Of a stretch of 64,000 nucleotides of DNA, positions 1 to 64,000 are shown piece by piece (the first letter of the stretch is position 1; every line of letters starts with the position of its first letter). The stretch lies in contig JAUVYV010000005.1 in assembly GCA_030602885.1 (NCBI GenBank), positions 1 to 64,000 on the forward strand, read 5' to 3'. Below the pieces are notes generated by a model. It was given only the letters and a program-made list of their open reading frames with translations, was not told the DNA's origin and searched no databases. Position numbers and translations under genes: made by a program. This stretch comes from Phycisphaerales bacterium. GTDB lineage: Bacteria > Planctomycetota > Phycisphaerae > Sedimentisphaerales > Anaerobacaceae.

Positions 1-584
1 GCCCAGGCAGCCGCCCGCCTGCACAGCCGTTCCGTACCTGACCTGAAATTCGGGTGTGCCGCTCGCTTCCTTCAACAAACTTGCGATGACACAACTCAAA
101 CTTTAGCATATACCACCATGTACACGCTTGTCAAGCAAAAAGTCCACAAAATCCAAAAAAAATTACCCCCCCCTGCTATGTCATGACCACACCTCCCTTG
201 CCCCCGCAACCGAAGCGCAGTTTACCCACCGTTCGTTTGGCGGAACGCAATACGCGATACTCTCCACCCCACCGAGTCACGAGAGACCAGCCACGAGAGA
301 CGAGAGACGACTTTATACTATTAGTTTTTCTAATAGTAAGGCCCCCAAATCTTCCAAAGAATTTTCTCAAAACCCCCTTTTTTTCGCGTTTTTTTGCCTT
401 TTCACTGCCATTTTTCGCAAATTTTTTCAATTTTTTCACACTTTCGCACGTTTCCGACACCTCAACCCCCGTTTTTAGCCCAAAAATCCACCCCCGCAAC
501 TCTCTCCACCAAAGACAAAATCCATCCAAATCCTGTAATCCTGTCTAAAGAAATTACTCTGCGGCTAAATTCCCAAAAATTATC
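1..584. other. Non-coding left edge
   Basis: No convincing gene is seen. The stretch is C-rich with long T runs around 370-430. It contains a perfect 8-bp inverted repeat at 317-337 (ACTATTAG, five T, CTAATAGT). Short open frames exist on both strands but overlap each other, use low-complexity codons and lack ribosome binding sites. A minus-strand promoter-like pair near 107-134 could serve something that runs off the left edge. Confidence 0.5.
107..134 (-). promoter_or_regulatory. Possible sigma-70 promoter reading off the left edge
   Basis: On the minus strand there is TTGACA (129-134), a 16-base spacer and TATATG (107-112). The -35 box is a perfect match and the -10 box is a fair one. The transcript would start near position 100 and leave the window at once, so what it serves cannot be seen. 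Confidence 0.3.
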
Positions 585-613
585 TTGACATCTAACTTCC
601 CATGTTGTATAAT
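585..613 (+). promoter_or_regulatory. Perfect sigma-70 promoter of repeat copy A
   Basis: TTGACA at 585-590, a 17-base spacer and TATAAT at 608-613 match the consensus in every position. The surrounding bases are shared with repeat copy B at 23544-23572, including CCATGTTG in the spacer and GCTAACATAT downstream. It reads into the repeat, not into a recognised gene. Confidence 0.7.
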
Positions 614-929
614 ACCCAGCTAACATATAGAAAGTGAATACAGTATCGTAAATTCGCTCGTCTCGGCGAAGGCCGAAGCCGTAGCCGGGGAGGGTTCAAC
701 AATGCCCACGCACTTACAAGATGTTATATTTTGTTTCTCAGCCCTTGAACTTTTTCAAAAATCGGTGTCAATCTGTGTGAATCAGTGTCTAAAAACAAAC
801 CGCCTATATTGCCCAACTTAACTTGCTGGCAATTTACACCTTTTTATGCAAAACAAACCCAATGTCAAAATAATTAGACAACATTTAACTCTATGCCTCA
901 AAAGGACTTACAGAAAATTTCTTGGAAAA

Positions 930-1040
930 TGCGGCAAAAAAGCAAACCCAAACAAACCCAATTCAAAGCCAATTCAAACCCAATTTCAGCCCAAACAAAC
1001 CCAAAGCAAACCCAATCAAACCCAAAACGAACCCAATTTT
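930..1040 (+). repeat. Tandem AAACCCAA-type repeat tract
   Basis: The words CAAACCCAA, CAAACCCAATT and close variants recur roughly every 10-20 bases. The same kind of tract occurs on the minus strand of repeat copy B at about 23100-23250. Spacing is irregular and there are no unique spacers between long units, so it is not a CRISPR array. Confidence 0.65.
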
Positions 1041-1112
1041 CAAGCGACCCGCCAGGGTCGCGCAGAACCCCGCACCCATCGTGGTGCCGGGCCTTTTCTT
1101 TATGGCTGAATT

Positions 1113-3137
1113 TTATTTCCCCAACTGCTTCTTCGCCGCAGCTATTACAGCGTCAGTCGTTATCCCGAACTTTTCGAAACATACCTTCGCCGGCGCCGAT
1201 GCACCGAAGGTGCTCATCCCGATGAATATACCCTTCTCGCCCAACCACTTGCTCCAGCCTAATTCCACACCCGCCTCGATACCGACCCTCGCCCTGACCT
1301 TGGCCGGTATCACCGAGTTCTGGTACTCCCTGCTCTGCATCTCGAACAGCTCCCAGCAGGGCATACTTATCACACGTGCGCCAATTCCCTCAGCCGCGAG
1401 CTTCTCATAAGCTGCCAGCGCAACCGCAACCTCCGATCCCGTCGCTAACAGCAATACATCCGGCTTCTCGCCATCGGCCAGCACATAAGCACCGCGCCTT
1501 AAGTTCTCGGCAGATGCGTACTTGTCCTGGTCCAGAACCGGCAATCCCTGCCTCGTCAGACACAGCGCCACCGGGCCTTTCGCGTTCTCCAGCGCATACC
1601 TCCACGCCGCCGCCGTCTCATTCGCATCCGCAGGCCGAATCACCAATAGATTCGGTATCGCCCGAAGCGCCGCGAAATGCTCTACCGGCTGATGCGTGGG
1701 CCCGTCCTCTCCTATACCTATACTGTCGTGCGTCCACACAAAAACGCAAGGATAACCCGACATCGCCGCCACGCGAACCGCCCCGCGCATATAATCGCTG
1801 AACACCAAAAATGTCCCCCCGTATGCACGCAACAACCCGCTCACCGATATCCCGTTCATTATCGCGCCCATCGTGTGCTCGCGTACACCGTACCGTATGT
1901 ACCTGCCGTCCCACACTCCCTTCTGGAAATCCTTCGCCTCCTTCCACCGCGTATTGTTCGAAGGCGTCAAATCAGCACTGCCGCCCAAGACCAGCGGACA
2001 CTTCGGCATCAACGCATCCAGCACCTTCCCCAATGCCTTCCGCGTCGCAACGGATGTCCCCACCTCGAACCTCGGCAAAAGTTCATCGATATTCACGCCG
2101 AGCTTACCTTCCGCAGCATTACGAAACTGCTCTGCAAGCTTCGGATATTTCTTCGCATACTCGTCGAACATCTTGTTCCATACCGCCTCCGCCTTAGTCC
2201 CTGCCTCGGCCTGCTTGTGCATATGCCTTCTCACCTCCTCCGGCACGTGGAATGTCTTCTCCGGGTCCCACCCGAAGTTCTTCTTCATCGTTCTTATCTC
2301 ATCGACGCCCAAAGGCGCCCCATGTGCCGCCGCCGTATCCTGCATCTTCGGACTGCCGTATGCAATGTGCGTCCGTATCTTTATTATCGCCGGCCGACCC
2401 CTCTCCGCCTGAGCATTTGCCAGCGCCCGCTCAAATGCCGCCATGTCATTGCCGTCACCGCCCACTTCCTGAACGTACCACCCGTACGCCTCATACCGCT
2501 TCGCCGTATCCTCCGTAAATGCCAGTTTTGTGTCACCGTCAATCGTGATGTGATTGTCATCGTAAATCACAATCAGATTATCAAGCCCCAGGTGACCCGC
2601 CAGAGATGACGCCTCTGAAGAGACACCCTCTTCCAAATCACCGTCGCCTGCCAAAACGTAGATGTTATAGTCTATGATTGGGAAACCGTCCCGATTGAAA
2701 TAGCTCGCCAGATACTTCTGAGCTATCGCCATCCCAACGGCGTTGCCGAGCCCCTGTCCCAATGGCCCCGTCGTCACCTCAATCCCAAGCTCCGGCTCAT
2801 ATTCCGGATGCCCCGGCGTCTTGCTCTGCCACTGCCGGAAGTTCTTCAAATCATCTAAGCTCATATCGAACCCGCAAAGGTGAAGCAGCGAATACAAAAG
2901 CATACTCCCGTGACCCGCGCTCAACACAAACCGGTCCCGGTTGGCCCACTGAGGATTCTTCGGATTATACTTCATATGTCGCGTCCAAAGTGTGTAAGCA
3001 ACCGGCGCCATCCCCACAGGCATCCCCGGATGACCCGATTTCGCCCTCTGCACCCCATCCGCCGACAAAAACCTTATCGTATCGATACAAAGCTCATCAA
3101 GACCGCTCAAACCCTTTACTCTCGCAGCTTCACTCAT
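1113..3137 (-). CDS. tkt: Transketolase
   Basis: A 674-residue thiamine-diphosphate enzyme of the non-oxidative pentose phosphate pathway. It moves two-carbon ketol units between sugar phosphates and can make sedoheptulose 7-phosphate. Visible motifs are GHPGMPVGMAP near the N-terminus, the cofactor motif GDGDLEEG followed by a DDN, the pyrimidine-domain stretch DSIGIGEDGPTHQPVEH and a C-terminal transketolase domain. Length is normal for the family. The ATG at 3137 is preferred because CAGGGA lies seven bases before it; an in-frame ATG at 3170 would add 11 residues. It is divergent from the rhamnosidase gene, and repeat copy A lies just downstream. Its product could feed the heptose genes at 35-38 kb. 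Confidence 0.95.
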   Translation of the reverse strand: MSEAARVKGLSGLDELCIDTIRFLSADGVQRAKSGHPGMPVGMAPVAYTLWTRHMKYNPKNPQWANRDRFVLSAGHGSMLLYSLLHLCGFDMSLDDLKNFRQWQSKTPGHPEYEPELGIEVTTGPLGQGLGNAVGMAIAQKYLASYFNRDGFPIIDYNIYVLAGDGDLEEGVSSEASSLAGHLGLDNLIVIYDDNHITIDGDTKLAFTEDTAKRYEAYGWYVQEVGGDGNDMAAFERALANAQAERGRPAIIKIRTHIAYGSPKMQDTAAAHGAPLGVDEIRTMKKNFGWDPEKTFHVPEEVRRHMHKQAEAGTKAEAVWNKMFDEYAKKYPKLAEQFRNAAEGKLGVNIDELLPRFEVGTSVATRKALGKVLDALMPKCPLVLGGSADLTPSNNTRWKEAKDFQKGVWDGRYIRYGVREHTMGAIMNGISVSGLLRAYGGTFLVFSDYMRGAVRVAAMSGYPCVFVWTHDSIGIGEDGPTHQPVEHFAALRAIPNLLVIRPADANETAAAWRYALENAKGPVALCLTRQGLPVLDQDKYASAENLRRGAYVLADGEKPDVLLLATGSEVAVALAAYEKLAAEGIGARVISMPCWELFEMQSREYQNSVIPAKVRARVGIEAGVELGWSKWLGEKGIFIGMSTFGASAPAKVCFEKFGITTDAVIAAAKKQLGK

Positions 3138-3558
3138 CACAAATTCCCTGAAAACAACCTTACCTTTCATTGCCCTTGACTTTTCTCGGACCCGCCCTCC
3201 CTAACAATAGCTCTGCTACTGCGGAGGGTGCAAACGAAACAAGCACCATACTTCAAAATACCCCCCACAGCAACCCTTTTTGCTGCCCACAGCCCCAATC
3301 CGAACCACTCCGAACATCACCCGCCCACACACTTGCGAACTCACCTTTGACAAGCCCGCACATTTCTCAGATAATGTTCATTCGTTCCTGGAAAGGAATA
3401 GGTATGGAAACGGAACAGGAGCAGCAAAAAACTTTACTGCCGTTTCTCCGTCATCCGTTCCCGCGAAAGCTCCGGAGCGAGAATCCGGTTCGCAAATAAG
3501 TGAATAAACCAATGAGAAATCATCCGTACTCAGTTGAAATCCGTTTAGGAGCACAAAA
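3138..3558. other. Intergenic region between tkt and the rhamnosidase gene
   Basis: About 420 bases between divergent genes. It holds a good plus-strand promoter (3347-3375), leaving a leader of about 180 bases before the rhamnosidase start. A weak CCCTCC/GGAGGG inverted repeat lies near 3203-3230. No small gene is supported. Confidence 0.5.
3347..3375 (+). promoter_or_regulatory. Sigma-70 promoter for the rhamnosidase gene
   Basis: TTGACA (3347-3352), a 17-base spacer and GATAAT (3370-3375) give a strong match. Transcription would start near 3382, about 180 bases upstream of the start codon at 3559. Confidence 0.6.
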
Positions 3559-6327
3559 ATGTCTAAGCTGACCGTCACTCTTCTCGCCGTCGTTCCGTTC
3601 GTCATCATTGGCTGTGCCGCCTCGCAGCTCTCCACACTCCAGCCGCAAAGTGACATCTCCGTCCACGACCTCCGCTGCGAATACAAAACAAACCCCCTTG
3701 GCATCGACATCACTAAGCCGCGACTAAGCTGGATCCTGCGCTCCGACACAAGGGCACAGAAACAAACCGCCTACCAGATTCTCGTCGCAACCTCACCGGT
3801 AAAACTCGAGAACAATAAACCCGACCTCTGGGACTCAGGAAAAGTCCTTTCCGACCTGACCAACCAGATCGTTTACAAGGGAAAACCACTCAAGAGCCAA
3901 ATGAAGTGTTGCTGGAAAGTCCGCGTCTGGGACAAAGATGGTAAGGTTTCCGACTTCAGCCGGCCCGCCTCCTGGTCAATGGCGCTGCTCAAAAAATCCG
4001 ACTTCAAGGCCAAATGGATTGGATTCGATTCCCCTCGACAGGCCCTGCCGGAAATACAAGTCGGGTACAACAAAACCATAAACGCCAAGCTGCCACCCAC
4101 CTGCTGCCTCAGAAAAGGATTCACACTCGATAAGCCCGTCAAACGCGCCACAATATACGCCTCCGCACTCGGCATCTATGAGCTCCATATAAACGGTCAA
4201 CGCATCGGAAACGATTACTTCTCCCCAGGCTGGACACATTATAAAAAACGCATCTACTACAACACCTATGATGTCACCGACATGCTCCGCTCGGGCAAAA
4301 ACGCCCTCGCCGCCGTCCTCGCCGACGGCTGGTACTCCGGATATCTCGGCTGGAACGGGAAACGAGACCACTATGGTAACAAAACCAGATTCCTCGCCCA
4401 GCTCCACATCGAATACCAGGACGGGTCAAAGGACCTCATCGTTACCGATACCTCCTGGAAGGCCAACACAGGCCCAATCATCGAGGCCGACTTCTATATG
4501 GGCGAAACCTACAACGCCACAAAAGAAATCACCGGCTGGGCCGACTACGACTACGATGACACATTCTGGAAACCCGTCGATGTCACACCGCAAATCGATG
4601 CCCCTCTGCAGGCGTACCCCGGCGTCCCAGTCAGAATCTTCGACCGTGTAACACCCGTCTCAATGAACGAGCCCGAGCCCGGAGTCTTTGTCTTCGACAT
4701 GGGAAGAAACTTCGCCGGATTTGCCCGCCTCAAGGTCAAAGGTCCCAGAGGTCACAAAGTCACTCTACGATTCGCCGAACGACTCAACGAAGACGGCACC
4801 GTATATCTGACCAGCCTGCGCCTGGCTCGCGCAGCCGACACCTACATCTGTAAAGGTATGGGCGACGAGATCTATCAGCCGCGTTTCACCTTCCACGGCT
4901 TCCAATACGTCGAAGTCACCGGCTACCCCGGCACTCCGACAATCGACGACGTCACGGGCCTGGCCCTCAGCTCCGACACCCCGCTCGCCGGCGCCTTCGA
5001 ATGCTCCGATGAAATGGCCAACAAGCTCTACGAAAATATTGTTACCACCCAGCGAGCCAACTTCATCGAGGTTCCCACAGACTGTCCCCAGCGCGATGAA
5101 CGCCTCGGCTGGACAGGCGACGCCCAGGTCTTCGTCCGTACCGCAACATACAACAACGACGTCGCCGCATTCTTCACCAAGTGGCTCATAGACCTCGAAG
5201 ATGCTCAGCGCTCCGACGGTGCCTTCCCGCACGTCGCCCCCCGCGTCGTCGTCGGTGACTGCGGCTCCGCCGCCTGGGCCGATGCCGGAATGATATGCCC
5301 CTGGACTATCTATCAGGTCTATGGCGACAAACGAGTCCTCGAAAAACACTACGACGCCATGGTCGCCTGGATCTATTTCTGCAAAAATACGAGTTACAAT
5401 CTCATCCGTCCCGCCGAAGGATATGGCGACTGGCTCAGCATCAATGCCGACACCGACAAAGCCGTACTCGCAACCGCATACTTCGCATACAGCACCAAAC
5501 TGATGGCCCGCACCGCAGATGCACTCGGAAGAAACGCCGACGCCAAAAAATTCAATCAACTCTTCGACCAGATCAAAAAACGCTTCAACGAAAAATTCGT
5601 CTCCGATGACGGCATCATCAAATCCGACACGCAAACCGTCTATGTCCTCGCACTCAAATTCGGCCTGCTCGACCCCGACAAACACGCTATTGCTGTCCAG
5701 AGGCTGGTTGATAACATTCGTGAGCGCAACTGGCATCTCTCCACCGGCTTCATCGGAACAAAAGACCTGATGACAACGCTCACCGAAATCGGCCGAACAG
5801 ACATTGCTTACAAGCTCTTCGGCAACGACACTTTCCCATCCTGGGGCTTCTCAATAAAACAAGGCGCTACTTCCATCTGGGAACGCTGGGATGGCTGGAC
5901 TCCCGAAAAAGGATTCCAGGACGCAGGCATGAACTCATTTGCCCATTATTCATTCGGCGCCGTTGCTGAATGGATGTTCAAAACCGTCGGCGGTATCGAC
6001 ACCGACGCTCCCGGATATAGAAAAATCATCATAAAACCCCAGCCGGGAGGAAACCTCATCTGGGCAAAAGCATCTTATGATTCCATAAACGGTAAAATCG
6101 CCACAAGCTGGAAAATCGACGGCGACAATCTCACCCTCGACGTGACCATCCCTGCAAATACTACCGCCACCGTCTATATACCCACTGCCGATGTGCTCTT
6201 AGTCACCGAGTCAGGAAAAGCCGCTGCCTTCGATCAGGTCCCGGGCGTCGATTTCCTCCGCAGCGAAAACGGCACCGCCGTTTTCCGCATCGGCTCCGGA
6301 AATTACGGTTTTTCTTCGGAAATCTGA
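3559..6327 (+). CDS. Alpha-L-rhamnosidase (GH78), lipoprotein
   Basis: A 922-residue exported enzyme that should release terminal alpha-L-rhamnose from polysaccharides or glycosides. The N-terminus is a signal peptide with a lipobox (VIIGC, Cys at about residue 19), so it is probably anchored to a membrane. It is followed by the bacterial rhamnosidase N-terminal beta domains. The (alpha/alpha)6 barrel carries the GH78 acid region CPQRDERLGWTGDAQ (about residues 511-525) and the SIWERWDGW motif (about 774-782), then a C-terminal beta domain. A TTAGGAG ribosome site lies seven bases before the ATG. An exported aldo/keto reductase follows 63 bases later, suggesting a sugar-degradation operon. 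Confidence 0.93.
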   Translation: MSKLTVTLLAVVPFVIIGCAASQLSTLQPQSDISVHDLRCEYKTNPLGIDITKPRLSWILRSDTRAQKQTAYQILVATSPVKLENNKPDLWDSGKVLSDLTNQIVYKGKPLKSQMKCCWKVRVWDKDGKVSDFSRPASWSMALLKKSDFKAKWIGFDSPRQALPEIQVGYNKTINAKLPPTCCLRKGFTLDKPVKRATIYASALGIYELHINGQRIGNDYFSPGWTHYKKRIYYNTYDVTDMLRSGKNALAAVLADGWYSGYLGWNGKRDHYGNKTRFLAQLHIEYQDGSKDLIVTDTSWKANTGPIIEADFYMGETYNATKEITGWADYDYDDTFWKPVDVTPQIDAPLQAYPGVPVRIFDRVTPVSMNEPEPGVFVFDMGRNFAGFARLKVKGPRGHKVTLRFAERLNEDGTVYLTSLRLARAADTYICKGMGDEIYQPRFTFHGFQYVEVTGYPGTPTIDDVTGLALSSDTPLAGAFECSDEMANKLYENIVTTQRANFIEVPTDCPQRDERLGWTGDAQVFVRTATYNNDVAAFFTKWLIDLEDAQRSDGAFPHVAPRVVVGDCGSAAWADAGMICPWTIYQVYGDKRVLEKHYDAMVAWIYFCKNTSYNLIRPAEGYGDWLSINADTDKAVLATAYFAYSTKLMARTADALGRNADAKKFNQLFDQIKKRFNEKFVSDDGIIKSDTQTVYVLALKFGLLDPDKHAIAVQRLVDNIRERNWHLSTGFIGTKDLMTTLTEIGRTDIAYKLFGNDTFPSWGFSIKQGATSIWERWDGWTPEKGFQDAGMNSFAHYSFGAVAEWMFKTVGGIDTDAPGYRKIIIKPQPGGNLIWAKASYDSINGKIATSWKIDGDNLTLDVTIPANTTATVYIPTADVLLVTESGKAAAFDQVPGVDFLRSENGTAVFRIGSGNYGFSSEI

Positions 6328-6390
6328 GAACAACTGTGCTAAAATGCTTATATAAGTAAATAAATCCAAGAATTAGAGAGGGTTATGATA

Positions 6391-7329
6391 ATGGACAAAA
6401 TGAAACGCCGTGAATTCCTTACAAAATCTGTTGCCGGCGCTGCCGGCCTGTTGGTCGGTTCAAAGGTTGTCTCTGCTCAGTGCCCCCAAGAGGCCGTCAC
6501 ATCCTCCCCCGCAACAGCCGGTTCAAAAACTTTCGACCCCTACGAAATGGTCTCACTCGGCAAAACCGGCATCAAGGTCTCGCGCGTAGGTTTCGGCACC
6601 GGTATGAAAGGCGGCGACTATTCCTCAAACCAGACACGACTCGGAAAGCAAAAATTCGAGGCGCTTCTCAAAGAGTCATACGACCGCGGATGCCGATTCT
6701 TCGACTGTGCCGATATGTACGGCTCGCATCCGTACATCATCCCCGCCCTGAAGGGCATACCACGCGAAAACTACATCATCAGCACCAAGATACAACGATT
6801 CGACATCCTCGACGGCGAGCGCGAAAAACCATTGGTTACTTTCGATCGTTTCCTCAAAGAGCTCAACACTGATTACATCGATATGCTCCTGTTCCACTGC
6901 GTCTGGGAGCCCGACTGGAACACACGATACAAACCCTACATGGACGGCATGTATGAGCTGAAGGCCAAAGGCAAGGTCAAGGCCGTTGGCGTCTCATGTC
7001 ACTCGCTGGCAGCTCTTAAAACCGCCGCCGATGAACCCTGGGTCGATTCAGTCCACGCAAGAATAAACGCCTATGGGACCGAAATGGGCGGTAGTCCGGA
7101 AGAAGTTGTCCCCATCCTAAAGCAAATACACGATGCCGGTAAAGGCGTCGTAGGTATGAAACAAATAGGCCAGGGTGCTTTCCGATACAGCCGTGAGCTC
7201 CGCGAAAAAACCGCCGACTTCGTACTCAACCTCGGTTGCGTCGATGCCGTCGTCGTCGGATTCGAATCCACAGAAGAAATTAACGATTACGAGGACGTTG
7301 TAAAAAAGACACCGGTGAAAAGTGCCTGA
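6391..7329 (+). CDS. Tat-exported aldo/keto reductase family protein
   Basis: A 312-residue protein. The N-terminus, KRREFLTKSVAGAAG, is a twin-arginine signal, so it is likely exported folded with its cofactor. The AKR barrel then shows FDCADMYG (catalytic Asp and Tyr, about residues 107-114), STKI (Lys, about 131-134) and LFHCVW (His, about 168-173), so the catalytic tetrad looks intact. The substrate is unknown; the gene follows the rhamnosidase and may act on a released sugar or on an exported redox partner. The ATG at 6391 is preferred over one at 6385 because GAGAGGG is correctly spaced for it. A strong terminator follows. Confidence 0.85.
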   Translation: MDKMKRREFLTKSVAGAAGLLVGSKVVSAQCPQEAVTSSPATAGSKTFDPYEMVSLGKTGIKVSRVGFGTGMKGGDYSSNQTRLGKQKFEALLKESYDRGCRFFDCADMYGSHPYIIPALKGIPRENYIISTKIQRFDILDGEREKPLVTFDRFLKELNTDYIDMLLFHCVWEPDWNTRYKPYMDGMYELKAKGKVKAVGVSCHSLAALKTAADEPWVDSVHARINAYGTEMGGSPEEVVPILKQIHDAGKGVVGMKQIGQGAFRYSRELREKTADFVLNLGCVDAVVVGFESTEEINDYEDVVKKTPVKSA

Positions 7330-7361
7330 GAACATAGCAGTACTGTAGCACTGTTCAATAT

Positions 7362-7398
7362 AAAAGCCCCCGAAATTCGCGGGGGCTTTTGTTTTCCT
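7362..7398. terminator. Bidirectional intrinsic terminator
   Basis: AAAAGCCCCC and GGGGGCTTTT form a ten-base stem with a nine-base loop. It is flanked by A on one side and TTTTGTTTT on the other. It lies between the convergent aldo/keto reductase and GH30 genes and can stop both. Confidence 0.85.
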
Positions 7399-7414
7399 CT
7401 GCCCGAACCTCATG

Positions 7415-10069
7415 CTAATTAAGCGTCTGCATCCACTCTTCGGCCAGTATTGCGAAGTCCCTGAAGTTCACCGCCTTTGAGCCGGCCGGCTCTTCATCCC
7501 AAATATTCGCTATAGAGTCCAGTTCGTAATATACTATCTCACCGCCTGCCAGATATTTGACCTCATCTTTTATCAGCGCCCGATTATAGAGCCGAATATC
7601 ACTCAGCCAGCCCTTGAAAAACAGCTCGGCATAATTCGACCCCGATTTGATGGGGCAACCACCTAACTTGTGCCTGAAAGGCAGCTCTTCAAAATCCTCA
7701 CTCACAGTGGCACCCAGCAATACGTTGCAGTCATTATCGATGAAAATCCCGGAGCGCTCAGGATTACTTTCACCCCAGAAGTCTACTTTATCAAGAGTTC
7801 CATCCCGATACAGACGGGATATTTCCAGCTCATCATTCCAGACTCCGGCAACGTGGTACCACGTGTTATTAGAGAAAAGGTTGGTTCCTCCCGTGCCGCC
7901 TCCCGGCGATCTTGGAAAAGCAAAGTGCGACTTATTCACTCCCAGGAGCATCTGAAGCTTCCACTGAATCTCGCCCTTTGATGCAAAATTGGCCCACACC
8001 AGGGTTGTCTCCTGTTTCACCCATGCCGCAACGGTGAACGAAGAATTGTTGAAATCCGCCCAGGTGTATGGGTCCGTCCACGTGCATGGGTCGCAGGGGT
8101 CTGCGCCGAAGTTTTTCCCTCCGCCACAATCCACGTAGTCCGTACCGTCAAAGTACAGACACCAACCTCGCTGACCGTCCTCGATCCAGCTTGGGTCATA
8201 CGGGGTTGTTGCGAACGTTCCGTGATGTGCGTTGCCGCTCGAATCCGTAACCGTCGTTCCGTCGTTTGGATCGTTCACATCCCAGCGTGCAACGAGATTG
8301 TCTGTTCCCGGGTCCTTGGCGCCGGCAAACAGGTCTATTGCCATCCAGTCCTGGGCCATCACATTGAAGTCGTTGATATCCACTATGTCATCGTGGTTGA
8401 AATCCGATTCCAGGTCGATCAACGGAGGTCCCTGAAGTGTCACTACGCTCCTGGCCGGTACCGTCACCGATACCTGACCGCTCGATACAGCCAAATCGTT
8501 TAACTGCCTGAAGTTCTCGTTTTCGCTCGTTCGATGAACGCTGTATGCAGTAATGCCGAAAAGCGAAGGCACGTTGATTGTCACCGAATACTGAGTTGTC
8601 TTTCTGTTTACGAACACAATTGTTACTTCTTCATCTTCATCTTGCACAAAAGCGCTAACGTTCAGGCTCAGGTCCGTCCGCATCGGATCGCTGCCGTAAT
8701 CATAGGAGCTATGCCCACCTGCGAAAGTCGCCGCCACGCGCTCGGCCCCGGGCCGGATAGGCCTGAAAAACTGTTTGGCGGCAGAGTACTTTTTGCTTCT
8801 TGTCGGTATCTGCAGATCATCTGACGCAACCAGCTCGTGGGTGCCCGGCGTCGAACCGCCGGAAACGAACTGCCAGTATATATAGCCGCTGACGTTGCCC
8901 CAGACCAACTGGTCATGTATATCCTGCGCAAGGTCGAGACAGCCGTTCCAGTCAGCGTTGTGGCGACCCGCTTCCGAATTCCATGACTGCTTACCTTCTC
9001 CGTCTATCCCCGGCGCGTAAAGCCAGGCCGCCCACGGTTCAGAGGGCATTGAGTCCTTGCCCTGCCAGTAGGCCCTCCACATCTTCGCCCGCGAACTAAT
9101 CGGTGCACTGTAATTATTCGTGAAAATGTGCAAAAAGTCCGTCAAATTGGAATCGGGATGGTCCCAAACCGCCTTGATGTACTGCATCTGCTGATTGAGA
9201 TTGTACGGGTTTGACGGGCTGGCCCAGATATCGGCATGGTGAGGGCCCATTATCTTCTCGCTCATAAACCCTGCCCCATGCTCTGCATTGAGCTGCTCAA
9301 ACTCATCTTTGACCGCCTTGAGGGCCCCGGCATACTGCCAATACTGACCGGATGGGCCATTACCGCCTTCATTTGGTTCGGCACCGGTATAATACGTACA
9401 ACTGTCGAACGGATTCTCATAGCTAAGCTCGTTTTGCAGGCTGATACCATATAACGGTATTCCAAAATGCTGCTCGAAACCTCTTGCCCAGGCGGCTATA
9501 TATCTGCCGAACTGCTCTAAGTTGTTGGGATCCTGAAGCAGGCGCCCGCCAATACTATCACCGCATGTCCCATCGCAACCGAATAGATAGGGAGTTTTCT
9601 CGCCCGGCGAGCCCGGCGGTTCTGTAACATGTGCAACATATGCGCCTGTCGGCCCTTTCATCCAGTGAGGCGGCGTCCACAATGAGCCGACTATCTTCAC
9701 CCGCTCCGGCTCAAGGGCGTTATTCCAAAGCCACAACGCCATATTTCCTACCCCCGCCTGCGTGCTGAAATCCATAGCGGCAATGTTGTCGTTGATACCC
9801 TCAACCAGCTCCACCGGCGTAGCATAGTTCCCGTCGGGCGCAACCAGCACTTCTTTGTTCATCGGAATACGAAGCAGGTTGCATCCGAGGTATTTATAAG
9901 CAGTTCGCCAGTCGGAGTCGTAGGATGAGCCAGCGGTGCCCCAGCCCTCTATCGTCTGATACCTCGTACTCTCGTCAATCGTCACCGTCTGCCCGTTCCC
10001 TACACAACTAATCAGTACCAACACTGTCAAAAAAACAATAACTTCACCCCACACACTTTTGCTGAACAT
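7415..10069 (-). CDS. Secreted GH30-like glycoside hydrolase with LamG domain and split dockerin
   Basis: An 884-residue exported protein. The signal peptide contains LISC, so it may be a lipoprotein. The catalytic part resembles GH30 (clan GH-A): QTIEGWGTAG near residue 40, acid/base in SLQNELS, nucleophile in WNSEAGRH, then a beta domain. Next come a dockerin-like half (DFNHDDIVDINDFNVMAQDW), a concanavalin/LamG-like domain (starting DSSGNAHHG) and a second dockerin-like half at the very C-terminus (AVNFRDFAILAEEW). The tail is shared with the adjacent gene. The likely substrate is a xylan, a glucan or another beta-linked polymer. The ATG at 10069 follows AGGAGA with good spacing. Confidence 0.85.
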   Translation of the reverse strand: MFSKSVWGEVIVFLTVLVLISCVGNGQTVTIDESTRYQTIEGWGTAGSSYDSDWRTAYKYLGCNLLRIPMNKEVLVAPDGNYATPVELVEGINDNIAAMDFSTQAGVGNMALWLWNNALEPERVKIVGSLWTPPHWMKGPTGAYVAHVTEPPGSPGEKTPYLFGCDGTCGDSIGGRLLQDPNNLEQFGRYIAAWARGFEQHFGIPLYGISLQNELSYENPFDSCTYYTGAEPNEGGNGPSGQYWQYAGALKAVKDEFEQLNAEHGAGFMSEKIMGPHHADIWASPSNPYNLNQQMQYIKAVWDHPDSNLTDFLHIFTNNYSAPISSRAKMWRAYWQGKDSMPSEPWAAWLYAPGIDGEGKQSWNSEAGRHNADWNGCLDLAQDIHDQLVWGNVSGYIYWQFVSGGSTPGTHELVASDDLQIPTRSKKYSAAKQFFRPIRPGAERVAATFAGGHSSYDYGSDPMRTDLSLNVSAFVQDEDEEVTIVFVNRKTTQYSVTINVPSLFGITAYSVHRTSENENFRQLNDLAVSSGQVSVTVPARSVVTLQGPPLIDLESDFNHDDIVDINDFNVMAQDWMAIDLFAGAKDPGTDNLVARWDVNDPNDGTTVTDSSGNAHHGTFATTPYDPSWIEDGQRGWCLYFDGTDYVDCGGGKNFGADPCDPCTWTDPYTWADFNNSSFTVAAWVKQETTLVWANFASKGEIQWKLQMLLGVNKSHFAFPRSPGGGTGGTNLFSNNTWYHVAGVWNDELEISRLYRDGTLDKVDFWGESNPERSGIFIDNDCNVLLGATVSEDFEELPFRHKLGGCPIKSGSNYAELFFKGWLSDIRLYNRALIKDEVKYLAGGEIVYYELDSIANIWDEEPAGSKAVNFRDFAILAEEWMQTLN

Positions 10070-10106
10070 TATACTTCTCCTCATTAACTTGTTTTTCTGC
10101 TTGACT

Positions 10107-12716
10107 CTAAGGGCCTGTCACCATCCACTCGTTCGCCAAAAGCGCAAAGTCCCTGAAGTTCACCGCCTTCAAGCCCTCCGCTTCCTCATCATATATGTTC
10201 GCAACGGAATCCAACGGAGTGTATGTTGATGGGATACCGGCTAAATACTTTATCTCCAGTTCGTTCAACGCCCGCTCATACATCCTGACTTCACTCAGGT
10301 AACCATTGAAGAATCGCTCGGCGTATCCCGCCGCGTCACCACGAAGCGGGCAGCCGCCTATTTTATGCCGGTTCGGGTCCTCAAGATAACCCTCGCTCAC
10401 CGTCGCACCAATCAGCACGTTACAGTCATTGTCGATAAACACCCCCGCACCCTCCGGATGCGCCGTACCATAATCCATCCAGTTGTCTAATACACCGTCA
10501 AGGTAAAGATACGCCGACTCATTATCCTCGTCCCAGAGCCCGGCAACGTGGTACCACTGGTTGTTCAATATCATAGCGCTGCCCCCTAAGCCGCCCGGCG
10601 TCCGCGGAAACGCAAAGTGCAAGAGGTCAAGAAAAAGCAGGAACTGAAGCTTATACTGAATCTCACCCTTGCCGACGAACACGCCCCAGTCCGGGCTGTT
10701 GTTCTGGTTTATCCAGACCGATATCGTAAATGACGAACTTGCAAAATCAGCCCACGTACACGGGTCCGTCCATGTCTCCGGGTCACACGGGTCGGCCCCT
10801 GCGTTCTTGCCGCCGCCGCACTGAATGTAGTCGCCGCCGTCGAAATACAGACACCACCCGCGCTCGGCGTCGTTAAACCACGTCGGGTCATTCACATCGG
10901 CACCGACCGCCGAACCCAACATCCCGTCTCTTGCGTTCCCGGAGTCATCGACTGCCACATCTCCTGAAGAGGCGTCCAGCGGCCACCAGGCAACAAGACC
11001 AACGTAGCCCGGGTCTTGCGAACCTGTGAAACCATCCTGCAGCATCCAATCGGTCGCCATCACGTTGAAGTCCATAATATCTACAACGCCGCTGTTATCA
11101 AAGTCCGCCAGCAACGTTTCATCCCCCAAAAGCTCACGCATCGCCTGAAACTTGTAGTTACGATCCGGATTGGCCAAGTCGTCGGTGAGGCCCCAGAACC
11201 CGTAGCGAGTGGCGGAGCTCTGTAGCGTAAACTGTATCGCTATATTGGCTCCAAGCGCAAAGAACGCATCATCGTAATTGTACTTAAGAACCTCGCCGCC
11301 TCGCGGCACACGATGCATCATAATCTTGTTGTCCAGATTCTCCAGCACACCGTTCGCCGGGGAGTGATACCCTCCCTCATAAGAGCACGCTCCACCGACA
11401 AGTCCCCACGTCGCCGCCTTTTGCACCCACTGAAGCCGGCCCGCTTCGCCCCCCCCCGTCTCGCTCATCTGCCCGTCTATGTCCGTCACGCAGGCGTCAA
11501 GCAGCTGGTCAATCGTCCTTGTGTCCGGACTCGGGTCACCTGCACTGAAATATGTCTGTCTCGCTATCGCATATATGTAGTCAGATGCCGTGCCAGGGAA
11601 GTTGCTGTTAATGTACGGAATCATATAGGTCTCGACCCACCACTTCAGCATCGGGGCGTGACAGCAAAGCATAACCCGCACTCGATTGTTCAGAGAACCC
11701 GTGCCGAAAACACTCTCAAATATCTGCGCAAGCTCTACCGTCTGCCGTGCGTAGTTCTCATGTTCATCTATCCCCAATGCACCGGCCTGAGCCGCACTCC
11801 AAATCTGCTGATAGAAAATACCGTTCCACACCTCGTTGCTGTTCTCAACGTAAACGTGCAGGTTCGGGTCGAGATTGTCTCTGAACATCGTCGCTAATTG
11901 CGTCACATAATCCGTTGTCGCTGAGACCGGCACGTTGATCCATGGGTCCATTCCCGTCATGTTCGCTATCTGTATCACATACTCCCATGCCGCCCCCTGT
12001 GGCTTGCCTATGGCATCGATCGGAACCTGCGCCGCATCAGTCACAAGCTTGCGGTCCGACCACGACAGTGTCGCAGGATAAGTTGCCTCGTGACCGTTCG
12101 TCGCCGTCACGTTCATATACCGAACCACGCCGAAACTTGCGCTCGTCAGCGTGTTTATGAAATCATCGGTAAAGGTCTGCATCGTATCACCCGCATACCC
12201 CGGCTTGATCATTTTCAAATCCGTAAATCCGGTATCCGTACTGCTTACAGCCGTCCGTTTGGTGTTCGTAAAGTCCAGATGGCAGTACGCTCGCTTCTGC
12301 GTAATGATAAGATCGAACGTCGTCGTGTTCGTCCCTGAATCATAACTCTTGTTCGCTATCGATGCCCCGGACGCGCTCAACGTCGCCTGCCCGACAAACG
12401 AACACTTGTACGTCCCCGTGTTGTCATACCGGTACTCCTCCGGATCGTCAATCTCTCCAATCCATTCCGCCACTAAGCGAAAATCCATAACAAGCTGCGC
12501 ATCACACGAAGGCCAACCCTCGCTGTCATACGCCATCGTCCCGCTCGGCAGCCGGCTGTACCGGTGGTGCTCCTTCGCCATATCGACAAATATACCCCCC
12601 CCTTCACCGACACCACCAATGTTAACGCCCATCTGACCCGGATACGTCGCGCCGAACCCCGCCGCCGATATAACCATCAACGCAACGACACCTGCACACA
12701 CCGATTTGCCCGACAT
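10107..12716 (-). CDS. Secreted glycoside hydrolase-like protein with LamG domain and split dockerin
   Basis: An 869-residue protein with a type I signal peptide (MSGKSVCAGVVALMVISAAG) and an AGGAGG ribosome site. The N-terminal part of about 520 residues is not a family I can name with certainty. VENSNEVWN (Asn-Glu) and YEGGYH (Glu) look like the acid/base and nucleophile of a clan GH-A barrel, so a glycosidase is likely. The tail repeats the architecture of its downstream neighbour: dockerin-like half (DFDNSGVVDIMDFNVMATDW), LamG-like domain (GWCLYFDGGDYIQCGGGK), dockerin-like half (AVNFRDFALLANEW). Only 37 bases separate the two coding regions, so they are probably co-transcribed and share a duplicated tail. 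Confidence 0.75.
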   Translation of the reverse strand: MSGKSVCAGVVALMVISAAGFGATYPGQMGVNIGGVGEGGGIFVDMAKEHHRYSRLPSGTMAYDSEGWPSCDAQLVMDFRLVAEWIGEIDDPEEYRYDNTGTYKCSFVGQATLSASGASIANKSYDSGTNTTTFDLIITQKRAYCHLDFTNTKRTAVSSTDTGFTDLKMIKPGYAGDTMQTFTDDFINTLTSASFGVVRYMNVTATNGHEATYPATLSWSDRKLVTDAAQVPIDAIGKPQGAAWEYVIQIANMTGMDPWINVPVSATTDYVTQLATMFRDNLDPNLHVYVENSNEVWNGIFYQQIWSAAQAGALGIDEHENYARQTVELAQIFESVFGTGSLNNRVRVMLCCHAPMLKWWVETYMIPYINSNFPGTASDYIYAIARQTYFSAGDPSPDTRTIDQLLDACVTDIDGQMSETGGGEAGRLQWVQKAATWGLVGGACSYEGGYHSPANGVLENLDNKIMMHRVPRGGEVLKYNYDDAFFALGANIAIQFTLQSSATRYGFWGLTDDLANPDRNYKFQAMRELLGDETLLADFDNSGVVDIMDFNVMATDWMLQDGFTGSQDPGYVGLVAWWPLDASSGDVAVDDSGNARDGMLGSAVGADVNDPTWFNDAERGWCLYFDGGDYIQCGGGKNAGADPCDPETWTDPCTWADFASSSFTISVWINQNNSPDWGVFVGKGEIQYKLQFLLFLDLLHFAFPRTPGGLGGSAMILNNQWYHVAGLWDEDNESAYLYLDGVLDNWMDYGTAHPEGAGVFIDNDCNVLIGATVSEGYLEDPNRHKIGGCPLRGDAAGYAERFFNGYLSEVRMYERALNELEIKYLAGIPSTYTPLDSVANIYDEEAEGLKAVNFRDFALLANEWMVTGP

Positions 12717-12922
12717 TTCACTCCTCCTTTTCAGATTTGACTAAAAAGACCCTTTCATTTCACCCTTCATAGCTCCTCAGATGCCCCGAATTGCGCACTA
12801 TCGCCCAACCCGGCTGCTTTGTCATTATACCAGATTGCCCCCCCTGTTGTCAAATCCCCTTTTTGTGACCTACCCAGCCGCCTCCACGCCCATCAGAATA
12901 ATCACTCACCAATAATCATTAC

Positions 12923-13696
12923 CTATCCCCTGTTCCCCTCTCCCGCCGGGTCCTGATGGTAAAATTGCTGCAACTCCCTATAAAGCTCAGGATGCCTCTC
13001 ACTAAGCTCTCTCGGCTTCTCGAAAAACACCTCCGTCGCAACCGCAAAAAACTCAGCCGGACTCACCGCACCATAAGCACGAAGCACCGTCGGACTGTGC
13101 GCATCCACGTCCCGACGCAACTGCTCGTAATTCGCGCCCAATACACGCGCCCACGCAATAAAACTGGAGCGACGCCGAAGAACCTCGCTGCTGTCACCAC
13201 GTCCTCGCGAGCTGTCGAGCTGATGCGCAAACTCATGAAACACCACGTTCTCGCCGTCATGAATATCCGCCGCACCGCGACAAACATCGTCCCAGCTCAA
13301 TACCACCGACCCTCGCCGCCACGATTCGCCTAATCGAACCTCCGCACCTTCCGCTATCAGCCCGCCCTCGATGCGCCTCTTTGCCTTCGCCACGTATGCC
13401 TCCGGATATACCAATATCGTCTTCATACCCGGATAATAATCCGTCCGGCGATGCAAAAGCAAAATGCACGCCTGAGCAGCTATCGTCACACGTATCTCGT
13501 CCATAACCTCCAGACCCCGACAGCCCACAAATCGCTTCTCCGAAAGAAATATAAGTATATGCCTCTGCAGCTCTCGCTTGTCCCCTTCCGTCAGCCGACC
13601 ATAGTAGGGCACATTCCTCTCGATTATACCAAGCCACTGAGCGGGAAATCTCCCCCCACCGATTCGTCTCCGCCGCCGATTCTTAAACCAGCCCAT
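12923..13696 (-). CDS. mtfA: MtfA/M90-family zinc metallopeptidase
   Basis: A 257-residue cytoplasmic protein of the MtfA (Mlc titration factor A) family. The zinc motif HEFAHQLD is present, with a downstream Glu in SPAEFFAVATEVFF as the likely third ligand. The C-terminal ending YRELQQFYHQDP is typical. In E. coli, MtfA binds the repressor Mlc and has peptidase activity; no Mlc gene is seen here, so its role is open. The ATG at 13696 is chosen; a GTG at 13708 would add four residues. It lies 59 bases downstream of the nfnAB-like pair, on the same strand. Confidence 0.85.
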   Translation of the reverse strand: MGWFKNRRRRRIGGGRFPAQWLGIIERNVPYYGRLTEGDKRELQRHILIFLSEKRFVGCRGLEVMDEIRVTIAAQACILLLHRRTDYYPGMKTILVYPEAYVAKAKRRIEGGLIAEGAEVRLGESWRRGSVVLSWDDVCRGAADIHDGENVVFHEFAHQLDSSRGRGDSSEVLRRRSSFIAWARVLGANYEQLRRDVDAHSPTVLRAYGAVSPAEFFAVATEVFFEKPRELSERHPELYRELQQFYHQDPAGEGNRG

Positions 13697-13755
13697 ATAC
13701 TTTCGCACCCCGTGACATTCTTACCTCACCTCTTGTCTCGCCGCAACCGCCCGCA

Positions 13756-15204
13756 TCAACCGTTCTGTCTTCCCACCAGGTACCTGTCTATACTCGCCGC
13801 CGCACACTTGCCGTCCCCCATCGCCAGAATCACCGTCGCTGAACCGCGCACAATATCCCCCCCCGCGAACACACCGGCAATACTCGTCATCATATTATCA
13901 TCGACCTCGATATACCCCCACTTGTTCAGCTTCAGCCCCGCCGTCGCCTTTGTCAATAGCGGATTCGCTCGTGTCCCTATCGCAACAACAACAAGGTCGC
14001 ACTCAATCTCAAACTCCGACCCCTCAATCGGCACCGGCCTGCGCCTGCCGGATTCGTCCAGTTCACCCAGCCGCATCCGGATGCACCTCAGCCCCTTCAC
14101 CCAGCCCTTCTCGTCACCCAGCACTTCTACCGGCGCGGTCAGAAACTCGAACTTGATATCCTCCTCCTCTGCGTGTGCCACCTCCTCAGCCCGCGCCGGC
14201 ATCTGCTCGCGAGCACGCCTATAGACAATCATGCTCTCCTCCGCCCCCAATCGCTTGCTCGTCCGCACCGCGTCCATTGCGGTATTGCCGCCGCCGATTA
14301 CACAGACACGCTTGCCACGAATAATCGGCGTATCCGCCCGGGCATCGTACGCCTCCATCAGGTTCGACCGCGTCAGATACTCGTTCGCCGAATAAACCCC
14401 CTTGAAATTCTCGCCCGGTACGTTCATAAAACTCGGCAGACCCGCACCGACCGCGATGTACACCGCATCAAAACCTTCCTCGCCCGTAAGCTGCTCAAGT
14501 GTCAGCGTCCTGCCCACAATCACGTTAGTTTCAATCTTCACACCCAGCGATTCGAGGTTCTCAATCTCATCGGCCACCACCCTGTTCGGCATACGAAATT
14601 CCGGTATCCCATAGACCAGAACCCCGCCCGGCTTGTGAAACGCCTCGAATAGCGTTACATCTACACCCATCTTCGCCAGCTCACCCGCACAGGTAATCCC
14701 CGCAGGCCCCGACCCGATGCACGCAACCTTCTTACCGGTCTTCGCTGCACTCGCTTTAGGCCGGCCGCTCCGATGCTCCACTTCGTAATCGGACACAAAA
14801 CGCGCAAGCCACCCAATCGCAACCGGCGCATCCGTCTTGCACCGAACGCATTTCACCTCGCACTGTGTCTCCTGAGGACATACCCGCCCGGTCACCGCCG
14901 GAAGATTATTGTCCTTCCGCAGTATCGCAGCCGCACCCAGAAAATCACCCTCTGCTATCAGCTTGATAAAACCCGGTATATCAATCCCGACAGGACATCC
15001 CTCAACGCACCTCGCCGTCTTGCATTGCAGGCACCGCTGCGCCTCGCGTATCGCTGCCTGTTCACCAAGCCCTAAATTCACCTCCTCGAAATCCTTGTTT
15101 CGCTCTCGCCCCTCGCGTTGCGGCATCTCCACTCGCGGTATCGCCATCCGCTCCTTCGCACTCGGCTTTTCACTTCTTTCAACCGAATCTTCCTCGCGGC
15201 TCAT
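13756..15204 (-). CDS. nfnB: NfnB / glutamate synthase small-subunit-like NAD(P) oxidoreductase
   Basis: A 482-residue FAD and NAD(P)-binding iron-sulfur protein. The N-terminal cysteine motif CLQCKTARCVEGCP (about residues 58-71) and a second set, CPQETQCEVKC, can hold two [4Fe-4S] clusters. GSGPAG and GGGNTAMDA mark the two dinucleotide-binding folds, and GVFAGGD near the C-terminus is typical. It lies directly behind an NfnA-like gene. Together they should form NADH-dependent reduced ferredoxin:NADP+ oxidoreductase, which bifurcates electrons in anaerobes; a glutamate synthase small subunit is the alternative, but no large subunit is nearby. The start is uncertain: the ATG at 15204 has GAGG upstream, while a TTG at 15225 is also open. 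Confidence 0.88.
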   Translation of the reverse strand: MSREEDSVERSEKPSAKERMAIPRVEMPQREGRERNKDFEEVNLGLGEQAAIREAQRCLQCKTARCVEGCPVGIDIPGFIKLIAEGDFLGAAAILRKDNNLPAVTGRVCPQETQCEVKCVRCKTDAPVAIGWLARFVSDYEVEHRSGRPKASAAKTGKKVACIGSGPAGITCAGELAKMGVDVTLFEAFHKPGGVLVYGIPEFRMPNRVVADEIENLESLGVKIETNVIVGRTLTLEQLTGEEGFDAVYIAVGAGLPSFMNVPGENFKGVYSANEYLTRSNLMEAYDARADTPIIRGKRVCVIGGGNTAMDAVRTSKRLGAEESMIVYRRAREQMPARAEEVAHAEEEDIKFEFLTAPVEVLGDEKGWVKGLRCIRMRLGELDESGRRRPVPIEGSEFEIECDLVVVAIGTRANPLLTKATAGLKLNKWGYIEVDDNMMTSIAGVFAGGDIVRGSATVILAMGDGKCAAASIDRYLVGRQNG

Positions 15205-15226
15205 CTGCATCTTCCTCAGCTTCAAA

Positions 15227-16075
15227 TCACTGCTGTCGAAGCTTGCACTCGTGGTCCTTGTACCTTTTCAGTGTCTTTTGCTCATGGTCCCTGTACGTCG
15301 TCAGCCGATCCATCAGCTCATCGAAATCAACCTCGTGCCCGTCGAACTCGGGCCCGTCAACGCACGCAAACTTGCGTTTGCCCCCGACCGTAACACGACA
15401 GCCCCCGCACATCCCCGTCCCATCGACCATCACAGGGTTCAAACTCACTATAGTGCGTATATTCAACGGCTTCGTCACCTCCGAAACATGCTTCATCATT
15501 ATCACAGGCCCGGCACAATACACCGCATCAACGTTCGTCTCATCCTCCTCCAGAAGCATCTTCAATGCATCCGTCACAAGCCCCTTCATCCCCGCACTTC
15601 CGTCGTCCGTCGTCAGTATCAGCCGGTCACTCACCGAAGCGGCAAGCTCCTCTAATATCAGAAGCTCCTTCGTTCGCGCCCCGATTATGCTGATGATTTT
15701 GTTCCCCGCATTCCGCAGCGCAACCGCCTGTGGATAAACCACCGCCGTCCCTAATCCACCCCCGATGACAACCACCGTCCCGTACTTCTCGATATGGCTC
15801 GGCTGGCCCAAAGGCCCCGCGACGTCCGCAAAGCCCTGGCCCTTCTCAAGCCGCGTCATCTCAAGCGTGCTCTTGCCCACTGCCTGAACTATCAAAGTTA
15901 TCGTCCCGCGCTCAATGTCCACATCCGCTATCGTCAGTGGTATCCGCTCCGAATGCTCGAGCGCGCGCACTATCACAAACTGCCCGCACTTCCGCGACCT
16001 CGCTATCCGCTGCGCACGAATCTCGTACTGCGTCACGCCGGATCCAATGCTCTTCTTCTCAACAAGCTCATACAT
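15227..16075 (-). CDS. nfnA: NfnA: ferredoxin-NADP+ reductase subunit alpha
   Basis: A 282-residue flavoprotein of the ferredoxin-NADP reductase/dihydroorotate dehydrogenase electron-transfer family. The N-terminal half is the FAD-binding barrel. VVIGGGLGTAVVYPQA marks the NAD(P) domain, and the cysteine cluster GTGMCGGCRVTVGG plus FACVDGPEFDGHEVD near the C-terminus binds a [2Fe-2S] cluster. It stops just before the NfnB gene, a tight arrangement that supports a two-subunit complex. It would balance NADH, NADPH and ferredoxin pools and fits a fermentative lifestyle. Confidence 0.9.
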   Translation of the reverse strand: MYELVEKKSIGSGVTQYEIRAQRIARSRKCGQFVIVRALEHSERIPLTIADVDIERGTITLIVQAVGKSTLEMTRLEKGQGFADVAGPLGQPSHIEKYGTVVVIGGGLGTAVVYPQAVALRNAGNKIISIIGARTKELLILEELAASVSDRLILTTDDGSAGMKGLVTDALKMLLEEDETNVDAVYCAGPVIMMKHVSEVTKPLNIRTIVSLNPVMVDGTGMCGGCRVTVGGKRKFACVDGPEFDGHEVDFDELMDRLTTYRDHEQKTLKRYKDHECKLRQQ

Positions 16076-16275
16076 CGCTCTGTCCCGTACTTAGCTGCTC
16101 ACACGGCAAAAAAATGCATTATAGGCATATTACCCGCCCGGTAAAATCAAAAGTGAAGGCCCCTGACATTAACCATGTCTTTATTGCAGCCATTGCCGCA
16201 CAAATCGCTTCAAATAGCTGAAATGGGAAAAATCTCCTCCCCTGACCGTTTTCCCGGCCGCTTATGATTGCTTGA

Positions 16276-19200
16276 CTATCTTCCCAATGCCCCCAGACAG
16301 TCCGGACAGAACAAATGGCCCGAGTCTATCCTCACCAGCACCTCTCGCGCCACATCCTCCCGACCGCAGCAATCGCACGCACCAGTGCTCGCCGGTATCT
16401 CACGAATCTCTATCGGCACCTCCTGGGCCTCCTCCGCATGTCCCTCTCTTTCGCTCTTGTCCCTCTCAGTCGCGACCGCCGCCTCAGACTCCTCAGCCGG
16501 TTCGGCCTCTGTTTCTCCCTGGGAATTTCCCTCCTGCTCGGCTGTCACCTCACACGCAGCTTGTAACTCTGCAAGCTCCTCGAACCTCTCTCTCGCCTCA
16601 TCCGCACCGGCAAGCTCCTCTTCTGCCTTTGCCCTTGCCTCGGTCTCCTCCCTCAGTCTGTCCTCGACATCCAGCATCGCCTCTGCGTTAATTCTTGCAT
16701 TCTCCTGGGCCTGGATCCTTGCCTCAGTCTCCGCCTCAAGTTTGCTCTGCATCTGTGATATCGACTCTGCTTTCGCCGCAAGTTCCCTCTCTAATTCAGC
16801 CGTCTTCTCCGCGGACGCTTTCACACCCCCCTCCCACTCTTGGCTATCCGCATTCGCAATCTCTAATTGCTCCCTCAGCCCGCTCGTCTCGCGCTCGTAC
16901 CTTTCTTCCCATGCCCTTAATTGCGCTCCCATCTCCCCGCCGACCTTCGCCTTTTCCTCTATCGCCTCGCTCGCCCTGGCTTCTGCCTCACGCCTCGCCT
17001 GCTCCTGTGCCTCTGCCAATACCTCTGCCTTTGTCCTGGCCTCCGCCTCCTGCCTCACCTTCTCTTGCGCCCTCTCTTTCGCCGCGATTTCCACCTTCAG
17101 CTTCTCTTGCGCCTCGGCCCGTGCCCTGTCAAGCAATTCCAGTTTCTCTTCAACCTCAGCAAGTCGCTCTGAATATGCCCGCACGTTTTCCTTCGCCCGC
17201 TCGCCCGCTTCGACTTCCGCCTCTAACTTCCCCTGCGCTTCCACAAGCGCCTCCGCCTGCTCTGCAGCCCTCTTCTGCGCCTCAGCCAAATGCTCCCCGT
17301 GTCCTCTTGTCCTTTCTTCCAGCTCCGTTTTTCTCTGTCTCTCTGCCGCCAGCTCCTCCTTCGCCTCACTCAGCAGCTCACTCAAAGACCGTGCCCTTTC
17401 ACTCGCCGCCGCTACCGACTCACCGTATGCCTGCGCCTTCTCTTCGAGCTCACTCCGCATCTCCCGCTCCACCTTCGCCCTCGCTTGCGCCTCCTGCCTT
17501 GCCTTCTCTTGCGCCTCGGCCCTCGCTTGTGCCTGCGCCTCTGCAAATGCCTCCGCCTTCACCCTTTGCTCTGCGATTCTCTGCGTCTCCTCCTCAGCCG
17601 ATTCTCTCGCCTGCAATTCCTTCTCAACTCGCTGCTCGGCTTCCACTCTTGCATCCGTCGCCGCATCGACTTTGCTCTCTAACTCAGCCAGCGCCTCGGC
17701 ATACATCTTTGCCTCCTCCTGCGCCTCCGCCCGCGCCTCCGTCTCGCTGCTCACCTGCGACTCAATCTTCGCAAATTGCTCAGCCAATGGCCTCAACTGC
17801 TCCTCGGCCTTTATCCTTGCCTCCATCTCAATCCTCAGCTTCTCTTCCACCTCAGCCCTGGTCTGCTCGAATGCCTTCACCTTCTCCTCTAACTCAGCTT
17901 TCGTTTGGCGCTTTGACTCAGCAGATTCTTTTACCGCCTCCTCAGCCCTCTGTTGGGCCTCAGCACACAACCTTGCCTCTGCCTCGCTCCTCGCCTGCGC
18001 CTTCGCACTCTCCTGTGCCTGCCTTCGCGCTTCCTTCTCAGCCATTGCCCTTGACTCAATCTCGCCCCTCAATTTTTCCTGGTCCTCCGCCGCTGCTTCC
18101 TCCAGTACCTCCAGCTTTTTCTCCATCTGTTTTACTCTCTCGGCATAACCGCTGAGATGCTCTTCCGCACGGGCCCGCGCCTGTGCCGCTTCAGCCGCCT
18201 CCTGCTGCGCCTCACTCAACGCATCCGCAAGCGACCTCGCCCTCTCCTCCGCACTGGCTATTCGCTCTCCGTAGTGCCTTGCCTTGACCTCTAATTCCAC
18301 CTTCACCTGCTGCCGCTCCTGCGCTATCGTCTGCGCCTCGGCATTCGCCCTTTGCTCCGCCTCAGCCCGCGCCTTTGCCTCGGCATCCGCTCGCGCCTGT
18401 GCTCTGGCCCTTTCCTCCGCTTCCAGTTGTACCTTCTGTTCCGCCCTCAGCCGCGACTCCGTCTCGGATTTCAAACGCTCCTGTGCCTCAATTCTCGCTT
18501 GAATTGCCGCCTCACTTTGCTCTTCTTTCTTTGCTGCCTGCTCATCATGGTCTCTCAGCTCTTCCGCCAGCTCCTCCCTCGCGCCAATCTCCGCACTCAG
18601 CTTCTCTTCCGTCTCCGCCTTCGCCTGTCTCTGCGCCTCCAATTCCCCCTGAATCTGCTCCAATGCCGCCGCATTTTCTGACGCCTTCTCTTCTGATTCA
18701 CTCCGTAGTTGTCCGGCAAGCTCTAACCTTTCCTCCGCCTCTCTCAATTGTTCCGCAAGCGACCTTGCCCTCTCTTGCGCCCGGGCAATTTGCCGTCCGA
18801 ACTGCTTGGCCTTCTCTTCCAGCTCATCCCTCGCTTTCGCCTCGAACTTCTCTCGCGCCTGCACTTCGCTGCCCAGCCGCTCCTCCGCTTCCACCCTTGC
18901 CTTTGCAGCGGCCTGTGCAATCGCTTCTGCCTTCGCCCTTAGCTCTACCGCCACCTGCGCCTTCTCATCAGCCCTGCGCCTCGCATCCGCCGCTTCTGCA
19001 AGTCGCTCCTGCAACTGCGCCCGCAGCTGACCGGCCGCCTCCACCTCACTCTTCGCCTTCGCTGTCACCTCCTCATTCGCCTGGGCCTGCGCCTTGACTC
19101 TTGCCTTCGCCTCGACCTTCGCCATCCGCTCCGCACGCCCGTCCGTCGCCTCCTTCAGCTTTCTTTCAAGAGCAGCTATTCTTTCCACCTGCCCCTGTGC

Positions 19201-22200
19201 AATCCTCTCCGCCTTCGCCCGCGCCTCGCTCTCGGCAGCCAGCTTCTCTTGCAATTCAGCCGCCGCTGCCCTTTGAACCCGCACCTCCTCACTCACCTGC
19301 GCCAATTGCTCACCGCTGCGCCTCGCCTGCTCCTGCGCCTCGCTCCTCGCCTGCCGCTCACCCGCCAACTGCTCCTCAAGCTCAGCCCTTCCCTGCGATT
19401 CCGCCCCCAACCGCTCCCGAACCTCAGCGGTCTCCCGCTCGTACGACCTGGCCTTTTCCTCCGCAGACGCTATTGCCTCGCCGTACGCCCTCGCCTTCTG
19501 CTCTAATTCCGCACTGGTCTCCTTCACAATTCGGGCCCGCTCCTGCGCCTCATTTCTCGCCCGCTCGTGCGCCTCGGCCCTGGCCTTCTCAGCCGCCTCT
19601 CTCGTCGCCTCTGCCTCCGCACGCCTCTCAGCTTCCCGCCTCCGGTTTTCTTCCGCCCTTGCTCTCGCCTCCGCCTCGCCGCCCGCCTTCTCCTCTGCCT
19701 GCTCTCTCGCCTCAACCGCCTCTCTCAGCCGTTCCTCCAGCCTCGCCCTCTCCTGCAACTCTGCCTTGAGCATCCGCTCCGCCCGCTCCCGCGCCTCGGC
19801 TTCACCTTCCCGGCTCGCCTCCAGACTCGCCCTCTCCTCGGTAACTCTGTGCAGTTTCTCCTCCGCCTCCATCCTCGCCTGTGTCACCGCCTCCAGTCTT
19901 CCCTCTGCCTCCAGCTTCCCTTTGGCCTGCTCATCAAGCTGCCTCTCCAATTCGCCCACCCCGTTACTGAGACTGTTCACCTCATCTTCCGCCTGTGTGC
20001 GTGCCTCGCTTTGCTCTGCCAGCTCCTTTTGCATCGCCGCTCGATTTTCACTTATGTCCTCAAGCTCGTCTTTCGTTTCCGCAAGTTCCTTAGCCAACGA
20101 CTCCGCATTTTCTTCTGCCTCATTTTTGGCCTCTGTCTGTAATCGCAGTCTTTCCTCAGCTTCCTTGCTCGCCTCGAAGCTCGCTTTCGCCTTCTCTTGC
20201 GCTTCTCTCGCCTTCTCCACCGCCGTCGCAATTCGCTCACTGTAAATCCGCGTCTTCTCCTCAAGCTCAGCCCGCGTCCGCCGCTCAAATTCTTCTCTTG
20301 CCTCAGCTTCCTCCTTAGCCCTCACCTCCGCTTGTGCTCCGGCTCGCTCCGCCGACTCTGCCCTCGACACCGCCCCCGCTCGCTCCTCGCCAAGCCGCTC
20401 AGCCCGCTGCTGTGCCCTCATGCTCGCCTGCGCCTCAACACTGGCTTTCTCCTCCGCCTTCGCCCGGGCCCTTGCCGCCGCCTCCAGCGCCTCTTCTATC
20501 TCGCCTATTCGCTCGACATAACCTTTTCCCCTCTCCTCCAGCTCTGCTCGCTCCTCCACCTCACCCTTAAGTCGCTCCTCAAGCTCCGCTCTGCCCGCAT
20601 GCTCTCCCGCAAGCTGCTCAGCTAATTGCGCCACTTCGTCCCCGCTCTCCTGCGCTCGTTGCTCGGCTTCCTCCCGCCCTTGCCGCTCTTTTTCCCTCTG
20701 CTCCTCAGCCGCCGCTCTCTTCTCAGACTCTGACCTCAGCCGCTCCCGCAATTCCGCAATTGCCTCCCCATACTCTCTCGCCTTCTGTTCTAATTCCCCC
20801 TTCGCACGCCGCTCTCCTTGTTCTCTCGCGTCCGTTTCTGCTCTTACTCGTTGCTCCGCCTCTGCCCGCCTCTTTGCCTCCGCCTCCGCAACCGCCTGTG
20901 CCTTCGCCCTCAGCTCGATCTCTGTCTTACTTCGCTCCTTAGCCGCGATCCGCTCCTGCCTCTGTGCCTCCAGCTTCTCCTCTGCCTCCTTTAACCTACG
21001 CGCCTGCTCTTGCAACCGCTCTTCTAATCGTGCAACTGACTCGCTCAGCCCCGCTGCCCTTTCTTCGCTCTCCTGCCGCGCCTTACCGGCCGCACCCGCC
21101 TCATCTTCCGCCTTCAGTCTCGCCTCAATCTCATCATTTACTTCCTGCCCCAGCCCCTCTGTCAGCCGCCTCTGCTCTGTAAGCTGCCTCTCCAATTCCG
21201 CCATCGACTCGCCGAGCCGCTTTACCTCCGCCTGCGTCTGCTCGCGAGCCGCACTCTCACCTTCCAGCCGCTCCTCAGCCGCACTCCTGCCGCCGCTTTC
21301 CCTGTCCAGCGCCTCTCGCACTTGCGCAAGCTCTTGGGCGTACTCGCTTGCCTTCCTTTCCGCTTCTGCTCCTCGCTCGACCTCAGCCGCCAGGCCGGCA
21401 CGCGCTTCTTCAATCGCCTCACCAAGCGCCCTCGCTCTCTCCTCAGCTCTCGCTACCGCCTGCCCGTAATCTCTTGCCCTCTGCTCTAATTCCGCCTTCG
21501 TTGCCTTCTCCACTTCTGCCCGCGTTTTTACCTCTGCCCTTGTCCTCTCCTCGGCATCCGCCGCCCGTGCCTCCGCCTGCGCCCTTCTCTCAATCTCCGC
21601 CTCTGCACGCTGCTCCGCACGCCCCCTCGCCTGCTCTTCGGCTTGTAATCTCTCCTCCAGCTCTGCCCTCGTCTCGGTTTCCGCCTCGAGCCCTTCGGCA
21701 AGCCGTGCCACCTGCTCGCCATAATCCTCCGCCCTCTCCTGGGCCTCGACCCTCGCCTGCGCCTCAGCCCTTAGCTTCTCTTCCGCTTCCGCCAGCGCCT
21801 CACCATACGACCTCGCTTTCTCCCTTAAACTCGCTTCCGCCTGCACCCGTTGCTCACCTTCCGCCCGCGCCTTTTCCTCAGCGCTCCGGCGCGTCTCAAC
21901 CTCCGCCTCCAATTTCTTTTGCCTCTCAACCCGTCCCTTACACTCCGCCGCCAGCTTTTCTTGCGCCTCCGCCCTCGCCTTTTGCTCTTCTTCTAACTTC
22001 CGTTCCGCCTCCTTTATCGCTGTCTCGTACGCCCTGCTCTTCTCCGCAAGCTGCTGCTTTAGCTTCTTTTCAATCCGCTCTCTCGCCTGTGCCTCCGACC
22101 GCGCCTTCTCCTGTGCAACTGCCCTGGCCTTGGCTTCTGCCTCTGCTTTCTTTTCCGCCTCTGCCGCATGCCTCGCCTCCGCCTCCGCATCCTCCTCCGC

Positions 22201-22530
22201 TCGTGCTATCGCCTCCTCAAACGTCTCCTGCTGCGCTCTCGACTCCGCCTTTTCTTTCGCCCTCGCCTCTGCCTGCCTCAGTTTTTCCGCCCTCACCTGC
22301 TCTCGCGCCTTTCTCTTCACCCGGGCTTTTTCCTCTCGCTGGGCCTTTGCCCTTGCCCTGGCCTCCGCCTTTGCGCGCGCCTTTACCTTTTTCGCGTTGA
22401 CACAGGGAACCAAAGGATGGTGAGGCCAGTGCTTCTCACCGCATATCGGACACGTCGGGACGAACCTCTCCTCGCCAGAGTTTTCCTCTTGCGTGGGACT
22501 ATTCCTGCCGGCGTTTCTTTTTGCGTCCAT
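16276..22530 (-). CDS. Giant coiled-coil protein with terminal Cys/His motifs
   Basis: A 2,084-residue protein with no recognised family. The N-terminus has CPICGEKHWPHHPLVPC (about residues 27-43), a likely zinc-binding knuckle. The C-terminal 40 residues hold CDCCGRE and FCPDC, another likely zinc ribbon. Nearly everything between is Ala, Glu, Arg, Lys and Gln in heptad-like order with very few Pro or aromatic residues, predicting a long coiled coil. No signal peptide or membrane segment is seen, so it is probably cytoplasmic. A motif like ELEEKARxYGExIAxAEERARSL recurs about eight times, suggesting growth by internal duplication. The ATG at 22530 is chosen; a GTG at 22539 would add three residues. 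A scaffold, spacer or SMC-like role is possible, but no ATPase is present. Confidence 0.85.
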   Translation of the reverse strand: MDAKRNAGRNSPTQEENSGEERFVPTCPICGEKHWPHHPLVPCVNAKKVKARAKAEARARAKAQREEKARVKRKAREQVRAEKLRQAEARAKEKAESRAQQETFEEAIARAEEDAEAEARHAAEAEKKAEAEAKARAVAQEKARSEAQARERIEKKLKQQLAEKSRAYETAIKEAERKLEEEQKARAEAQEKLAAECKGRVERQKKLEAEVETRRSAEEKARAEGEQRVQAEASLREKARSYGEALAEAEEKLRAEAQARVEAQERAEDYGEQVARLAEGLEAETETRAELEERLQAEEQARGRAEQRAEAEIERRAQAEARAADAEERTRAEVKTRAEVEKATKAELEQRARDYGQAVARAEERARALGEAIEEARAGLAAEVERGAEAERKASEYAQELAQVREALDRESGGRSAAEERLEGESAAREQTQAEVKRLGESMAELERQLTEQRRLTEGLGQEVNDEIEARLKAEDEAGAAGKARQESEERAAGLSESVARLEERLQEQARRLKEAEEKLEAQRQERIAAKERSKTEIELRAKAQAVAEAEAKRRAEAEQRVRAETDAREQGERRAKGELEQKAREYGEAIAELRERLRSESEKRAAAEEQREKERQGREEAEQRAQESGDEVAQLAEQLAGEHAGRAELEERLKGEVEERAELEERGKGYVERIGEIEEALEAAARARAKAEEKASVEAQASMRAQQRAERLGEERAGAVSRAESAERAGAQAEVRAKEEAEAREEFERRTRAELEEKTRIYSERIATAVEKAREAQEKAKASFEASKEAEERLRLQTEAKNEAEENAESLAKELAETKDELEDISENRAAMQKELAEQSEARTQAEDEVNSLSNGVGELERQLDEQAKGKLEAEGRLEAVTQARMEAEEKLHRVTEERASLEASREGEAEARERAERMLKAELQERARLEERLREAVEAREQAEEKAGGEAEARARAEENRRREAERRAEAEATREAAEKARAEAHERARNEAQERARIVKETSAELEQKARAYGEAIASAEEKARSYERETAEVRERLGAESQGRAELEEQLAGERQARSEAQEQARRSGEQLAQVSEEVRVQRAAAAELQEKLAAESEARAKAERIAQGQVERIAALERKLKEATDGRAERMAKVEAKARVKAQAQANEEVTAKAKSEVEAAGQLRAQLQERLAEAADARRRADEKAQVAVELRAKAEAIAQAAAKARVEAEERLGSEVQAREKFEAKARDELEEKAKQFGRQIARAQERARSLAEQLREAEERLELAGQLRSESEEKASENAAALEQIQGELEAQRQAKAETEEKLSAEIGAREELAEELRDHDEQAAKKEEQSEAAIQARIEAQERLKSETESRLRAEQKVQLEAEERARAQARADAEAKARAEAEQRANAEAQTIAQERQQVKVELEVKARHYGERIASAEERARSLADALSEAQQEAAEAAQARARAEEHLSGYAERVKQMEKKLEVLEEAAAEDQEKLRGEIESRAMAEKEARRQAQESAKAQARSEAEARLCAEAQQRAEEAVKESAESKRQTKAELEEKVKAFEQTRAEVEEKLRIEMEARIKAEEQLRPLAEQFAKIESQVSSETEARAEAQEEAKMYAEALAELESKVDAATDARVEAEQRVEKELQARESAEEETQRIAEQRVKAEAFAEAQAQARAEAQEKARQEAQARAKVEREMRSELEEKAQAYGESVAAASERARSLSELLSEAKEELAAERQRKTELEERTRGHGEHLAEAQKRAAEQAEALVEAQGKLEAEVEAGERAKENVRAYSERLAEVEEKLELLDRARAEAQEKLKVEIAAKERAQEKVRQEAEARTKAEVLAEAQEQARREAEARASEAIEEKAKVGGEMGAQLRAWEERYERETSGLREQLEIANADSQEWEGGVKASAEKTAELERELAAKAESISQMQSKLEAETEARIQAQENARINAEAMLDVEDRLREETEARAKAEEELAGADEARERFEELAELQAACEVTAEQEGNSQGETEAEPAEESEAAVATERDKSEREGHAEEAQEVPIEIREIPASTGACDCCGREDVAREVLVRIDSGHLFCPDCLGALGR

Positions 22531-23075
22531 CCTGAACACTCGTTCCGAATCAGAATCCAGCTCTCACCGCTCTTCTTGGCGCTAAGAAGTGAAACAAATA
22601 TTCCACTCCTCCGCATTCGCTCTTCTAACATTTCCCCCCTCACTTTTCAAGCACAAACATTTTATAGGACCTACCTTTCCCGCCCAAAAACCACACACAC
22701 CCCACAAAGCACCCCCAGCACGCCCCACCCCCCTCACCCAGCTCTGCCCAATATTCCCAAATATCCCCAATAATCCTTGCCATGGACACCTCTTTTTGCT
22801 GCAATTTACCATATATTTAGTATCGTCCCAAAGTTTGTGGGTAACAATTTCCCGAACGACCAACCGTAAGAATTACCTATGTTGCAGCACCCGGATCATT
22901 GATCTGTTCCCAAACACAAAGGGCTGCTGTAAGTCCCTGCGTACTCCAGAGCCGAGGCACAGGTCTTCATCATATCCACAACCTTTGGGACGTTAATAAG
23001 AAATTGCAGACCGGCGGGGAAAAAACGGCCAGTGGGGGGTTTGAACTGGGCGGCGGATCGGAGTCCGGGGTCGGC

Positions 23076-23572
23076 GCGACCCTGGCGGGTCGCTTGAAAA
23101 TTGGGTTCGTTTTGGGTTTGAATTGGGTTCGTTTTTTTGCGGCCCGAAGGTCATATATTTTACGTAATCCCTCTTCTTGTATGGAGTTAGGTTCATTTTG
23201 GGGTTTTCCGAAATTGGGTTTGAATTGGGTTTGTTTGGGTTTGCTTTTCACCATTCGAAGGGGTGAATATTTTTCGTAAGCCCTTTTCAGGTATAGAGTT
23301 AAGTTCATTGTGGGCCTTGTGAAAATTGGGTTCGTTTTGCATAAAAAGGTTGTAAATTGCCAGCAAGTTAAGTTGGGCAATATAGGCGGTTTTGTTTTTA
23401 GACACAGATTAACGCTGATTAACACTGATTTTTGAAAAAGTTCAAGAGCTGAGAAACAAAATATAACATCTTGTAAATGGGCGGCCATTGTTGAACCTTC
23501 CGAGTTTTTTGTTTTTTATCAAGCTTTCATATGTTAGCCAAACATTATACAACATGGCGGGTTAAATGTCAA
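23076..23572 (-). repeat. Dispersed repeat element, copy B
   Basis: Inverted partner of the element at 585-1061. It starts with the perfect promoter at 23544-23572 and has the shared ATG at 23488 after GAAGG. The long conserved segment follows, then an AAACCCAA tract and the hairpin GCGACCC-TGGC-GGGTCGC (23076-23093). From the ATG an open frame of 172 codons runs to 22970. It encodes a Lys/Asn/Pro/Thr-rich peptide with repeated KTNPIF and QTQFKP words. The same frame is broken in copy A, so I do not call it a confirmed gene. Copies A and B point toward each other across about 22 kb. Confidence 0.75.
23544..23572 (-). promoter_or_regulatory. Perfect sigma-70 promoter of repeat copy B
   Basis: On the minus strand: TTGACA (23567-23572), a 17-base spacer and TATAAT (23544-23549), identical in both boxes and spacing to the promoter of copy A. 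Conservation extends into the spacer (CCATGTTG) and downstream (GCTAACATAT), so promoter and repeat body move as one unit. Confidence 0.7.
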
Positions 23573-23829
23573 GTGAAATTTTGGTTCGCCACAGAGTTTT
23601 CACCACTAAGACGCAAAGACACTAAGAAATTTTGTAGCCACGGAGCACACCACAGCACCAAATTACGCCAGCGGTCTATCCTACGATTACACTCAGGACA
23701 GGTTTGGAGCGGGGCAAGCAGAGGTCACAGAGTTAAGCTTTGGCGTACGCCTCTGCAGGATGCCTTACAGTATTGCGGCGAGGGTCGCCTCGGCAGAGCC
23801 ATCTGCCCAACTCAGAAGCAGGATATTAT

Positions 23830-24738
23830 CTATTGTACGCAATTGGGGTCAAAGGGGTTGCCGCACTGTAGCCACTCCGAGCTCAACAAAGCAAAGTCGT
23901 CGAAGTTCACTAAGCAGTCGCCCGTCAGGTCATAGCTGAGCGTGCAGTGATAGATTGTAAATGGTTCGTCGCTGGTGTCATGAATACTCGTATCGTTGGC
24001 GTCAAGGACTCTGACGAGGCAATCATTGGAGTCAATTCCGGGCGGGAGCCAATCGTATGAACATGCGTCGGCGACTGAATCCAGCGGTATCCAGTTTAGA
24101 CCATTATCGGTGCTGTATTTCAGGTTGTAGCCACGTGAGCAACCGCCGGCCCTGAAATCGGTCCACTCAATCGTGTGTGTCGAGCCGGCCTGGAGCGCCT
24201 CATTGCCGTTAGGACTGGTCAGTCGAATTTCCCCTTCGATTATCAGATGCGCCTCGTTGATATAGGCCTTCGCTTCCTCTAATATCATCCACGAAAATGG
24301 CATAGGAGTATTCAGCCGCGAATCAACCTGTCCCTGGCCGTCCAGAAGGAAAACCCAGCTCGGTGCACCCTGGCCATACCATAAGAATGTTGATTCACTA
24401 ATGAAGCTGCAAAAAGTGTTGAAACATTCGCCAGCCTCCCATTGTCCCTGCGACTCGGGTGGATCCATCATACTCCAGGTGTAACCACCGTAGTAAAACC
24501 ATTGCGACGGGTTTTCGTACCACAAATACACCTTGCCAGGGTAAAATGACCCCTTAAATCTGCTGCGCGCCTGACCAATGAAGGCCAGGGATGTGCCCAA
24601 ATCAAACGTGGCCGTTAGCGTCTCATAGGTCATAAACTGTTCCTCGATTTCAGGCAGGCGAACGGTGATAGTTTCAGCGGATACTCGAATGGCGCATACT
24701 ATCAGCACAACTGCTCCAAAGATTTTGAGCTTCCTCAT
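23830..24738 (-). CDS. Secreted protein with Ig-like domain and dockerin-type tail
   Basis: A 302-residue exported protein with signal peptide MRKLKIFGAVVLIVCAIRVSA and a GGAGG ribosome site. Residues 22-150 are rich in aromatic residues and I do not recognise the fold; an outer-membrane-lipoprotein-carrier-like sheet is only a guess. The middle, starting LTSPNGNEALQAGSTHTIEW, resembles a Kre9/KNH-type Ig-like module common in secreted bacterial proteins. The C-terminus, DLTGDCLVNFDDFALLSSEW, is a single dockerin-type calcium-binding half like those on the hydrolases at 7-13 kb and 49-52 kb. No catalytic motif is seen; a binding or structural role is more likely. Confidence 0.7.
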   Translation of the reverse strand: MRKLKIFGAVVLIVCAIRVSAETITVRLPEIEEQFMTYETLTATFDLGTSLAFIGQARSRFKGSFYPGKVYLWYENPSQWFYYGGYTWSMMDPPESQGQWEAGECFNTFCSFISESTFLWYGQGAPSWVFLLDGQGQVDSRLNTPMPFSWMILEEAKAYINEAHLIIEGEIRLTSPNGNEALQAGSTHTIEWTDFRAGGCSRGYNLKYSTDNGLNWIPLDSVADACSYDWLPPGIDSNDCLVRVLDANDTSIHDTSDEPFTIYHCTLSYDLTGDCLVNFDDFALLSSEWLQCGNPFDPNCVQ

Positions 24739-25094
24739 TTTCGTTATCCTCCAAAAATAGCTTAATCCTTCAACTGTTCCCTACCACAATATTCCTGAAA
24801 AGTCAAGAAAAAAACCGAAAATGCCCGCAAAATAGGTAGAATTTTTTGACTGGCTGAACGAAGTCTGGGGCAGGGGGGCGCCGCAGGGGCTTGAGCGGGT
24901 AAATAGTAACGAGTAAAAAAGACTTGCAATCTCGGCCTATTTAGATATTATTTGGGCACGGATTGTTGAGTCGATTATGGAAATGTATGTTGGATGGTTG
25001 ATTTTCGATGGTCAAATTGTTGTCCCCAGCGAAAAAATGTACCGGACACCTTTAATTCTCCCAGGGCTTTATGGACTTTCTTTCTGGAAGCTGC
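24739..25094. other. Intergenic region
   Basis: No gene is seen. It contains runs of A and G, a GC-rich patch around 24868-24900 and the string TGTACCGGACACC near 25038. Nothing else stands out. Confidence 0.4.
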
Positions 25095-25835
25095 TTACAA
25101 ATTATCGAAATAATTATTAATCGAATCCCAAGCATCTTTAAGTTCAGCGTAGTCTTCATCTTCACCTTGGTCTTTATACTTTTCGAGACGCTTGTCAATT
25201 TGAGCAGTTACAGATTCCTTAAAACCATCCGGCAACTTCTTTAGTTCTTGTTGTTTAGAAACGGTCACATAGTCTTTGCCCAAAAAAGCCCGAAGGCTGT
25301 GCATTATACCCAAGGAGAACATAGCCATCGCTTCAGCGTTAATTACTGCTGAGCCTAAAATCTCAAATATCGATATAGGCTTATGAAATTCATAGGATTT
25401 TACCAAAGAATACAAGGCTAATAACCCTATATTAGAATAAGCCGAAATATTAAGAGTTTTCCCATCTTGCAAGACTAACGGAGTTGATGTTGTGTCGCTG
25501 TCAGCAGGAGGTTGGGGTATTCCGGCCATCATTTGCTCTAATGACTGGGCTTTGTCTACCATAAGACCGGCCTTGTCAGTCATTGTGCGATATCCCTCGT
25601 CTATCAGCCTTCTCATCTCTGTAATATTTTGTGACGAGCGCTGGTCCTGAAAATACATATAGACAATCACAGTAATGGCAAGAACGATTGAGACAACAGC
25701 ACTTGTGAGGCTAAGGTGGCTTACTAAATCAACATCTTTACCAAATGATAGTGTAATAAGCGCCAATAATATGATTGCCGCGATTGTTATTACACACCAG
25801 ATATGTCGTTTCAAAATCTCCGCCAATGTATTCAT
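25095..25835 (-). CDS. Hypothetical two-TM membrane protein, AT-rich
   Basis: A 246-residue protein I do not recognise. Two membrane segments lie near the N-terminus (about residues 13-31 and 42-62), separated by a short loop. A charged, partly helical cytoplasmic region follows (RRLIDEGYRTMTDKAG), then a Ser/Thr/Pro-rich linker and a C-terminal acidic helix. The ATG at 25835 follows AAGGGA at a good distance. Base composition is clearly more AT-rich than in the flanking genes, and it sits alone between repeat-rich intergenic regions, which suggests recent acquisition. Confidence 0.6.
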   Translation of the reverse strand: MNTLAEILKRHIWCVITIAAIILLALITLSFGKDVDLVSHLSLTSAVVSIVLAITVIVYMYFQDQRSSQNITEMRRLIDEGYRTMTDKAGLMVDKAQSLEQMMAGIPQPPADSDTTSTPLVLQDGKTLNISAYSNIGLLALYSLVKSYEFHKPISIFEILGSAVINAEAMAMFSLGIMHSLRAFLGKDYVTVSKQQELKKLPDGFKESVTAQIDKRLEKYKDQGEDEDYAELKDAWDSINNYFDNL

Positions 25836-26351
25836 GATCAATTCCCTTTAAAGTAAACCGGTGAGGCAAGCCTCACCCTACAATATTAAACTGCGATTTC
25901 CCATTTAACTTCATAAAAGGTGCTCCGCCGCAAGGCGTCCTCCGTAAGGAGTCCTTATGACTGCGGACTGCACGCTTTGGTACTCTTTTTGAAGCACTCC
26001 TGTACAATTGAAGGCCTACAATACCAAGATTTCATCTCATTGTCAACAACTTGGCGGCAGGTTTAGTATCCCATGTCGCAAAAGGCACAAGAAAAGCGAC
26101 ATATTTGTGTGAAGAACCCAGTTTTTCTTACTGTTTTGGCATATCTCCACTGTTGCCCTCCATTCCAGAACACGATTTTCAGCAGTTCCACACATCATCG
26201 GGGCTTGGCGGCTATTGCCAAATGTTGTGGATTGGATTTTTTCCGGGTCGAATTGATGTGGGCAGGCCGAAGAGAAGTAAGAAGTGGGTAAAATAGGGAC
26301 AGGGGTGGATTATCGCCCATTCGGCTTCGCTCAGGGGAGGTTTTTTTCGGG
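25836..26351. other. Repeat-rich intergenic region
   Basis: No gene is supported. It holds a perfect hairpin, GGTGAGGC-AA-GCCTCACC (25860-25877), and short inverted words of the CTCCGTAAGGAG and GCAGTC type around 25935-25985. An ATTCGGCTTCGCTCAGG string near 26318 recurs in similar form near 58150. Two open frames at 26051-26296 lack ribosome sites and recognisable content. Confidence 0.45.
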
Positions 26352-28403
<2,052 letters not shown>

Positions 28404-28610
28404 GAGTCTTAAGTTGTGCTGGCTGGAAACCCGTCAATTGTAACCTTGTGACGGATAAATCTCAAGTGCCGACAGCCTCTTCAGGAGTGGCCATGTGTTA
28501 CATAATTCACAAAAAAAGGGGGTGTAGCCGATGATAGAGTATAGTGTGTGTGAAAAATGCCCCATTTGCACAGGGGGTGAGATTCTTGCTGTTTTGAGTG
28601 GATTGGCAAG

Positions 28611-29285
28611 GTGGCTAAGAAGAGACGTGGGACTTTTATCTTTGTTGCGATTATCGCAGTTCTGGGAGCGGCGGCGTACTTAGGTCGTGGGTTCTTTTAC
28701 GGTGCGGCGACGATACATGAGCTTTTGGCGGAGAATAAGGAGCTAAAGCAGGCGATAACGAATATAACTGCTGAGGAGCAGATTGGCTATGCGAAGGTGA
28801 TTTCTCAGGAGAACAGGGAGGGTAAGCTTTATACGACACTGCGTTTTGTGGAGACTGCGAGGGACGATAAGCTAAAGAAGATTTTAGAGAAGGACTACAT
28901 AATCGAGGGTGACATCGTTTATTTTGATGCGCTGATTGTGAAGTTCGGGGAGAAACTGGTGATGGACGGCAGGGGGCGTGCGTTGTATCTGTGGCGGCGG
29001 GTTTATGGCGAACACATGAGCCCGAGTGAGGGATTTATGATAGAGCAGGCAGGGGCTGAGCCAGCACGCTATGCGGATTTGCTGAAGGTTTTACCGATAA
29101 AACAGCGGGAGGTTTTCTGGTCGGGTATATGGGAACTGGCGAATGATCCGGAGAAACTCAAACAGTATGATATACAGGCGATATACGGAAGCGCAGTCTA
29201 TTCACGACTTCGGCCGGGGCTGATTTATGTCTTTAAGGTGAGCGCAGCAGGGCAGGTCTATCCGGAGATAGTGCCGGGTATGTAG
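28611..29285 (+). CDS. Hypothetical single-TM protein
   Basis: A 224-residue protein of unknown function starting with GTG. Residues 8-28 form one membrane segment (TFIFVAIIAVLGAAAYLG), after which a short coiled stretch (HELLAENKELKQAITN) and a mixed alpha/beta domain would lie outside the cytoplasmic membrane. No catalytic motif is recognised. It is divergent from uvrB. Its 3' end abuts a PEP-CTERM gene fragment in the opposite orientation. Confidence 0.6.
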   Translation: MAKKRRGTFIFVAIIAVLGAAAYLGRGFFYGAATIHELLAENKELKQAITNITAEEQIGYAKVISQENREGKLYTTLRFVETARDDKLKKILEKDYIIEGDIVYFDALIVKFGEKLVMDGRGRALYLWRRVYGEHMSPSEGFMIEQAGAEPARYADLLKVLPIKQREVFWSGIWELANDPEKLKQYDIQAIYGSAVYSRLRPGLIYVFKVSAAGQVYPEIVPGM

Positions 29286-29443
29286 CAGTGTCGTTTTCTC
29301 AACGATGCCAGGGCGCCGATGGCGAGCAGGGCGATGGTTGTCGGCTCGGGAATGAAGTATATCTCATCCACGCCGATATTGCCGCTCTCCTCTCCCGAAG
29401 GCCAGACCTGATCGGTGCCATCCATCTTCGGAACGTCGGATAG
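29258..29443 (-). pseudogene. C-terminal remnant of a PEP-CTERM protein
   Basis: On the minus strand an open stretch of about 60 codons ends with a PEP-CTERM sorting signal: IPEPTTIALLAIGALA followed by SLRKRH, i.e. motif, hydrophobic segment and basic cluster. Upstream of it are only a few residues (GEESGNIGVDEIYF) of the usual beta-rich domain before a stop, so the gene body is missing. The frame runs on into the neighbouring gene before stopping. The fragment touches the integrase remnant at about 29443. It implies that the organism has, or had, an exosortase system. Confidence 0.65.
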
Positions 29444-30004
29444 TTACGCTGGATGTCAAATATACGAAAAACGGAAGAGCCGCATAACTACCCTTGAGAA
29501 AAGATGCCACCAGACTTTTAAGGCAGCATTTCTTTGGCAAGCTTCCACAAGCTGAAGCTTTTGCAATGCCCAGTAAATACTCACTTGCCCTGATGTTCAG
29601 GGCTGATCTTGAGGCAGCAGGCGTTGAAATTGAGGCCGAGAGAGGTACGGTTGATTTTTCATTGTCTCAGGCACACCTTCGGAACACTGCTGGCAGCTTG
29701 TGGCATTCACCCAAAGGTAGCGCAGGAACTGATGCGGCATAGCGATATTAACCTTACGATGTCACGGTACACCCATACACTAAGAGGTCAGGCGGAGAAA
29801 GCTCTCGAAGCGTTGCCTGATTTTTCAACAAGTGGACAACAACAGAATCGCAAGACAGGAACTGACGACGATAAATGCCATCATCCTGGATTCTCTGCCA
29901 TTTACTCCGCCAATTCTCTGCCAAAACGTTGCAGCGATATGCAAAGCATTGCAAAAACCTCTACAGAAAGGGAAAAAGGAAAAGCCCCGCTAATAGGACC
30001 ATGA
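29443..30004 (+). pseudogene. Degenerate tyrosine recombinase (integrase) remnant
   Basis: The C-terminal catalytic part of a phage-type integrase can be read in two frames. VTLDVKYTKNGRAA is followed by a stop (29485-29487), then LPLRKDATRLLRQ and RADLEAAG continue. An extra T in a T run near 29655-29659 shifts the frame to HCLRHTFGTLLAACGIHPKV, then RHSDINLTMSRYTHT with the catalytic Tyr. The Arg-His-Arg-Tyr residues are still visible, but the protein cannot be made intact, and the N-terminal half is absent. It lies about 220 bases from the 3' end of tRNA-Lys, a common integration target. Confidence 0.75.
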
Positions 30005-30040
30005 ATGGGAATTTCGGCCCGGAAGCCAAGCTCGAAACAA

Positions 30041-30113
30041 TGAGAGTGTTGGGACTCGAACCCAAGACCTACGGCTTAAAAGGCCGTTGCTCTACCAACT
30101 GAGCTACACTCCC
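30041..30113 (-). tRNA. tRNA-Lys (anticodon TTT)
   Basis: A 73-base cloverleaf. The acceptor stem GGGAGTG pairs with CACTCTC (one G-U), with discriminator A. The D arm contains AGTTGGTAGAG, the anticodon stem is ACGGC/GCCGT with loop CTTTTAA (anticodon TTT, lysine), and the T arm contains GGTTCGAGTCC. CCA is not encoded. A promoter ends about 12 bases upstream. Confidence 0.95.
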
Positions 30114-30124
30114 TTTCGAGACGT

Positions 30125-30154
30125 AGCATAGCAGCTTGCTGAGACTGCTGTCAA
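30125..30154 (-). promoter_or_regulatory. Promoter of tRNA-Lys
   Basis: On the minus strand: TTGACA (30149-30154), an 18-base spacer and TATGCT (30125-30130), about 12 bases before the mature 5' end of the tRNA. Position and match both support it. Confidence 0.6.
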
Positions 30155-30204
30155 TCAATTTGACGGCAAAATCGAAACAGCCGAAAAGGAAAAAACACCA
30201 GCCC

Positions 30205-30285
30205 CACGAAATGCGCAGCTCAGAACAACGCCATGATTCTGCTGAACACAGCCGCCTGGCAAAACCAATCATTGACACGCCGGCA
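30205..30285 (+). repeat. Direct repeat flanking sixA, left copy
   Basis: About 80 bases resemble 30783-30859 at roughly 70% by eye. Shared words are CATGATTCTGCTGAA / CACGATTCTACCGAA, TGGCAAAACCA and ATTGACACGCCGGC. The two copies bracket the sixA gene. In this copy no -10 box follows the TTGACA. Confidence 0.55.
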
Positions 30286-30303
30286 CAAATCCCTGACAGA
30301 CTC

Positions 30304-30768
30304 TCAGCCGAGCAGTTCCGGTGTGATTATCCATTCAACCTGCCAACGATTTTGCTCGGTCTGATTCAGACACACGATGCCGCCGTTTCTGAAGACCACA
30401 CAGCCGTTTGCCTGGTCACCGGTCAAGAGCAGCGACACCAGCTTACTTAAAAACGGCATATGCCCGACAATCATCACATCACTGTCACCACCTTCGATTT
30501 CATCGGCTATCGGCACAACGTCATCGTTAGGCGCGAGGCCTTGGCGCTGCGTCCTGCCCTCGGCAACAGCAATATCGTTCGCCAGGATTTCAGCCGTCTC
30601 AATCGCCCTTTTCTTATCGCTGTGCAGGAGATGCGCGACAGACAGCTTCAACGGTCTGATGAATTCAGCAACGTTTTCGACTCCCTGCCGACCTTCGCCG
30701 GTCAACGGCCTGGCCGGGTCAACCTCCTTCGAGGCCGCCTTTCCGTGTTGCACAAGATATAGTTTCAT
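30304..30768 (-). CDS. sixA: SixA-type phosphohistidine phosphatase
   Basis: A 154-residue member of the histidine phosphatase superfamily, likely removing phosphate from histidine residues of phosphotransfer proteins. The catalytic motif reads LVQHGKA (His at residue 8; Gln replaces the usual Arg before it), and the second catalytic His is in VGHMPFL (about residue 103). [13 protein letters not shown] is the family's typical substrate-pocket region. The ATG at 30768 follows GGGAGG with good spacing; the frame is open further upstream, but that part is antisense to the next gene. Direct repeats flank the gene on both sides. Confidence 0.88.
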
Positions 30769-30782
30769 TTTTCCGACCTCCC

Positions 30783-30859
30783 AAATACGCAATTCAAAAG
30801 CACACCACGATTCTACCGAAAACGGCCGATTGGCAAAACCACATTGACACGCCGGCGAG
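30783..30859 (+). repeat. Direct repeat flanking sixA, right copy
   Basis: Partner of 30205-30285. Its TTGACACGCCGGC end supplies the -35 box of the isocitrate dehydrogenase promoter, so a repeat copy appears to have been adopted as a promoter. Both copies lie in the same orientation with sixA between them. Confidence 0.55.
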
Positions 30860-30872
30860 CCGAGGATAGTAT
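30844..30872 (+). promoter_or_regulatory. Promoter of isocitrate dehydrogenase
   Basis: TTGACA (30844-30849), a 17-base spacer and TAGTAT (30867-30872). Transcription would start near 30880, about 27 bases before the ATG at 30907. This argues against any translation start upstream of 30880. Confidence 0.65.
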
Positions 30873-30906
30873 ACTCGTTTTTGTTGAGTGCCCGGAGTTG
30901 AGAAAT

Positions 30907-31992
30907 ATGACCGACGTAACGCTTATCAGAGGTGACGGCATCGGCCCGGAAATCGCCGAAGCTGCCCGCAGATGCATCGACGCCACGGGCGCCCAAATCA
31001 ACTGGGACATCAAAGAGGCCGGAATCGACGTTATGCAGCGTGAAGGAACCCCCCTGCCCGACGCAACCGTCGAATCCATAAAGAAAAACGGCATCGCACT
31101 CAAGGCCCCCATCACCACCCCGGTCGGCACCGGCTTTCGAAGCATCAACGTCCACTTGCGCCAGTCACTCGACTTATACGCATGCCTGAGACCGTGCAAG
31201 AGCTACAAGGGCGTCCGAAGCAGATACACCGATATCGACCTCGTCGTCGTCCGCGAAAACACCGAGGATTGCTACGCCGGCATCGAGTTCGAAAAAGACA
31301 AAGACGACACTACCGAGCTGATCAACTGGATAAACATACACGGCGAAAAGAAAATCAGGCCGGACTCCGGAATAACCATAAAACCCATCTCGGTCTATGC
31401 AACCGAACGCATCGTCCGGTTTGCATTCGATTATGCCAGAAAAATGGGACGTAAGAAAGTCACCTCCGTCCACAAGGCCAACATTATGAAATACTCGGAC
31501 GGGCTGTGGCTTGACGTCAGCCGCGAGGTGGCGAAGAAAAATACCGACATCGAATTCGAAGACCGCATCGTCGATAATATGTGCATGCAGCTCATCCAGA
31601 AACCCGAACTTTACGATGTAATCGTGCTGCCGAACCTCTACGGGGACATCCTTAGCGACCTGTGTGCCGGTCTTGTCGGCGGGCTCGGCGTCGCGCCGGG
31701 CGCAAACATAGGCGACAACGTCGCCACCTTCGAGGCCACCCACGGAAGCGCCCCGAAATACAAAGGCCTCAACAAAGTCAATCCGACGGCGCTTATCCTC
31801 AGCGGCGTTATGATGCTTAGACACATCGGCAAAACGGCCGAAGCCGACAAGCTCGAAAACGCCGTTGCCGCCGTTATCGCAGAGGGAAAGAGCGTAACCT
31901 ACGACATGAAACCAAATCGCGACGACCTAACGGCCGTCGGCACGCGCCAGATGGCGGATGCAATCATCGGGCAAATCAAGCGTACAAAGTAG
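30907..31992 (+). CDS. NAD-type isocitrate dehydrogenase
   Basis: A 361-residue decarboxylating dehydrogenase of the isocitrate/isopropylmalate family, converting isocitrate to 2-oxoglutarate in the TCA cycle. The N-terminal motif [11 protein letters not shown], the substrate-binding region [34 protein letters not shown] and the metal/cofactor loop NLYGDILSD with [10 protein letters not shown] are all present. Short length and sequence style fit the NAD-dependent type rather than the E. coli NADP enzyme; isopropylmalate or homoisocitrate dehydrogenase are less likely. The ATG at 30907 is chosen because it follows GGAG and a promoter at 30844-30872. Confidence 0.9.
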
Positions 31993-32087
31993 GATACGTG
32001 CCTTGTGCAGCTAATACCCTAATCAGGTTCGCAAAGCCGCAGAAACAGCTTGAGGCTATGCCGGCAACGCTGTAGATATCGGTGGCA

Positions 32088-33647
32088 TTAAGCACTAACG
32101 TCAGTCGTATTCAATGAGCGCTGCCGACCCCCGGCGTGCGGGGAGTGCTTCGGCCACGTAAAGAAGAAAGTGCTGCCCCTGCCGGGTTCCGACACCACCC
32201 ACACCCGTCCTTCATACATCTCGACGACCTTCTTCACTATCGAAAGCCCGATGCCGACATCCTCGGTATCGTCCCGGCGCGACAGCATCTGAAAGATTTC
32301 AAAAATCTTCTCAAAATACCTCTTCTCAATACCCGGGCCGTTGTCGGAAACGTGGAACTGCCAGAACTCGTCGCTGCCGACGCAGCCGATACTGATCCGA
32401 CCCTGCGGTTTGTTATTGTACTTCACCGCATTGCCCAACAGATTCCTGAATACCTGAGCAAGCAGTTCTCGGTCGCCCACCACAACAGGAAGCTCCTTGT
32501 CGAACGTTATCTCAATATTCTCATCAGGAGGTACTATCTTGCTGATAACGTCCTTAACCAGCTTGCCCAAATCCACCTCCTCTTCCGCAGGCTCCACCGT
32601 GGAAATGTCGGTATAGCGCATCACCGCATCGAGAAGATTGCTCATTCGCTGGGCACGCCCGGCAAGCAGTCCGGCCGTTTCTTTGCCCCGCTCATCTGAT
32701 TTCTTTGCGTAGTCTTCGGCAATCCAATCCGAAAGTGTTCCAATCGCTCGCAGCGGGGTCTTCAAATCATGTGCTGATATGTGGGTAAACTCCCTAAGCT
32801 CCCTGTGGGTTCGGGTCAATTGCCTAACCATCTCGGCAAGCACATCTTCCGCTTGCTTGCGAACCATCACCTCTTCCTTCAGTTCGGCAGTACGCTCCTC
32901 GACCCTCTTTTCGAGTTCCGTGTTCACATTCACTAATGCAACGTCACGCTGCTGAATTTGTTCCAGCATCTCATTGAACGCATCTATCAGTGTACCCACC
33001 TCGTCGCCGCTGCGTTTTTCGGCCCGAACAGAGTATTCTTTCTCCTCCGACACCACCCGCGCAACCGAAGCCAGTCTCAAAATGGGCGCCGATATAATGC
33101 CCTGAAGTCCCGAGGAAATGATATATGCCACGCCGGAGACGAACAATAAGACAATAACAATCGTAATGGTATCGCGCTTTAGTATTGCGTTCAACGGCTC
33201 CAGGTCCGACCGCAGACAGACCATCCCTGTTTTCTCACCCTCAAGCACAATCGCTTCAAATACCGTCACAAACTTGTCATCAAGACTGTAACCGCTTTTC
33301 CCAGGTGCGGAAACTTGAACGTCACTTGCATCCACACCGCTGCGGTAGTAGCTTGCGAGGACTTCGCCGTCCGAACCAAACACACAGCCGAAGACAATGG
33401 AAGACTCGGCTTCAAGCGTCTTCAGCGTCTGCTCCGCGTCCTTGGCGTCCTCAAATGCAAGTGCGGCCATACTGTTGGCGGCTATTATCTGCGCCTGCGT
33501 CGACAGATTCCTCACAAGGGTCTGCCTAAGACTATGCCACTCCCAACCGACAAATGTCGCACCGGCCAGAACCAATGAAGCGATACACGCGGCCATTATG
33601 ATCGATATCAGCTTGTATCTGATTGTCATGTCGCGTATATGGACCAT
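32088..33647 (-). CDS. Membrane sensor histidine kinase (HAMP, HisKA, HATPase)
   Basis: A 519-residue sensor. The first membrane segment is at about residues 11-36. A periplasmic region of about 115 residues resembles the CHASE-type domain that begins with NLSTQAQIIAANS. A second membrane segment (TITIVIVLLFVSGVAYII) is followed by a HAMP domain, a coiled linker (EKRVEERTAELKEEV), a HisKA helix with phospho-acceptor in THISAHDLKTPLRAIG, and an ATPase domain with DNGPGI and GIGLSIVKKVVE. No response regulator is adjacent, so it is an orphan here. The ATG at 33647 follows GGAG; an upstream ATG at 33665 is possible. It is divergent from the LPS operon. Confidence 0.9.
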   Translation of the reverse strand: MVHIRDMTIRYKLISIIMAACIASLVLAGATFVGWEWHSLRQTLVRNLSTQAQIIAANSMAALAFEDAKDAEQTLKTLEAESSIVFGCVFGSDGEVLASYYRSGVDASDVQVSAPGKSGYSLDDKFVTVFEAIVLEGEKTGMVCLRSDLEPLNAILKRDTITIVIVLLFVSGVAYIISSGLQGIISAPILRLASVARVVSEEKEYSVRAEKRSGDEVGTLIDAFNEMLEQIQQRDVALVNVNTELEKRVEERTAELKEEVMVRKQAEDVLAEMVRQLTRTHRELREFTHISAHDLKTPLRAIGTLSDWIAEDYAKKSDERGKETAGLLAGRAQRMSNLLDAVMRYTDISTVEPAEEEVDLGKLVKDVISKIVPPDENIEITFDKELPVVVGDRELLAQVFRNLLGNAVKYNNKPQGRISIGCVGSDEFWQFHVSDNGPGIEKRYFEKIFEIFQMLSRRDDTEDVGIGLSIVKKVVEMYEGRVWVVSEPGRGSTFFFTWPKHSPHAGGRQRSLNTTDVSA

Positions 33648-33775
33648 TCTCGCTCCACTACACATAAGCCAATGTCATTGCTCTTTTTCTCGGCATTCTA
33701 AGCCAATAACTGGGCAAATAAATAATGACAACAGGCCCAAAAACTGCTAATAACTCCCTGTCAGAAAGACTCACA

Positions 33776-34885
33776 ATGGACCAGAAACGTCTTCACAATC
33801 TGCTTGGCGGGACCCCAAAGGGGCCGGTTTCAGCCCTGCTAACACACTTCCTTCGGCTTGCCTCGTGGCTCTATCGCGTTATTGTGGTAATCCGCAACTT
33901 TTGCTATTCCACCGGCCTGCTCAGGGCATACTCCGTAACAGCTTCAGGTGAGGTCTCGTCCGATAAACTGCAAAGCGCAGTTCCCATAATAAGCGTAGGC
34001 AATATCACCACGGGTGGAACCGGCAAGACTCCTCTGGTCATCTGGCTGTGCAAGCGCCTCCAGAGAAAAAACCTCACTTGTGCAATCCTGACACGCGGCT
34101 ACAAAACTCCGAAAGGCAAACTCTCCGATGAACCGGCAATCCTTGCCAGGAGCTGCCCCGATGCCAAAGTGATTGTGGACCCGGACCGCATTGCAGGAGC
34201 GGTCAAGGCAACAGGTTCCTTCGGCGCCCGGGTACTTGTCATGGACGACGGATTTCAACACCGCCGTTTGGCCAGAGACCTGGACATAGTGACAATCGAT
34301 GCGACTCTGCCTTTGGGCTATGGCCGAGTTCTGCCGGCAGGGCTGCTCAGGGAACCTCTTTCCGCCCTGAAAAGAGCCGACGCGGCGGTCGTTACCAGAT
34401 GTGACCAAATACCCCCGCATAAGTTAGACAGGATTGAAGAACAACTGCGTCGGTACAACCCCAATATAATAATTGCCCGAACAATCCATGCTCCTCTTTG
34501 TGCAAAGGCCATCGGCGCAAAAATAATAACGCTCGAACAGTTGCAAAGCAAAAACATCTTCGCCTTCTGCGGAATCGGAAATCCCAACGGCTTTATCGGT
34601 ACAATCACGAAGCTCGGCTTGGACCTCGTCGGCTCGGAAATCTTCAACGACCATCATCAATACACCCAGAAGGACATCACCGGAATCCTTGCACAAGCTG
34701 CGCTGGTAAATGCCGATTTGATACTTACAACAGAAAAAGACTGGAATAAAACCGCACTGCCGGCATCTGCCGGATGCGATATCGCCTTTGCGTATCTGGC
34801 GGTTGAGCTGAAGTTCATCACCACCGAAAAGCAACTTACACAGTTGATTGAAAGCGCCCTGGCTGGTAAAATCCCGGGAAACTGA
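33776..34885 (+). CDS. lpxK: Tetraacyldisaccharide 4'-kinase
   Basis: A 369-residue inner-membrane-associated kinase that phosphorylates the lipid A precursor at the 4' position. The P-loop GNITTGGTGKTPLV (about residues 77-90) is a signature of LpxK, followed by LTRGYKT and VMDDGFQHR. An N-terminal hydrophobic helix (LRLASWLYRVIVVIRN) fits membrane association. The ATG at 33776 is preferred; another at 33725 would add 17 residues without homology-like content. It is the first gene of an eight-gene operon with tight or overlapping junctions, and shows that lipid A is made. Confidence 0.92.
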   Translation: MDQKRLHNLLGGTPKGPVSALLTHFLRLASWLYRVIVVIRNFCYSTGLLRAYSVTASGEVSSDKLQSAVPIISVGNITTGGTGKTPLVIWLCKRLQRKNLTCAILTRGYKTPKGKLSDEPAILARSCPDAKVIVDPDRIAGAVKATGSFGARVLVMDDGFQHRRLARDLDIVTIDATLPLGYGRVLPAGLLREPLSALKRADAAVVTRCDQIPPHKLDRIEEQLRRYNPNIIIARTIHAPLCAKAIGAKIITLEQLQSKNIFAFCGIGNPNGFIGTITKLGLDLVGSEIFNDHHQYTQKDITGILAQAALVNADLILTTEKDWNKTALPASAGCDIAFAYLAVELKFITTEKQLTQLIESALAGKIPGN

Positions 34886-34910
34886 GACCTGAGAAAGCAA
34901 GAGGGCTTGA

Positions 34911-36419
34911 ATGTACGAGAACCTGCTTAAGGCCGTCACAAATCTTGGCTTGCCACGAGTTCTGGTGGCTGGTGATTTTATGCTCGACGTCTATGTTTAC
35001 GGCGACGCAGACCGAATAAGCCCTGAGGCACCGGTCCCGGTACTGAAAGTCATCGAAAAGGAGGCAAGCTGTGGCGGCGCCGGCAGGGTCGCAATTAACC
35101 TCGCAGCGCTGCGGGCTCAGCCAATATGCGTAGGCGTCACAGGAAATGACTCAAACGCAGATAAAGTAAGGGATAACCTCTCGGAAATAGGTGCCGATAT
35201 CAGCGGCCTGATTACAGCCACCGACGACAGACCGACTATAACAAAAACCAGATTGATAGGCCGCGCACAGCACCGACATCAACAGCAGCTATTCAGAATG
35301 GATGAAGAGTCCGCAAAGCCGCTGCCCACCGAGCAGTCCGGCGCCATACTGCAGATTTTCATCGACAAGCTAAGCTGCGCCGATATCGTCTGCCTGCAGG
35401 ACCACGATAAAGGTCTTCTGACCCCTCTGCTGTGCAGCCAAATGATACAGGCCGCGAATGATGCCAGCAAAAAGGTCATTGTTGACCCCTCGTCCGCAAG
35501 CGACTACTCAAAATATGCCGGCGCGACACTCATAACCCCTAACCGACAGGAGGCCTCTCTGGCCATCGGCTTTGACATCAAGACTACCGAAGACGCCGCG
35601 AATGCAGCCGCTGGGCTCCTCGAAAAACTGACACTCGAAGCAGTGGCAATTACACTCGATAAGGAAGGAGCATACCTGAGAACAAAAGACCTCGACGAGC
35701 TCGTATCCACACGGCCCCGCAACGTCTATGATGTTACAGGCGCAGGCGACACCGTCCTGGCGACACTGGCCGTTGCCATCGCAGCCGGATGTGATTACAA
35801 GACCGCCGTCCAGCTTGCCAACATCACCGGAGGCATCGAGGTCGAGAAATTCGGCGCCGCTACGGTAACCACCGAGGAAATCATAAATGAAATAATAGGG
35901 CTCAATCGCGGCAAGAACGGTAAAGTACGTCAGCTCGAATCACTGCTCACCGAGCTCAACTGGCACAGAAAACAAAACCGCACTGTAGTGTGGACAAACG
36001 GCTGCTTCGACGTAATACACAGAGGCCACATCGAGTTTCTAAAGTTCTGCAAAGAACAGGGGGACGTTGTCGTCGTCGGGCTCAACAGCGACAAATCGGT
36101 CAAGATCATAAAGGGACCCGACCGGCCGATTCATAATCAGTTCGACAGAGCCGCGGTCCTCGCCGCCCTCGAAACCGTTGACTACATAACCATCTTCGAT
36201 GAACCGGACCCGCTCAATGTCATCGAGGATGTGAGACCTGACGTGCTGGTAAAGGGACAGGACTGGGCCGACAAAGGCGTCGTCGGACAGGAGTTTGTTG
36301 AGTCCTGCGGTGGGAAAGTCGTCCTCGCACCCATTGTCGAAGGCAAAAGTTCGACATCAATAATAGAAAACATCAAAGCATTGTTTGGCAAAGGTAAGTC
36401 TGCAGAAGGAGATGCGTGA
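34911..36419 (+). CDS. hldE: Bifunctional heptose 7-phosphate kinase / heptose 1-phosphate adenylyltransferase
   Basis: A 502-residue fusion of two enzymes of ADP-heptose synthesis. Residues 1-330 are a PfkB/ribokinase-type kinase (SPEAPVPVLKV, and DVTGAGDT with the catalytic Asp). Residues 355-500 are a cytidylyltransferase-type domain (WTNGCFDVIHRGHIEFL, then VKGQDW and EGKSSTSI). The first makes D-glycero-D-manno-heptose 1,7-bisphosphate and the second adds AMP after GmhB has acted. An AGAGGG ribosome site precedes the ATG. The stop overlaps the start of gmhA (TGATG). Both domains look complete. Confidence 0.96.
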   Translation: MYENLLKAVTNLGLPRVLVAGDFMLDVYVYGDADRISPEAPVPVLKVIEKEASCGGAGRVAINLAALRAQPICVGVTGNDSNADKVRDNLSEIGADISGLITATDDRPTITKTRLIGRAQHRHQQQLFRMDEESAKPLPTEQSGAILQIFIDKLSCADIVCLQDHDKGLLTPLLCSQMIQAANDASKKVIVDPSSASDYSKYAGATLITPNRQEASLAIGFDIKTTEDAANAAAGLLEKLTLEAVAITLDKEGAYLRTKDLDELVSTRPRNVYDVTGAGDTVLATLAVAIAAGCDYKTAVQLANITGGIEVEKFGAATVTTEEIINEIIGLNRGKNGKVRQLESLLTELNWHRKQNRTVVWTNGCFDVIHRGHIEFLKFCKEQGDVVVVGLNSDKSVKIIKGPDRPIHNQFDRAAVLAALETVDYITIFDEPDPLNVIEDVRPDVLVKGQDWADKGVVGQEFVESCGGKVVLAPIVEGKSSTSIIENIKALFGKGKSAEGDA

Positions 36420-37003
36420 TGGGCGAACAGATGGACAGGCAAATACGCGACATCATAGATGCTCACAAGGAGATGATTGCCGAGCTGGAACGCTCGGGTG
36501 TGGATACTATCGCCGCTGCGGCAGAGGCAATTGTCAAATCACTTAACAGCGGCGGGCGACTCTATATCTGCGGCAACGGCGGCTCGGCAGCCGATGCTCA
36601 GCACATCGCCGGCGAATTCATCGGTAAATTCAAAGACAAGCGAATGGCCTTACCTGCACTGGCCCTGACGACCGACACCTCCGTCATAACCTCTATTGCA
36701 AACGATGACAGCTTCGAGACGGTCTTTGCCAGACAGGTCGAGGCCCTTGTGAACAAAGGCGATATCCTCTGGGCCATATCGACAAGCGGAATCTCCTCGA
36801 ACGTAATTGCCGCTGCCGCACTCGCAAAGAAAAAGGGCGCAACGATACTTGCATTTACCGGCAGAAAAAACAGCCCGCTCGAACAAATGTCAGATATCTG
36901 CCTCTGTGCAGATAATCCTTCCACCGCACGCAGCCAGGAAATACACCAGCTCGCTTACCACATAATCTGCAAGCTCGTCGAGCAAAACTTTGCCGATAGC
37001 TGA
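36419..37003 (+). CDS. gmhA: Phosphoheptose isomerase
   Basis: A 194-residue SIS-domain isomerase that converts sedoheptulose 7-phosphate to D-glycero-D-manno-heptose 7-phosphate, the first step toward ADP-heptose. CGNGGSAADAQHIAGEF is the typical signature, and the C-terminal EIHQLAYHIICKLVE carries the conserved Gln/His pair. AGGAG lies seven bases before the ATG at 36419, which overlaps the hldE stop; a GTG at 36416 is open but poorly spaced. Confidence 0.95.
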   Translation: MGEQMDRQIRDIIDAHKEMIAELERSGVDTIAAAAEAIVKSLNSGGRLYICGNGGSAADAQHIAGEFIGKFKDKRMALPALALTTDTSVITSIANDDSFETVFARQVEALVNKGDILWAISTSGISSNVIAAAALAKKKGATILAFTGRKNSPLEQMSDICLCADNPSTARSQEIHQLAYHIICKLVEQNFADS

Positions 37004-37016
37004 AGACCAAACAGAG

Positions 37017-37985
37017 ATGACGACAGATATGCCAAACAAAGCCATATTCCTCGACCGTGACGACACCCTGATAGAAGATCCGGGTTACATAAACGACCCC
37101 GACCAGGTCAAGCTGCTCGATGGTGTTCCAAAAGCGCTGACCGACCTGAGAGACATGGGCTATAAGCTCATTATCGTCTCGAATCAATCTGCCGTGGCTC
37201 GCGGCATCGTCACCGAGCAGGTCCTCGCTAAGATCCACGAGCGGCTCAAGCAGCTCCTGGCGGAAAAAGACGCCTGTATCGACAAAATTTACTACTGTCC
37301 CTGCCACATCGAAGGCACCATCGAAAAATACCGTAAGGAAAGCGACCTGCGAAAACCAAATCCCGGCATGCTCCTGACCGCGGCAAAAGAGATGGACATC
37401 GATCTGACCCAATCATGGATGGTCGGTGACAGTATCCATGACGTCCAGGCAGGTCTGCGAGCCGGCTGCAGGACAATCCTGATAGATAACCCCACCCATG
37501 AAACAAAAACCCAGCCGGGCCGGCCCAGACCCGACTTTAGAGCTGTGAATATCAAAGAAGCTGTGAACATCATAAAGAAACACGCACGCACCACAAACAA
37601 ACGATTCGGTAACAACGACTCATCCCAACATGCTCCCACAACCGTCGAAATCGAAACCGCACAAAAGACCACGCCGGCCCAGACCGAAACAGAACAAACT
37701 ACCCGGGGCCGCGACAACAGCGCCGCTAAAAACCAAATACTACTCCAGGATATTCTCGACCAGCTGAAGACCATGGAACGATCACAGATATTCACCGATT
37801 TCTCAGTGACAAGACTGCTCGCCGGAGCCATTCAGATTATTGCGCTCTTTTGCCTTTTGATAAGCTTGTGGCTCCTGATGAGCCCCGACAGACAGACCAA
37901 TTCCATCCTTATAGCCCTGGGCTTCGCCGTATTCCTTCAGTTAATGTCACTGACTCTTTACATGATGCAGGGGCGAAAACATTGA
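37017..37985 (+). CDS. gmhB: Heptose 1,7-bisphosphate phosphatase fused to a membrane anchor
   Basis: A 322-residue protein. Residues 5-185 are a HAD phosphatase of the GmhB/histidinol-phosphatase type: FLDRDDTLIE, SNQSAVARG, RKPNPGM and MVGDSIHD. It should remove the 7-phosphate before HldE adds AMP. The zinc loop is reduced: CPCH is present, but the later Cys-X-Cys of E. coli GmhB reads SDL here. A Thr/Gln/Asn-rich linker follows, then two membrane segments (about residues 264-284 and 290-312), which ordinary GmhB lacks. The start is uncertain: ATG at 37017, ATG at 37029 and TTG at 36990 are all open. Confidence 0.88.
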   Translation: MTTDMPNKAIFLDRDDTLIEDPGYINDPDQVKLLDGVPKALTDLRDMGYKLIIVSNQSAVARGIVTEQVLAKIHERLKQLLAEKDACIDKIYYCPCHIEGTIEKYRKESDLRKPNPGMLLTAAKEMDIDLTQSWMVGDSIHDVQAGLRAGCRTILIDNPTHETKTQPGRPRPDFRAVNIKEAVNIIKKHARTTNKRFGNNDSSQHAPTTVEIETAQKTTPAQTETEQTTRGRDNSAAKNQILLQDILDQLKTMERSQIFTDFSVTRLLAGAIQIIALFCLLISLWLLMSPDRQTNSILIALGFAVFLQLMSLTLYMMQGRKH

Positions 37986-38047
37986 TGTGCGGGCTCCAAC
38001 AGTGAGCTTACCGGCATAATCACGAACGCAGAATCGCCGGTCTCAAA

Positions 38048-39133
38048 ATGCAAAACGCCACAGAGCAAATCCTGGTATGGCTGCCGTCCCCAATAGGCGA
38101 CGCCGTCCTTTGCACACCGGCCTTGCGAGCTATACGCCGGCAATTTGAATCCTCAAAAATCATTTTTCTCGCCAACCCGGTCGTCCGTCAGGTCCTCTCT
38201 CCCAGCGACTTCAACAATACCTGGCTGGAATACAACAATACCAACCCCCTTGCTGTCTCAAAAAAACTCAAAACCCACAAATTTACACACGCAATTCTTC
38301 TCAAAAACTCTTTCGCCTCCGCTCTGGCATGCTTTCTCGCCCGAATACCCTCGCGCATCGGATATGCACGTGACGGACGAGGACCGCTCCTCACAGAAAA
38401 ACTGCACCCGCCAAAGTCCGGCCCCGCAACTTTCAAACCAATATCGATGATCGACTACTATCTCGCAATCGCATCCCGGCTCGGCGCCGACTCAGGCAAT
38501 AAAACGCTCGAACTGCTCCTCGACCCGGAAGACCTCCACAGTACCCAGGCCAAATTGCCCACGCTATCCGCAGCACGCAACGGCCCCCTTGTCATCATCG
38601 TCCCCGGTGCAGCAGGAGGCCACAGCAAGTGCTGGATACCCGAAAGATTCGCAAAAACAGCCGACTGGCTCATTACCAATCACAATGCGACCGTTGTCAT
38701 CTCTGTTGCGCCCAATCCCGCCGAGACAAAAATTGCCGCTCAGATTACCGAAGCAAGCAGCCACAAACTCATCAACCTCGCCGACACCGCCCTTACACTT
38801 GGCGAGCTGAAAGCAATGTTCTCGACAGCCGACCTCGTTATCACTAACGACACAGGGCCGAGACATATCGCAATCGCACTTAAACGAAAGGTCCTCACGC
38901 TGTTCGGACCCAACGACCCCGCCTGGACCGACATTGGCTATTCGCACGAAACCAAAATAGTCGGCAAAGCTTTCTGCGCACCCTGTGATAAACCCGTATG
39001 CAAACAGAAGCAGCATTTGTGTATGCAGTCGATAACCGTTGAAATGCTCTGCCGGGCGGCCGAAAAACTGCTTGCCGAGCCCCGCGCCGCAAACACCGAA
39101 TACAAACCACCAGCTCCAGCTTCCAGGCCATGA
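38048..39133 (+). CDS. waaF: ADP-heptose:LPS heptosyltransferase (GT9)
   Basis: A 361-residue glycosyltransferase of family 9, which transfers heptose from ADP-heptose to the LPS core. The N-terminal motif WLPSPIGDAVLCTPALRAIRR is characteristic, and the C-terminal half contains VITNDTGPRHIAIAL and LFGPNDPAWT, typical of heptosyltransferase II. Near the C-terminus CDKPVCKQKQHLCM is Cys-rich, as in many WaaF proteins. I cannot tell heptosyltransferase I from II with certainty. The stop overlaps the next start. Confidence 0.88.
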   Translation: MQNATEQILVWLPSPIGDAVLCTPALRAIRRQFESSKIIFLANPVVRQVLSPSDFNNTWLEYNNTNPLAVSKKLKTHKFTHAILLKNSFASALACFLARIPSRIGYARDGRGPLLTEKLHPPKSGPATFKPISMIDYYLAIASRLGADSGNKTLELLLDPEDLHSTQAKLPTLSAARNGPLVIIVPGAAGGHSKCWIPERFAKTADWLITNHNATVVISVAPNPAETKIAAQITEASSHKLINLADTALTLGELKAMFSTADLVITNDTGPRHIAIALKRKVLTLFGPNDPAWTDIGYSHETKIVGKAFCAPCDKPVCKQKQHLCMQSITVEMLCRAAEKLLAEPRAANTEYKPPAPASRP

Positions 39134-39981
39134 AAAGCCAGAAATTCACAGAGGTCTCTAAATCGTTCTTTGTTGATCCCGACTACAAAGCCGGCCTTGG
39201 CGAGCTCGGCCTGAGCTCAATCGACACCGTCTTTTCTTTCAACAGCGGCATAAACCTCGCCAAGGACAACCTCGCAGGACATCGAACCAGAATACGCTTC
39301 GACATAAAGTCACCCCCTGCAACGTTGTTCCTCAAAAGATACGAGTCCCCCCCGGTTCTGGTCCAGTTGAGAAACTGGCTCGCGGCGCGACGACGCATAA
39401 GCTGCGCCCTCACCGACTTCGCCCCCACCGCCTTGCTCGCTGCTCGCGGAATCCCAACACCTAAAGTCATCGCCTTCGGCCGACAAGGGGGCTTCGTCTT
39501 TGAAAACCGAAGTTTCGTAATTACCGAGAAAATCCCTGCCGAGTCTTTGGAACGGAAACTCCCCTCATTTTTCAATGCTCCATCGAACTCCGAGAATCTC
39601 AGGGCACGGCGGGATTTCATACGCCGATTGGCCTGCTTTGTGAAGACATTTCACAACACCGGTTACCGTCACCGTGATTTGTATTTCTCTCATGTCTTCT
39701 GCGGTGATACGGGTACTTTCTATCTGATAGACCTGGCACGTACGTTCAAACCACTCCTTCTCGCCAGGCGATACTGTCTCAAGGACCTCGCCCAGCTCTA
39801 TTATTCGGCCCCGGCTGAGTATTTTTCAAAAACAGACCGCCTGCGTTTTCTGCTCGCATATACAGCCGATACAAAACTGAACAAGAAGCTCAAAACATTC
39901 ATAATGAAGATAAAGAACAAGGCAAAGCGAATGGCAAGACACGATACAAAACACGGCAGGAATGTTCCTTTCGCCGGCTAA
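39130..39981 (+). CDS. Lipopolysaccharide kinase (Kdo/WaaP family)
   Basis: A 283-residue protein-kinase-like fold protein. The catalytic loop GYRHRDLYFSHVF matches the WaaP/KdkA/Kdo-kinase family (HxDLxxxN-like), followed by LIDLARTFK in place of the DFG region, and LFLKRYE as the ATP-binding Lys. It probably phosphorylates an inner-core sugar (heptose or Kdo) of LPS. It overlaps the upstream heptosyltransferase by four bases (ATGA), indicating coupled translation. Confidence 0.85.
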   Translation: MKSQKFTEVSKSFFVDPDYKAGLGELGLSSIDTVFSFNSGINLAKDNLAGHRTRIRFDIKSPPATLFLKRYESPPVLVQLRNWLAARRRISCALTDFAPTALLAARGIPTPKVIAFGRQGGFVFENRSFVITEKIPAESLERKLPSFFNAPSNSENLRARRDFIRRLACFVKTFHNTGYRHRDLYFSHVFCGDTGTFYLIDLARTFKPLLLARRYCLKDLAQLYYSAPAEYFSKTDRLRFLLAYTADTKLNKKLKTFIMKIKNKAKRMARHDTKHGRNVPFAG

Positions 39982-39991
39982 CCGGTTTATA

Positions 39992-41185
39992 ATGACCCCC
40001 TCGATGAAACGCACAATCGCTGTCATAATAGAAAGAGCGGACGTCACACTCGGCGGTGCGGAACGCTCCGTCTTTGAGCTGGCAAGCGCTCTGTCGCTTC
40101 TTGATATGCAGGTACACGTTCTTGCCGCAAAGGGACAGGCAAATGCCAAAAACATCCACGTCCTCTGCCATCACGTATCCGGTAAACGTGTCGGGTTACG
40201 TACCTTCGCAAAAGCGATTAAAAAGCATCTCTCCGAGAACCATTACGACATAATACACAGCACGCTGCCCTTCGACTTCGCCGACGTCTATCAGCCCAGG
40301 GGCGGCGCCTACGCCGAATCCATCCTCCGAAATGCCGCCAGCTACCGCAACAACTCTCTCGAATATTACAAGCGTTTCACCGCCTTTGCGAACTTCCGTC
40401 GCGGCTCACTGCTAAGAGCGGAAAAAAGGCTCTCCCAAAAACCCAATGGCCCCGTTATTGCAGCCATCTCCACCTATGTCGCCGAACAGTTCAAACACCA
40501 CTACCATACCACCGAGCAGCGCATCACCGTCATATCCAACGGCGTCAAAACAAAAAAGGAAATTGACCGGGCACAGACCGACAGGCTCCGATCGCAAATA
40601 CTCGCTGAACTCTGCCTCAAAGAAGCGGACAATCCCGTCTTCTTTCTCTTCGCCGCAAATAATTTCCGGCTGAAGGGACTCGCCTGCCTCATTGAAGCAT
40701 TCGGTCTTCTCGCAAAGCAAGAGAAAAACCACTCCGCCTATCTCATTGTTGCCGGCCGCGGCAGATCCGCCAAATATCGACATCTCGCCAAAAAGCTCGC
40801 CGTCGAAAAGAGAATTGTATTCCTCGGAAAAGTCCGACACATTCAAAACGCCCTGACGATAAGCGATATCGCAATCCTACCGACATTTTACGACCCGTGC
40901 TCAAGATTCATACTCGAGGCGCTCGTCGCCGAAAAGCCCGTGATAACCACAAGATTCAACGGCGCTTCCGACCTCTTCGCCGACAATCGCCACGGAAAGC
41001 TAATTGACAACCCCGAGAACATCGACGACCTCGCACAGGCAATCAACTATTTCACAGACACCGCCAATATCAAAAAAGCTTCAGAGGCAATCCTGGCCGA
41101 CAACCTGAAGGAGAATATCTCAATCAATAGAGCAGCCGAACAATTGAACTCTCTCTACGATTTGATACTGCAAAGACGGAGGTGA
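39992..41185 (+). CDS. Glycosyltransferase family 4 (WaaG-like)
   Basis: A 397-residue GT-B glycosyltransferase. The N-terminal region has VTLGGAERSVFELASAL, the middle has AISTYVAEQFKHHY and VISNGV, and the donor-binding domain shows LVAGRG, FLGKV and the EX7E-like element EALVAEKPVITTRFNG. It likely adds a hexose to the LPS core, as WaaG does. The ATG at 39992 follows the upstream stop by ten bases; ATGs at 39962 and 40004 are alternatives. Its stop overlaps the ribosome site of plsY. Confidence 0.87.
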   Translation: MTPSMKRTIAVIIERADVTLGGAERSVFELASALSLLDMQVHVLAAKGQANAKNIHVLCHHVSGKRVGLRTFAKAIKKHLSENHYDIIHSTLPFDFADVYQPRGGAYAESILRNAASYRNNSLEYYKRFTAFANFRRGSLLRAEKRLSQKPNGPVIAAISTYVAEQFKHHYHTTEQRITVISNGVKTKKEIDRAQTDRLRSQILAELCLKEADNPVFFLFAANNFRLKGLACLIEAFGLLAKQEKNHSAYLIVAGRGRSAKYRHLAKKLAVEKRIVFLGKVRHIQNALTISDIAILPTFYDPCSRFILEALVAEKPVITTRFNGASDLFADNRHGKLIDNPENIDDLAQAINYFTDTANIKKASEAILADNLKENISINRAAEQLNSLYDLILQRRR

Positions 41186-41187
41186 TA

Positions 41188-41838
41188 ATGACATTTGCCG
41201 CCCTTATACTTGGCGCTTACTTGCTCGGCTCAATCCCATTTGGCCTTATTATCGCCAAAGCCCACGGCAAAGACCTGCGTAAAATCGGCTCCGGCAACAT
41301 CGGCGCCACCAACATAGCAAGGGCCCTCGGCACAAAATGGGCCTACCTCTGCTTTTGCCTTGATGTCCTTAAAGGCCTGCTGCCGACCGCAGCCGCCGTC
41401 TTGATTTGCTCTGCTCCCCCCACTACATGCGAACTCTTCCTCATCCTTCTCACCGGATCCGCCGCCATAATCGGTCACATCTTCCCCGCATATGTCAAAT
41501 TCCGTGGTGGCAAAGGCGTCGCCACAAGCTTCGGCGTCGCACTCGGATTATGGCCTTACTACACAGTCTGTGCAGTAATTGCCCTGGCCGTGTGGGTCCT
41601 TTTTGTCCTCGTCTGGCGATACGTCTCGCTCGCTTCGATAGCCGCTGCCGTCATCTTCCCTGCCGCGCTCGTTGCCGCGATTGCCCTGGCCCCGAACTGG
41701 CATTTCGCAGACCTCTGGCCACTTCTCACCGCCGCAATCGCAATACCGGTCATCGTAATCGTCCGCCATCGACAGAACTTCCGCCGACTGCTCGACGGAA
41801 CAGAGAGCAAAATCCTGCAAAGGAGAACCTCCCCCTAA
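41188..41838 (+). CDS. plsY: Glycerol-3-phosphate acyltransferase PlsY
   Basis: A 216-residue integral membrane enzyme that transfers an acyl group from acyl-phosphate to glycerol 3-phosphate, the first step of phospholipid synthesis. The three conserved loops are present: GSIPFGLIIAK, KIGSGNIGATNIARALG and KFRGGKGVATSFG. Five to six hydrophobic segments are visible. GGAGGT precedes the ATG at 41188. It is the last gene of the LPS-core operon, an arrangement that would tie phospholipid supply to outer-membrane assembly. Confidence 0.94.
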   Translation: MTFAALILGAYLLGSIPFGLIIAKAHGKDLRKIGSGNIGATNIARALGTKWAYLCFCLDVLKGLLPTAAAVLICSAPPTTCELFLILLTGSAAIIGHIFPAYVKFRGGKGVATSFGVALGLWPYYTVCAVIALAVWVLFVLVWRYVSLASIAAAVIFPAALVAAIALAPNWHFADLWPLLTAAIAIPVIVIVRHRQNFRRLLDGTESKILQRRTSP

Positions 41839-42193
41839 AATTCCAACGAAATGCTGACCGTACCTTCCGGCCAAACGGCAAAACACCCCCCCCTATCGAA
41901 ACTGGGCCGATACAGAAAACAACCCCACCTGTGCCTACCAAAATGGCCCTCGGCGAGACAACCACCGGTCATTCCTTGACCGCATACTACTCTCGACGTT
42001 CCATCGTCCCTCATATATGTTTTTAGTCGGTCACAAGGAAGGGAAAGTATGACAGGGAAATCCCTGAAAGACAACTTCGAAATACCCCAATTCCCAATGA
42101 CTCAAAGGCATGCCAGGGCCGCGCCAAAATGCCTGCGATATGTCTGCCCAGGTCAAAAGGAACACTCCACCGCCCGCTGTTGCCTCCACTTTT
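41839..42193. other. Intergenic region with a possible short gene
   Basis: This lies between the end of the LPS operon and the convergent response regulator. A 75-codon frame from 42049 to 42276 on the plus strand begins after the strong ribosome-like site AAGGAAGGGAAAG. It overlaps the regulator's 3' end and its product (starting MTGKSLKDNFEIPQFP) is not recognised. I do not call it a gene. No clear terminator is seen. Confidence 0.35.
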
Positions 42194-42850
42194 TCAACAC
42201 TCCAGCGAAGTCAGCCCCTCGCGAACTGCGTACTTCGTCAATTCCGCAACGCTGTGAATATCAAGCTTTTCCATGATGTTTCGGCGGTTTGACTCGACCG
42301 TCTTGACGCTCACGTGAACTTCCAGCGCGATTTGCTTCGTGCTCTTCCCCTCAGCCAGAAGCTGGAGAACCTCACGCTCTCTTTCTGTCAACATAGACAA
42401 TGGTGCCTCCACACCGGCCCCTGACAGATGTTTGATATAGTCGTCAACCACGACTCCCGTAATCCTCGGGCTCAGATAGATACTGCCTTTCGACACCGTT
42501 CGTATCGCCTCAAGCAGCTCATCAAACAGACATTCCTTCAGTATGTATCCCGATGCACCCGCCCTGAGCATATCTGCAACGAAACGCCTGTTCGAATGAA
42601 TCGAAAGTGCAATCACCTTCACACCGCCGAACTCGTGAACAATTCTGTGCGTTGCGTCAATGCCGTTTAGGTTCGGCATACTTATGTCCATAATAACTAT
42701 GTCCGGCCGAAGCTCCCGAACAAGCTCCACCGCCTTGCGACCGTCTTCAACCGCTCCGGCCACTTCAACACCCGGTTCTTTCTCCAGCAGCGCGCAAAGC
42801 CCCTGCCGGATTATCGCGTGGTCGTCGGCCAACAGTATTCTCGTGCTCAT
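42194..42850 (-). CDS. NarL/LuxR-family response regulator
   Basis: A 218-residue two-component regulator. The receiver domain has the acidic pair LLADDHAIIRQG, the phospho-acceptor Asp in VIMDISMPN (about residue 54), the Ser/Thr and a Lys in GYILKE. The C-terminal LuxR helix-turn-helix is LTEREREVLQLLAEGKSTKQ followed by VSVKTVESNRRNI. GGGAGG lies five bases before the ATG, which comes three bases after the stop of the kinase gene, so the two are a cognate pair. Confidence 0.93.
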   Translation of the reverse strand: MSTRILLADDHAIIRQGLCALLEKEPGVEVAGAVEDGRKAVELVRELRPDIVIMDISMPNLNGIDATHRIVHEFGGVKVIALSIHSNRRFVADMLRAGASGYILKECLFDELLEAIRTVSKGSIYLSPRITGVVVDDYIKHLSGAGVEAPLSMLTEREREVLQLLAEGKSTKQIALEVHVSVKTVESNRRNIMEKLDIHSVAELTKYAVREGLTSLEC

Positions 42851-42852
42851 TT

Positions 42853-45800
42853 TCAACCTCCCGCTTCAATCTGCTCATTATTTACCGGCACCGTCATCGT
42901 CGCCGTGCACCCGCCGCCCGGTGAGGACTCTATGTCGAAGTTCCCCCCGATATCCTCCAGCCGTTCACGAATACTCATCAGCCCGTACTCGCTCCTGCGC
43001 CCCGCCGTCGCCGCCTGCCGCTCAACGTCAAAACCGACGCCGTTATCTTCCACGGCGACCTGTATTTCGTCGTCGATTTTTCGAACCGAAACCTTCACCT
43101 TCTTCGCATTCGAGTGCTTGACGACATTGGCCAGAAGCTCACGAACGTTCCTGAACAGAAGCACTCGAACGTCGTCGTCCAGCAGCTTTTCACTGCCGTC
43201 GTCATAAAATTCCGTCTTTATTCCGTATCTGTGCCCCACGTTTTCCTCGAGCCATTCTTCGACCGCCGCCTCGAAACCCAGCTCGTAGAGTATCGGATAG
43301 CTCAGGTCAAATGTCAGCGACCGCGTGTCTTGAATCGTCTTATCCAGAGATGCACTCACCTCAGCTAAAACCTCGTTTGGCTCTCTCGCCGTCGTCCCCG
43401 CTCGCAACGCATCCAGCTTAATCTTTGCCAATGCCAGCGACTGGCTCACGGTGTCGTGAAGCTCGCCCGCTATCCGCCGCCGCTCGCGCTCCTCGGCTAA
43501 TGTCAGTTGCGACGCAAGAGATTTCAACTGCCTCTGATACTCGATAAGCTTCTGCTCCGCCTTCTCCTCTTCGGTAATATCGCGGCTGATGCCAAGAAGC
43601 CCCACAATCCCGCCACTACTGTCCCACAAAGGCATTTTTGTCGTCAAGCCGCATATCTCGTTGCCTTCCGCATCAACCCCGTACTCCTTACGATTGGCCA
43701 CCGACTCGCCCGACCGGAGAACCTCTTGTTCTTCGGCATAGTACCTTGCCGCCTCATCCTCCGGATAGAGGTCAAAGTCCGTCTTTCCCACAAGCTGCTC
43801 CGGCGTATCGGCCCCCCTGTACCTCGCTACCGTCTCATTGCAAAGTATGAACTGACTCGCCGTATCCTTCACGTATATCTCATCAGGTATGCTGTCAATC
43901 AGCGTTCGAAGCAGATTGTGCTCTTTCGCCAGCGCCTCTTCCATCGCCTTACGCTCGGTTATATCGTGGCAGATACCCACGATCCCTGTTATCCTCCCAT
44001 CAATGTCGCGCAAAGGCACCTTACTGGTCAAGCCCCATATCCCATTGCCTGCCTTATCAATGCCGAATTCCTCATGGTTCAGCAGCGGCTCACCCATCCG
44101 GATTATCTGTTGTTCCTCAGCACTGAAATGCTCGGCATCTTCCGGATACAAGTCAAAATCCGTCTTACCAATCATCTCCTCAGCAGTCTCCACCCCCGCG
44201 CGCTTGGCACAGACTGGGTTGCAGAGAATGAAACGGTTGTCAACATCCTTCACATAAATCAAATCCGGCATGTTATCTATCAAAGTCCGCAGAAGATTCC
44301 GCTCCCTCACTACCGCCTCCTCCGCTCGCTTGCGCTCCGTCACATCTTGAAAAGTCCCGGTCAGTCTCACCGTCTTGCCGTTTTTCACATGGGGCGTACA
44401 AGTGGTATGCGTCCATAGGTGCCTGCCTTTAGCCGTGATGAACCGAATTTCCATATCGTACGGCTCGCCACACTCAAGAGCTCGTTGAATGGCGCTCGCC
44501 AGCTTCGGCCGGTCTTCCGAATGGTAGAAATTAATCGCCTCATCCAACGATGGTTTGTAGTCCAGCGGCACTTCATGTATGCAATAGGTCTCTTCTGTCC
44601 AGCGTACCTCTTTTGTGATGGCATCGAGCTCCCAACCACCCACCTTTGCCATTCGCCCCGTTGCATTGAGGAACGCCTCGCTCCGTTGCAGTTCTTCCTC
44701 CGCACGCTTGCGCTCGGTAATGTCCATTACCGCCTCGAGCACATGGACTACTCGCCCGGATTCATCTTTGATCGGCTGAGACACTATGTGATACCAGCAT
44801 CCGTCCTGTGGGTTATAACGCTCCACCTCCGCCGTCTGCCCCGTCTTAAGGACCCTTATTGTCGCGCACGGCTCACACGGCTCGTCCCGCCCCTCGTAAA
44901 ACTTGTGGCACAACTGCCCCACCGGCTCGCCGCACGCAAACATCTTGCGAATCTTGCTGTTCACCCACTTTATCCTCATATCAGCATCTATCAGAGATAG
45001 CCCTGTGTTCAGCGAAGACAGAATCGTATCCATCTGCTCTCGCTCACGCTCCAGCGCCGTTTCCGCACGCTTGCGCTCCGTGATATCACGATCGATCCCC
45101 ACGATACCCGCTATTCTGCCTTCGCTGTCGCGCAAAGGAACCTTCGTCGTTAGAACACAAAACTCCTCGTCCGCTGCGTCCCTGCTGACACCCTCACGAT
45201 TTATCAAGGGCTCTCCGGACTCTATGACCCTTCGCTCCTCGGCAAGGAACTGCTCGGCCAAATCCCGTGGGTAGAAATCAAAGTCCGTCTTCCCCACCAC
45301 ATCATCGGCGCTGCTCTGTCCCTCGCGCCTGACCACCGCCTCATTGCAAAGAACAAACCGCGATTCCGTGTCTTTGACATAGATCCTGTCCGGTATGTTG
45401 CCTATCACCGTCCGAAGTAAATTACGCTCCTCTATTAACGCCTTTTCCGCCTTCTTCTCCTGAGCAACGTCACGACCGATGCCGACAATACCTATTATCC
45501 TTCCTTCGCTGTCTCGCAGCGGCATCCTCGTGTTCAAACCCCAAACCTCATTGCCCTTGCTATCCAGGTAGATCTCAAAACAATTGACCTTCGGCTCACC
45601 GGAACACATGATCTGCTGTTCTTCCGCGCAGTACCGCTCCGCCACCTTCCCCGGATACAAGTCAAAGTCTGTCTTGCCGATTAGCTCATCCGGCGATGAC
45701 ACCCCGTGATGCTCCGCAACCGTTCTGTTGCAAAGAATAAACCGGCTGTCCGTATCCTTCACATATATCTCATCCGGCATATTATCTATCAGAGTCCGAA

Positions 45801-46311
45801 GCAGATTCCGTTCGGCCGCCAGCTTCCCCTCCGCACGCTTTTCTTTTGTTATATCACGCACAATATGTACCGTGCTTGTGACTTTGCCTTTACCGTCTTT
45901 CACAGGATCTACCGTAACCATCAACCACCGGTCTATACCCGGTACCTGAAGTCCAACACTCTCCCGCCGGCCCGTCTTCAGCATCTTCTTCAGGGGACAC
46001 CCCGCAATGGGCTTATCCGACCCATGAACAAGTTTGCAGCACAACTGCCCGACCATCTCCTCTGTGCCAAGACCTGTAAACCGCTCTCCTGCACTATTGC
46101 TCCGAAGGATGTGCGATTTGGTGTCCACAAGACACACCCAATCCGATATCGCATCGAAGGCCTTCTCCAGTCCCCCACGTGCGGCGGTTCCCGCTTCCTC
46201 GCGCTTCTCATCGGCAAAAACCCTCTCCACACGCTCGAACCTCTTCTTGCCCGAACGCTTACTTCCAACCTCTCCGATTCCCTTGCTGTTCTTTCTCGAC
46301 TTGCCCATCAT
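42853..46311 (-). CDS. Multi-PAS sensor histidine kinase (NarX/DegS type)
   Basis: A 1,152-residue cytoplasmic kinase without membrane segments. After a basic N-terminus (MMGKSRKNSKGIGEVGSK) come seven PAS domains of about 120 residues each (roughly 45-165, 170-290, 295-415, 420-540, 540-665, 670-790, 795-920). Numbers 2, 3, 6 and 7 are close copies sharing NLLRTLIDNMPDEIYVKD, FILCN and KTDFDLYP. PAS 1 and 4 carry Cys motifs (LCCKLVHG; CHKFYEGRDEPCEPC) that might bind a metal or cluster. The HisKA_3 helix has RRRIAGELHDTVSQSL with the acceptor His, and the ATPase domain has NVVKHSNAKKV and DNGVGF. The N-terminal segment is duplicated at 47.2 kb. Confidence 0.92.
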   Translation of the reverse strand: MMGKSRKNSKGIGEVGSKRSGKKRFERVERVFADEKREEAGTAARGGLEKAFDAISDWVCLVDTKSHILRSNSAGERFTGLGTEEMVGQLCCKLVHGSDKPIAGCPLKKMLKTGRRESVGLQVPGIDRWLMVTVDPVKDGKGKVTSTVHIVRDITKEKRAEGKLAAERNLLRTLIDNMPDEIYVKDTDSRFILCNRTVAEHHGVSSPDELIGKTDFDLYPGKVAERYCAEEQQIMCSGEPKVNCFEIYLDSKGNEVWGLNTRMPLRDSEGRIIGIVGIGRDVAQEKKAEKALIEERNLLRTVIGNIPDRIYVKDTESRFVLCNEAVVRREGQSSADDVVGKTDFDFYPRDLAEQFLAEERRVIESGEPLINREGVSRDAADEEFCVLTTKVPLRDSEGRIAGIVGIDRDITERKRAETALEREREQMDTILSSLNTGLSLIDADMRIKWVNSKIRKMFACGEPVGQLCHKFYEGRDEPCEPCATIRVLKTGQTAEVERYNPQDGCWYHIVSQPIKDESGRVVHVLEAVMDITERKRAEEELQRSEAFLNATGRMAKVGGWELDAITKEVRWTEETYCIHEVPLDYKPSLDEAINFYHSEDRPKLASAIQRALECGEPYDMEIRFITAKGRHLWTHTTCTPHVKNGKTVRLTGTFQDVTERKRAEEAVVRERNLLRTLIDNMPDLIYVKDVDNRFILCNPVCAKRAGVETAEEMIGKTDFDLYPEDAEHFSAEEQQIIRMGEPLLNHEEFGIDKAGNGIWGLTSKVPLRDIDGRITGIVGICHDITERKAMEEALAKEHNLLRTLIDSIPDEIYVKDTASQFILCNETVARYRGADTPEQLVGKTDFDLYPEDEAARYYAEEQEVLRSGESVANRKEYGVDAEGNEICGLTTKMPLWDSSGGIVGLLGISRDITEEEKAEQKLIEYQRQLKSLASQLTLAEERERRRIAGELHDTVSQSLALAKIKLDALRAGTTAREPNEVLAEVSASLDKTIQDTRSLTFDLSYPILYELGFEAAVEEWLEENVGHRYGIKTEFYDDGSEKLLDDDVRVLLFRNVRELLANVVKHSNAKKVKVSVRKIDDEIQVAVEDNGVGFDVERQAATAGRRSEYGLMSIRERLEDIGGNFDIESSPGGGCTATMTVPVNNEQIEAGG

Positions 46312-46345
46312 CGCATCTCCCGCAGTCAAATCAGCCGCTTAAATG
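46242..46345. repeat. Direct repeat, copy 1 (kinase N-terminus)
   Basis: About 104 bases match 47181-47284 with only a handful of differences, at an offset of 939 bases in the same orientation. On the minus strand they encode the first 20-25 residues of the kinase, its ribosome site (GCGGGAG) and part of the leader. Confidence 0.8.
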
Positions 46346-46364
46346 TCCCCGACTCTACTTTTGC

Positions 46365-46532
46365 TCACCCTCCGGCGCGCACAACTTGCTCACTTACCGT
46401 ATCTTTACTCGATCCTTTACCAAAGGATTGTAAATACTGTTCTAAAGATTCCTCCTGCTGCCCACTTGCAAGAATTCTCCCCCCGCCGACACACACAACA
46501 CACAAGCCAAAACCGGCCAACTTCCCCACCAT
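46365..46532 (-). CDS. Small hydrophobic/exported peptide upstream of the kinase
   Basis: A 55-residue open frame. AGGAGA lies five bases before the ATG. The N-terminus MVGKLAGFGLCVVCVGGGRILASG looks like a signal peptide or membrane segment, and the rest is polar (QQEESLEQYLQSFGKGSSK). It ends 54 bases before the kinase start on the same strand. It matches nothing I know. A role in the kinase pathway is only suggested by position. Confidence 0.4.
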   Translation of the reverse strand: MVGKLAGFGLCVVCVGGGRILASGQQEESLEQYLQSFGKGSSKDTVSEQVVRAGG

Positions 46533-46710
46533 ATTCTTCTCCTGGATTTCCAACAGGCAATTGTACCCACTGGCCGCAAACAATCCAGCAAAATCACGGA
46601 AAATACAAAAAAAACCACAAATCGAAACACCCGATTATGGGGCATTGACGTGAGCGAACACCGAAAACCCCTCCAGGGCCGCGACCGGGCCTTCTCCCGC
46701 TCTAAAAAGC

Positions 46711-47055
46711 TCATCCCGCCGAACCCGGAATCAGACACAGAAACCGCAAAGTCCCCATCCCCGTATTCTTGAAACAGTGCTCCCTGCCCCCCGGAACAAA
46801 AATTACAAACTCCTTCTCAAAAGCATGCTCTGCACCGTCACACACAAATGTCCCCTTCCCTTCCACAATGAATACCTCATGCTCCCACTCATGTGTATGC
46901 AGAGGCGTATGTCCCGCCGGTTCCAGTTCGAACATCCGCATAGCAAAGTTCTCCGCCCCATCGTCTTTGGAGATGAGCCATCTGATTTCGACGCCTTCGG
47001 CCCCGTCCATCTCTACTGAATTCTTCGCAACCGCACTGCTCCTGACAACCTTCAT
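46711..47055 (-). CDS. Single-domain cupin protein
   Basis: A 114-residue cupin, a small beta-barrel. The metal-binding motif HTHEWEHEVFIVEGKG holds His, His and Glu, and the second motif PGGREHCFKN supplies another His. Such proteins are often metal-dependent enzymes or sugar/ligand sensors; the substrate is unknown. AAGGGAAG precedes the ATG. It lies between the GatB-tail mini-gene (21 bases upstream) and the small peptide gene on the same strand. Confidence 0.8.
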   Translation of the reverse strand: MKVVRSSAVAKNSVEMDGAEGVEIRWLISKDDGAENFAMRMFELEPAGHTPLHTHEWEHEVFIVEGKGTFVCDGAEHAFEKEFVIFVPGGREHCFKNTGMGTLRFLCLIPGSAG

Positions 47056-47076
47056 GTCACTTCCCTTGTCTTGCTC

Positions 47077-47250
47077 TTATCCAAATTTTTTATCAAGTAT
47101 CTCCGAGACCACCTTGGGATTGGCCCGGCCCTTAGTCTTCTGCATTACCTGGCCCAGCGAAAAACCCCGTGCCTTGCCGCTCTTCTTGCCCGAACGCTTA
47201 CCTCCAACCTCTTCGATTCCCTTGCTGTTCTTTCTCGACTTGCCCATCAT
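47077..47250 (-). CDS. Mini-protein with a GatB-like C-terminal tail
   Basis: A 57-residue frame. Its first half (MMGKSRKNSKGIEEVGGKRSGKK) is nearly the same as the kinase N-terminus at 46.3 kb. Its second half (GFSLGQVMQKTKGRANPKVV followed by SEILDKKF) resembles the last helices of GatB/YqeY-type domains of the tRNA amidotransferase. It may be a stand-alone tail domain or the leftover of a rearrangement. The same ribosome site as the kinase gene (GCGGGAG) precedes it. Confidence 0.45.
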   Translation of the reverse strand: MMGKSRKNSKGIEEVGGKRSGKKSGKARGFSLGQVMQKTKGRANPKVVSEILDKKFG

Positions 47251-47284
47251 CGCATCTCCCGCAGCCAAATCAGTCGTTCAAATG
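47181..47284. repeat. Direct repeat, copy 2 (mini-gene N-terminus)
   Basis: Partner of 46242-46345. It includes the start region of the GatB-tail mini-gene and its leader. Similarity ends near CTTGCCGCTC on one side and near AAATG on the other. Confidence 0.8.
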
Positions 47285-47506
47285 CCTCTTATCACAGCCG
47301 CCCTACGGGCTCCTTCCGTCAGGCGTCAGCATCATAACCTATACCCTAATAGGTGTCTCACCATTACACGGGGCCAGTATAATACTACCCCCCAACCTTT
47401 ACCCGCCACCAGCGGACCCATTTTTCGCCCAAAAAAGGCGGCAATTCATTCACTCATTTGCTTACGCGCCAGCTTTTGGCGGCTGGTGCAATGCAGGCTA
47501 AGGCCC
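47285..47506. other. Intergenic region upstream of the mini-gene
   Basis: No gene is seen. It contains the short palindrome AGTATAATACT (47377-47387) and one arm (47382-47408) of an inverted repeat whose other arm lies beyond dprA at 48826-48857. The sign of GC skew appears to change in or near this stretch. Confidence 0.45.
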
Positions 47507-48661
47507 TTACCGACGAGTAAAATGGCTGCCGGGAAGATGCTTGATAAGCCCTTTGAGACGAAGAGAGATTAGGGTGGCATTGATACTGCCGGGTGATAGA
47601 TCCGCCTCGCCGATTATCTGTTCGATGTGGACGGGTTCGGTGCCGAGGCAGTTGTAAATGGTTTTCTCACAGTCGCTTAGATTCAGTTTGTTTACGTCAA
47701 ACAGAGGCGCTTCGACCTGGGCTTCTGTCTGCTTGGCGGCTTCGGTTACACCATCTTTAAGCTGCCGGCCGATATGGCCCAGGGCGTCCATTATATCCTC
47801 GACGGATTCAATCAGCGTTGCGCCTTCCTTAATGAGCCGATTCGAGCCGCGGCTAAACGGCGAATCGATTTTGCCGGGCACTGCCATCACTTCGCGGTCG
47901 TTTTCAAGGGCGGCTTTCGCAGTAATCAGCGCACCGGAATTATTGCCGGCTTCAACAACGATTGTTCCGAGCGACAGGCTGGCTATTATTCGGTTGCGGG
48001 GCGGGAAATTCTCGGAAAGCGGCTCATACCGCAGGGGCAGCTCACTTACGCAGGCGCCGGATTCGGCGATTTTGTCGAACAGCCCTTTGTTTTCGGGCGG
48101 GAAGACGTTTGCCAGGCCGCAGCCCTGTACGGCAATGGTGCGTCCTGCCGCCGCCAATGCGCCGCTATGCGCTTCGGTGTCGATGCCGTAGGCCATGCCT
48201 GAGCAGATCGTAAAGCCCGCGGCAGCCAGGATATGCGCGAATCGCGCGGCCTGCTCCTTGCCGTATATGCTGCAACGGCGAGAGCCGACTATTGCGATGG
48301 CGAGGTTGTCGCGGGGCAGCAGAGTGCCTTTGATATAGAGGACAGGCGGTGGGTCGTGGATTCGCTTTAGAAGCGGCGGATAGCGTTGGTCTTCGAGATG
48401 GACGAGCCAGACGCCGAGCTTTTCGGCCAGCTCTAACTCAGGTGAGGGATTGAACTTATGGCGGGTTGCGGCGATTCTTTCGGCGGTTTTAGGGCCGATG
48501 CCGTCGATTTTGGTCAGCTCGGCTACTGATGCGCCTAAGATGTAATCCGTTGAGCTGAAATGGCTCAGGAGCCTTTTGAAGGTCACCGAGCCGACGCCCT
48601 CGGCCTGGCTTATCCTGAGCCAGCCTTCAATGTCGGTCGAATGTCGGTGTGTTTTTGCCAT
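47507..48661 (-). CDS. dprA: DNA processing protein DprA
   Basis: A 384-residue protein that loads RecA on incoming single-stranded DNA during natural transformation. The N-terminal SAM/HhH-like region includes KIDGIGPKTAERI. The Rossmann-like SLOG domain has IVGSRRCSIYGKEQAARFA, CSGMAYGIDTEAHSGAL, the ENKGLF region and VVEAGNNSGALITAK. A C-terminal winged-helix domain follows (SDCEKTIYNCLGTEPVHIEQ). All expected parts are present. Inverted repeats of about 27 bases lie on both sides of the gene. Confidence 0.95.
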   Translation of the reverse strand: MAKTHRHSTDIEGWLRISQAEGVGSVTFKRLLSHFSSTDYILGASVAELTKIDGIGPKTAERIAATRHKFNPSPELELAEKLGVWLVHLEDQRYPPLLKRIHDPPPVLYIKGTLLPRDNLAIAIVGSRRCSIYGKEQAARFAHILAAAGFTICSGMAYGIDTEAHSGALAAAGRTIAVQGCGLANVFPPENKGLFDKIAESGACVSELPLRYEPLSENFPPRNRIIASLSLGTIVVEAGNNSGALITAKAALENDREVMAVPGKIDSPFSRGSNRLIKEGATLIESVEDIMDALGHIGRQLKDGVTEAAKQTEAQVEAPLFDVNKLNLSDCEKTIYNCLGTEPVHIEQIIGEADLSPGSINATLISLRLKGLIKHLPGSHFTRR

Positions 48662-49142
48662 GTGCTAATCGGGTAATCGTAACAGTTGAATTGGCCGGAG
48701 TTTAGCAAATAGATGCCGGCAGTCAAGAGAAATCAGCGGGAGAAGGTCATCGAGGATTTTCGCTTGCTGCGAATTTTCGGTTAAAAATGGGTCGGCTGGA
48801 GGCGGATAAACCCGCCAGACAGAGCGGCGGGTAAAGAAAGGTTGGGGGGGGTAGTATAAGTATAGCTAATAGTAGGGTTGAGAAAGGGGTCAGGAGAGAG
48901 GGGTGGGAAATGGGCGGGAAGGGCGAATTCGGGGTCGAGAGGGGCAAATGGGGTGGGTTTTGGCGTTTGACGAAACGTGCGAAAGTTTGAGTAGAATGTG
49001 GTTGACTTTTTGCGGTTGTGTAGTATAATAGCATTACGATGGAGTTATTCTGTGATTAGGCGTGACAGGACGGCAGGCATCTTTTGTTCACATCCGTTTT
49101 ATAATTAACTCGAGGTTACTTTAAGAATTTAGGAGGAGTACC
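48662..49142. other. Intergenic region upstream of the GH30 gene
   Basis: About 480 G-rich bases. It holds a hairpin AACCCGCC/GGCGGGT around 48809-48832, one arm of the dprA-flanking inverted repeat (48826-48857) and a promoter at 49002-49029. A GAAACGTGCGAAAGT string near 48972 recurs, inverted, near 440. No gene is supported. Confidence 0.5.
49002..49029 (+). promoter_or_regulatory. Promoter of the GH30 gene
   Basis: TTGACT (49002-49007), a 16-base spacer and TATAAT (49024-49029). Transcription would start near 49036, leaving a leader of about 107 bases before the ATG at 49143. Confidence 0.6.
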
Positions 49143-51878
49143 ATGGGCAGGCGAATTTGTTTTGTGGCAGGTTTTCTTTTTATCATCTCTTTTTGCCCAG
49201 TTGTTCTTGCTGACGGCTATGCCGGCAATCCGGACCCCGAAGATACAGCGACGGAGTGTTTTCCGATCCTGACCCTAACCTGGACAGCAGGCGATTACGT
49301 CGCCGGCTATGCACCCGGCGAAGACGCCAACGGACATCACGTCTTCCTGCACACCAACTTCTCCTGGGTTAACGGTGCCAACCTGGACTACCCGCTCGGC
49401 ACCGCCTTCGGCCACTACCGCGCAGAGACCGCAAGCTTCTCACCCACCGATCCGCCGGTATTCGGAATGGGCGCACCTCTGGCGGTCGAGAAAACCTACT
49501 ACTGGCTCGTTATCGAAGTGAATGACGTCAACGGCGGTAGTCCGTGGAAGGGGCCTCTCTGGAGTTTTACGACAACTTCTGCAAAGGCGACAAATCCGAG
49601 TCCCTTGATTGGAGCCAAAGTGGGGATTTATACGGGGGAGGTATTGAATGTTGAACTATCGTGGTCGCCGGGTTCTTTGGTGGCGGATATCAACGGTCAC
49701 GATGTGTATTTGGGTACCAACCAGACGGCAGTGACCGATGCGACGATCGGCGATGGTATGGGAGTTTATATGGGTGCGGTTTCAGACCCGTGCTACCTTG
49801 CGGAGGACCTTGCACTTGATGTGATGTACTACTGGCGCATCGACGAATTCAACGATGTACTCGGTACCGTTAAAGGTACGATATGGAATTTCTTCGCCGA
49901 TTCCGGCAAGGCCAAGGTTCTGAGTCCGGCTGACACGGAAACGGGATTCGACCCCGACCAGGCCCTTACGTGGACGGCGGGTTTTGCAGCATCTTCACAT
50001 GACATTTATATGGGCACCGATGTGGGTTCGCTAAGTTCGGTTGAGGTGGGCTATCCGGACACGAGCTATGAACCTTATATGGACCTGAACACGGTTTACT
50101 ACTGGCGGATAGATGAGGTCAACGCTGTTCATCCGAAGAGTCCGTGGGTTGGCGACGTCTGGAGCTTTACGACTCACACGGGAAAAGCAGAGAATCCGGA
50201 CCCATCCAATGGGCAAGGCGGAGTTTACCTGAATATGAAACCAAGCTGGACGGCGGCGCCTCGTGCGGCTACTCACGATGTTTATTTTGGCACCGACTCA
50301 CCACCGCCCTTTGCGGTGAATCAGGGTTCGACGACGTATGAACCGGGGCCGCTTAGTTATGCCAAGACATACTACTGGCGTATCAACGAGAAGCAGTCCG
50401 GCGGAGAGACTACGACGGGTGATTTGTGGAGCTTTATGACTCCTGACGGGCCGGCTGATGTTAACATCACAGTTGACCAGAGTACTGTTTATCAGACAAT
50501 AGACGGATTCGGGGCTCATGGAGCAATGAACGTGTGGTGGAGCAGCGGGCCTTTCTATAATCAGAACTTCCTTGATCTTGTCATCGATGATCTCGGTCTT
50601 ACGATTACGCGCAATGAATACTACCCCAAGCCCAACGAACCAGGGCAGTGGCCCAAACAGATTCCGTACCTGCAGGCGATGAAGCAAAAGGCCGAACAAA
50701 GCGGTGAACCACTTAAGTTCCTCGCCACATACTGGACCCCGCCGCACTATATGAAGGACCCCCCAACGTGTTGCGGCGGATATTTGTTACCCGAATATTA
50801 CGACGATTTCGGCGACTACGCAGTTTCCTCCATACAGGATTACAAGGATATCGGAATCGACCTGTATGCACTGAGCCTGCAAAACGAGCCGGCATGGCCA
50901 CAGAGTTGGAATACCTGCGTATATTCAACTGAGGAGTATAGGGATATGCTCAAGGTTGCAGGGCCAATCATAGAAGCGAGTTTTCCTGATACGCAACTGT
51001 TTTTGTGTGAACATATGCTTTTCTCATTTGAGTTTCCTCACGCCTCCTATGAATACCTGATAATTCAAGACCCCGATGCCCTGCAGTGGGCCGACATCTG
51101 GGCCACCCACGGATATGGTAACGACGGCCAGACTCCTGACCCCGGCTCTACGGAAACAACCTTCTGGACACGAGCTCGGCAGTTACTCGAACCCACAAAC
51201 AGGCCTTTCTGGATGACTGAGACATCCGGTTACGACGAAAACTGGGAAAACTGCAGGCAACTCGCACAATCGATATACGCCGCTCTGAAGTACGGCCACG
51301 CCTCGGCATGGGTATGGTGGCAATTGAGCGAGAATAACGGCCTCGGCAACCCTCCCGGTGAATATGTTCTTATGAACGTTGGTGTTCCGGGAAAGCGTTA
51401 CTATATCTCCAAGCAGTATTACCGTTACATCAGGCCCGAAGCCGTGATGGTGGAAAGTGATGTTGATAACTCGGACGTTTATATTGTCGCCTTTAAGCAC
51501 CCGATCCAGAAGACTGCTACGATAGTGCTCATCAACGCGGACGAGCAATATGAAAAGCTTGTTCAGCTTGACATCACGGGCGATATATTACCGCGAAGGT
51601 TCCATGTTTACAGGACAACCGCGACCGAGAACTGCGTTGACGCGGGCATTGTCGCCCGCGACGGCTCGGTGGTGCTTCCTGAAAACAGCGTTACCACGCT
51701 TTACGGTATAGTGCCGCGGAATAACTTCTGGGATTTCGCGGACTTTGCGCAAGAATGGCGACGCAGCGATTGCGATGCGGGTAATAACTGGTGCAACGGC
51801 ACCGACAGTAACCAGAGCGGCTCAGTACTGCTCGACGATTTGTTGGCTTTCGCCAACAAATGGCTTGCAAACGATTAG
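49143..51878 (+). CDS. Secreted GH30-type glycoside hydrolase with four N-terminal repeats and dockerin-like tail
   Basis: A 911-residue exported enzyme. The signal peptide (about residues 1-23) is followed by four Fn3-like modules of about 100 residues, each ending in a version of YYWRIDEVN and WSFTT. The catalytic region starts with QTIDGFGAHGAMN at about residue 450. The likely acid/base Glu is in SLQNEPA and the nucleophile Glu in WMTETSG, as in GH30. A beta domain and a C-terminal dockerin-like pair (NFWDFADFAQEW; GSVLLDDLLAFANKW) complete it. Xylan or a related beta-glycan is the likely substrate. AGGAGG precedes the ATG. Confidence 0.88.
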   Translation: MGRRICFVAGFLFIISFCPVVLADGYAGNPDPEDTATECFPILTLTWTAGDYVAGYAPGEDANGHHVFLHTNFSWVNGANLDYPLGTAFGHYRAETASFSPTDPPVFGMGAPLAVEKTYYWLVIEVNDVNGGSPWKGPLWSFTTTSAKATNPSPLIGAKVGIYTGEVLNVELSWSPGSLVADINGHDVYLGTNQTAVTDATIGDGMGVYMGAVSDPCYLAEDLALDVMYYWRIDEFNDVLGTVKGTIWNFFADSGKAKVLSPADTETGFDPDQALTWTAGFAASSHDIYMGTDVGSLSSVEVGYPDTSYEPYMDLNTVYYWRIDEVNAVHPKSPWVGDVWSFTTHTGKAENPDPSNGQGGVYLNMKPSWTAAPRAATHDVYFGTDSPPPFAVNQGSTTYEPGPLSYAKTYYWRINEKQSGGETTTGDLWSFMTPDGPADVNITVDQSTVYQTIDGFGAHGAMNVWWSSGPFYNQNFLDLVIDDLGLTITRNEYYPKPNEPGQWPKQIPYLQAMKQKAEQSGEPLKFLATYWTPPHYMKDPPTCCGGYLLPEYYDDFGDYAVSSIQDYKDIGIDLYALSLQNEPAWPQSWNTCVYSTEEYRDMLKVAGPIIEASFPDTQLFLCEHMLFSFEFPHASYEYLIIQDPDALQWADIWATHGYGNDGQTPDPGSTETTFWTRARQLLEPTNRPFWMTETSGYDENWENCRQLAQSIYAALKYGHASAWVWWQLSENNGLGNPPGEYVLMNVGVPGKRYYISKQYYRYIRPEAVMVESDVDNSDVYIVAFKHPIQKTATIVLINADEQYEKLVQLDITGDILPRRFHVYRTTATENCVDAGIVARDGSVVLPENSVTTLYGIVPRNNFWDFADFAQEWRRSDCDAGNNWCNGTDSNQSGSVLLDDLLAFANKWLAND

Positions 51879-51922
51879 TATAGCAGCAGCTTGTGTTACA
51901 TGGCTGAGGCTACAGTTAATGA

Positions 51923-51971
51923 CCACACGCCGCTTTGCATACGTTAGTGCATCGCGGCGTGTGGTTTTTTT
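51923..51971 (+). terminator. Intrinsic terminator of the GH30 gene
   Basis: CCACACGCCGC (51923-51933) pairs perfectly with GCGGCGTGTGG (51954-51964), followed by seven T. The 3' stem and T tract lie inside the last codons of the convergent radical SAM gene. Confidence 0.85.
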
Positions 51972-53020
51972 GGGGGGTTGTAGCTGCAGGTTGGGTCGGA
52001 GGCAAGGTAGTCGCCGGTTACGGCCATTGCGCGTGCCCTGCATCCGCCGCAAAGGCCGGCGTATTCGCAGTTTGCGCATTTGCCGTGGTATTCGGAGCGG
52101 TCTCTTATTTCGTTGAGGAATTTGGACTCGAGCCAGATACGTGCGAAGTCGTAGCCGTTTTCGACGAGGTTTCCGGCGGAGACGTCGAGGAATCCGCAGG
52201 TTTGTACGTCGCCGCGGTAGCTGATGAAGCCGAAGCCGGTTCCGCCGATGCAGCCGGTGCCTTCGGCGATGAGTCCCTTGCTCTTTGCCTGGCGGCAGAC
52301 GCGGCTGAACTGCGGGCCGCAGGTGACTCTCAAATCAATTTCGCCTTTGAGCTTTATTCGGAGCAGCTCGTTCAGGAGTGATTCGTACTGGACGGGGTCG
52401 AGGATTTCGTCGGCGATTTGTTTTGCCCTTGCGGTGGGGACGAGTATGAATGGGTTGAAGCAGGAGGCGCCGAGCTGTTTTGCCCAGTGTGCGATGCCGG
52501 TGATTTCGTGAGCGTTTATCTTGCTGAGGGTGGTGTTAATCTGGAAGGGCAGAGCGGCGTTGTGAGCGATTTTTGCGGCGTTGACGACGGTGTCGAAAGC
52601 GCCTTCGGTTTGGCGGAATGCGTCGTTGGTTTCGGGCGAGGCGCCGTCGAGTGAGAAGGACAGTGCGGTGACGCCGGCGTCTTTTAGCATGGTGATAGAG
52701 CTGCGGTCGATGAGGTAGCCGCAGGTGGCCATTACGACGCGGAGTTTTTTGGTGCGGGCGAATTTAATGAGGTCGTAGATATCGGAGCGTTCCATGGGTT
52801 CGCCGCCGGTGATGATAATGGTTGGCTTTGCGAACTTTGCGACGGCGGTGAGGATTTTCCTGCACTGTTCGGTGGAGAGGTCCTGGCCGGCGTTGGGGCC
52901 TGCGTTTGCGCGGCAGTGTTTGCAGGCGAATCGGCATCGTCGGGTGACCTCGAATGCGATGAGGCGCGGTCGAAGCCGGTCGAGGGTGCTGTTGGACTGG
53001 TTTTTTGGTTCGCCGGTCAT
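51944..53020 (-). CDS. Radical SAM/SPASM protein (AhbC/AhbD/NirJ-like)
   Basis: A 358-residue radical S-adenosylmethionine enzyme. The cluster motif CRFACKHC (about residues 32-39) is followed by ITGGEPMER, which binds SAM. The C-terminal SPASM domain has the Cys set CGFLDV, CANCEYAGLCGGCRARA and CSY for auxiliary clusters. The style resembles heme-biosynthesis (AhbD/NirJ) and peptide-modifying enzymes. No precursor peptide and no other heme gene is nearby, so the substrate is open. The final residues (KKPHAAMH) are encoded by the terminator stem of the neighbouring gene. Confidence 0.85.
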   Translation of the reverse strand: MTGEPKNQSNSTLDRLRPRLIAFEVTRRCRFACKHCRANAGPNAGQDLSTEQCRKILTAVAKFAKPTIIITGGEPMERSDIYDLIKFARTKKLRVVMATCGYLIDRSSITMLKDAGVTALSFSLDGASPETNDAFRQTEGAFDTVVNAAKIAHNAALPFQINTTLSKINAHEITGIAHWAKQLGASCFNPFILVPTARAKQIADEILDPVQYESLLNELLRIKLKGEIDLRVTCGPQFSRVCRQAKSKGLIAEGTGCIGGTGFGFISYRGDVQTCGFLDVSAGNLVENGYDFARIWLESKFLNEIRDRSEYHGKCANCEYAGLCGGCRARAMAVTGDYLASDPTCSYNPPKKPHAAMH

Positions 53021-53177
53021 TGGTCGTGGTTAAAGATTCGCATTTGGTTTTAGTCAATTGTGGTTCGCCGGTTGTCCGGCAGTTTTCTGTCTGTGGCGAG
53101 TGTAGCGTGTAGTTGTGACGGAGTCAACAGGAGTCGATGGTGTAATGGAACAGGGAATTGGACGGTGACACGGGCGG

Positions 53178-53621
53178 TTATGGTTCAGCAGAGTCGTTTA
53201 GCCAGGCGGGGTCGTTGAGAGCTGGGTCGGTGGCGGCGCCGATGGATGGGATTTCTTCGGAGGAGTCGGGTCTGGATTTAGAGGCCTGGATGTGAGCCAT
53301 AAGGACGTTCAGGGCATGTTGGGTTGCGACGGTTCTTTCTCTTGTGAGCAGGTTGGCTCTCCAGTTGTCGAAGGCCTGGGCACTGGAGAGGGTAAGCTGA
53401 GGGTCGTCGAGGAACGGTGAGTAAACGTCCTGCTGAGTTTCGAGGTCTTCGAGGACGTTTATGAGGAAGTCTTTTTCTCGGTGGATGGAGTCGAGCTGGT
53501 CGGTGGTTTTGCTCAGGTTTATGATTGCGCGGTCGCGTTTTGAGATGGGTTCAGGGGATTTTTGTGCAGGGGAACAGCCGAGCAGAGTCAATAAGCAGAT
53601 TGTCAGAACGATATTTCGCAT
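53178..53621 (-). CDS. Hypothetical lipoprotein
   Basis: A 147-residue protein with a lipoprotein signal (MRNIVLTICLLTLLGCSPAQ, lipobox LLGC). The mature part is mostly helical and charged (TTDQLDSIHREKDFLINVLE) with a Pro/Ser/Asp-rich C-terminus. I do not recognise a family. The ATG at 53621 fits the signal peptide; the frame is open 22 codons further but with no start-like context. Confidence 0.6.
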   Translation of the reverse strand: MRNIVLTICLLTLLGCSPAQKSPEPISKRDRAIINLSKTTDQLDSIHREKDFLINVLEDLETQQDVYSPFLDDPQLTLSSAQAFDNWRANLLTRERTVATQHALNVLMAHIQASKSRPDSSEEIPSIGAATDPALNDPAWLNDSAEP

Positions 53622-53829
53622 TTTGACCCCTAAGACGAGAGGGTTTTGGTACAGGCATATTGTATCGTTTTGCAGTCGGTAAATCAAGGGGAAAAACGCT
53701 TTTCGTGTTGTTTGAGCGATGTTGAGAGGGAGTAAAAAAAGGTTTTGTGGGGTGCGGGGGAGGGGATATAATAAGGTTTGGTGCTGTGGATAAGGGTTGT
53801 TTTCGTTTTCAGCTATTGCAGGAGCGGTT

Positions 53830-54579
53830 ATGTCGGGTCATTCACACTGGGCAGGAATAAAGCATAAGAAGGCGGCGAACGACGCCAAGCGTGGCAAGGT
53901 CTGGAGCAAGATAGCGAGGATGATAATCGTGGCGGCGAAGCAGGGCGGCGGTGACCCTGGGGCGAATCTTTCGCTACGGTATGCGATAGACAAGGCGAAG
54001 GCGGCGAACATGCCGAAGGATACTATCGAGAAGGCGATTAAGAAGGGAACGGGCGATTTGGCTGGCTCGAATTTCGAGGAGATTGCCTACGAGGGATACG
54101 GGCCGAACGGGGTGGCGGTGATGGTCGAGGCGCTGACGGACAATCGCAATCGCACGGGGCCTGAGATAAAGAGGATATTCGAGAAGCACGGGGGGTCTTT
54201 GGGTACAACGGGTTGCGTGGGCTGGATGTTCAGCAAGAAGGGGTTGATTACTGTTCGGACGGACAAGGCGAATGAGGATGAGCTTCTGGAGCTTGCGCTG
54301 AGTGCTGGTGCGGACGATATGCAGAATACGGGGGAGGTGTTCGAGATAACGTGTGAGCCCAGCGCCTACGAGGAGCTTAAAGAAAAGCTGGAGGAAAAGG
54401 AGATAGAGACGGAGATTGCGGAGGTATCGATGGTGCCGCAGAATGCTGTGGCGGTGGGCGACATCCAGACGGCGAAGAAGATAATGAGCTTGATGGACGC
54501 GTTTGAGGACCACGACGACGTTCAGAATACTTACGCGAACTTCGATATACCGGACGAGATAATCGGGCAGCTTGGGTAG
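53830..54579 (+). CDS. yebC: YebC/PmpR-family regulatory protein
   Basis: A 249-residue TACO1/YebC-type protein, known as a DNA-binding regulator in some bacteria and as a translation factor acting on ribosomes stalled at proline-rich stretches in others. It begins MSGHSHWAGIKHKKAANDAK, the strongest signature of the family, followed by NRTGPEIKRIFEKHGG and MVPQNAV. Length is normal. The ATG at 53830 follows GCAGGAG; an upstream ATG at 53797 is less likely. Confidence 0.95.
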   Translation: MSGHSHWAGIKHKKAANDAKRGKVWSKIARMIIVAAKQGGGDPGANLSLRYAIDKAKAANMPKDTIEKAIKKGTGDLAGSNFEEIAYEGYGPNGVAVMVEALTDNRNRTGPEIKRIFEKHGGSLGTTGCVGWMFSKKGLITVRTDKANEDELLELALSAGADDMQNTGEVFEITCEPSAYEELKEKLEEKEIETEIAEVSMVPQNAVAVGDIQTAKKIMSLMDAFEDHDDVQNTYANFDIPDEIIGQLG

Positions 54580-54596
54580 TTCGTGTTCGGTGGGGG

Positions 54597-56927
54597 TTAT
54601 TGGGTCAACTGTTTGATTTGCTCACGGGCGAGGTTGTATTTATCGAAGCCGAGTCGGCTGAAGGGTTGGGCGTCGGGGTACATTGTGTGGAACTGTCGCC
54701 GGAAGGCGTCTTCGATATCGAGGGCTTTTTTGTAATGTTCGAGGGCGGTATCGGTTTGGCCCGTCTGTTCGGCGATTTTGGCGAGGTTGATTCGCAGGTG
54801 AGCTGAGCCGGGGTAGAGCTCGACGGCGGTGGAGGCGCAGTAGAGCGCTTTGTTGAGGAGGTCATGTTTTTGCAGAGGGGTGTTTTCAGCTCGCATGAGG
54901 TACATCTGTGAGAGTATCTGGAAGTTTTTGTAGTCGGCGGGATTTCTATCGACGGCGAGGTAGAGGGCCTGTTCGGCGTTGAGGAGTGTTTGTGAATTTT
55001 CGGGGCCGGGGAATGCGGACTCGTCGAGGTAGAATCGGGCGTTGAGTGCAGGGGCATCGGGGCTGAGGGGGTCGTCGTTGGCGGCGGCATCGAGGAGGTT
55101 GTGGGCAAGCTCGAACTGGCCGGTAGTGATGACATCACGGGCGTAGGAGATTTTTGCGGTGCTCTTTGCGACGGGCAGCAGGGCATAATTGAGGCAGGCG
55201 TGTGCGGCCAGGATTGCTGCGGCTGTGACGAGGAGTTTGACGGGGTGGGGGATTTTGGATTCGTATTGGGTATTGGGTATTGGGTATTGCGTATTGGGTG
55301 AGGAGTTTAGTGCTATGAGGCAGGCAAGGGCAGCGCAGAGTGTTGTGAAGACGGGCGGCTCGAAGATGGCGAAGTCGATGAGGTTGTGTATTAGAAGAGC
55401 GAGGATTGCGGCGAAGAGTGCGGCGACGGTTACATTCGTATCGCGTATTTCGTATTTCGTATTTCGTATTGCGTATTTCGTATTGCGTGATGAGTGGATG
55501 GCGGGTGAGAAGAGCCAGCAGCCGAGCGCGAATGCTATTGCGGGGACGGCGTACGAGGTGAAGATGACATATAGTTTTTCGTCGAATTTGTCGGCGGTGC
55601 TCGCGGGCATGAGCAGTGGTCTTACGAGCAGGATGAGGAGTACGGCAGGAGCGAGGGAATAGAGGGCCAGCTTTGCAGCGGGTGTGTCAGAGCCGAGGAG
55701 CTTGGGGTAGGTGGTTGTCTTTGCGAGGGGAATCAGGAATAATGCGAGGAAGGCGATTAGGCCGAGCGGGCCGAATTGAGTGAGGATGCTGAGGGCGAAG
55801 CAGTGGGGGTCGGAGACGGTTTCGGATGCTGCGGGCGGTTTGTACTGTGTGTAGAAGACGGCGAAGTTTCCCGGGCCTGTGCCGGTGAGGGGATGGTCGG
55901 CGAACATTTTTGCCGAGGCGGAGAAGTACTGCCATCTGACGAGCATGGAGTTTCCGCCCGGGAGTCGGTCGTGTTTTATTCCATAAGCAGCGACGGCAAG
56001 GGCTGCGGCGAGTGCGAGGATGAGGGAGACGAGGAGAATGGGTTTCCTGTGGGCGAGAAAGAAGGCACCGAATCGGATGAGGGCGAGGAAGATGAGAAGG
56101 CCGATTGCGGAGGCGGCGAGTGCGCCTTTGCTTTTTGTGATGAGCAGGGCAAAGAGGACGGCGAGAAAGGCGAGGGCGGGGAAGACGACTGATGGTTTGC
56201 CGGGGGTTGTATCTTTTCGGTTTTTGAAGGCGATGAGGAAGAGAGCGAGTGCGGCGAATGATGCGAGGATTGCAAAAGAGCCGGCGGAGTTGGACGTGGT
56301 GAAGAAACCACGGACGCCCTTCGAGTATAGTCGGTGTTCAAGGAGGATGTGATTGAGCGAGCCGGGCTGGATGCCGAGGGGCTTGAGGATAGTTTGGGGG
56401 TCTGATTCGTATTGTTCGATGAGTATATCGTTGCTGATGAGTGACTGTTCTGCGGACTGCCAGGCGTTTACGAGGCCGAGCGCGGCGATGGCGATGAGCA
56501 GTATGATGATTTTTTTGCGTGAGTCGAGGAGCTGGGTGAGCAGGACGGTCATGAGAAGCGGGGCGATGAGGAGCACGGAGGAGGTGACGGCGGCGCGTTT
56601 GTCGGAGGCAAAGCAGGCGGCGAGCGCAGCGGCGGCAATGAACAGGAGCAACGGTATTTCGATGGCGGTTCGGCGATATGTGAACGTGCTGCGCCAGACG
56701 GCGATGATAAGCCAGAGGAGAAATGAGAAAATCAAGAGCAAGGAGAGAGAGAGGGAGTAAACGGTGTCGTTGATTGTTGTCGGCAGGTGAGTGGATATAG
56801 CGCCCGGGCCTTCGGTGAAGGTGGCACGGAGGGCGATAACTGCGAGAACCAAACAGAAGAGAATTTGCTCGATGATTCGCATCAGCCGTGGTTTGGAATC
56901 GGTTGTGTGAGTTTCAGTCTTTTTCAT
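54597..56927 (-). CDS. O-antigen ligase-like membrane protein with TPR domain
   Basis: A 776-residue protein with about ten to twelve membrane segments. The Wzy/WaaL-type region includes KMFADHPLTGTGPGNFAVFY in a large periplasmic loop. The C-terminal 200 residues are helical TPR-like repeats (TGQTDTALEHYKKALDIED). It probably ligates or polymerises a surface glycan. Two stretches (about residues 479-497 and 542-555), SRNTKYAIRNTKYEIRDTN and NTQYPIPNTQYESK, are encoded by CGTATT-type repeats and look like in-frame insertions. It overlaps the upstream transferase gene by 14 bases. Confidence 0.82.
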   Translation of the reverse strand: MKKTETHTTDSKPRLMRIIEQILFCLVLAVIALRATFTEGPGAISTHLPTTINDTVYSLSLSLLLIFSFLLWLIIAVWRSTFTYRRTAIEIPLLLFIAAAALAACFASDKRAAVTSSVLLIAPLLMTVLLTQLLDSRKKIIILLIAIAALGLVNAWQSAEQSLISNDILIEQYESDPQTILKPLGIQPGSLNHILLEHRLYSKGVRGFFTTSNSAGSFAILASFAALALFLIAFKNRKDTTPGKPSVVFPALAFLAVLFALLITKSKGALAASAIGLLIFLALIRFGAFFLAHRKPILLVSLILALAAALAVAAYGIKHDRLPGGNSMLVRWQYFSASAKMFADHPLTGTGPGNFAVFYTQYKPPAASETVSDPHCFALSILTQFGPLGLIAFLALFLIPLAKTTTYPKLLGSDTPAAKLALYSLAPAVLLILLVRPLLMPASTADKFDEKLYVIFTSYAVPAIAFALGCWLFSPAIHSSRNTKYAIRNTKYEIRDTNVTVAALFAAILALLIHNLIDFAIFEPPVFTTLCAALACLIALNSSPNTQYPIPNTQYESKIPHPVKLLVTAAAILAAHACLNYALLPVAKSTAKISYARDVITTGQFELAHNLLDAAANDDPLSPDAPALNARFYLDESAFPGPENSQTLLNAEQALYLAVDRNPADYKNFQILSQMYLMRAENTPLQKHDLLNKALYCASTAVELYPGSAHLRINLAKIAEQTGQTDTALEHYKKALDIEDAFRRQFHTMYPDAQPFSRLGFDKYNLAREQIKQLTQ
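55262..55300. repeat. In-frame GTATTGGGTATT-type repeat
   Basis: Five tandem copies of a seven-base unit, mostly GTATTGG(G), lie within the O-antigen ligase gene and encode an Asn-Thr-Gln-Tyr-Pro stretch. The unit resembles the CGTATTTCGTATT repeat about 150 bases away. Confidence 0.7.
55436..55490. repeat. In-frame CGTATTTCGTATT-type repeat
   Basis: Seven to eight copies of a seven-base unit (CGTATTT or CGTATTG) inside the O-antigen ligase gene, encoding alternating Asn-Thr-Lys-Tyr and Ile-Arg. Similar units sit at the start codon of proS (60502-60535), showing a dispersed family. Confidence 0.7.
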
Positions 56928-58014
56928 TTTTTACTGTTGATTCGAAGATGGCGATTATGACCAGGATCATGACTGTCTGGCAGGCGATAAGTATAGCGCC
57001 GGTGAGGTTGACCTGGTAGAGGAAGGTTGCGCCGAGTGCGGTGCAGAGCGTTGCGAGGTATAGTGTGAGGACGGTTTGCGAGTCGGAGAGGCCATGGCGT
57101 TTTAGTCGGTGTGAGAAGTGCTGGGTATCGCCGACGAAGGGGCTTTTGCCTTGTCTGATGCGGAGGAAGGTGACACTTGCGAAATCGTAGAGCGGGACGG
57201 CCATTGCGATTAATGGTATGAGTACGGGGTACCATGGGCCTGAGCCGGCCTGGTGGTAGTAGGTTGTCTTGAGGGTCAATAGAGCGAGGATAAAGCCGAG
57301 TGGCAGAGAGCCGGCGTCGCCCATGAAGATTTTTGCGGGCGGGAAGTTGAAGACGAGGAAGCCGAGCAGTGTCCCTATGAAGAGGATGGCGAGTGCACCG
57401 ACGAAGACCTGGGAGCTTAGTGCTGCGGCGGTGAAGAGGACGGAGCTTGTGATTACGGCGATACCTGTGGCGGCGCCGTCCATGTTGTCGAGGAAGTTGA
57501 AGACGTTGATAATAGTGACAATCCAGAAGGCAGAGAGGATGGATGTGAGTAGAGTGTTTTCGATGAAGAGTTCGACGCGGATATCGGCGAGGAATGCGGC
57601 GGTGAATGCGACGGCGAACTGGACGAGTAGTTTAATGAAGGGGCCGAGTTTTTTGAGGTCGTCATAAAGGCCGAGCAGGAAGAGTGCGAGAATGCAGGCG
57701 ATGACGATGAGAAGCTGGGGAATCTTTTCGAGAAATCCCTGAGCGTGGAGGGTGATATCTTCGGAGAGGAAATCGAGGCGCCCCGGGGCGATGAGGAATT
57801 TGACGATGAGGATTGCGGCCAGGAGGAAAAACAGGATGCAGTCGCAGATTGCGACGCCGCCTCCGAGTGGGATGATTTCGCGGTGGTAGCGGTCTTGTGC
57901 CGGGCGGGCGATGAAGCCGAGCCATTTCGAGAGCTTTATCATTATGGCGGTGGCGAGGGCCGAGTAGAGGAAAGATGCAAGCAACAGAGCTATTGCTAAT
58001 ACAGTTAAGTTCAT
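56914..58014 (-). CDS. Undecaprenyl-phosphate sugar-1-phosphate transferase (WecA/MraY family)
   Basis: A 366-residue polytopic membrane enzyme that attaches a sugar phosphate, most likely GlcNAc 1-phosphate, to undecaprenyl phosphate as the first step of a surface glycan. Visible are PLGGGVAI near the N-terminus, GLYDDLKKLGP, the NVFNFLDNMDGAATG motif, FMGDAGSLPLGF and the C-terminal GDTQHFSHRL loop. The His-containing loop and the lack of a pentapeptide-binding signature favour WecA/TagO over MraY. The downstream O-antigen ligase overlaps it, so the two probably work in one pathway. Confidence 0.88.
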   Translation of the reverse strand: MNLTVLAIALLLASFLYSALATAIMIKLSKWLGFIARPAQDRYHREIIPLGGGVAICDCILFFLLAAILIVKFLIAPGRLDFLSEDITLHAQGFLEKIPQLLIVIACILALFLLGLYDDLKKLGPFIKLLVQFAVAFTAAFLADIRVELFIENTLLTSILSAFWIVTIINVFNFLDNMDGAATGIAVITSSVLFTAAALSSQVFVGALAILFIGTLLGFLVFNFPPAKIFMGDAGSLPLGFILALLTLKTTYYHQAGSGPWYPVLIPLIAMAVPLYDFASVTFLRIRQGKSPFVGDTQHFSHRLKRHGLSDSQTVLTLYLATLCTALGATFLYQVNLTGAILIACQTVMILVIIAIFESTVKNEKD

Positions 58015-58019
58015 AGCTC

Positions 58020-58170
58020 TATTTTAAGCCACGGAGGGCACAGTCCGCAAGGACTCCATGGGAGAGTACACAGAGAAAATTGATTCCCGAAGTATCGGGA
58101 TGTCGCCTTGCTCCATATTGATAGTTGATGATTGATGATTTGAGTGTGGTGTCGCTTCGCTCAGGATGAC
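58020..58170. repeat. Intergenic short dispersed repeats
   Basis: It contains CCACGGAGGGCACAG...CACAGAGAAAA, the inverted pair GTCCGCAAGGACT, GATTCCCGAAGTATCGGGAT (a stem of GATTCCCGA/TCGGGAT type) and GTGTCGCTTCGCTCAGGATGAC. A related CCACAGAGAAC...CACAGAGAA string is at 58728-58757, and another at 23588. Such strings recur in many genomes as intergenic repeats. Confidence 0.5.
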
Positions 58171-58176
58171 AAAGGT

Positions 58177-58713
58177 TCACGTTTTAAGCTGTTCCTGTAA
58201 TCGTGCTCGGACTTTTGAGAAGAAGTCGTGGTAGCATTGTTGTCTGTAGTCCGGGTAGGTGTATTCAAAGGGCTTCCATGTACCTTTGTCATAGATTAAC
58301 GTTGCTTCGGCGAACATTTTATCTGTGATGTATATACGATGCGAATAGTTTTTTGTTGTGGCGAGGACGAGCTTTGCCGGTTCGATTATTCCCGGGTCGA
58401 GGTTTACGGGTCGCGGGAAGTCGCGGCAGAGGCGGTCGGTAAGGTGCTGTTCGAGTCGGTTTGTTTTGTGCTTTATCTTTGCGAGCCGGCCCGGGTCGAT
58501 GAGTTTTTCGATTGAAACGAACTGGCGGAGGATGTTCGGGCCTGTCTGCTCTCTGTAGTAGTTGGTATGGGTGAACGGCCAAACGTCGCTGGTGAGGTCG
58601 ATTGGCCCGAGGTGGGCGGAAATGGTATCAACGGCGGCGGCGAGGCAAGTTTCGTCGGAGGCGAGGATGGCAATAATGAGCTTAACGGGTTTTGGCGATT
58701 TTAGTTTCCACAT
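58177..58713 (-). CDS. DUF4416 family protein
   Basis: A 178-residue protein matching the DUF4416 pattern: PVKLIIAILASDE at the start, DVWPFTHTNYYREQTGPNIL, and the C-terminal KPFEYTYPDYRQ. It is probably cytoplasmic, with no signal peptide or membrane segment. Its function is unknown. It stands between short intergenic repeats on both sides and is probably its own transcript or the end of the proS unit. Confidence 0.8.
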   Translation of the reverse strand: MWKLKSPKPVKLIIAILASDETCLAAAVDTISAHLGPIDLTSDVWPFTHTNYYREQTGPNILRQFVSIEKLIDPGRLAKIKHKTNRLEQHLTDRLCRDFPRPVNLDPGIIEPAKLVLATTKNYSHRIYITDKMFAEATLIYDKGTWKPFEYTYPDYRQQCYHDFFSKVRARLQEQLKT

Positions 58714-58756
58714 GATTCTATTTTAGCCACAGAGAACTCAGAGTGCACAGAGAATT

Positions 58757-60502
58757 TTACTCAAATGGATTCAATGAAGCCTTTAGGTCTTCTACGATAT
58801 CAACAGTTTTTTGTGGCGCTGAAACGGCGGGGATTTTCTCGAAATCTTTTTCTGTGCGGAGCTTTATTTCGACGCTGCCGTCTGCGAGTGCCTTTTTGCC
58901 CACCGTTATTCTTACGGGTATTCCAATTAGGTCTGCGTCTTTGAATTTGACGCCTGCACGTTCATCGCGGTCGTCCAACAGCACTTCGATGCCGGCGTCG
59001 GTCAACTGCTCGTAGATATCATTCGAGGTCTTTGCGACTTCGGTGTCGTCGGCGTTTACGGAGGTGATGATGACTTCGAAGGGGGCGATGGAGATGGGGA
59101 AGATGATGCCGTCTTTGTCGTTTGCGGCTTCGATTGCGGAGGCGACGATTCGATTTATTCCGATTCCGTAGCAGCCCATGAGGCAGGGATTGCTTTGGCC
59201 GGTTTCGTCGAGGAATTTGCAGTTTAGCTTTTCGGAGTATTTAGTGCCCAATTTGAAGACCTGTCCTACCTCGATGCCGCGTTTGAAGAGCAGGGGCTTG
59301 CCATCGTGGGTATCGCCTTCGACCGCGTTGCGGATGTCGGCTACCACTATGTTGGGACCATCGAGCGGGAAATCTCTGCCGGGGACGATGTTCTTTGTGT
59401 GGTAGTCGGTTTTGTTTGCGCCGGTGACCCAGACGGGCATTGCAGCCACGGCGTAATCCATTAGCAATGTGTTGACTTTGCCAACTACCCCGACAGGGCC
59501 GGCAAAACCGACCTTTGCACCAGTGACTTTTTCGATAGTTTTTTCATCTGCAAGCTCGATGTGCTTGCCACCAACAGCCAGCGTCAGCTTCTCCTCGTTA
59601 ACATCATGGTCTCCGCGAACAAGAACAGCGACTATCTTGCCTTGCGAAGAGTAGATTAATGTCTTCACCATTTCCTCCGGCTTGGTACCGAGGAACTTAC
59701 AGACGGCTTCGATAGAGCCGACGTTTGGTGTGTGGACAAGCTCCGCCTTCGGCGGGTCTTGTATTGGCGTTTCTTTAGGCAGTGCATCGACGGCGGCTTT
59801 TTCGAGATTGGCGGCGTATGAGGCGTCTTCGGTATAGACGATGACGTCTTCTCCGGATGGGCAGGGGACGGTGAACTGGTGTGAGCCGGAGCCGCCCATC
59901 TCGCCGGACTCGGCTTCGACAGAAACGAAATCGAGTCCGCAGCGTGTGAAGATGCGTTTGTAGGTTTCGTACATTTTCCAGTATTCATCGTCGAGTGACT
60001 TTGGGTCGGCGTGGAAGCTGTATGCGTCTTTCATTATGAATTCGCGGCTGCGGAGGACGCCGAAGCGCGGGCGAAACTCATCGCGAAACTTGAAGCTTAT
60101 CTGGTAGATATTGAATGGAAGCTGCTTGTACGAGCTGATTTCGTTGGCTGCCAGCGACGTAACGACCTCTTCGGCGGTTGGGGCGAGGACGTTTTCCCGG
60201 CCGTGTCGGTCGGTGAAGCGAGCCATAGTTGGGCCGTAATCGACGTCCCGGCCGGTCTGCTGCCAAAGCTCTATCGGCTGGACGGAGGGCATGAGTATTT
60301 CCTGTGCGCCGGCCTTGTTCATTTCGTCGCGGACGATGTTCATTACCTTATAGAGGCAGCGGAAGCCGAGTGGCAGGTATGTGTATGTGCCGGAGGCGAG
60401 TTTTCGCATGAGGCCTGCGCGAATCATCAACCGATGGCTCGGAATCTCGGCGTCGGCGGGGACTTCCTTGACGGTGGGTATCAGCATTTGGCTAAACTTC
60501 AT
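58757..60502 (-). CDS. proS: Prolyl-tRNA synthetase (bacterial type with editing domain)
   Basis: A 581-residue class II synthetase that charges tRNA-Pro. Motif 1 region HRLMIRAGLMRKLASGTYTYLP, motif 2 FRDEFRPRFGVLRSREFIMKDAYSF and motif 3 GCYGIGINRIVASAIE are present. Residues of about 240-390 form the YbaK-like editing insertion (HTPNVGSIEAVCKFLG), and the C-terminus is an anticodon-binding domain. The start at 60502 fits the family (MKFSQMLIPT). The frame is open upstream through a repeat that abuts the start codon, so earlier starts are artefacts. Confidence 0.96.
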   Translation of the reverse strand: MKFSQMLIPTVKEVPADAEIPSHRLMIRAGLMRKLASGTYTYLPLGFRCLYKVMNIVRDEMNKAGAQEILMPSVQPIELWQQTGRDVDYGPTMARFTDRHGRENVLAPTAEEVVTSLAANEISSYKQLPFNIYQISFKFRDEFRPRFGVLRSREFIMKDAYSFHADPKSLDDEYWKMYETYKRIFTRCGLDFVSVEAESGEMGGSGSHQFTVPCPSGEDVIVYTEDASYAANLEKAAVDALPKETPIQDPPKAELVHTPNVGSIEAVCKFLGTKPEEMVKTLIYSSQGKIVAVLVRGDHDVNEEKLTLAVGGKHIELADEKTIEKVTGAKVGFAGPVGVVGKVNTLLMDYAVAAMPVWVTGANKTDYHTKNIVPGRDFPLDGPNIVVADIRNAVEGDTHDGKPLLFKRGIEVGQVFKLGTKYSEKLNCKFLDETGQSNPCLMGCYGIGINRIVASAIEAANDKDGIIFPISIAPFEVIITSVNADDTEVAKTSNDIYEQLTDAGIEVLLDDRDERAGVKFKDADLIGIPVRITVGKKALADGSVEIKLRTEKDFEKIPAVSAPQKTVDIVEDLKASLNPFE

Positions 60503-60567
60503 ATTCGTATCTCGTCGTTCGTATTTCGTATATCGTTCCGGACTCCCGCCTTCGCGGGAATGACAAA
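60502..60567. repeat. Composite repeat at the proS start
   Basis: Units CGTATCTCGTCGTTCGTATTTCGTATATCG are followed by TCCGGACTCCCGCCTTCGCGGGAATGAC, whose TCCCGC-CTTC-GCGGGA core (60544-60559) forms a hairpin. The CGTATT part touches the proS start codon and supplies its only ribosome-like site (ACGAGA). The hairpin part is a widespread intergenic repeat type. Confidence 0.6.
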
Positions 60568-60735
60568 GAAAGAAACTCAGCATGTTTATAGACCAAAGTC
60601 AGCGTCGTTGCAAGATTATATTCGTTGAGCGGATGTGAGGGGGACGGGGAAATGGGCCTTGCATTGAGCTTATGGAAAGAATATGATTTAGGGAAACCAA
60701 GCATTTTTCAGAGCGCCGTGAGCAGGGAGTTTGTA

Positions 60736-61701
60736 ATGGGCCATAAGTTCATAAGTGAAATCCAGCCGGGTGAGACGATAAATGATGTTTATCTTGTGAA
60801 GGATGCGGTTTTGCGGAGCACGAGTCGCGGGGATCCGTACATAGCGATGTTCATCTGTGACAAGACGGGGCAGGTGAACGGTCGGATGTGGCAGGCAAGC
60901 GAGGCGATTTACCGGGTTCTTCCGAAGCCGGGTTTTGTTCGGGTACAGGGACGAAGCGAGGTTTACCAGAACAATCTGCAGATTGTTGTGAACAACGTTG
61001 GAGTAGTGGATGCGAGCAAGGTGGAGCTGGAAGATTTTCTGGCTCGCACGGAGAAGGATACCGAGCAGATGTTTTCAGAGGTGAAGGGTATGTTAGGGGA
61101 GATAAAGAATGAGCAATTGAAGGCGCTGGCGGGAGAGTTTTTGGCTGATGAGGAGCTGATGGGCAAGTTCTGCAAATCGCCGGCAGCGATTCAGATGCAT
61201 CATAACTGTCTGGGTGGTCTTCTGGAGCATACCCACAATATGCTTCGGGTGGCAGGAGCGATACTGCCGTATTATCCCGATGTTCAGGGGGACCTTGTGT
61301 TGTGCGGGATATTCATACACGATATGGGCAAGACGGAGGAGCTTTCATACGAGACGGCGTTTTCGTACACGGATTCGGGACAGTTGATTGGTCACATAAG
61401 CAAGACACTTCTTATGCTGCACGAGAAGGCGGATGCGTTGAGTGAGAAAGGGGCATCGATTGACGAGATGACTCTGGATGCTTTAGGTCATATAATACTG
61501 TCTCATCACAGGGCATACGAGTTTGGGTCACCGAAACTTCCCGCGACTCCGGAGGCGTTTATGGTCTGTTACATAGACGATCTCGATGCGAAGATGGACC
61601 AGGTGAGGTCGGCGATAAGCGGTGAGGTGAGTGACTCGAACTGGACGAGCTGGCAAAAATCGCTTGCGACGCGACTTTACCGGCGACGTATCGAGGAATA
61701 A
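60736..61701 (+). CDS. yhaM: YhaM-like 3'-5' exoribonuclease (OB fold plus HD domain)
   Basis: A 321-residue protein. The N-terminal third is an OB-fold nucleic-acid-binding domain (DAVLRSTSRGDPYIAMFICD). The rest is an HD phosphohydrolase domain with MHHNCLGGLLEHTHNML and IFIHDMGKTEEL holding the metal-binding His and Asp. It probably trims RNA or single-stranded DNA from the 3' end. GCAGGGAG precedes the ATG at 60736; the longer frame from 60625 has no homology-like content. Confidence 0.88.
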   Translation: MGHKFISEIQPGETINDVYLVKDAVLRSTSRGDPYIAMFICDKTGQVNGRMWQASEAIYRVLPKPGFVRVQGRSEVYQNNLQIVVNNVGVVDASKVELEDFLARTEKDTEQMFSEVKGMLGEIKNEQLKALAGEFLADEELMGKFCKSPAAIQMHHNCLGGLLEHTHNMLRVAGAILPYYPDVQGDLVLCGIFIHDMGKTEELSYETAFSYTDSGQLIGHISKTLLMLHEKADALSEKGASIDEMTLDALGHIILSHHRAYEFGSPKLPATPEAFMVCYIDDLDAKMDQVRSAISGEVSDSNWTSWQKSLATRLYRRRIEE

Positions 61702-61974
61702 TTGGATTACAGCGAGAGCGGGCTGTTGAGAGAAGGGCAGTGCGAGCGTGAAGGTTTAAAGGGCCAGCCGAGCTACCCTCCAGAATCTTACAGCCCGGCT
61801 GACCCCGGTGTGGTATCGCCGCATTGTCGGCCACTCCGGCGAAAACTGGTAAAGTTATCGCCTTGGGGGTGTGTATTTTGCCAGAGTTTTTGCGGGAGGT
61901 GTGACAAGAGTATGTCACAGGCAGGCAAGAAAGTGCGTTTGGAGCGTGGAACTCGACAAGTGAGGACAAGAGAA
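61702..61974 (+). other. Leader with nested stems, possible structured RNA
   Basis: A gene-free stretch of about 270 bases before the next start. CGGGCTGT (61719-61726) pairs perfectly with ACAGCCCG (61790-61797), enclosing a smaller AGGG/CCCT stem (61760-61779). Downstream, CCGGTGTGG pairs with CCACTCCGG with one mismatch (about 61805-61838). I match this to no known riboswitch class. The frame is open through the leader, but the signal peptide places the start at 61975. Confidence 0.35.
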
Positions 61975-63378
61975 ATGGTTCGAGTGCAAAGATGGGGCGT
62001 AACAGTGGTAGTCTTGTGGCTGGTTTGCCTTTCGGCTACGTGCGCAGCATCGGATTCGCTGAGGCGAATTGATATTTATCCTGAAAACGCGAGGTACTGG
62101 CAGTATGGGGGCGAGCCGGTACTGCTGTTAGGCGGGTCGGTTGAGGACAATCTGTTTCAGATTGCGAATTTAGAGGAGCATCTCGACTTGCTGAGGTCGG
62201 TCGGCGGCAATTATGTCCGCTGTACGATGTCGAGCAGGGATGAGGGAAACGTATGGCCTTTCAAGCAGGTGAACGGCAAATACGATTTGGGAGAATGGAA
62301 CGACGAGTACTGGGCAAGGTTTGAACGATTTCTGGAGCTGACGAGCGAGGTTAAGATAATCGTGCAGATAGAGGTATGGGCGACATTTGATTTTTACAGG
62401 GGCAACTGGGAGCGAAATCCCTTTAACCCGAAGAGCAACGTCAACTACACGAAGGAAGATACGTGGCTTGATGAGGAGGTGAAGAGCCATCCGGTCCGGG
62501 CGGGGAACAATTTTTTCTGGACGGTGCCGGACTTTTTCTGGCTGGCGCCAAAGGAGAGTATGCAAACGAGGGTGTTGGTATATCAGCAGAGGTTTGTTGA
62601 TAAGCTATTGAGCTATAGTCTGAGGTACGGCAACGTTCTGTACTGTATGGACAACGAGACGAGCGTGCGGCCTGAGTGGGGGTGGTACTGGTCGGAGTAT
62701 ATCAAGAAGAAGGCAGGCGAGGCGGGGGTAGAAGTGCATACGACGGAGATGTGGGACCCGCACGATTTGTCGCACCCGATGCACAGGGCGACATTTGACC
62801 ATCCGGAGATTTATTCGTTTGTTGATGTTTCGCAGAATAATCATCAGAGCGGCCAGTCGCACTGGGACAATGCGCAGAAGCAACGAGGGCGAATAAGCAA
62901 TAAGGTTAGGCCTTTGAATAATGTCAAGATTTACGGAGCCGATGCGGGAAGATTTGGGGACGACAGGGACGGGATGGAGCGGTTCTGGCGGAATATATTC
63001 GGTGGGCTGGCCTCGGCAAGGTTTCATCGACCTGACTCCGGATTGGGGCTGAGTGAGAAGGCACAGGCGAATATCAAAAGTGCGCGGATGACGACGGATG
63101 AGATGAACATATTCGCGTGTGAGCCGCACAATGACCTACTTTCGGGCAGAGAAGAGAACGAGGCATACTGCGCAGCAAATCCGGGTAAGGAGTATGCGGT
63201 GTATTTTACCGATGGGGGAGCGGTGCTGCTGGACGTAAGTAAGTTCGATGGGGACTTGACAGTCAGGTGGCTTGACGTGATGAACAGCAAGTGGGTTGCG
63301 CAGACCGAAGCAAAGGGTGGGGGTGAGCTTCTTTTGCGGTGCCCATCGGAGGGATATTGGGCGGCTCTGGTTCGGTAG
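61975..63378 (+). CDS. Secreted glycoside hydrolase-like barrel protein
   Basis: A 467-residue exported protein. The signal peptide is VQRWGVTVVVLWLVCLSATC. The mature part reads like a TIM-barrel glycosidase: PVLLLGGSVEDN, a beta strand ending VIVQIEVWATFDF, YCMDNETSV (possible acid/base Glu) and VKIYGADAGRFGDD. The C-terminus (AVYFTDGGAVLLDVSKFDGD) is the small beta domain often found behind such barrels, as in DUF4038- and DUF6298-type proteins. The exact family is uncertain. The ATG at 61975 is chosen from the signal peptide, since the frame is open from 61702. Confidence 0.72.
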   Translation: MVRVQRWGVTVVVLWLVCLSATCAASDSLRRIDIYPENARYWQYGGEPVLLLGGSVEDNLFQIANLEEHLDLLRSVGGNYVRCTMSSRDEGNVWPFKQVNGKYDLGEWNDEYWARFERFLELTSEVKIIVQIEVWATFDFYRGNWERNPFNPKSNVNYTKEDTWLDEEVKSHPVRAGNNFFWTVPDFFWLAPKESMQTRVLVYQQRFVDKLLSYSLRYGNVLYCMDNETSVRPEWGWYWSEYIKKKAGEAGVEVHTTEMWDPHDLSHPMHRATFDHPEIYSFVDVSQNNHQSGQSHWDNAQKQRGRISNKVRPLNNVKIYGADAGRFGDDRDGMERFWRNIFGGLASARFHRPDSGLGLSEKAQANIKSARMTTDEMNIFACEPHNDLLSGREENEAYCAANPGKEYAVYFTDGGAVLLDVSKFDGDLTVRWLDVMNSKWVAQTEAKGGGELLLRCPSEGYWAALVR

Positions 63379-63436
63379 CCGACGGCGGGGAATTGCAAAT
63401 TGCCGCCAATGGGGTTTGGTCATATAATTGGGGGTG

Positions 63437-64000
63437 ATGGGCAAGGAAAAGGCAAAGATATATACGGTCAGTCAGGTCAATGGGCTGATAAAGGGCGTGC
63501 TGGAGAGTAATCTGCCGGGGCGTCTGACGGTGGCGGGTGAGATAAGCGATTGGAAGGAGCACAGCCCAAGCGGGCACTGCTACTTTTCGCTCAAGGATGA
63601 GAAATCAAATCTACCCTGCGCTATGTGGAAACCCAATGTTCTAAGAGTCAGATTCAGGCCTGAAAATGGATTGGCGGTCCTGGCTTCGGGATTTATTGAT
63701 GTCTATGTCCCCCGTGGCAGGTATCAGCTCATTGTTGATGAGTTTGTCCCCGCTGGCGTGGGTGCGCTTCAATTGGCTTTTGAGCAAATGGTAAAAAAAC
63801 TTCGGGCTGAGGGGCTGTTCGAGGATAAGCACAAGAAGCGGCTGCCGGCGTATCCTGCGCGGATTGGGATACTGACGAGCGAATCGGGGGCGGCGGTGCG
63901 TGATATAGAGGACAGTATTTTCAATCGGTGGCCTTGTGTGAAGTTGTTTTTGTATCCGGTGCCGGTGCAGGGTGAAGGTGCGGCGGAGAAAATCGCAGCG
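63437..64000 (+). CDS. xseA: Exodeoxyribonuclease VII large subunit (partial)
   Basis: The first 188 codons of XseA; the gene runs off the right edge. The N-terminal OB fold contains YTVSQVNGLIKGVLESNLPG, GEISDWKEHSPSGHCYFSLK and PRGRYQLIVDE. The catalytic domain begins with PARIGILTSESGAAVRDIED. The enzyme degrades single-stranded DNA together with XseB. GGGGGTG precedes the ATG. Confidence 0.93.
   Translation, partial: MGKEKAKIYTVSQVNGLIKGVLESNLPGRLTVAGEISDWKEHSPSGHCYFSLKDEKSNLPCAMWKPNVLRVRFRPENGLAVLASGFIDVYVPRGRYQLIVDEFVPAGVGALQLAFEQMVKKLRAEGLFEDKHKKRLPAYPARIGILTSESGAAVRDIEDSIFNRWPCVKLFLYPVPVQGEGAAEKIAA

Follow-up and report, generated by a model that had tools for sequence, protein, structure and literature searches.

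A single minus-strand gene in the 64,000-nucleotide stretch of Phycisphaerales DNA analysed here (the window) raises the question of what a bacterium does with a giant rod that carries a small motif at either end. The sequence-only reading had described a 2,084-residue coiled-coil protein with Cys/His motifs at both ends, and this was confirmed from the open reading frame, the composition and the COILS prediction (Table 1). The open frame 16276..22539 comprises 2,087 open codons when counted from the GTG at 22539. The ATG at 22530 is the likelier start, since the orthologues open with MDVNR, MDIKR or MGIDE where the window protein has MDAKR; residue numbers for its motifs and rod are given in GTG numbering. 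In pairs of relatives from one genus, the window species having no congener in the set, dN/dS was 0.16-0.33 for the whole gene and 0.16-0.32 for the rod, and because of these values we regard the ORF as a real gene that is under purifying selection in the relatives. The large plus-strand ORFs across 16276-22530 were rejected as GC-rich antisense read-through with no support for coding. The window stems from contig 103 of the 128 contigs of a metagenome-type assembly of 3.2 Mb.

Table 1. Positions of the rod gene and of its features in the window
Feature	Position	Strand	Description
Gene of the giant coiled-coil rod with putative zinc caps	16276..22530	minus	ATG start, 2,084 aa
N-terminal Cys/His motif CPICGEKHWPHHPLVPC	22402..22452	minus	residues 30-46
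Strongly basic helix (predicted) directly after the N-motif	22210..22401	minus	22 K/R vs 11 D/E in 64 residues
Coiled-coil rod	16555..22236	minus	residues 102-1995; heptad period 7.06 (3.515 hydrophobic)
Internal rod motif, copy 1, ELEQRARDYGQAVARAEERARALG	21421..21492	minus	residue 350
Internal rod motif, copy 2	20725..20796	minus	residue 582
Internal rod motif, copy 3	19438..19509	minus	residue 1011
Internal rod motif, copy 4	18754..18825	minus	residue 1239
Internal rod motif, copy 5	18226..18297	minus	residue 1415
Internal rod motif, copy 6	17380..17451	minus	residue 1697
Sole clear coil break	16813..16929	minus	residues 1871-1909; glycines and tryptophans
C-terminal four-Cys module, treble-clef-like (predicted), CDCCGREDVAREVLVRIDSGHLFCPDCLGALGR	16279..16377	minus	residues 2055-2087

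The protein starts with the Cys/His motif (N-motif), continues with a heptad coiled coil of about 1,890 residues and ends with the four-Cys motif (C-motif, or C-module). Glu (23%), Ala (22%), Arg (12%), Gln (7%) and Lys (7%) together account for about 71% of its residues, and only one of the 11 prolines (P1584) lies within the rod. With a hand-typed COILS matrix, P>0.5 was obtained for 84% of the residues (weighted) or 93% (unweighted). The coil began at residue 102 (weighted) or 48 (unweighted) and extended to residue 1995. The hydrophobic residues showed a periodicity of 3.515 residues far beyond chance, with a power of 57 compared with a shuffle maximum of 7.2, and the charge alternated with the heptad period given in Table 1. 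Since this period is above 7.0, occasional single-residue skips are expected in the window rod, and COILS indicated several short weak or register-shift points besides the main break. The rod had been taken to be continuous and nearly proline-free; the low proline content and the high coil coverage were borne out, whereas the break interrupts the continuity. A reach of some hundreds of nanometres, also proposed earlier, agrees with the calculated length at full extension of about 280 nm (about 1,890 residues of coil at 0.1485 nm each). All of the 16 type A rods tested had a hydrophobic heptad signal above that of shuffled sequences; in the CBS-ended rods L073 and L074 the signal was not above shuffles. 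The internal motif ELExKAxxY[GA][ED]xI was matched 8 times in the window protein and is also present in rods from other genera and from family f2. A profile built from six window copies gave 99-108 in several orthologues, compared with 28-50 in heptad-preserving controls.

The end profiles A1 and A2 were run against 161 genomes belonging to the order Sedimentisphaerales. The N-motif was found with convincing scores in about 33 of them and the C-motif in about 54. Within the class the N-motif was confined to this order, and weaker C-motif matches extended to other families; 294 genomes sampled across the phylum outside the class yielded no more matches at E<=1e-5 to either motif. Every uninterrupted ORF with an N-motif and without a CBS pair (18/18; the window, L063-L068 and L143-L153, thus the window and 17 genomes) ended in frame with the C-motif, at lengths of 744-2,860 aa, an almost four-fold range for the whole family. 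ORFs cut by a contig end or by a run of N were left out of this count, and the C-motif variants of L149 and L153 were identified by reading their C-termini. The two ends are conserved as a pair in one reading frame, and the invariant residues of both were retained across the aligned relatives. A viral origin was rejected: viral contigs contained no relative of the C-module, and just one phage contig had a knuckle resembling the N-motif.

That the protein belongs to no recognised family was upheld by the searches. Pfam and NCBIfam had no family for either end and the whole protein had no Pfam match at E<=0.001; PDB sequence-profile searches returned noise only. Neither end had a curated-level match in Pfam, NCBIfam or PHROGs, the C-module showing one weak PHROG match of unknown function (phrog_2945, E 2e-4). 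No papers on coiled-coil proteins of the order Sedimentisphaerales were found.

Orthologues with flanks conserved inside genera were found in the Sedimentisphaerales. In genus g6 the gene occupies one locus with conserved flanks and encodes proteins of 1,164, 1,790, 1,999 and 2,037 aa. Among such same-locus congeners the rod length differed by up to 870 residues (up to 1.7-fold) while the ends were fixed, and collapsed repeats in the assemblies could add to these apparent differences. L065 and L143 (1,164 and 1,999 aa) were 83% identical where aligned and differed by blocks of 42, 178, 268 and 355 residues; L068 and L146 were 84% identical, with blocks of 71, 132 and 137. The indel lengths in these congener comparisons showed no clear preference for multiples of seven. 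Rod length is not conserved, while both ends are nearly unchanged. The presence of orthologues was patchy, however, and the congener G015 lacked the rod gene beside syntenic left-flank genes. This distribution argues for an accessory gene and not for a core function. The neighbours are unrelated metabolic genes that are conserved only inside a genus, so that an operon or a conserved partner gene was rejected; for the redox pair downstream, a promoter-like site of its own lies at 16118-16145. Such neighbours do not suggest a partner, which counts against the tether reading proposed below.

In 25 aligned sequences the N-motif had the invariant residues C, C, G, H, W, P and C. Since the second His of the HH pair was variable, the predicted zinc ligands are likely C30, C33, H37 and C46. 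AlphaFold2 with these 25 sequences gave a small Cys/His turn followed by a single continuous helix (mean pLDDT 90; about 91-98 in the helix). The helix was basic in every full-length member, with 14-21 K/R against 4-10 D/E per 50 residues. All PDB fold matches of the N-motif model were at noise level, including one to a nucleocapsid knuckle (E 9.1), which does not show that its fold is new. With the retroviral nucleocapsid CCHC knuckles the motif shares the order C-X2-C-G..H...C, with C, C, H and C invariant over the 25 rows, and the adjoining basic residues; it differs in its spacing of C-X2-C-X3-H-X8-C (or X6) instead of C-X2-C-X4-H-X4-C and in an invariant HWP. In one or two copies the N-motif also heads the CBS-domain-ended rods L072-L074 and L157.

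The C-motif (residues 2055-2081, CDCCGREDVAREVLVRIDSGHLFCPDC) is defined by four invariant cysteines and an SG pair in the order C, C, S, G, C, C; the cysteines correspond to C73, C76, C96 and C99 of alignment A4. For the C-terminal end AlphaFold2 (15 sequences) predicted a confident module of 35 residues (pLDDT about 87-96) with short strands and then a helix (97-104) that starts at the last CxxC. The model thus contains a CxxC knuckle, a beta hairpin and a CxxC in the first helix turn, the features of a treble clef. Its fold matches were weak (best Foldseek E 0.044, VIA Z at most 3.9, rmsd 1.2-7), and the absence of a strong match is expected for so short a domain; they were short treble-clef-type chains, namely RING/IBR halves, LIM, GATA, L24e-like ribosomal proteins and ClpX. 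For the C-module a treble-clef zinc finger is predicted, a fold that serves many functions. It resembles the fingers of CsfB and the ClpX N-domain (PMC5890618) in the knuckle, the hairpin and the CxxC at the start of the C-terminal helix, but it has its own IDSG...C signature, no Pfam or NCBIfam match and a mobile position at the C-terminus.

The C-module also closes proteins of other kinds. Type B proteins measure about 180-330 aa and consist of an LPGxxYQKxxRWWWKVKLPGE domain and a short coil followed by the C-module. Since the same domain heads the full-length tyrosine recombinases L231 and L234 (Pfam Phage_integrase), it is very probably the arm-type DNA-binding domain of these enzymes. 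This likeness is confined to the type B relatives, the window protein having no such domain; unlike full recombinases, the type B proteins have no catalytic domain and end in the IDSG module. The C-module further ends the tyrosine recombinases L179 and L181, the short proteins L178, L049 and L182 with one hydrophobic segment (single-TM), and the CHAD proteins L166 and L237 (CHAD domains bind polyphosphate; PMC6537752). Judged from these architectures, it is a mobile domain shuffled onto proteins of different kinds. Because it is common to rods, arm domains, recombinases, CHAD proteins and TM helices, we infer that it may be a general docking module.

Taken together, the sequence evidence describes a bacterial coiled-coil rod protein whose pair of zinc-type ends has not been described before. 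Our tentative reading, to which we assign a probability of roughly 40%, is that it would act as a stand-alone cytoplasmic tether or scaffold with two heads. The rod would probably be a parallel dimer reaching the calculated length when fully extended. Its putative N-terminal Cys-Cys-His-Cys zinc motif and basic helix would bind a polyanion, with DNA or RNA the most likely target, since this helix is basic while the window rod is acidic overall (net charge -6.4 per 100 residues). The treble-clef-like zinc module at the C-terminal end would dock the rod on a partner. As repeat blocks are gained or lost, the rod would freely lengthen or shorten with no change to either end or to the heptad pattern, so that its reach would be loosely constrained and the exact value would matter little.

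The window protein exceeds crescentin and FilP several-fold in length. With these proteins and the cyanobacterial CCRPs (PMC2680258, PMC7002697) it shares a long coiled-coil rod with small ends, a cytoplasmic location, the lack of an enzyme domain and a variable rod architecture, whereas its ends are conserved Cys-rich zinc-type motifs and its relatives vary in rod length at the same locus; no sequence relationship to intermediate-filament-like or coiled-coil-rich rod proteins was found. The main rival, which we hold to be rather unlikely, is an intermediate-filament-like cytoskeletal protein whose rods pack side by side into filaments affecting cell shape or growth, with the zinc ends regulating assembly. 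COILS, Pfam and hydropathy placed the window protein within the sequence definition of bacterial rod-domain proteins, a coil of >80 residues without signal sequence, TM segment or enzyme domain (PMC2680258). The long heptad rod with its alternating charge fits such a filament, and treble-clef modules can dimerise, as in CsfB and the ClpX N-domain (PMC5890618). Regular lateral packing of rods of fixed length is, however, hard to square with the length variation among same-locus congeners, and the C-module is also found on recombinases and on short proteins that have next to no rod; the patchy presence speaks against a filament as well. The sequence-only reading had offered a cytoskeletal or tethering role as an idea; a tether or scaffold is favoured over a shape-determining filament because the rod length is unconserved, the C-module is mobile on proteins of a DNA-binding type and the N-terminal end carries a basic helix.

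The KA-rich basic helix after the N-motif would also suit a long protein of the histone-H1/AlgP type associated with the nucleoid or with RNA, whose basic Ala/Lys-rich N-terminal part coats polyanions while the remainder is bulk, and the rod of type C relatives is strongly basic (L073, net +14.9 per 100). In the window protein, however, the basic stretch covers only the first ~65 rod residues and the whole rod is net acidic with clear heptads. This explanation also leaves the conserved C-module unaccounted for, and we consider it improbable. Little likelihood is also given to a rod that is largely a single stable alpha-helix, serving as a stiff, monomeric spacer with a binding end on either side. 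The high charge and Ala content, the i/i+4 opposite-charge pairs (0.094 observed, 0.049 expected, about twice as many) and the a/d positions, just 34% large hydrophobic and 27% Ala, would agree with such a helix, but the strong heptad periodicity of all type A rods tested and the agreement of weighted and unweighted COILS argue for a coiled coil. That the rod is neutral low-complexity sequence from repeat slippage or unequal recombination, selected solely to keep the ends joined, is very improbable, since the hexamer-based tandem runs in its DNA, the block gains and losses in relatives and the patchy presence are countered by the low dN/dS within the rod itself, by the ELExKAxxY[GA] motif common to rods of different families and by the heptad retained throughout.

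The separation from SMC proteins and surface fibres drawn in the sequence-only reading stood. SMC/Rad50 proteins have a very long coiled coil in common with the window protein, which has neither a hinge nor ATPase heads and ends in zinc motifs of about 30 residues; the identity was rejected since Pfam searches with the whole protein and the end pieces revealed no ABC-type ATPase head. A surface fibre or autotransported adhesin was rejected as no signal peptide or membrane anchor was found, the highest 19-residue hydropathy being 1.04, at the C-module.

A wider idea, which is speculative and in our judgement unlikely, is an order-specific linker system. The N-terminal end of the rod would hold nucleic acid, and the shared C-module would serve as a docking tag on recombinases, DNA-binding arm domains and polyphosphate-binding and membrane proteins, all of which would meet one partner, with the rod length freely evolvable. 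In eukaryotes, very long coiled-coil proteins linking cell structures are familiar, but bacterial examples are, to our knowledge, hardly known. With its conserved ends, a rod that varies at the same locus and a reused C-module, the protein provides a clear test case for bacterial linkers. The binding target of the C-module would explain all C-module proteins at once and bears on how the cell interior of Planctomycetota is organised.

Immediately upstream of the rod gene, the interspersed repeat contains a 73-nt duplication and was matched by 66 pieces in its own genome at 69-100% identity; an Rfam search with the repeat gave no match. The redox pair resembles an NfnAB-type ferredoxin-NADP reductase, with one DHODB-type, Fe-S/NAD-binding subunit and one Fer4_20/Pyr_redox_2 subunit, and is accompanied by a sigma-70-like promoter match at 16118-16145. 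Each of the two large proteins has one Laminin_G_3 domain, and the first additionally matches a GH30 C-terminal domain.

The N-terminal motif (N-motif) stands, singly or in duplicate, at the head of the rods of loci L072, L073, L074 and L157, in which a C-terminal CBS pair replaces the four-Cys module. The L073 rod is strongly basic (+14.9 per 100 residues). The knuckle of the phage ORF, IPTCPKCGKKHWPFQKCK, closely resembles the N-motif of the rod protein.

The four-Cys module was observed on tyrosine recombinases, on CHAD-domain proteins, of which that of L237 also has an arm-type domain, and on the short type B proteins. In the latter, an integrase arm-type domain is followed by a short coil and then by the C-terminal four-Cys module of the rod protein. 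Apparently, the type B proteins originated by recruitment from recombinases.

Features in the window and at loci (L) of other genomes
Feature	Location	Strand	Remark
Two large proteins, side by side (889 and 869 aa)	window 7415-12716	-	
M90-family metallopeptidase, MtfA-like	window 12923-13708	-	Pfam PF06167
Two redox genes	window 13756-16075	-	downstream of rod gene
High-copy interspersed repeat, ~390 bp	window 23090-23480		
1,108-aa ORF, N-motif-like knuckle	L238:3855-7181		phage contig IMGVR_UViG_3300011118_000008
Tyrosine recombinase	L179:5392-6210		C-terminal IDSG/ESG four-Cys module
Tyrosine recombinase	L181:5385-6158		C-terminal IDSG/ESG four-Cys module
CHAD-domain protein	L166:5041-6576		four-Cys module at end
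CHAD-domain protein	L237:3-1289		four-Cys module at end
Type B protein	L076:2941-3507		
Type B protein	L077:1986-2696		
Type B protein	L078:9017-9571		
Type B protein	L163:156-701		
Type B protein	L167:7209-7748
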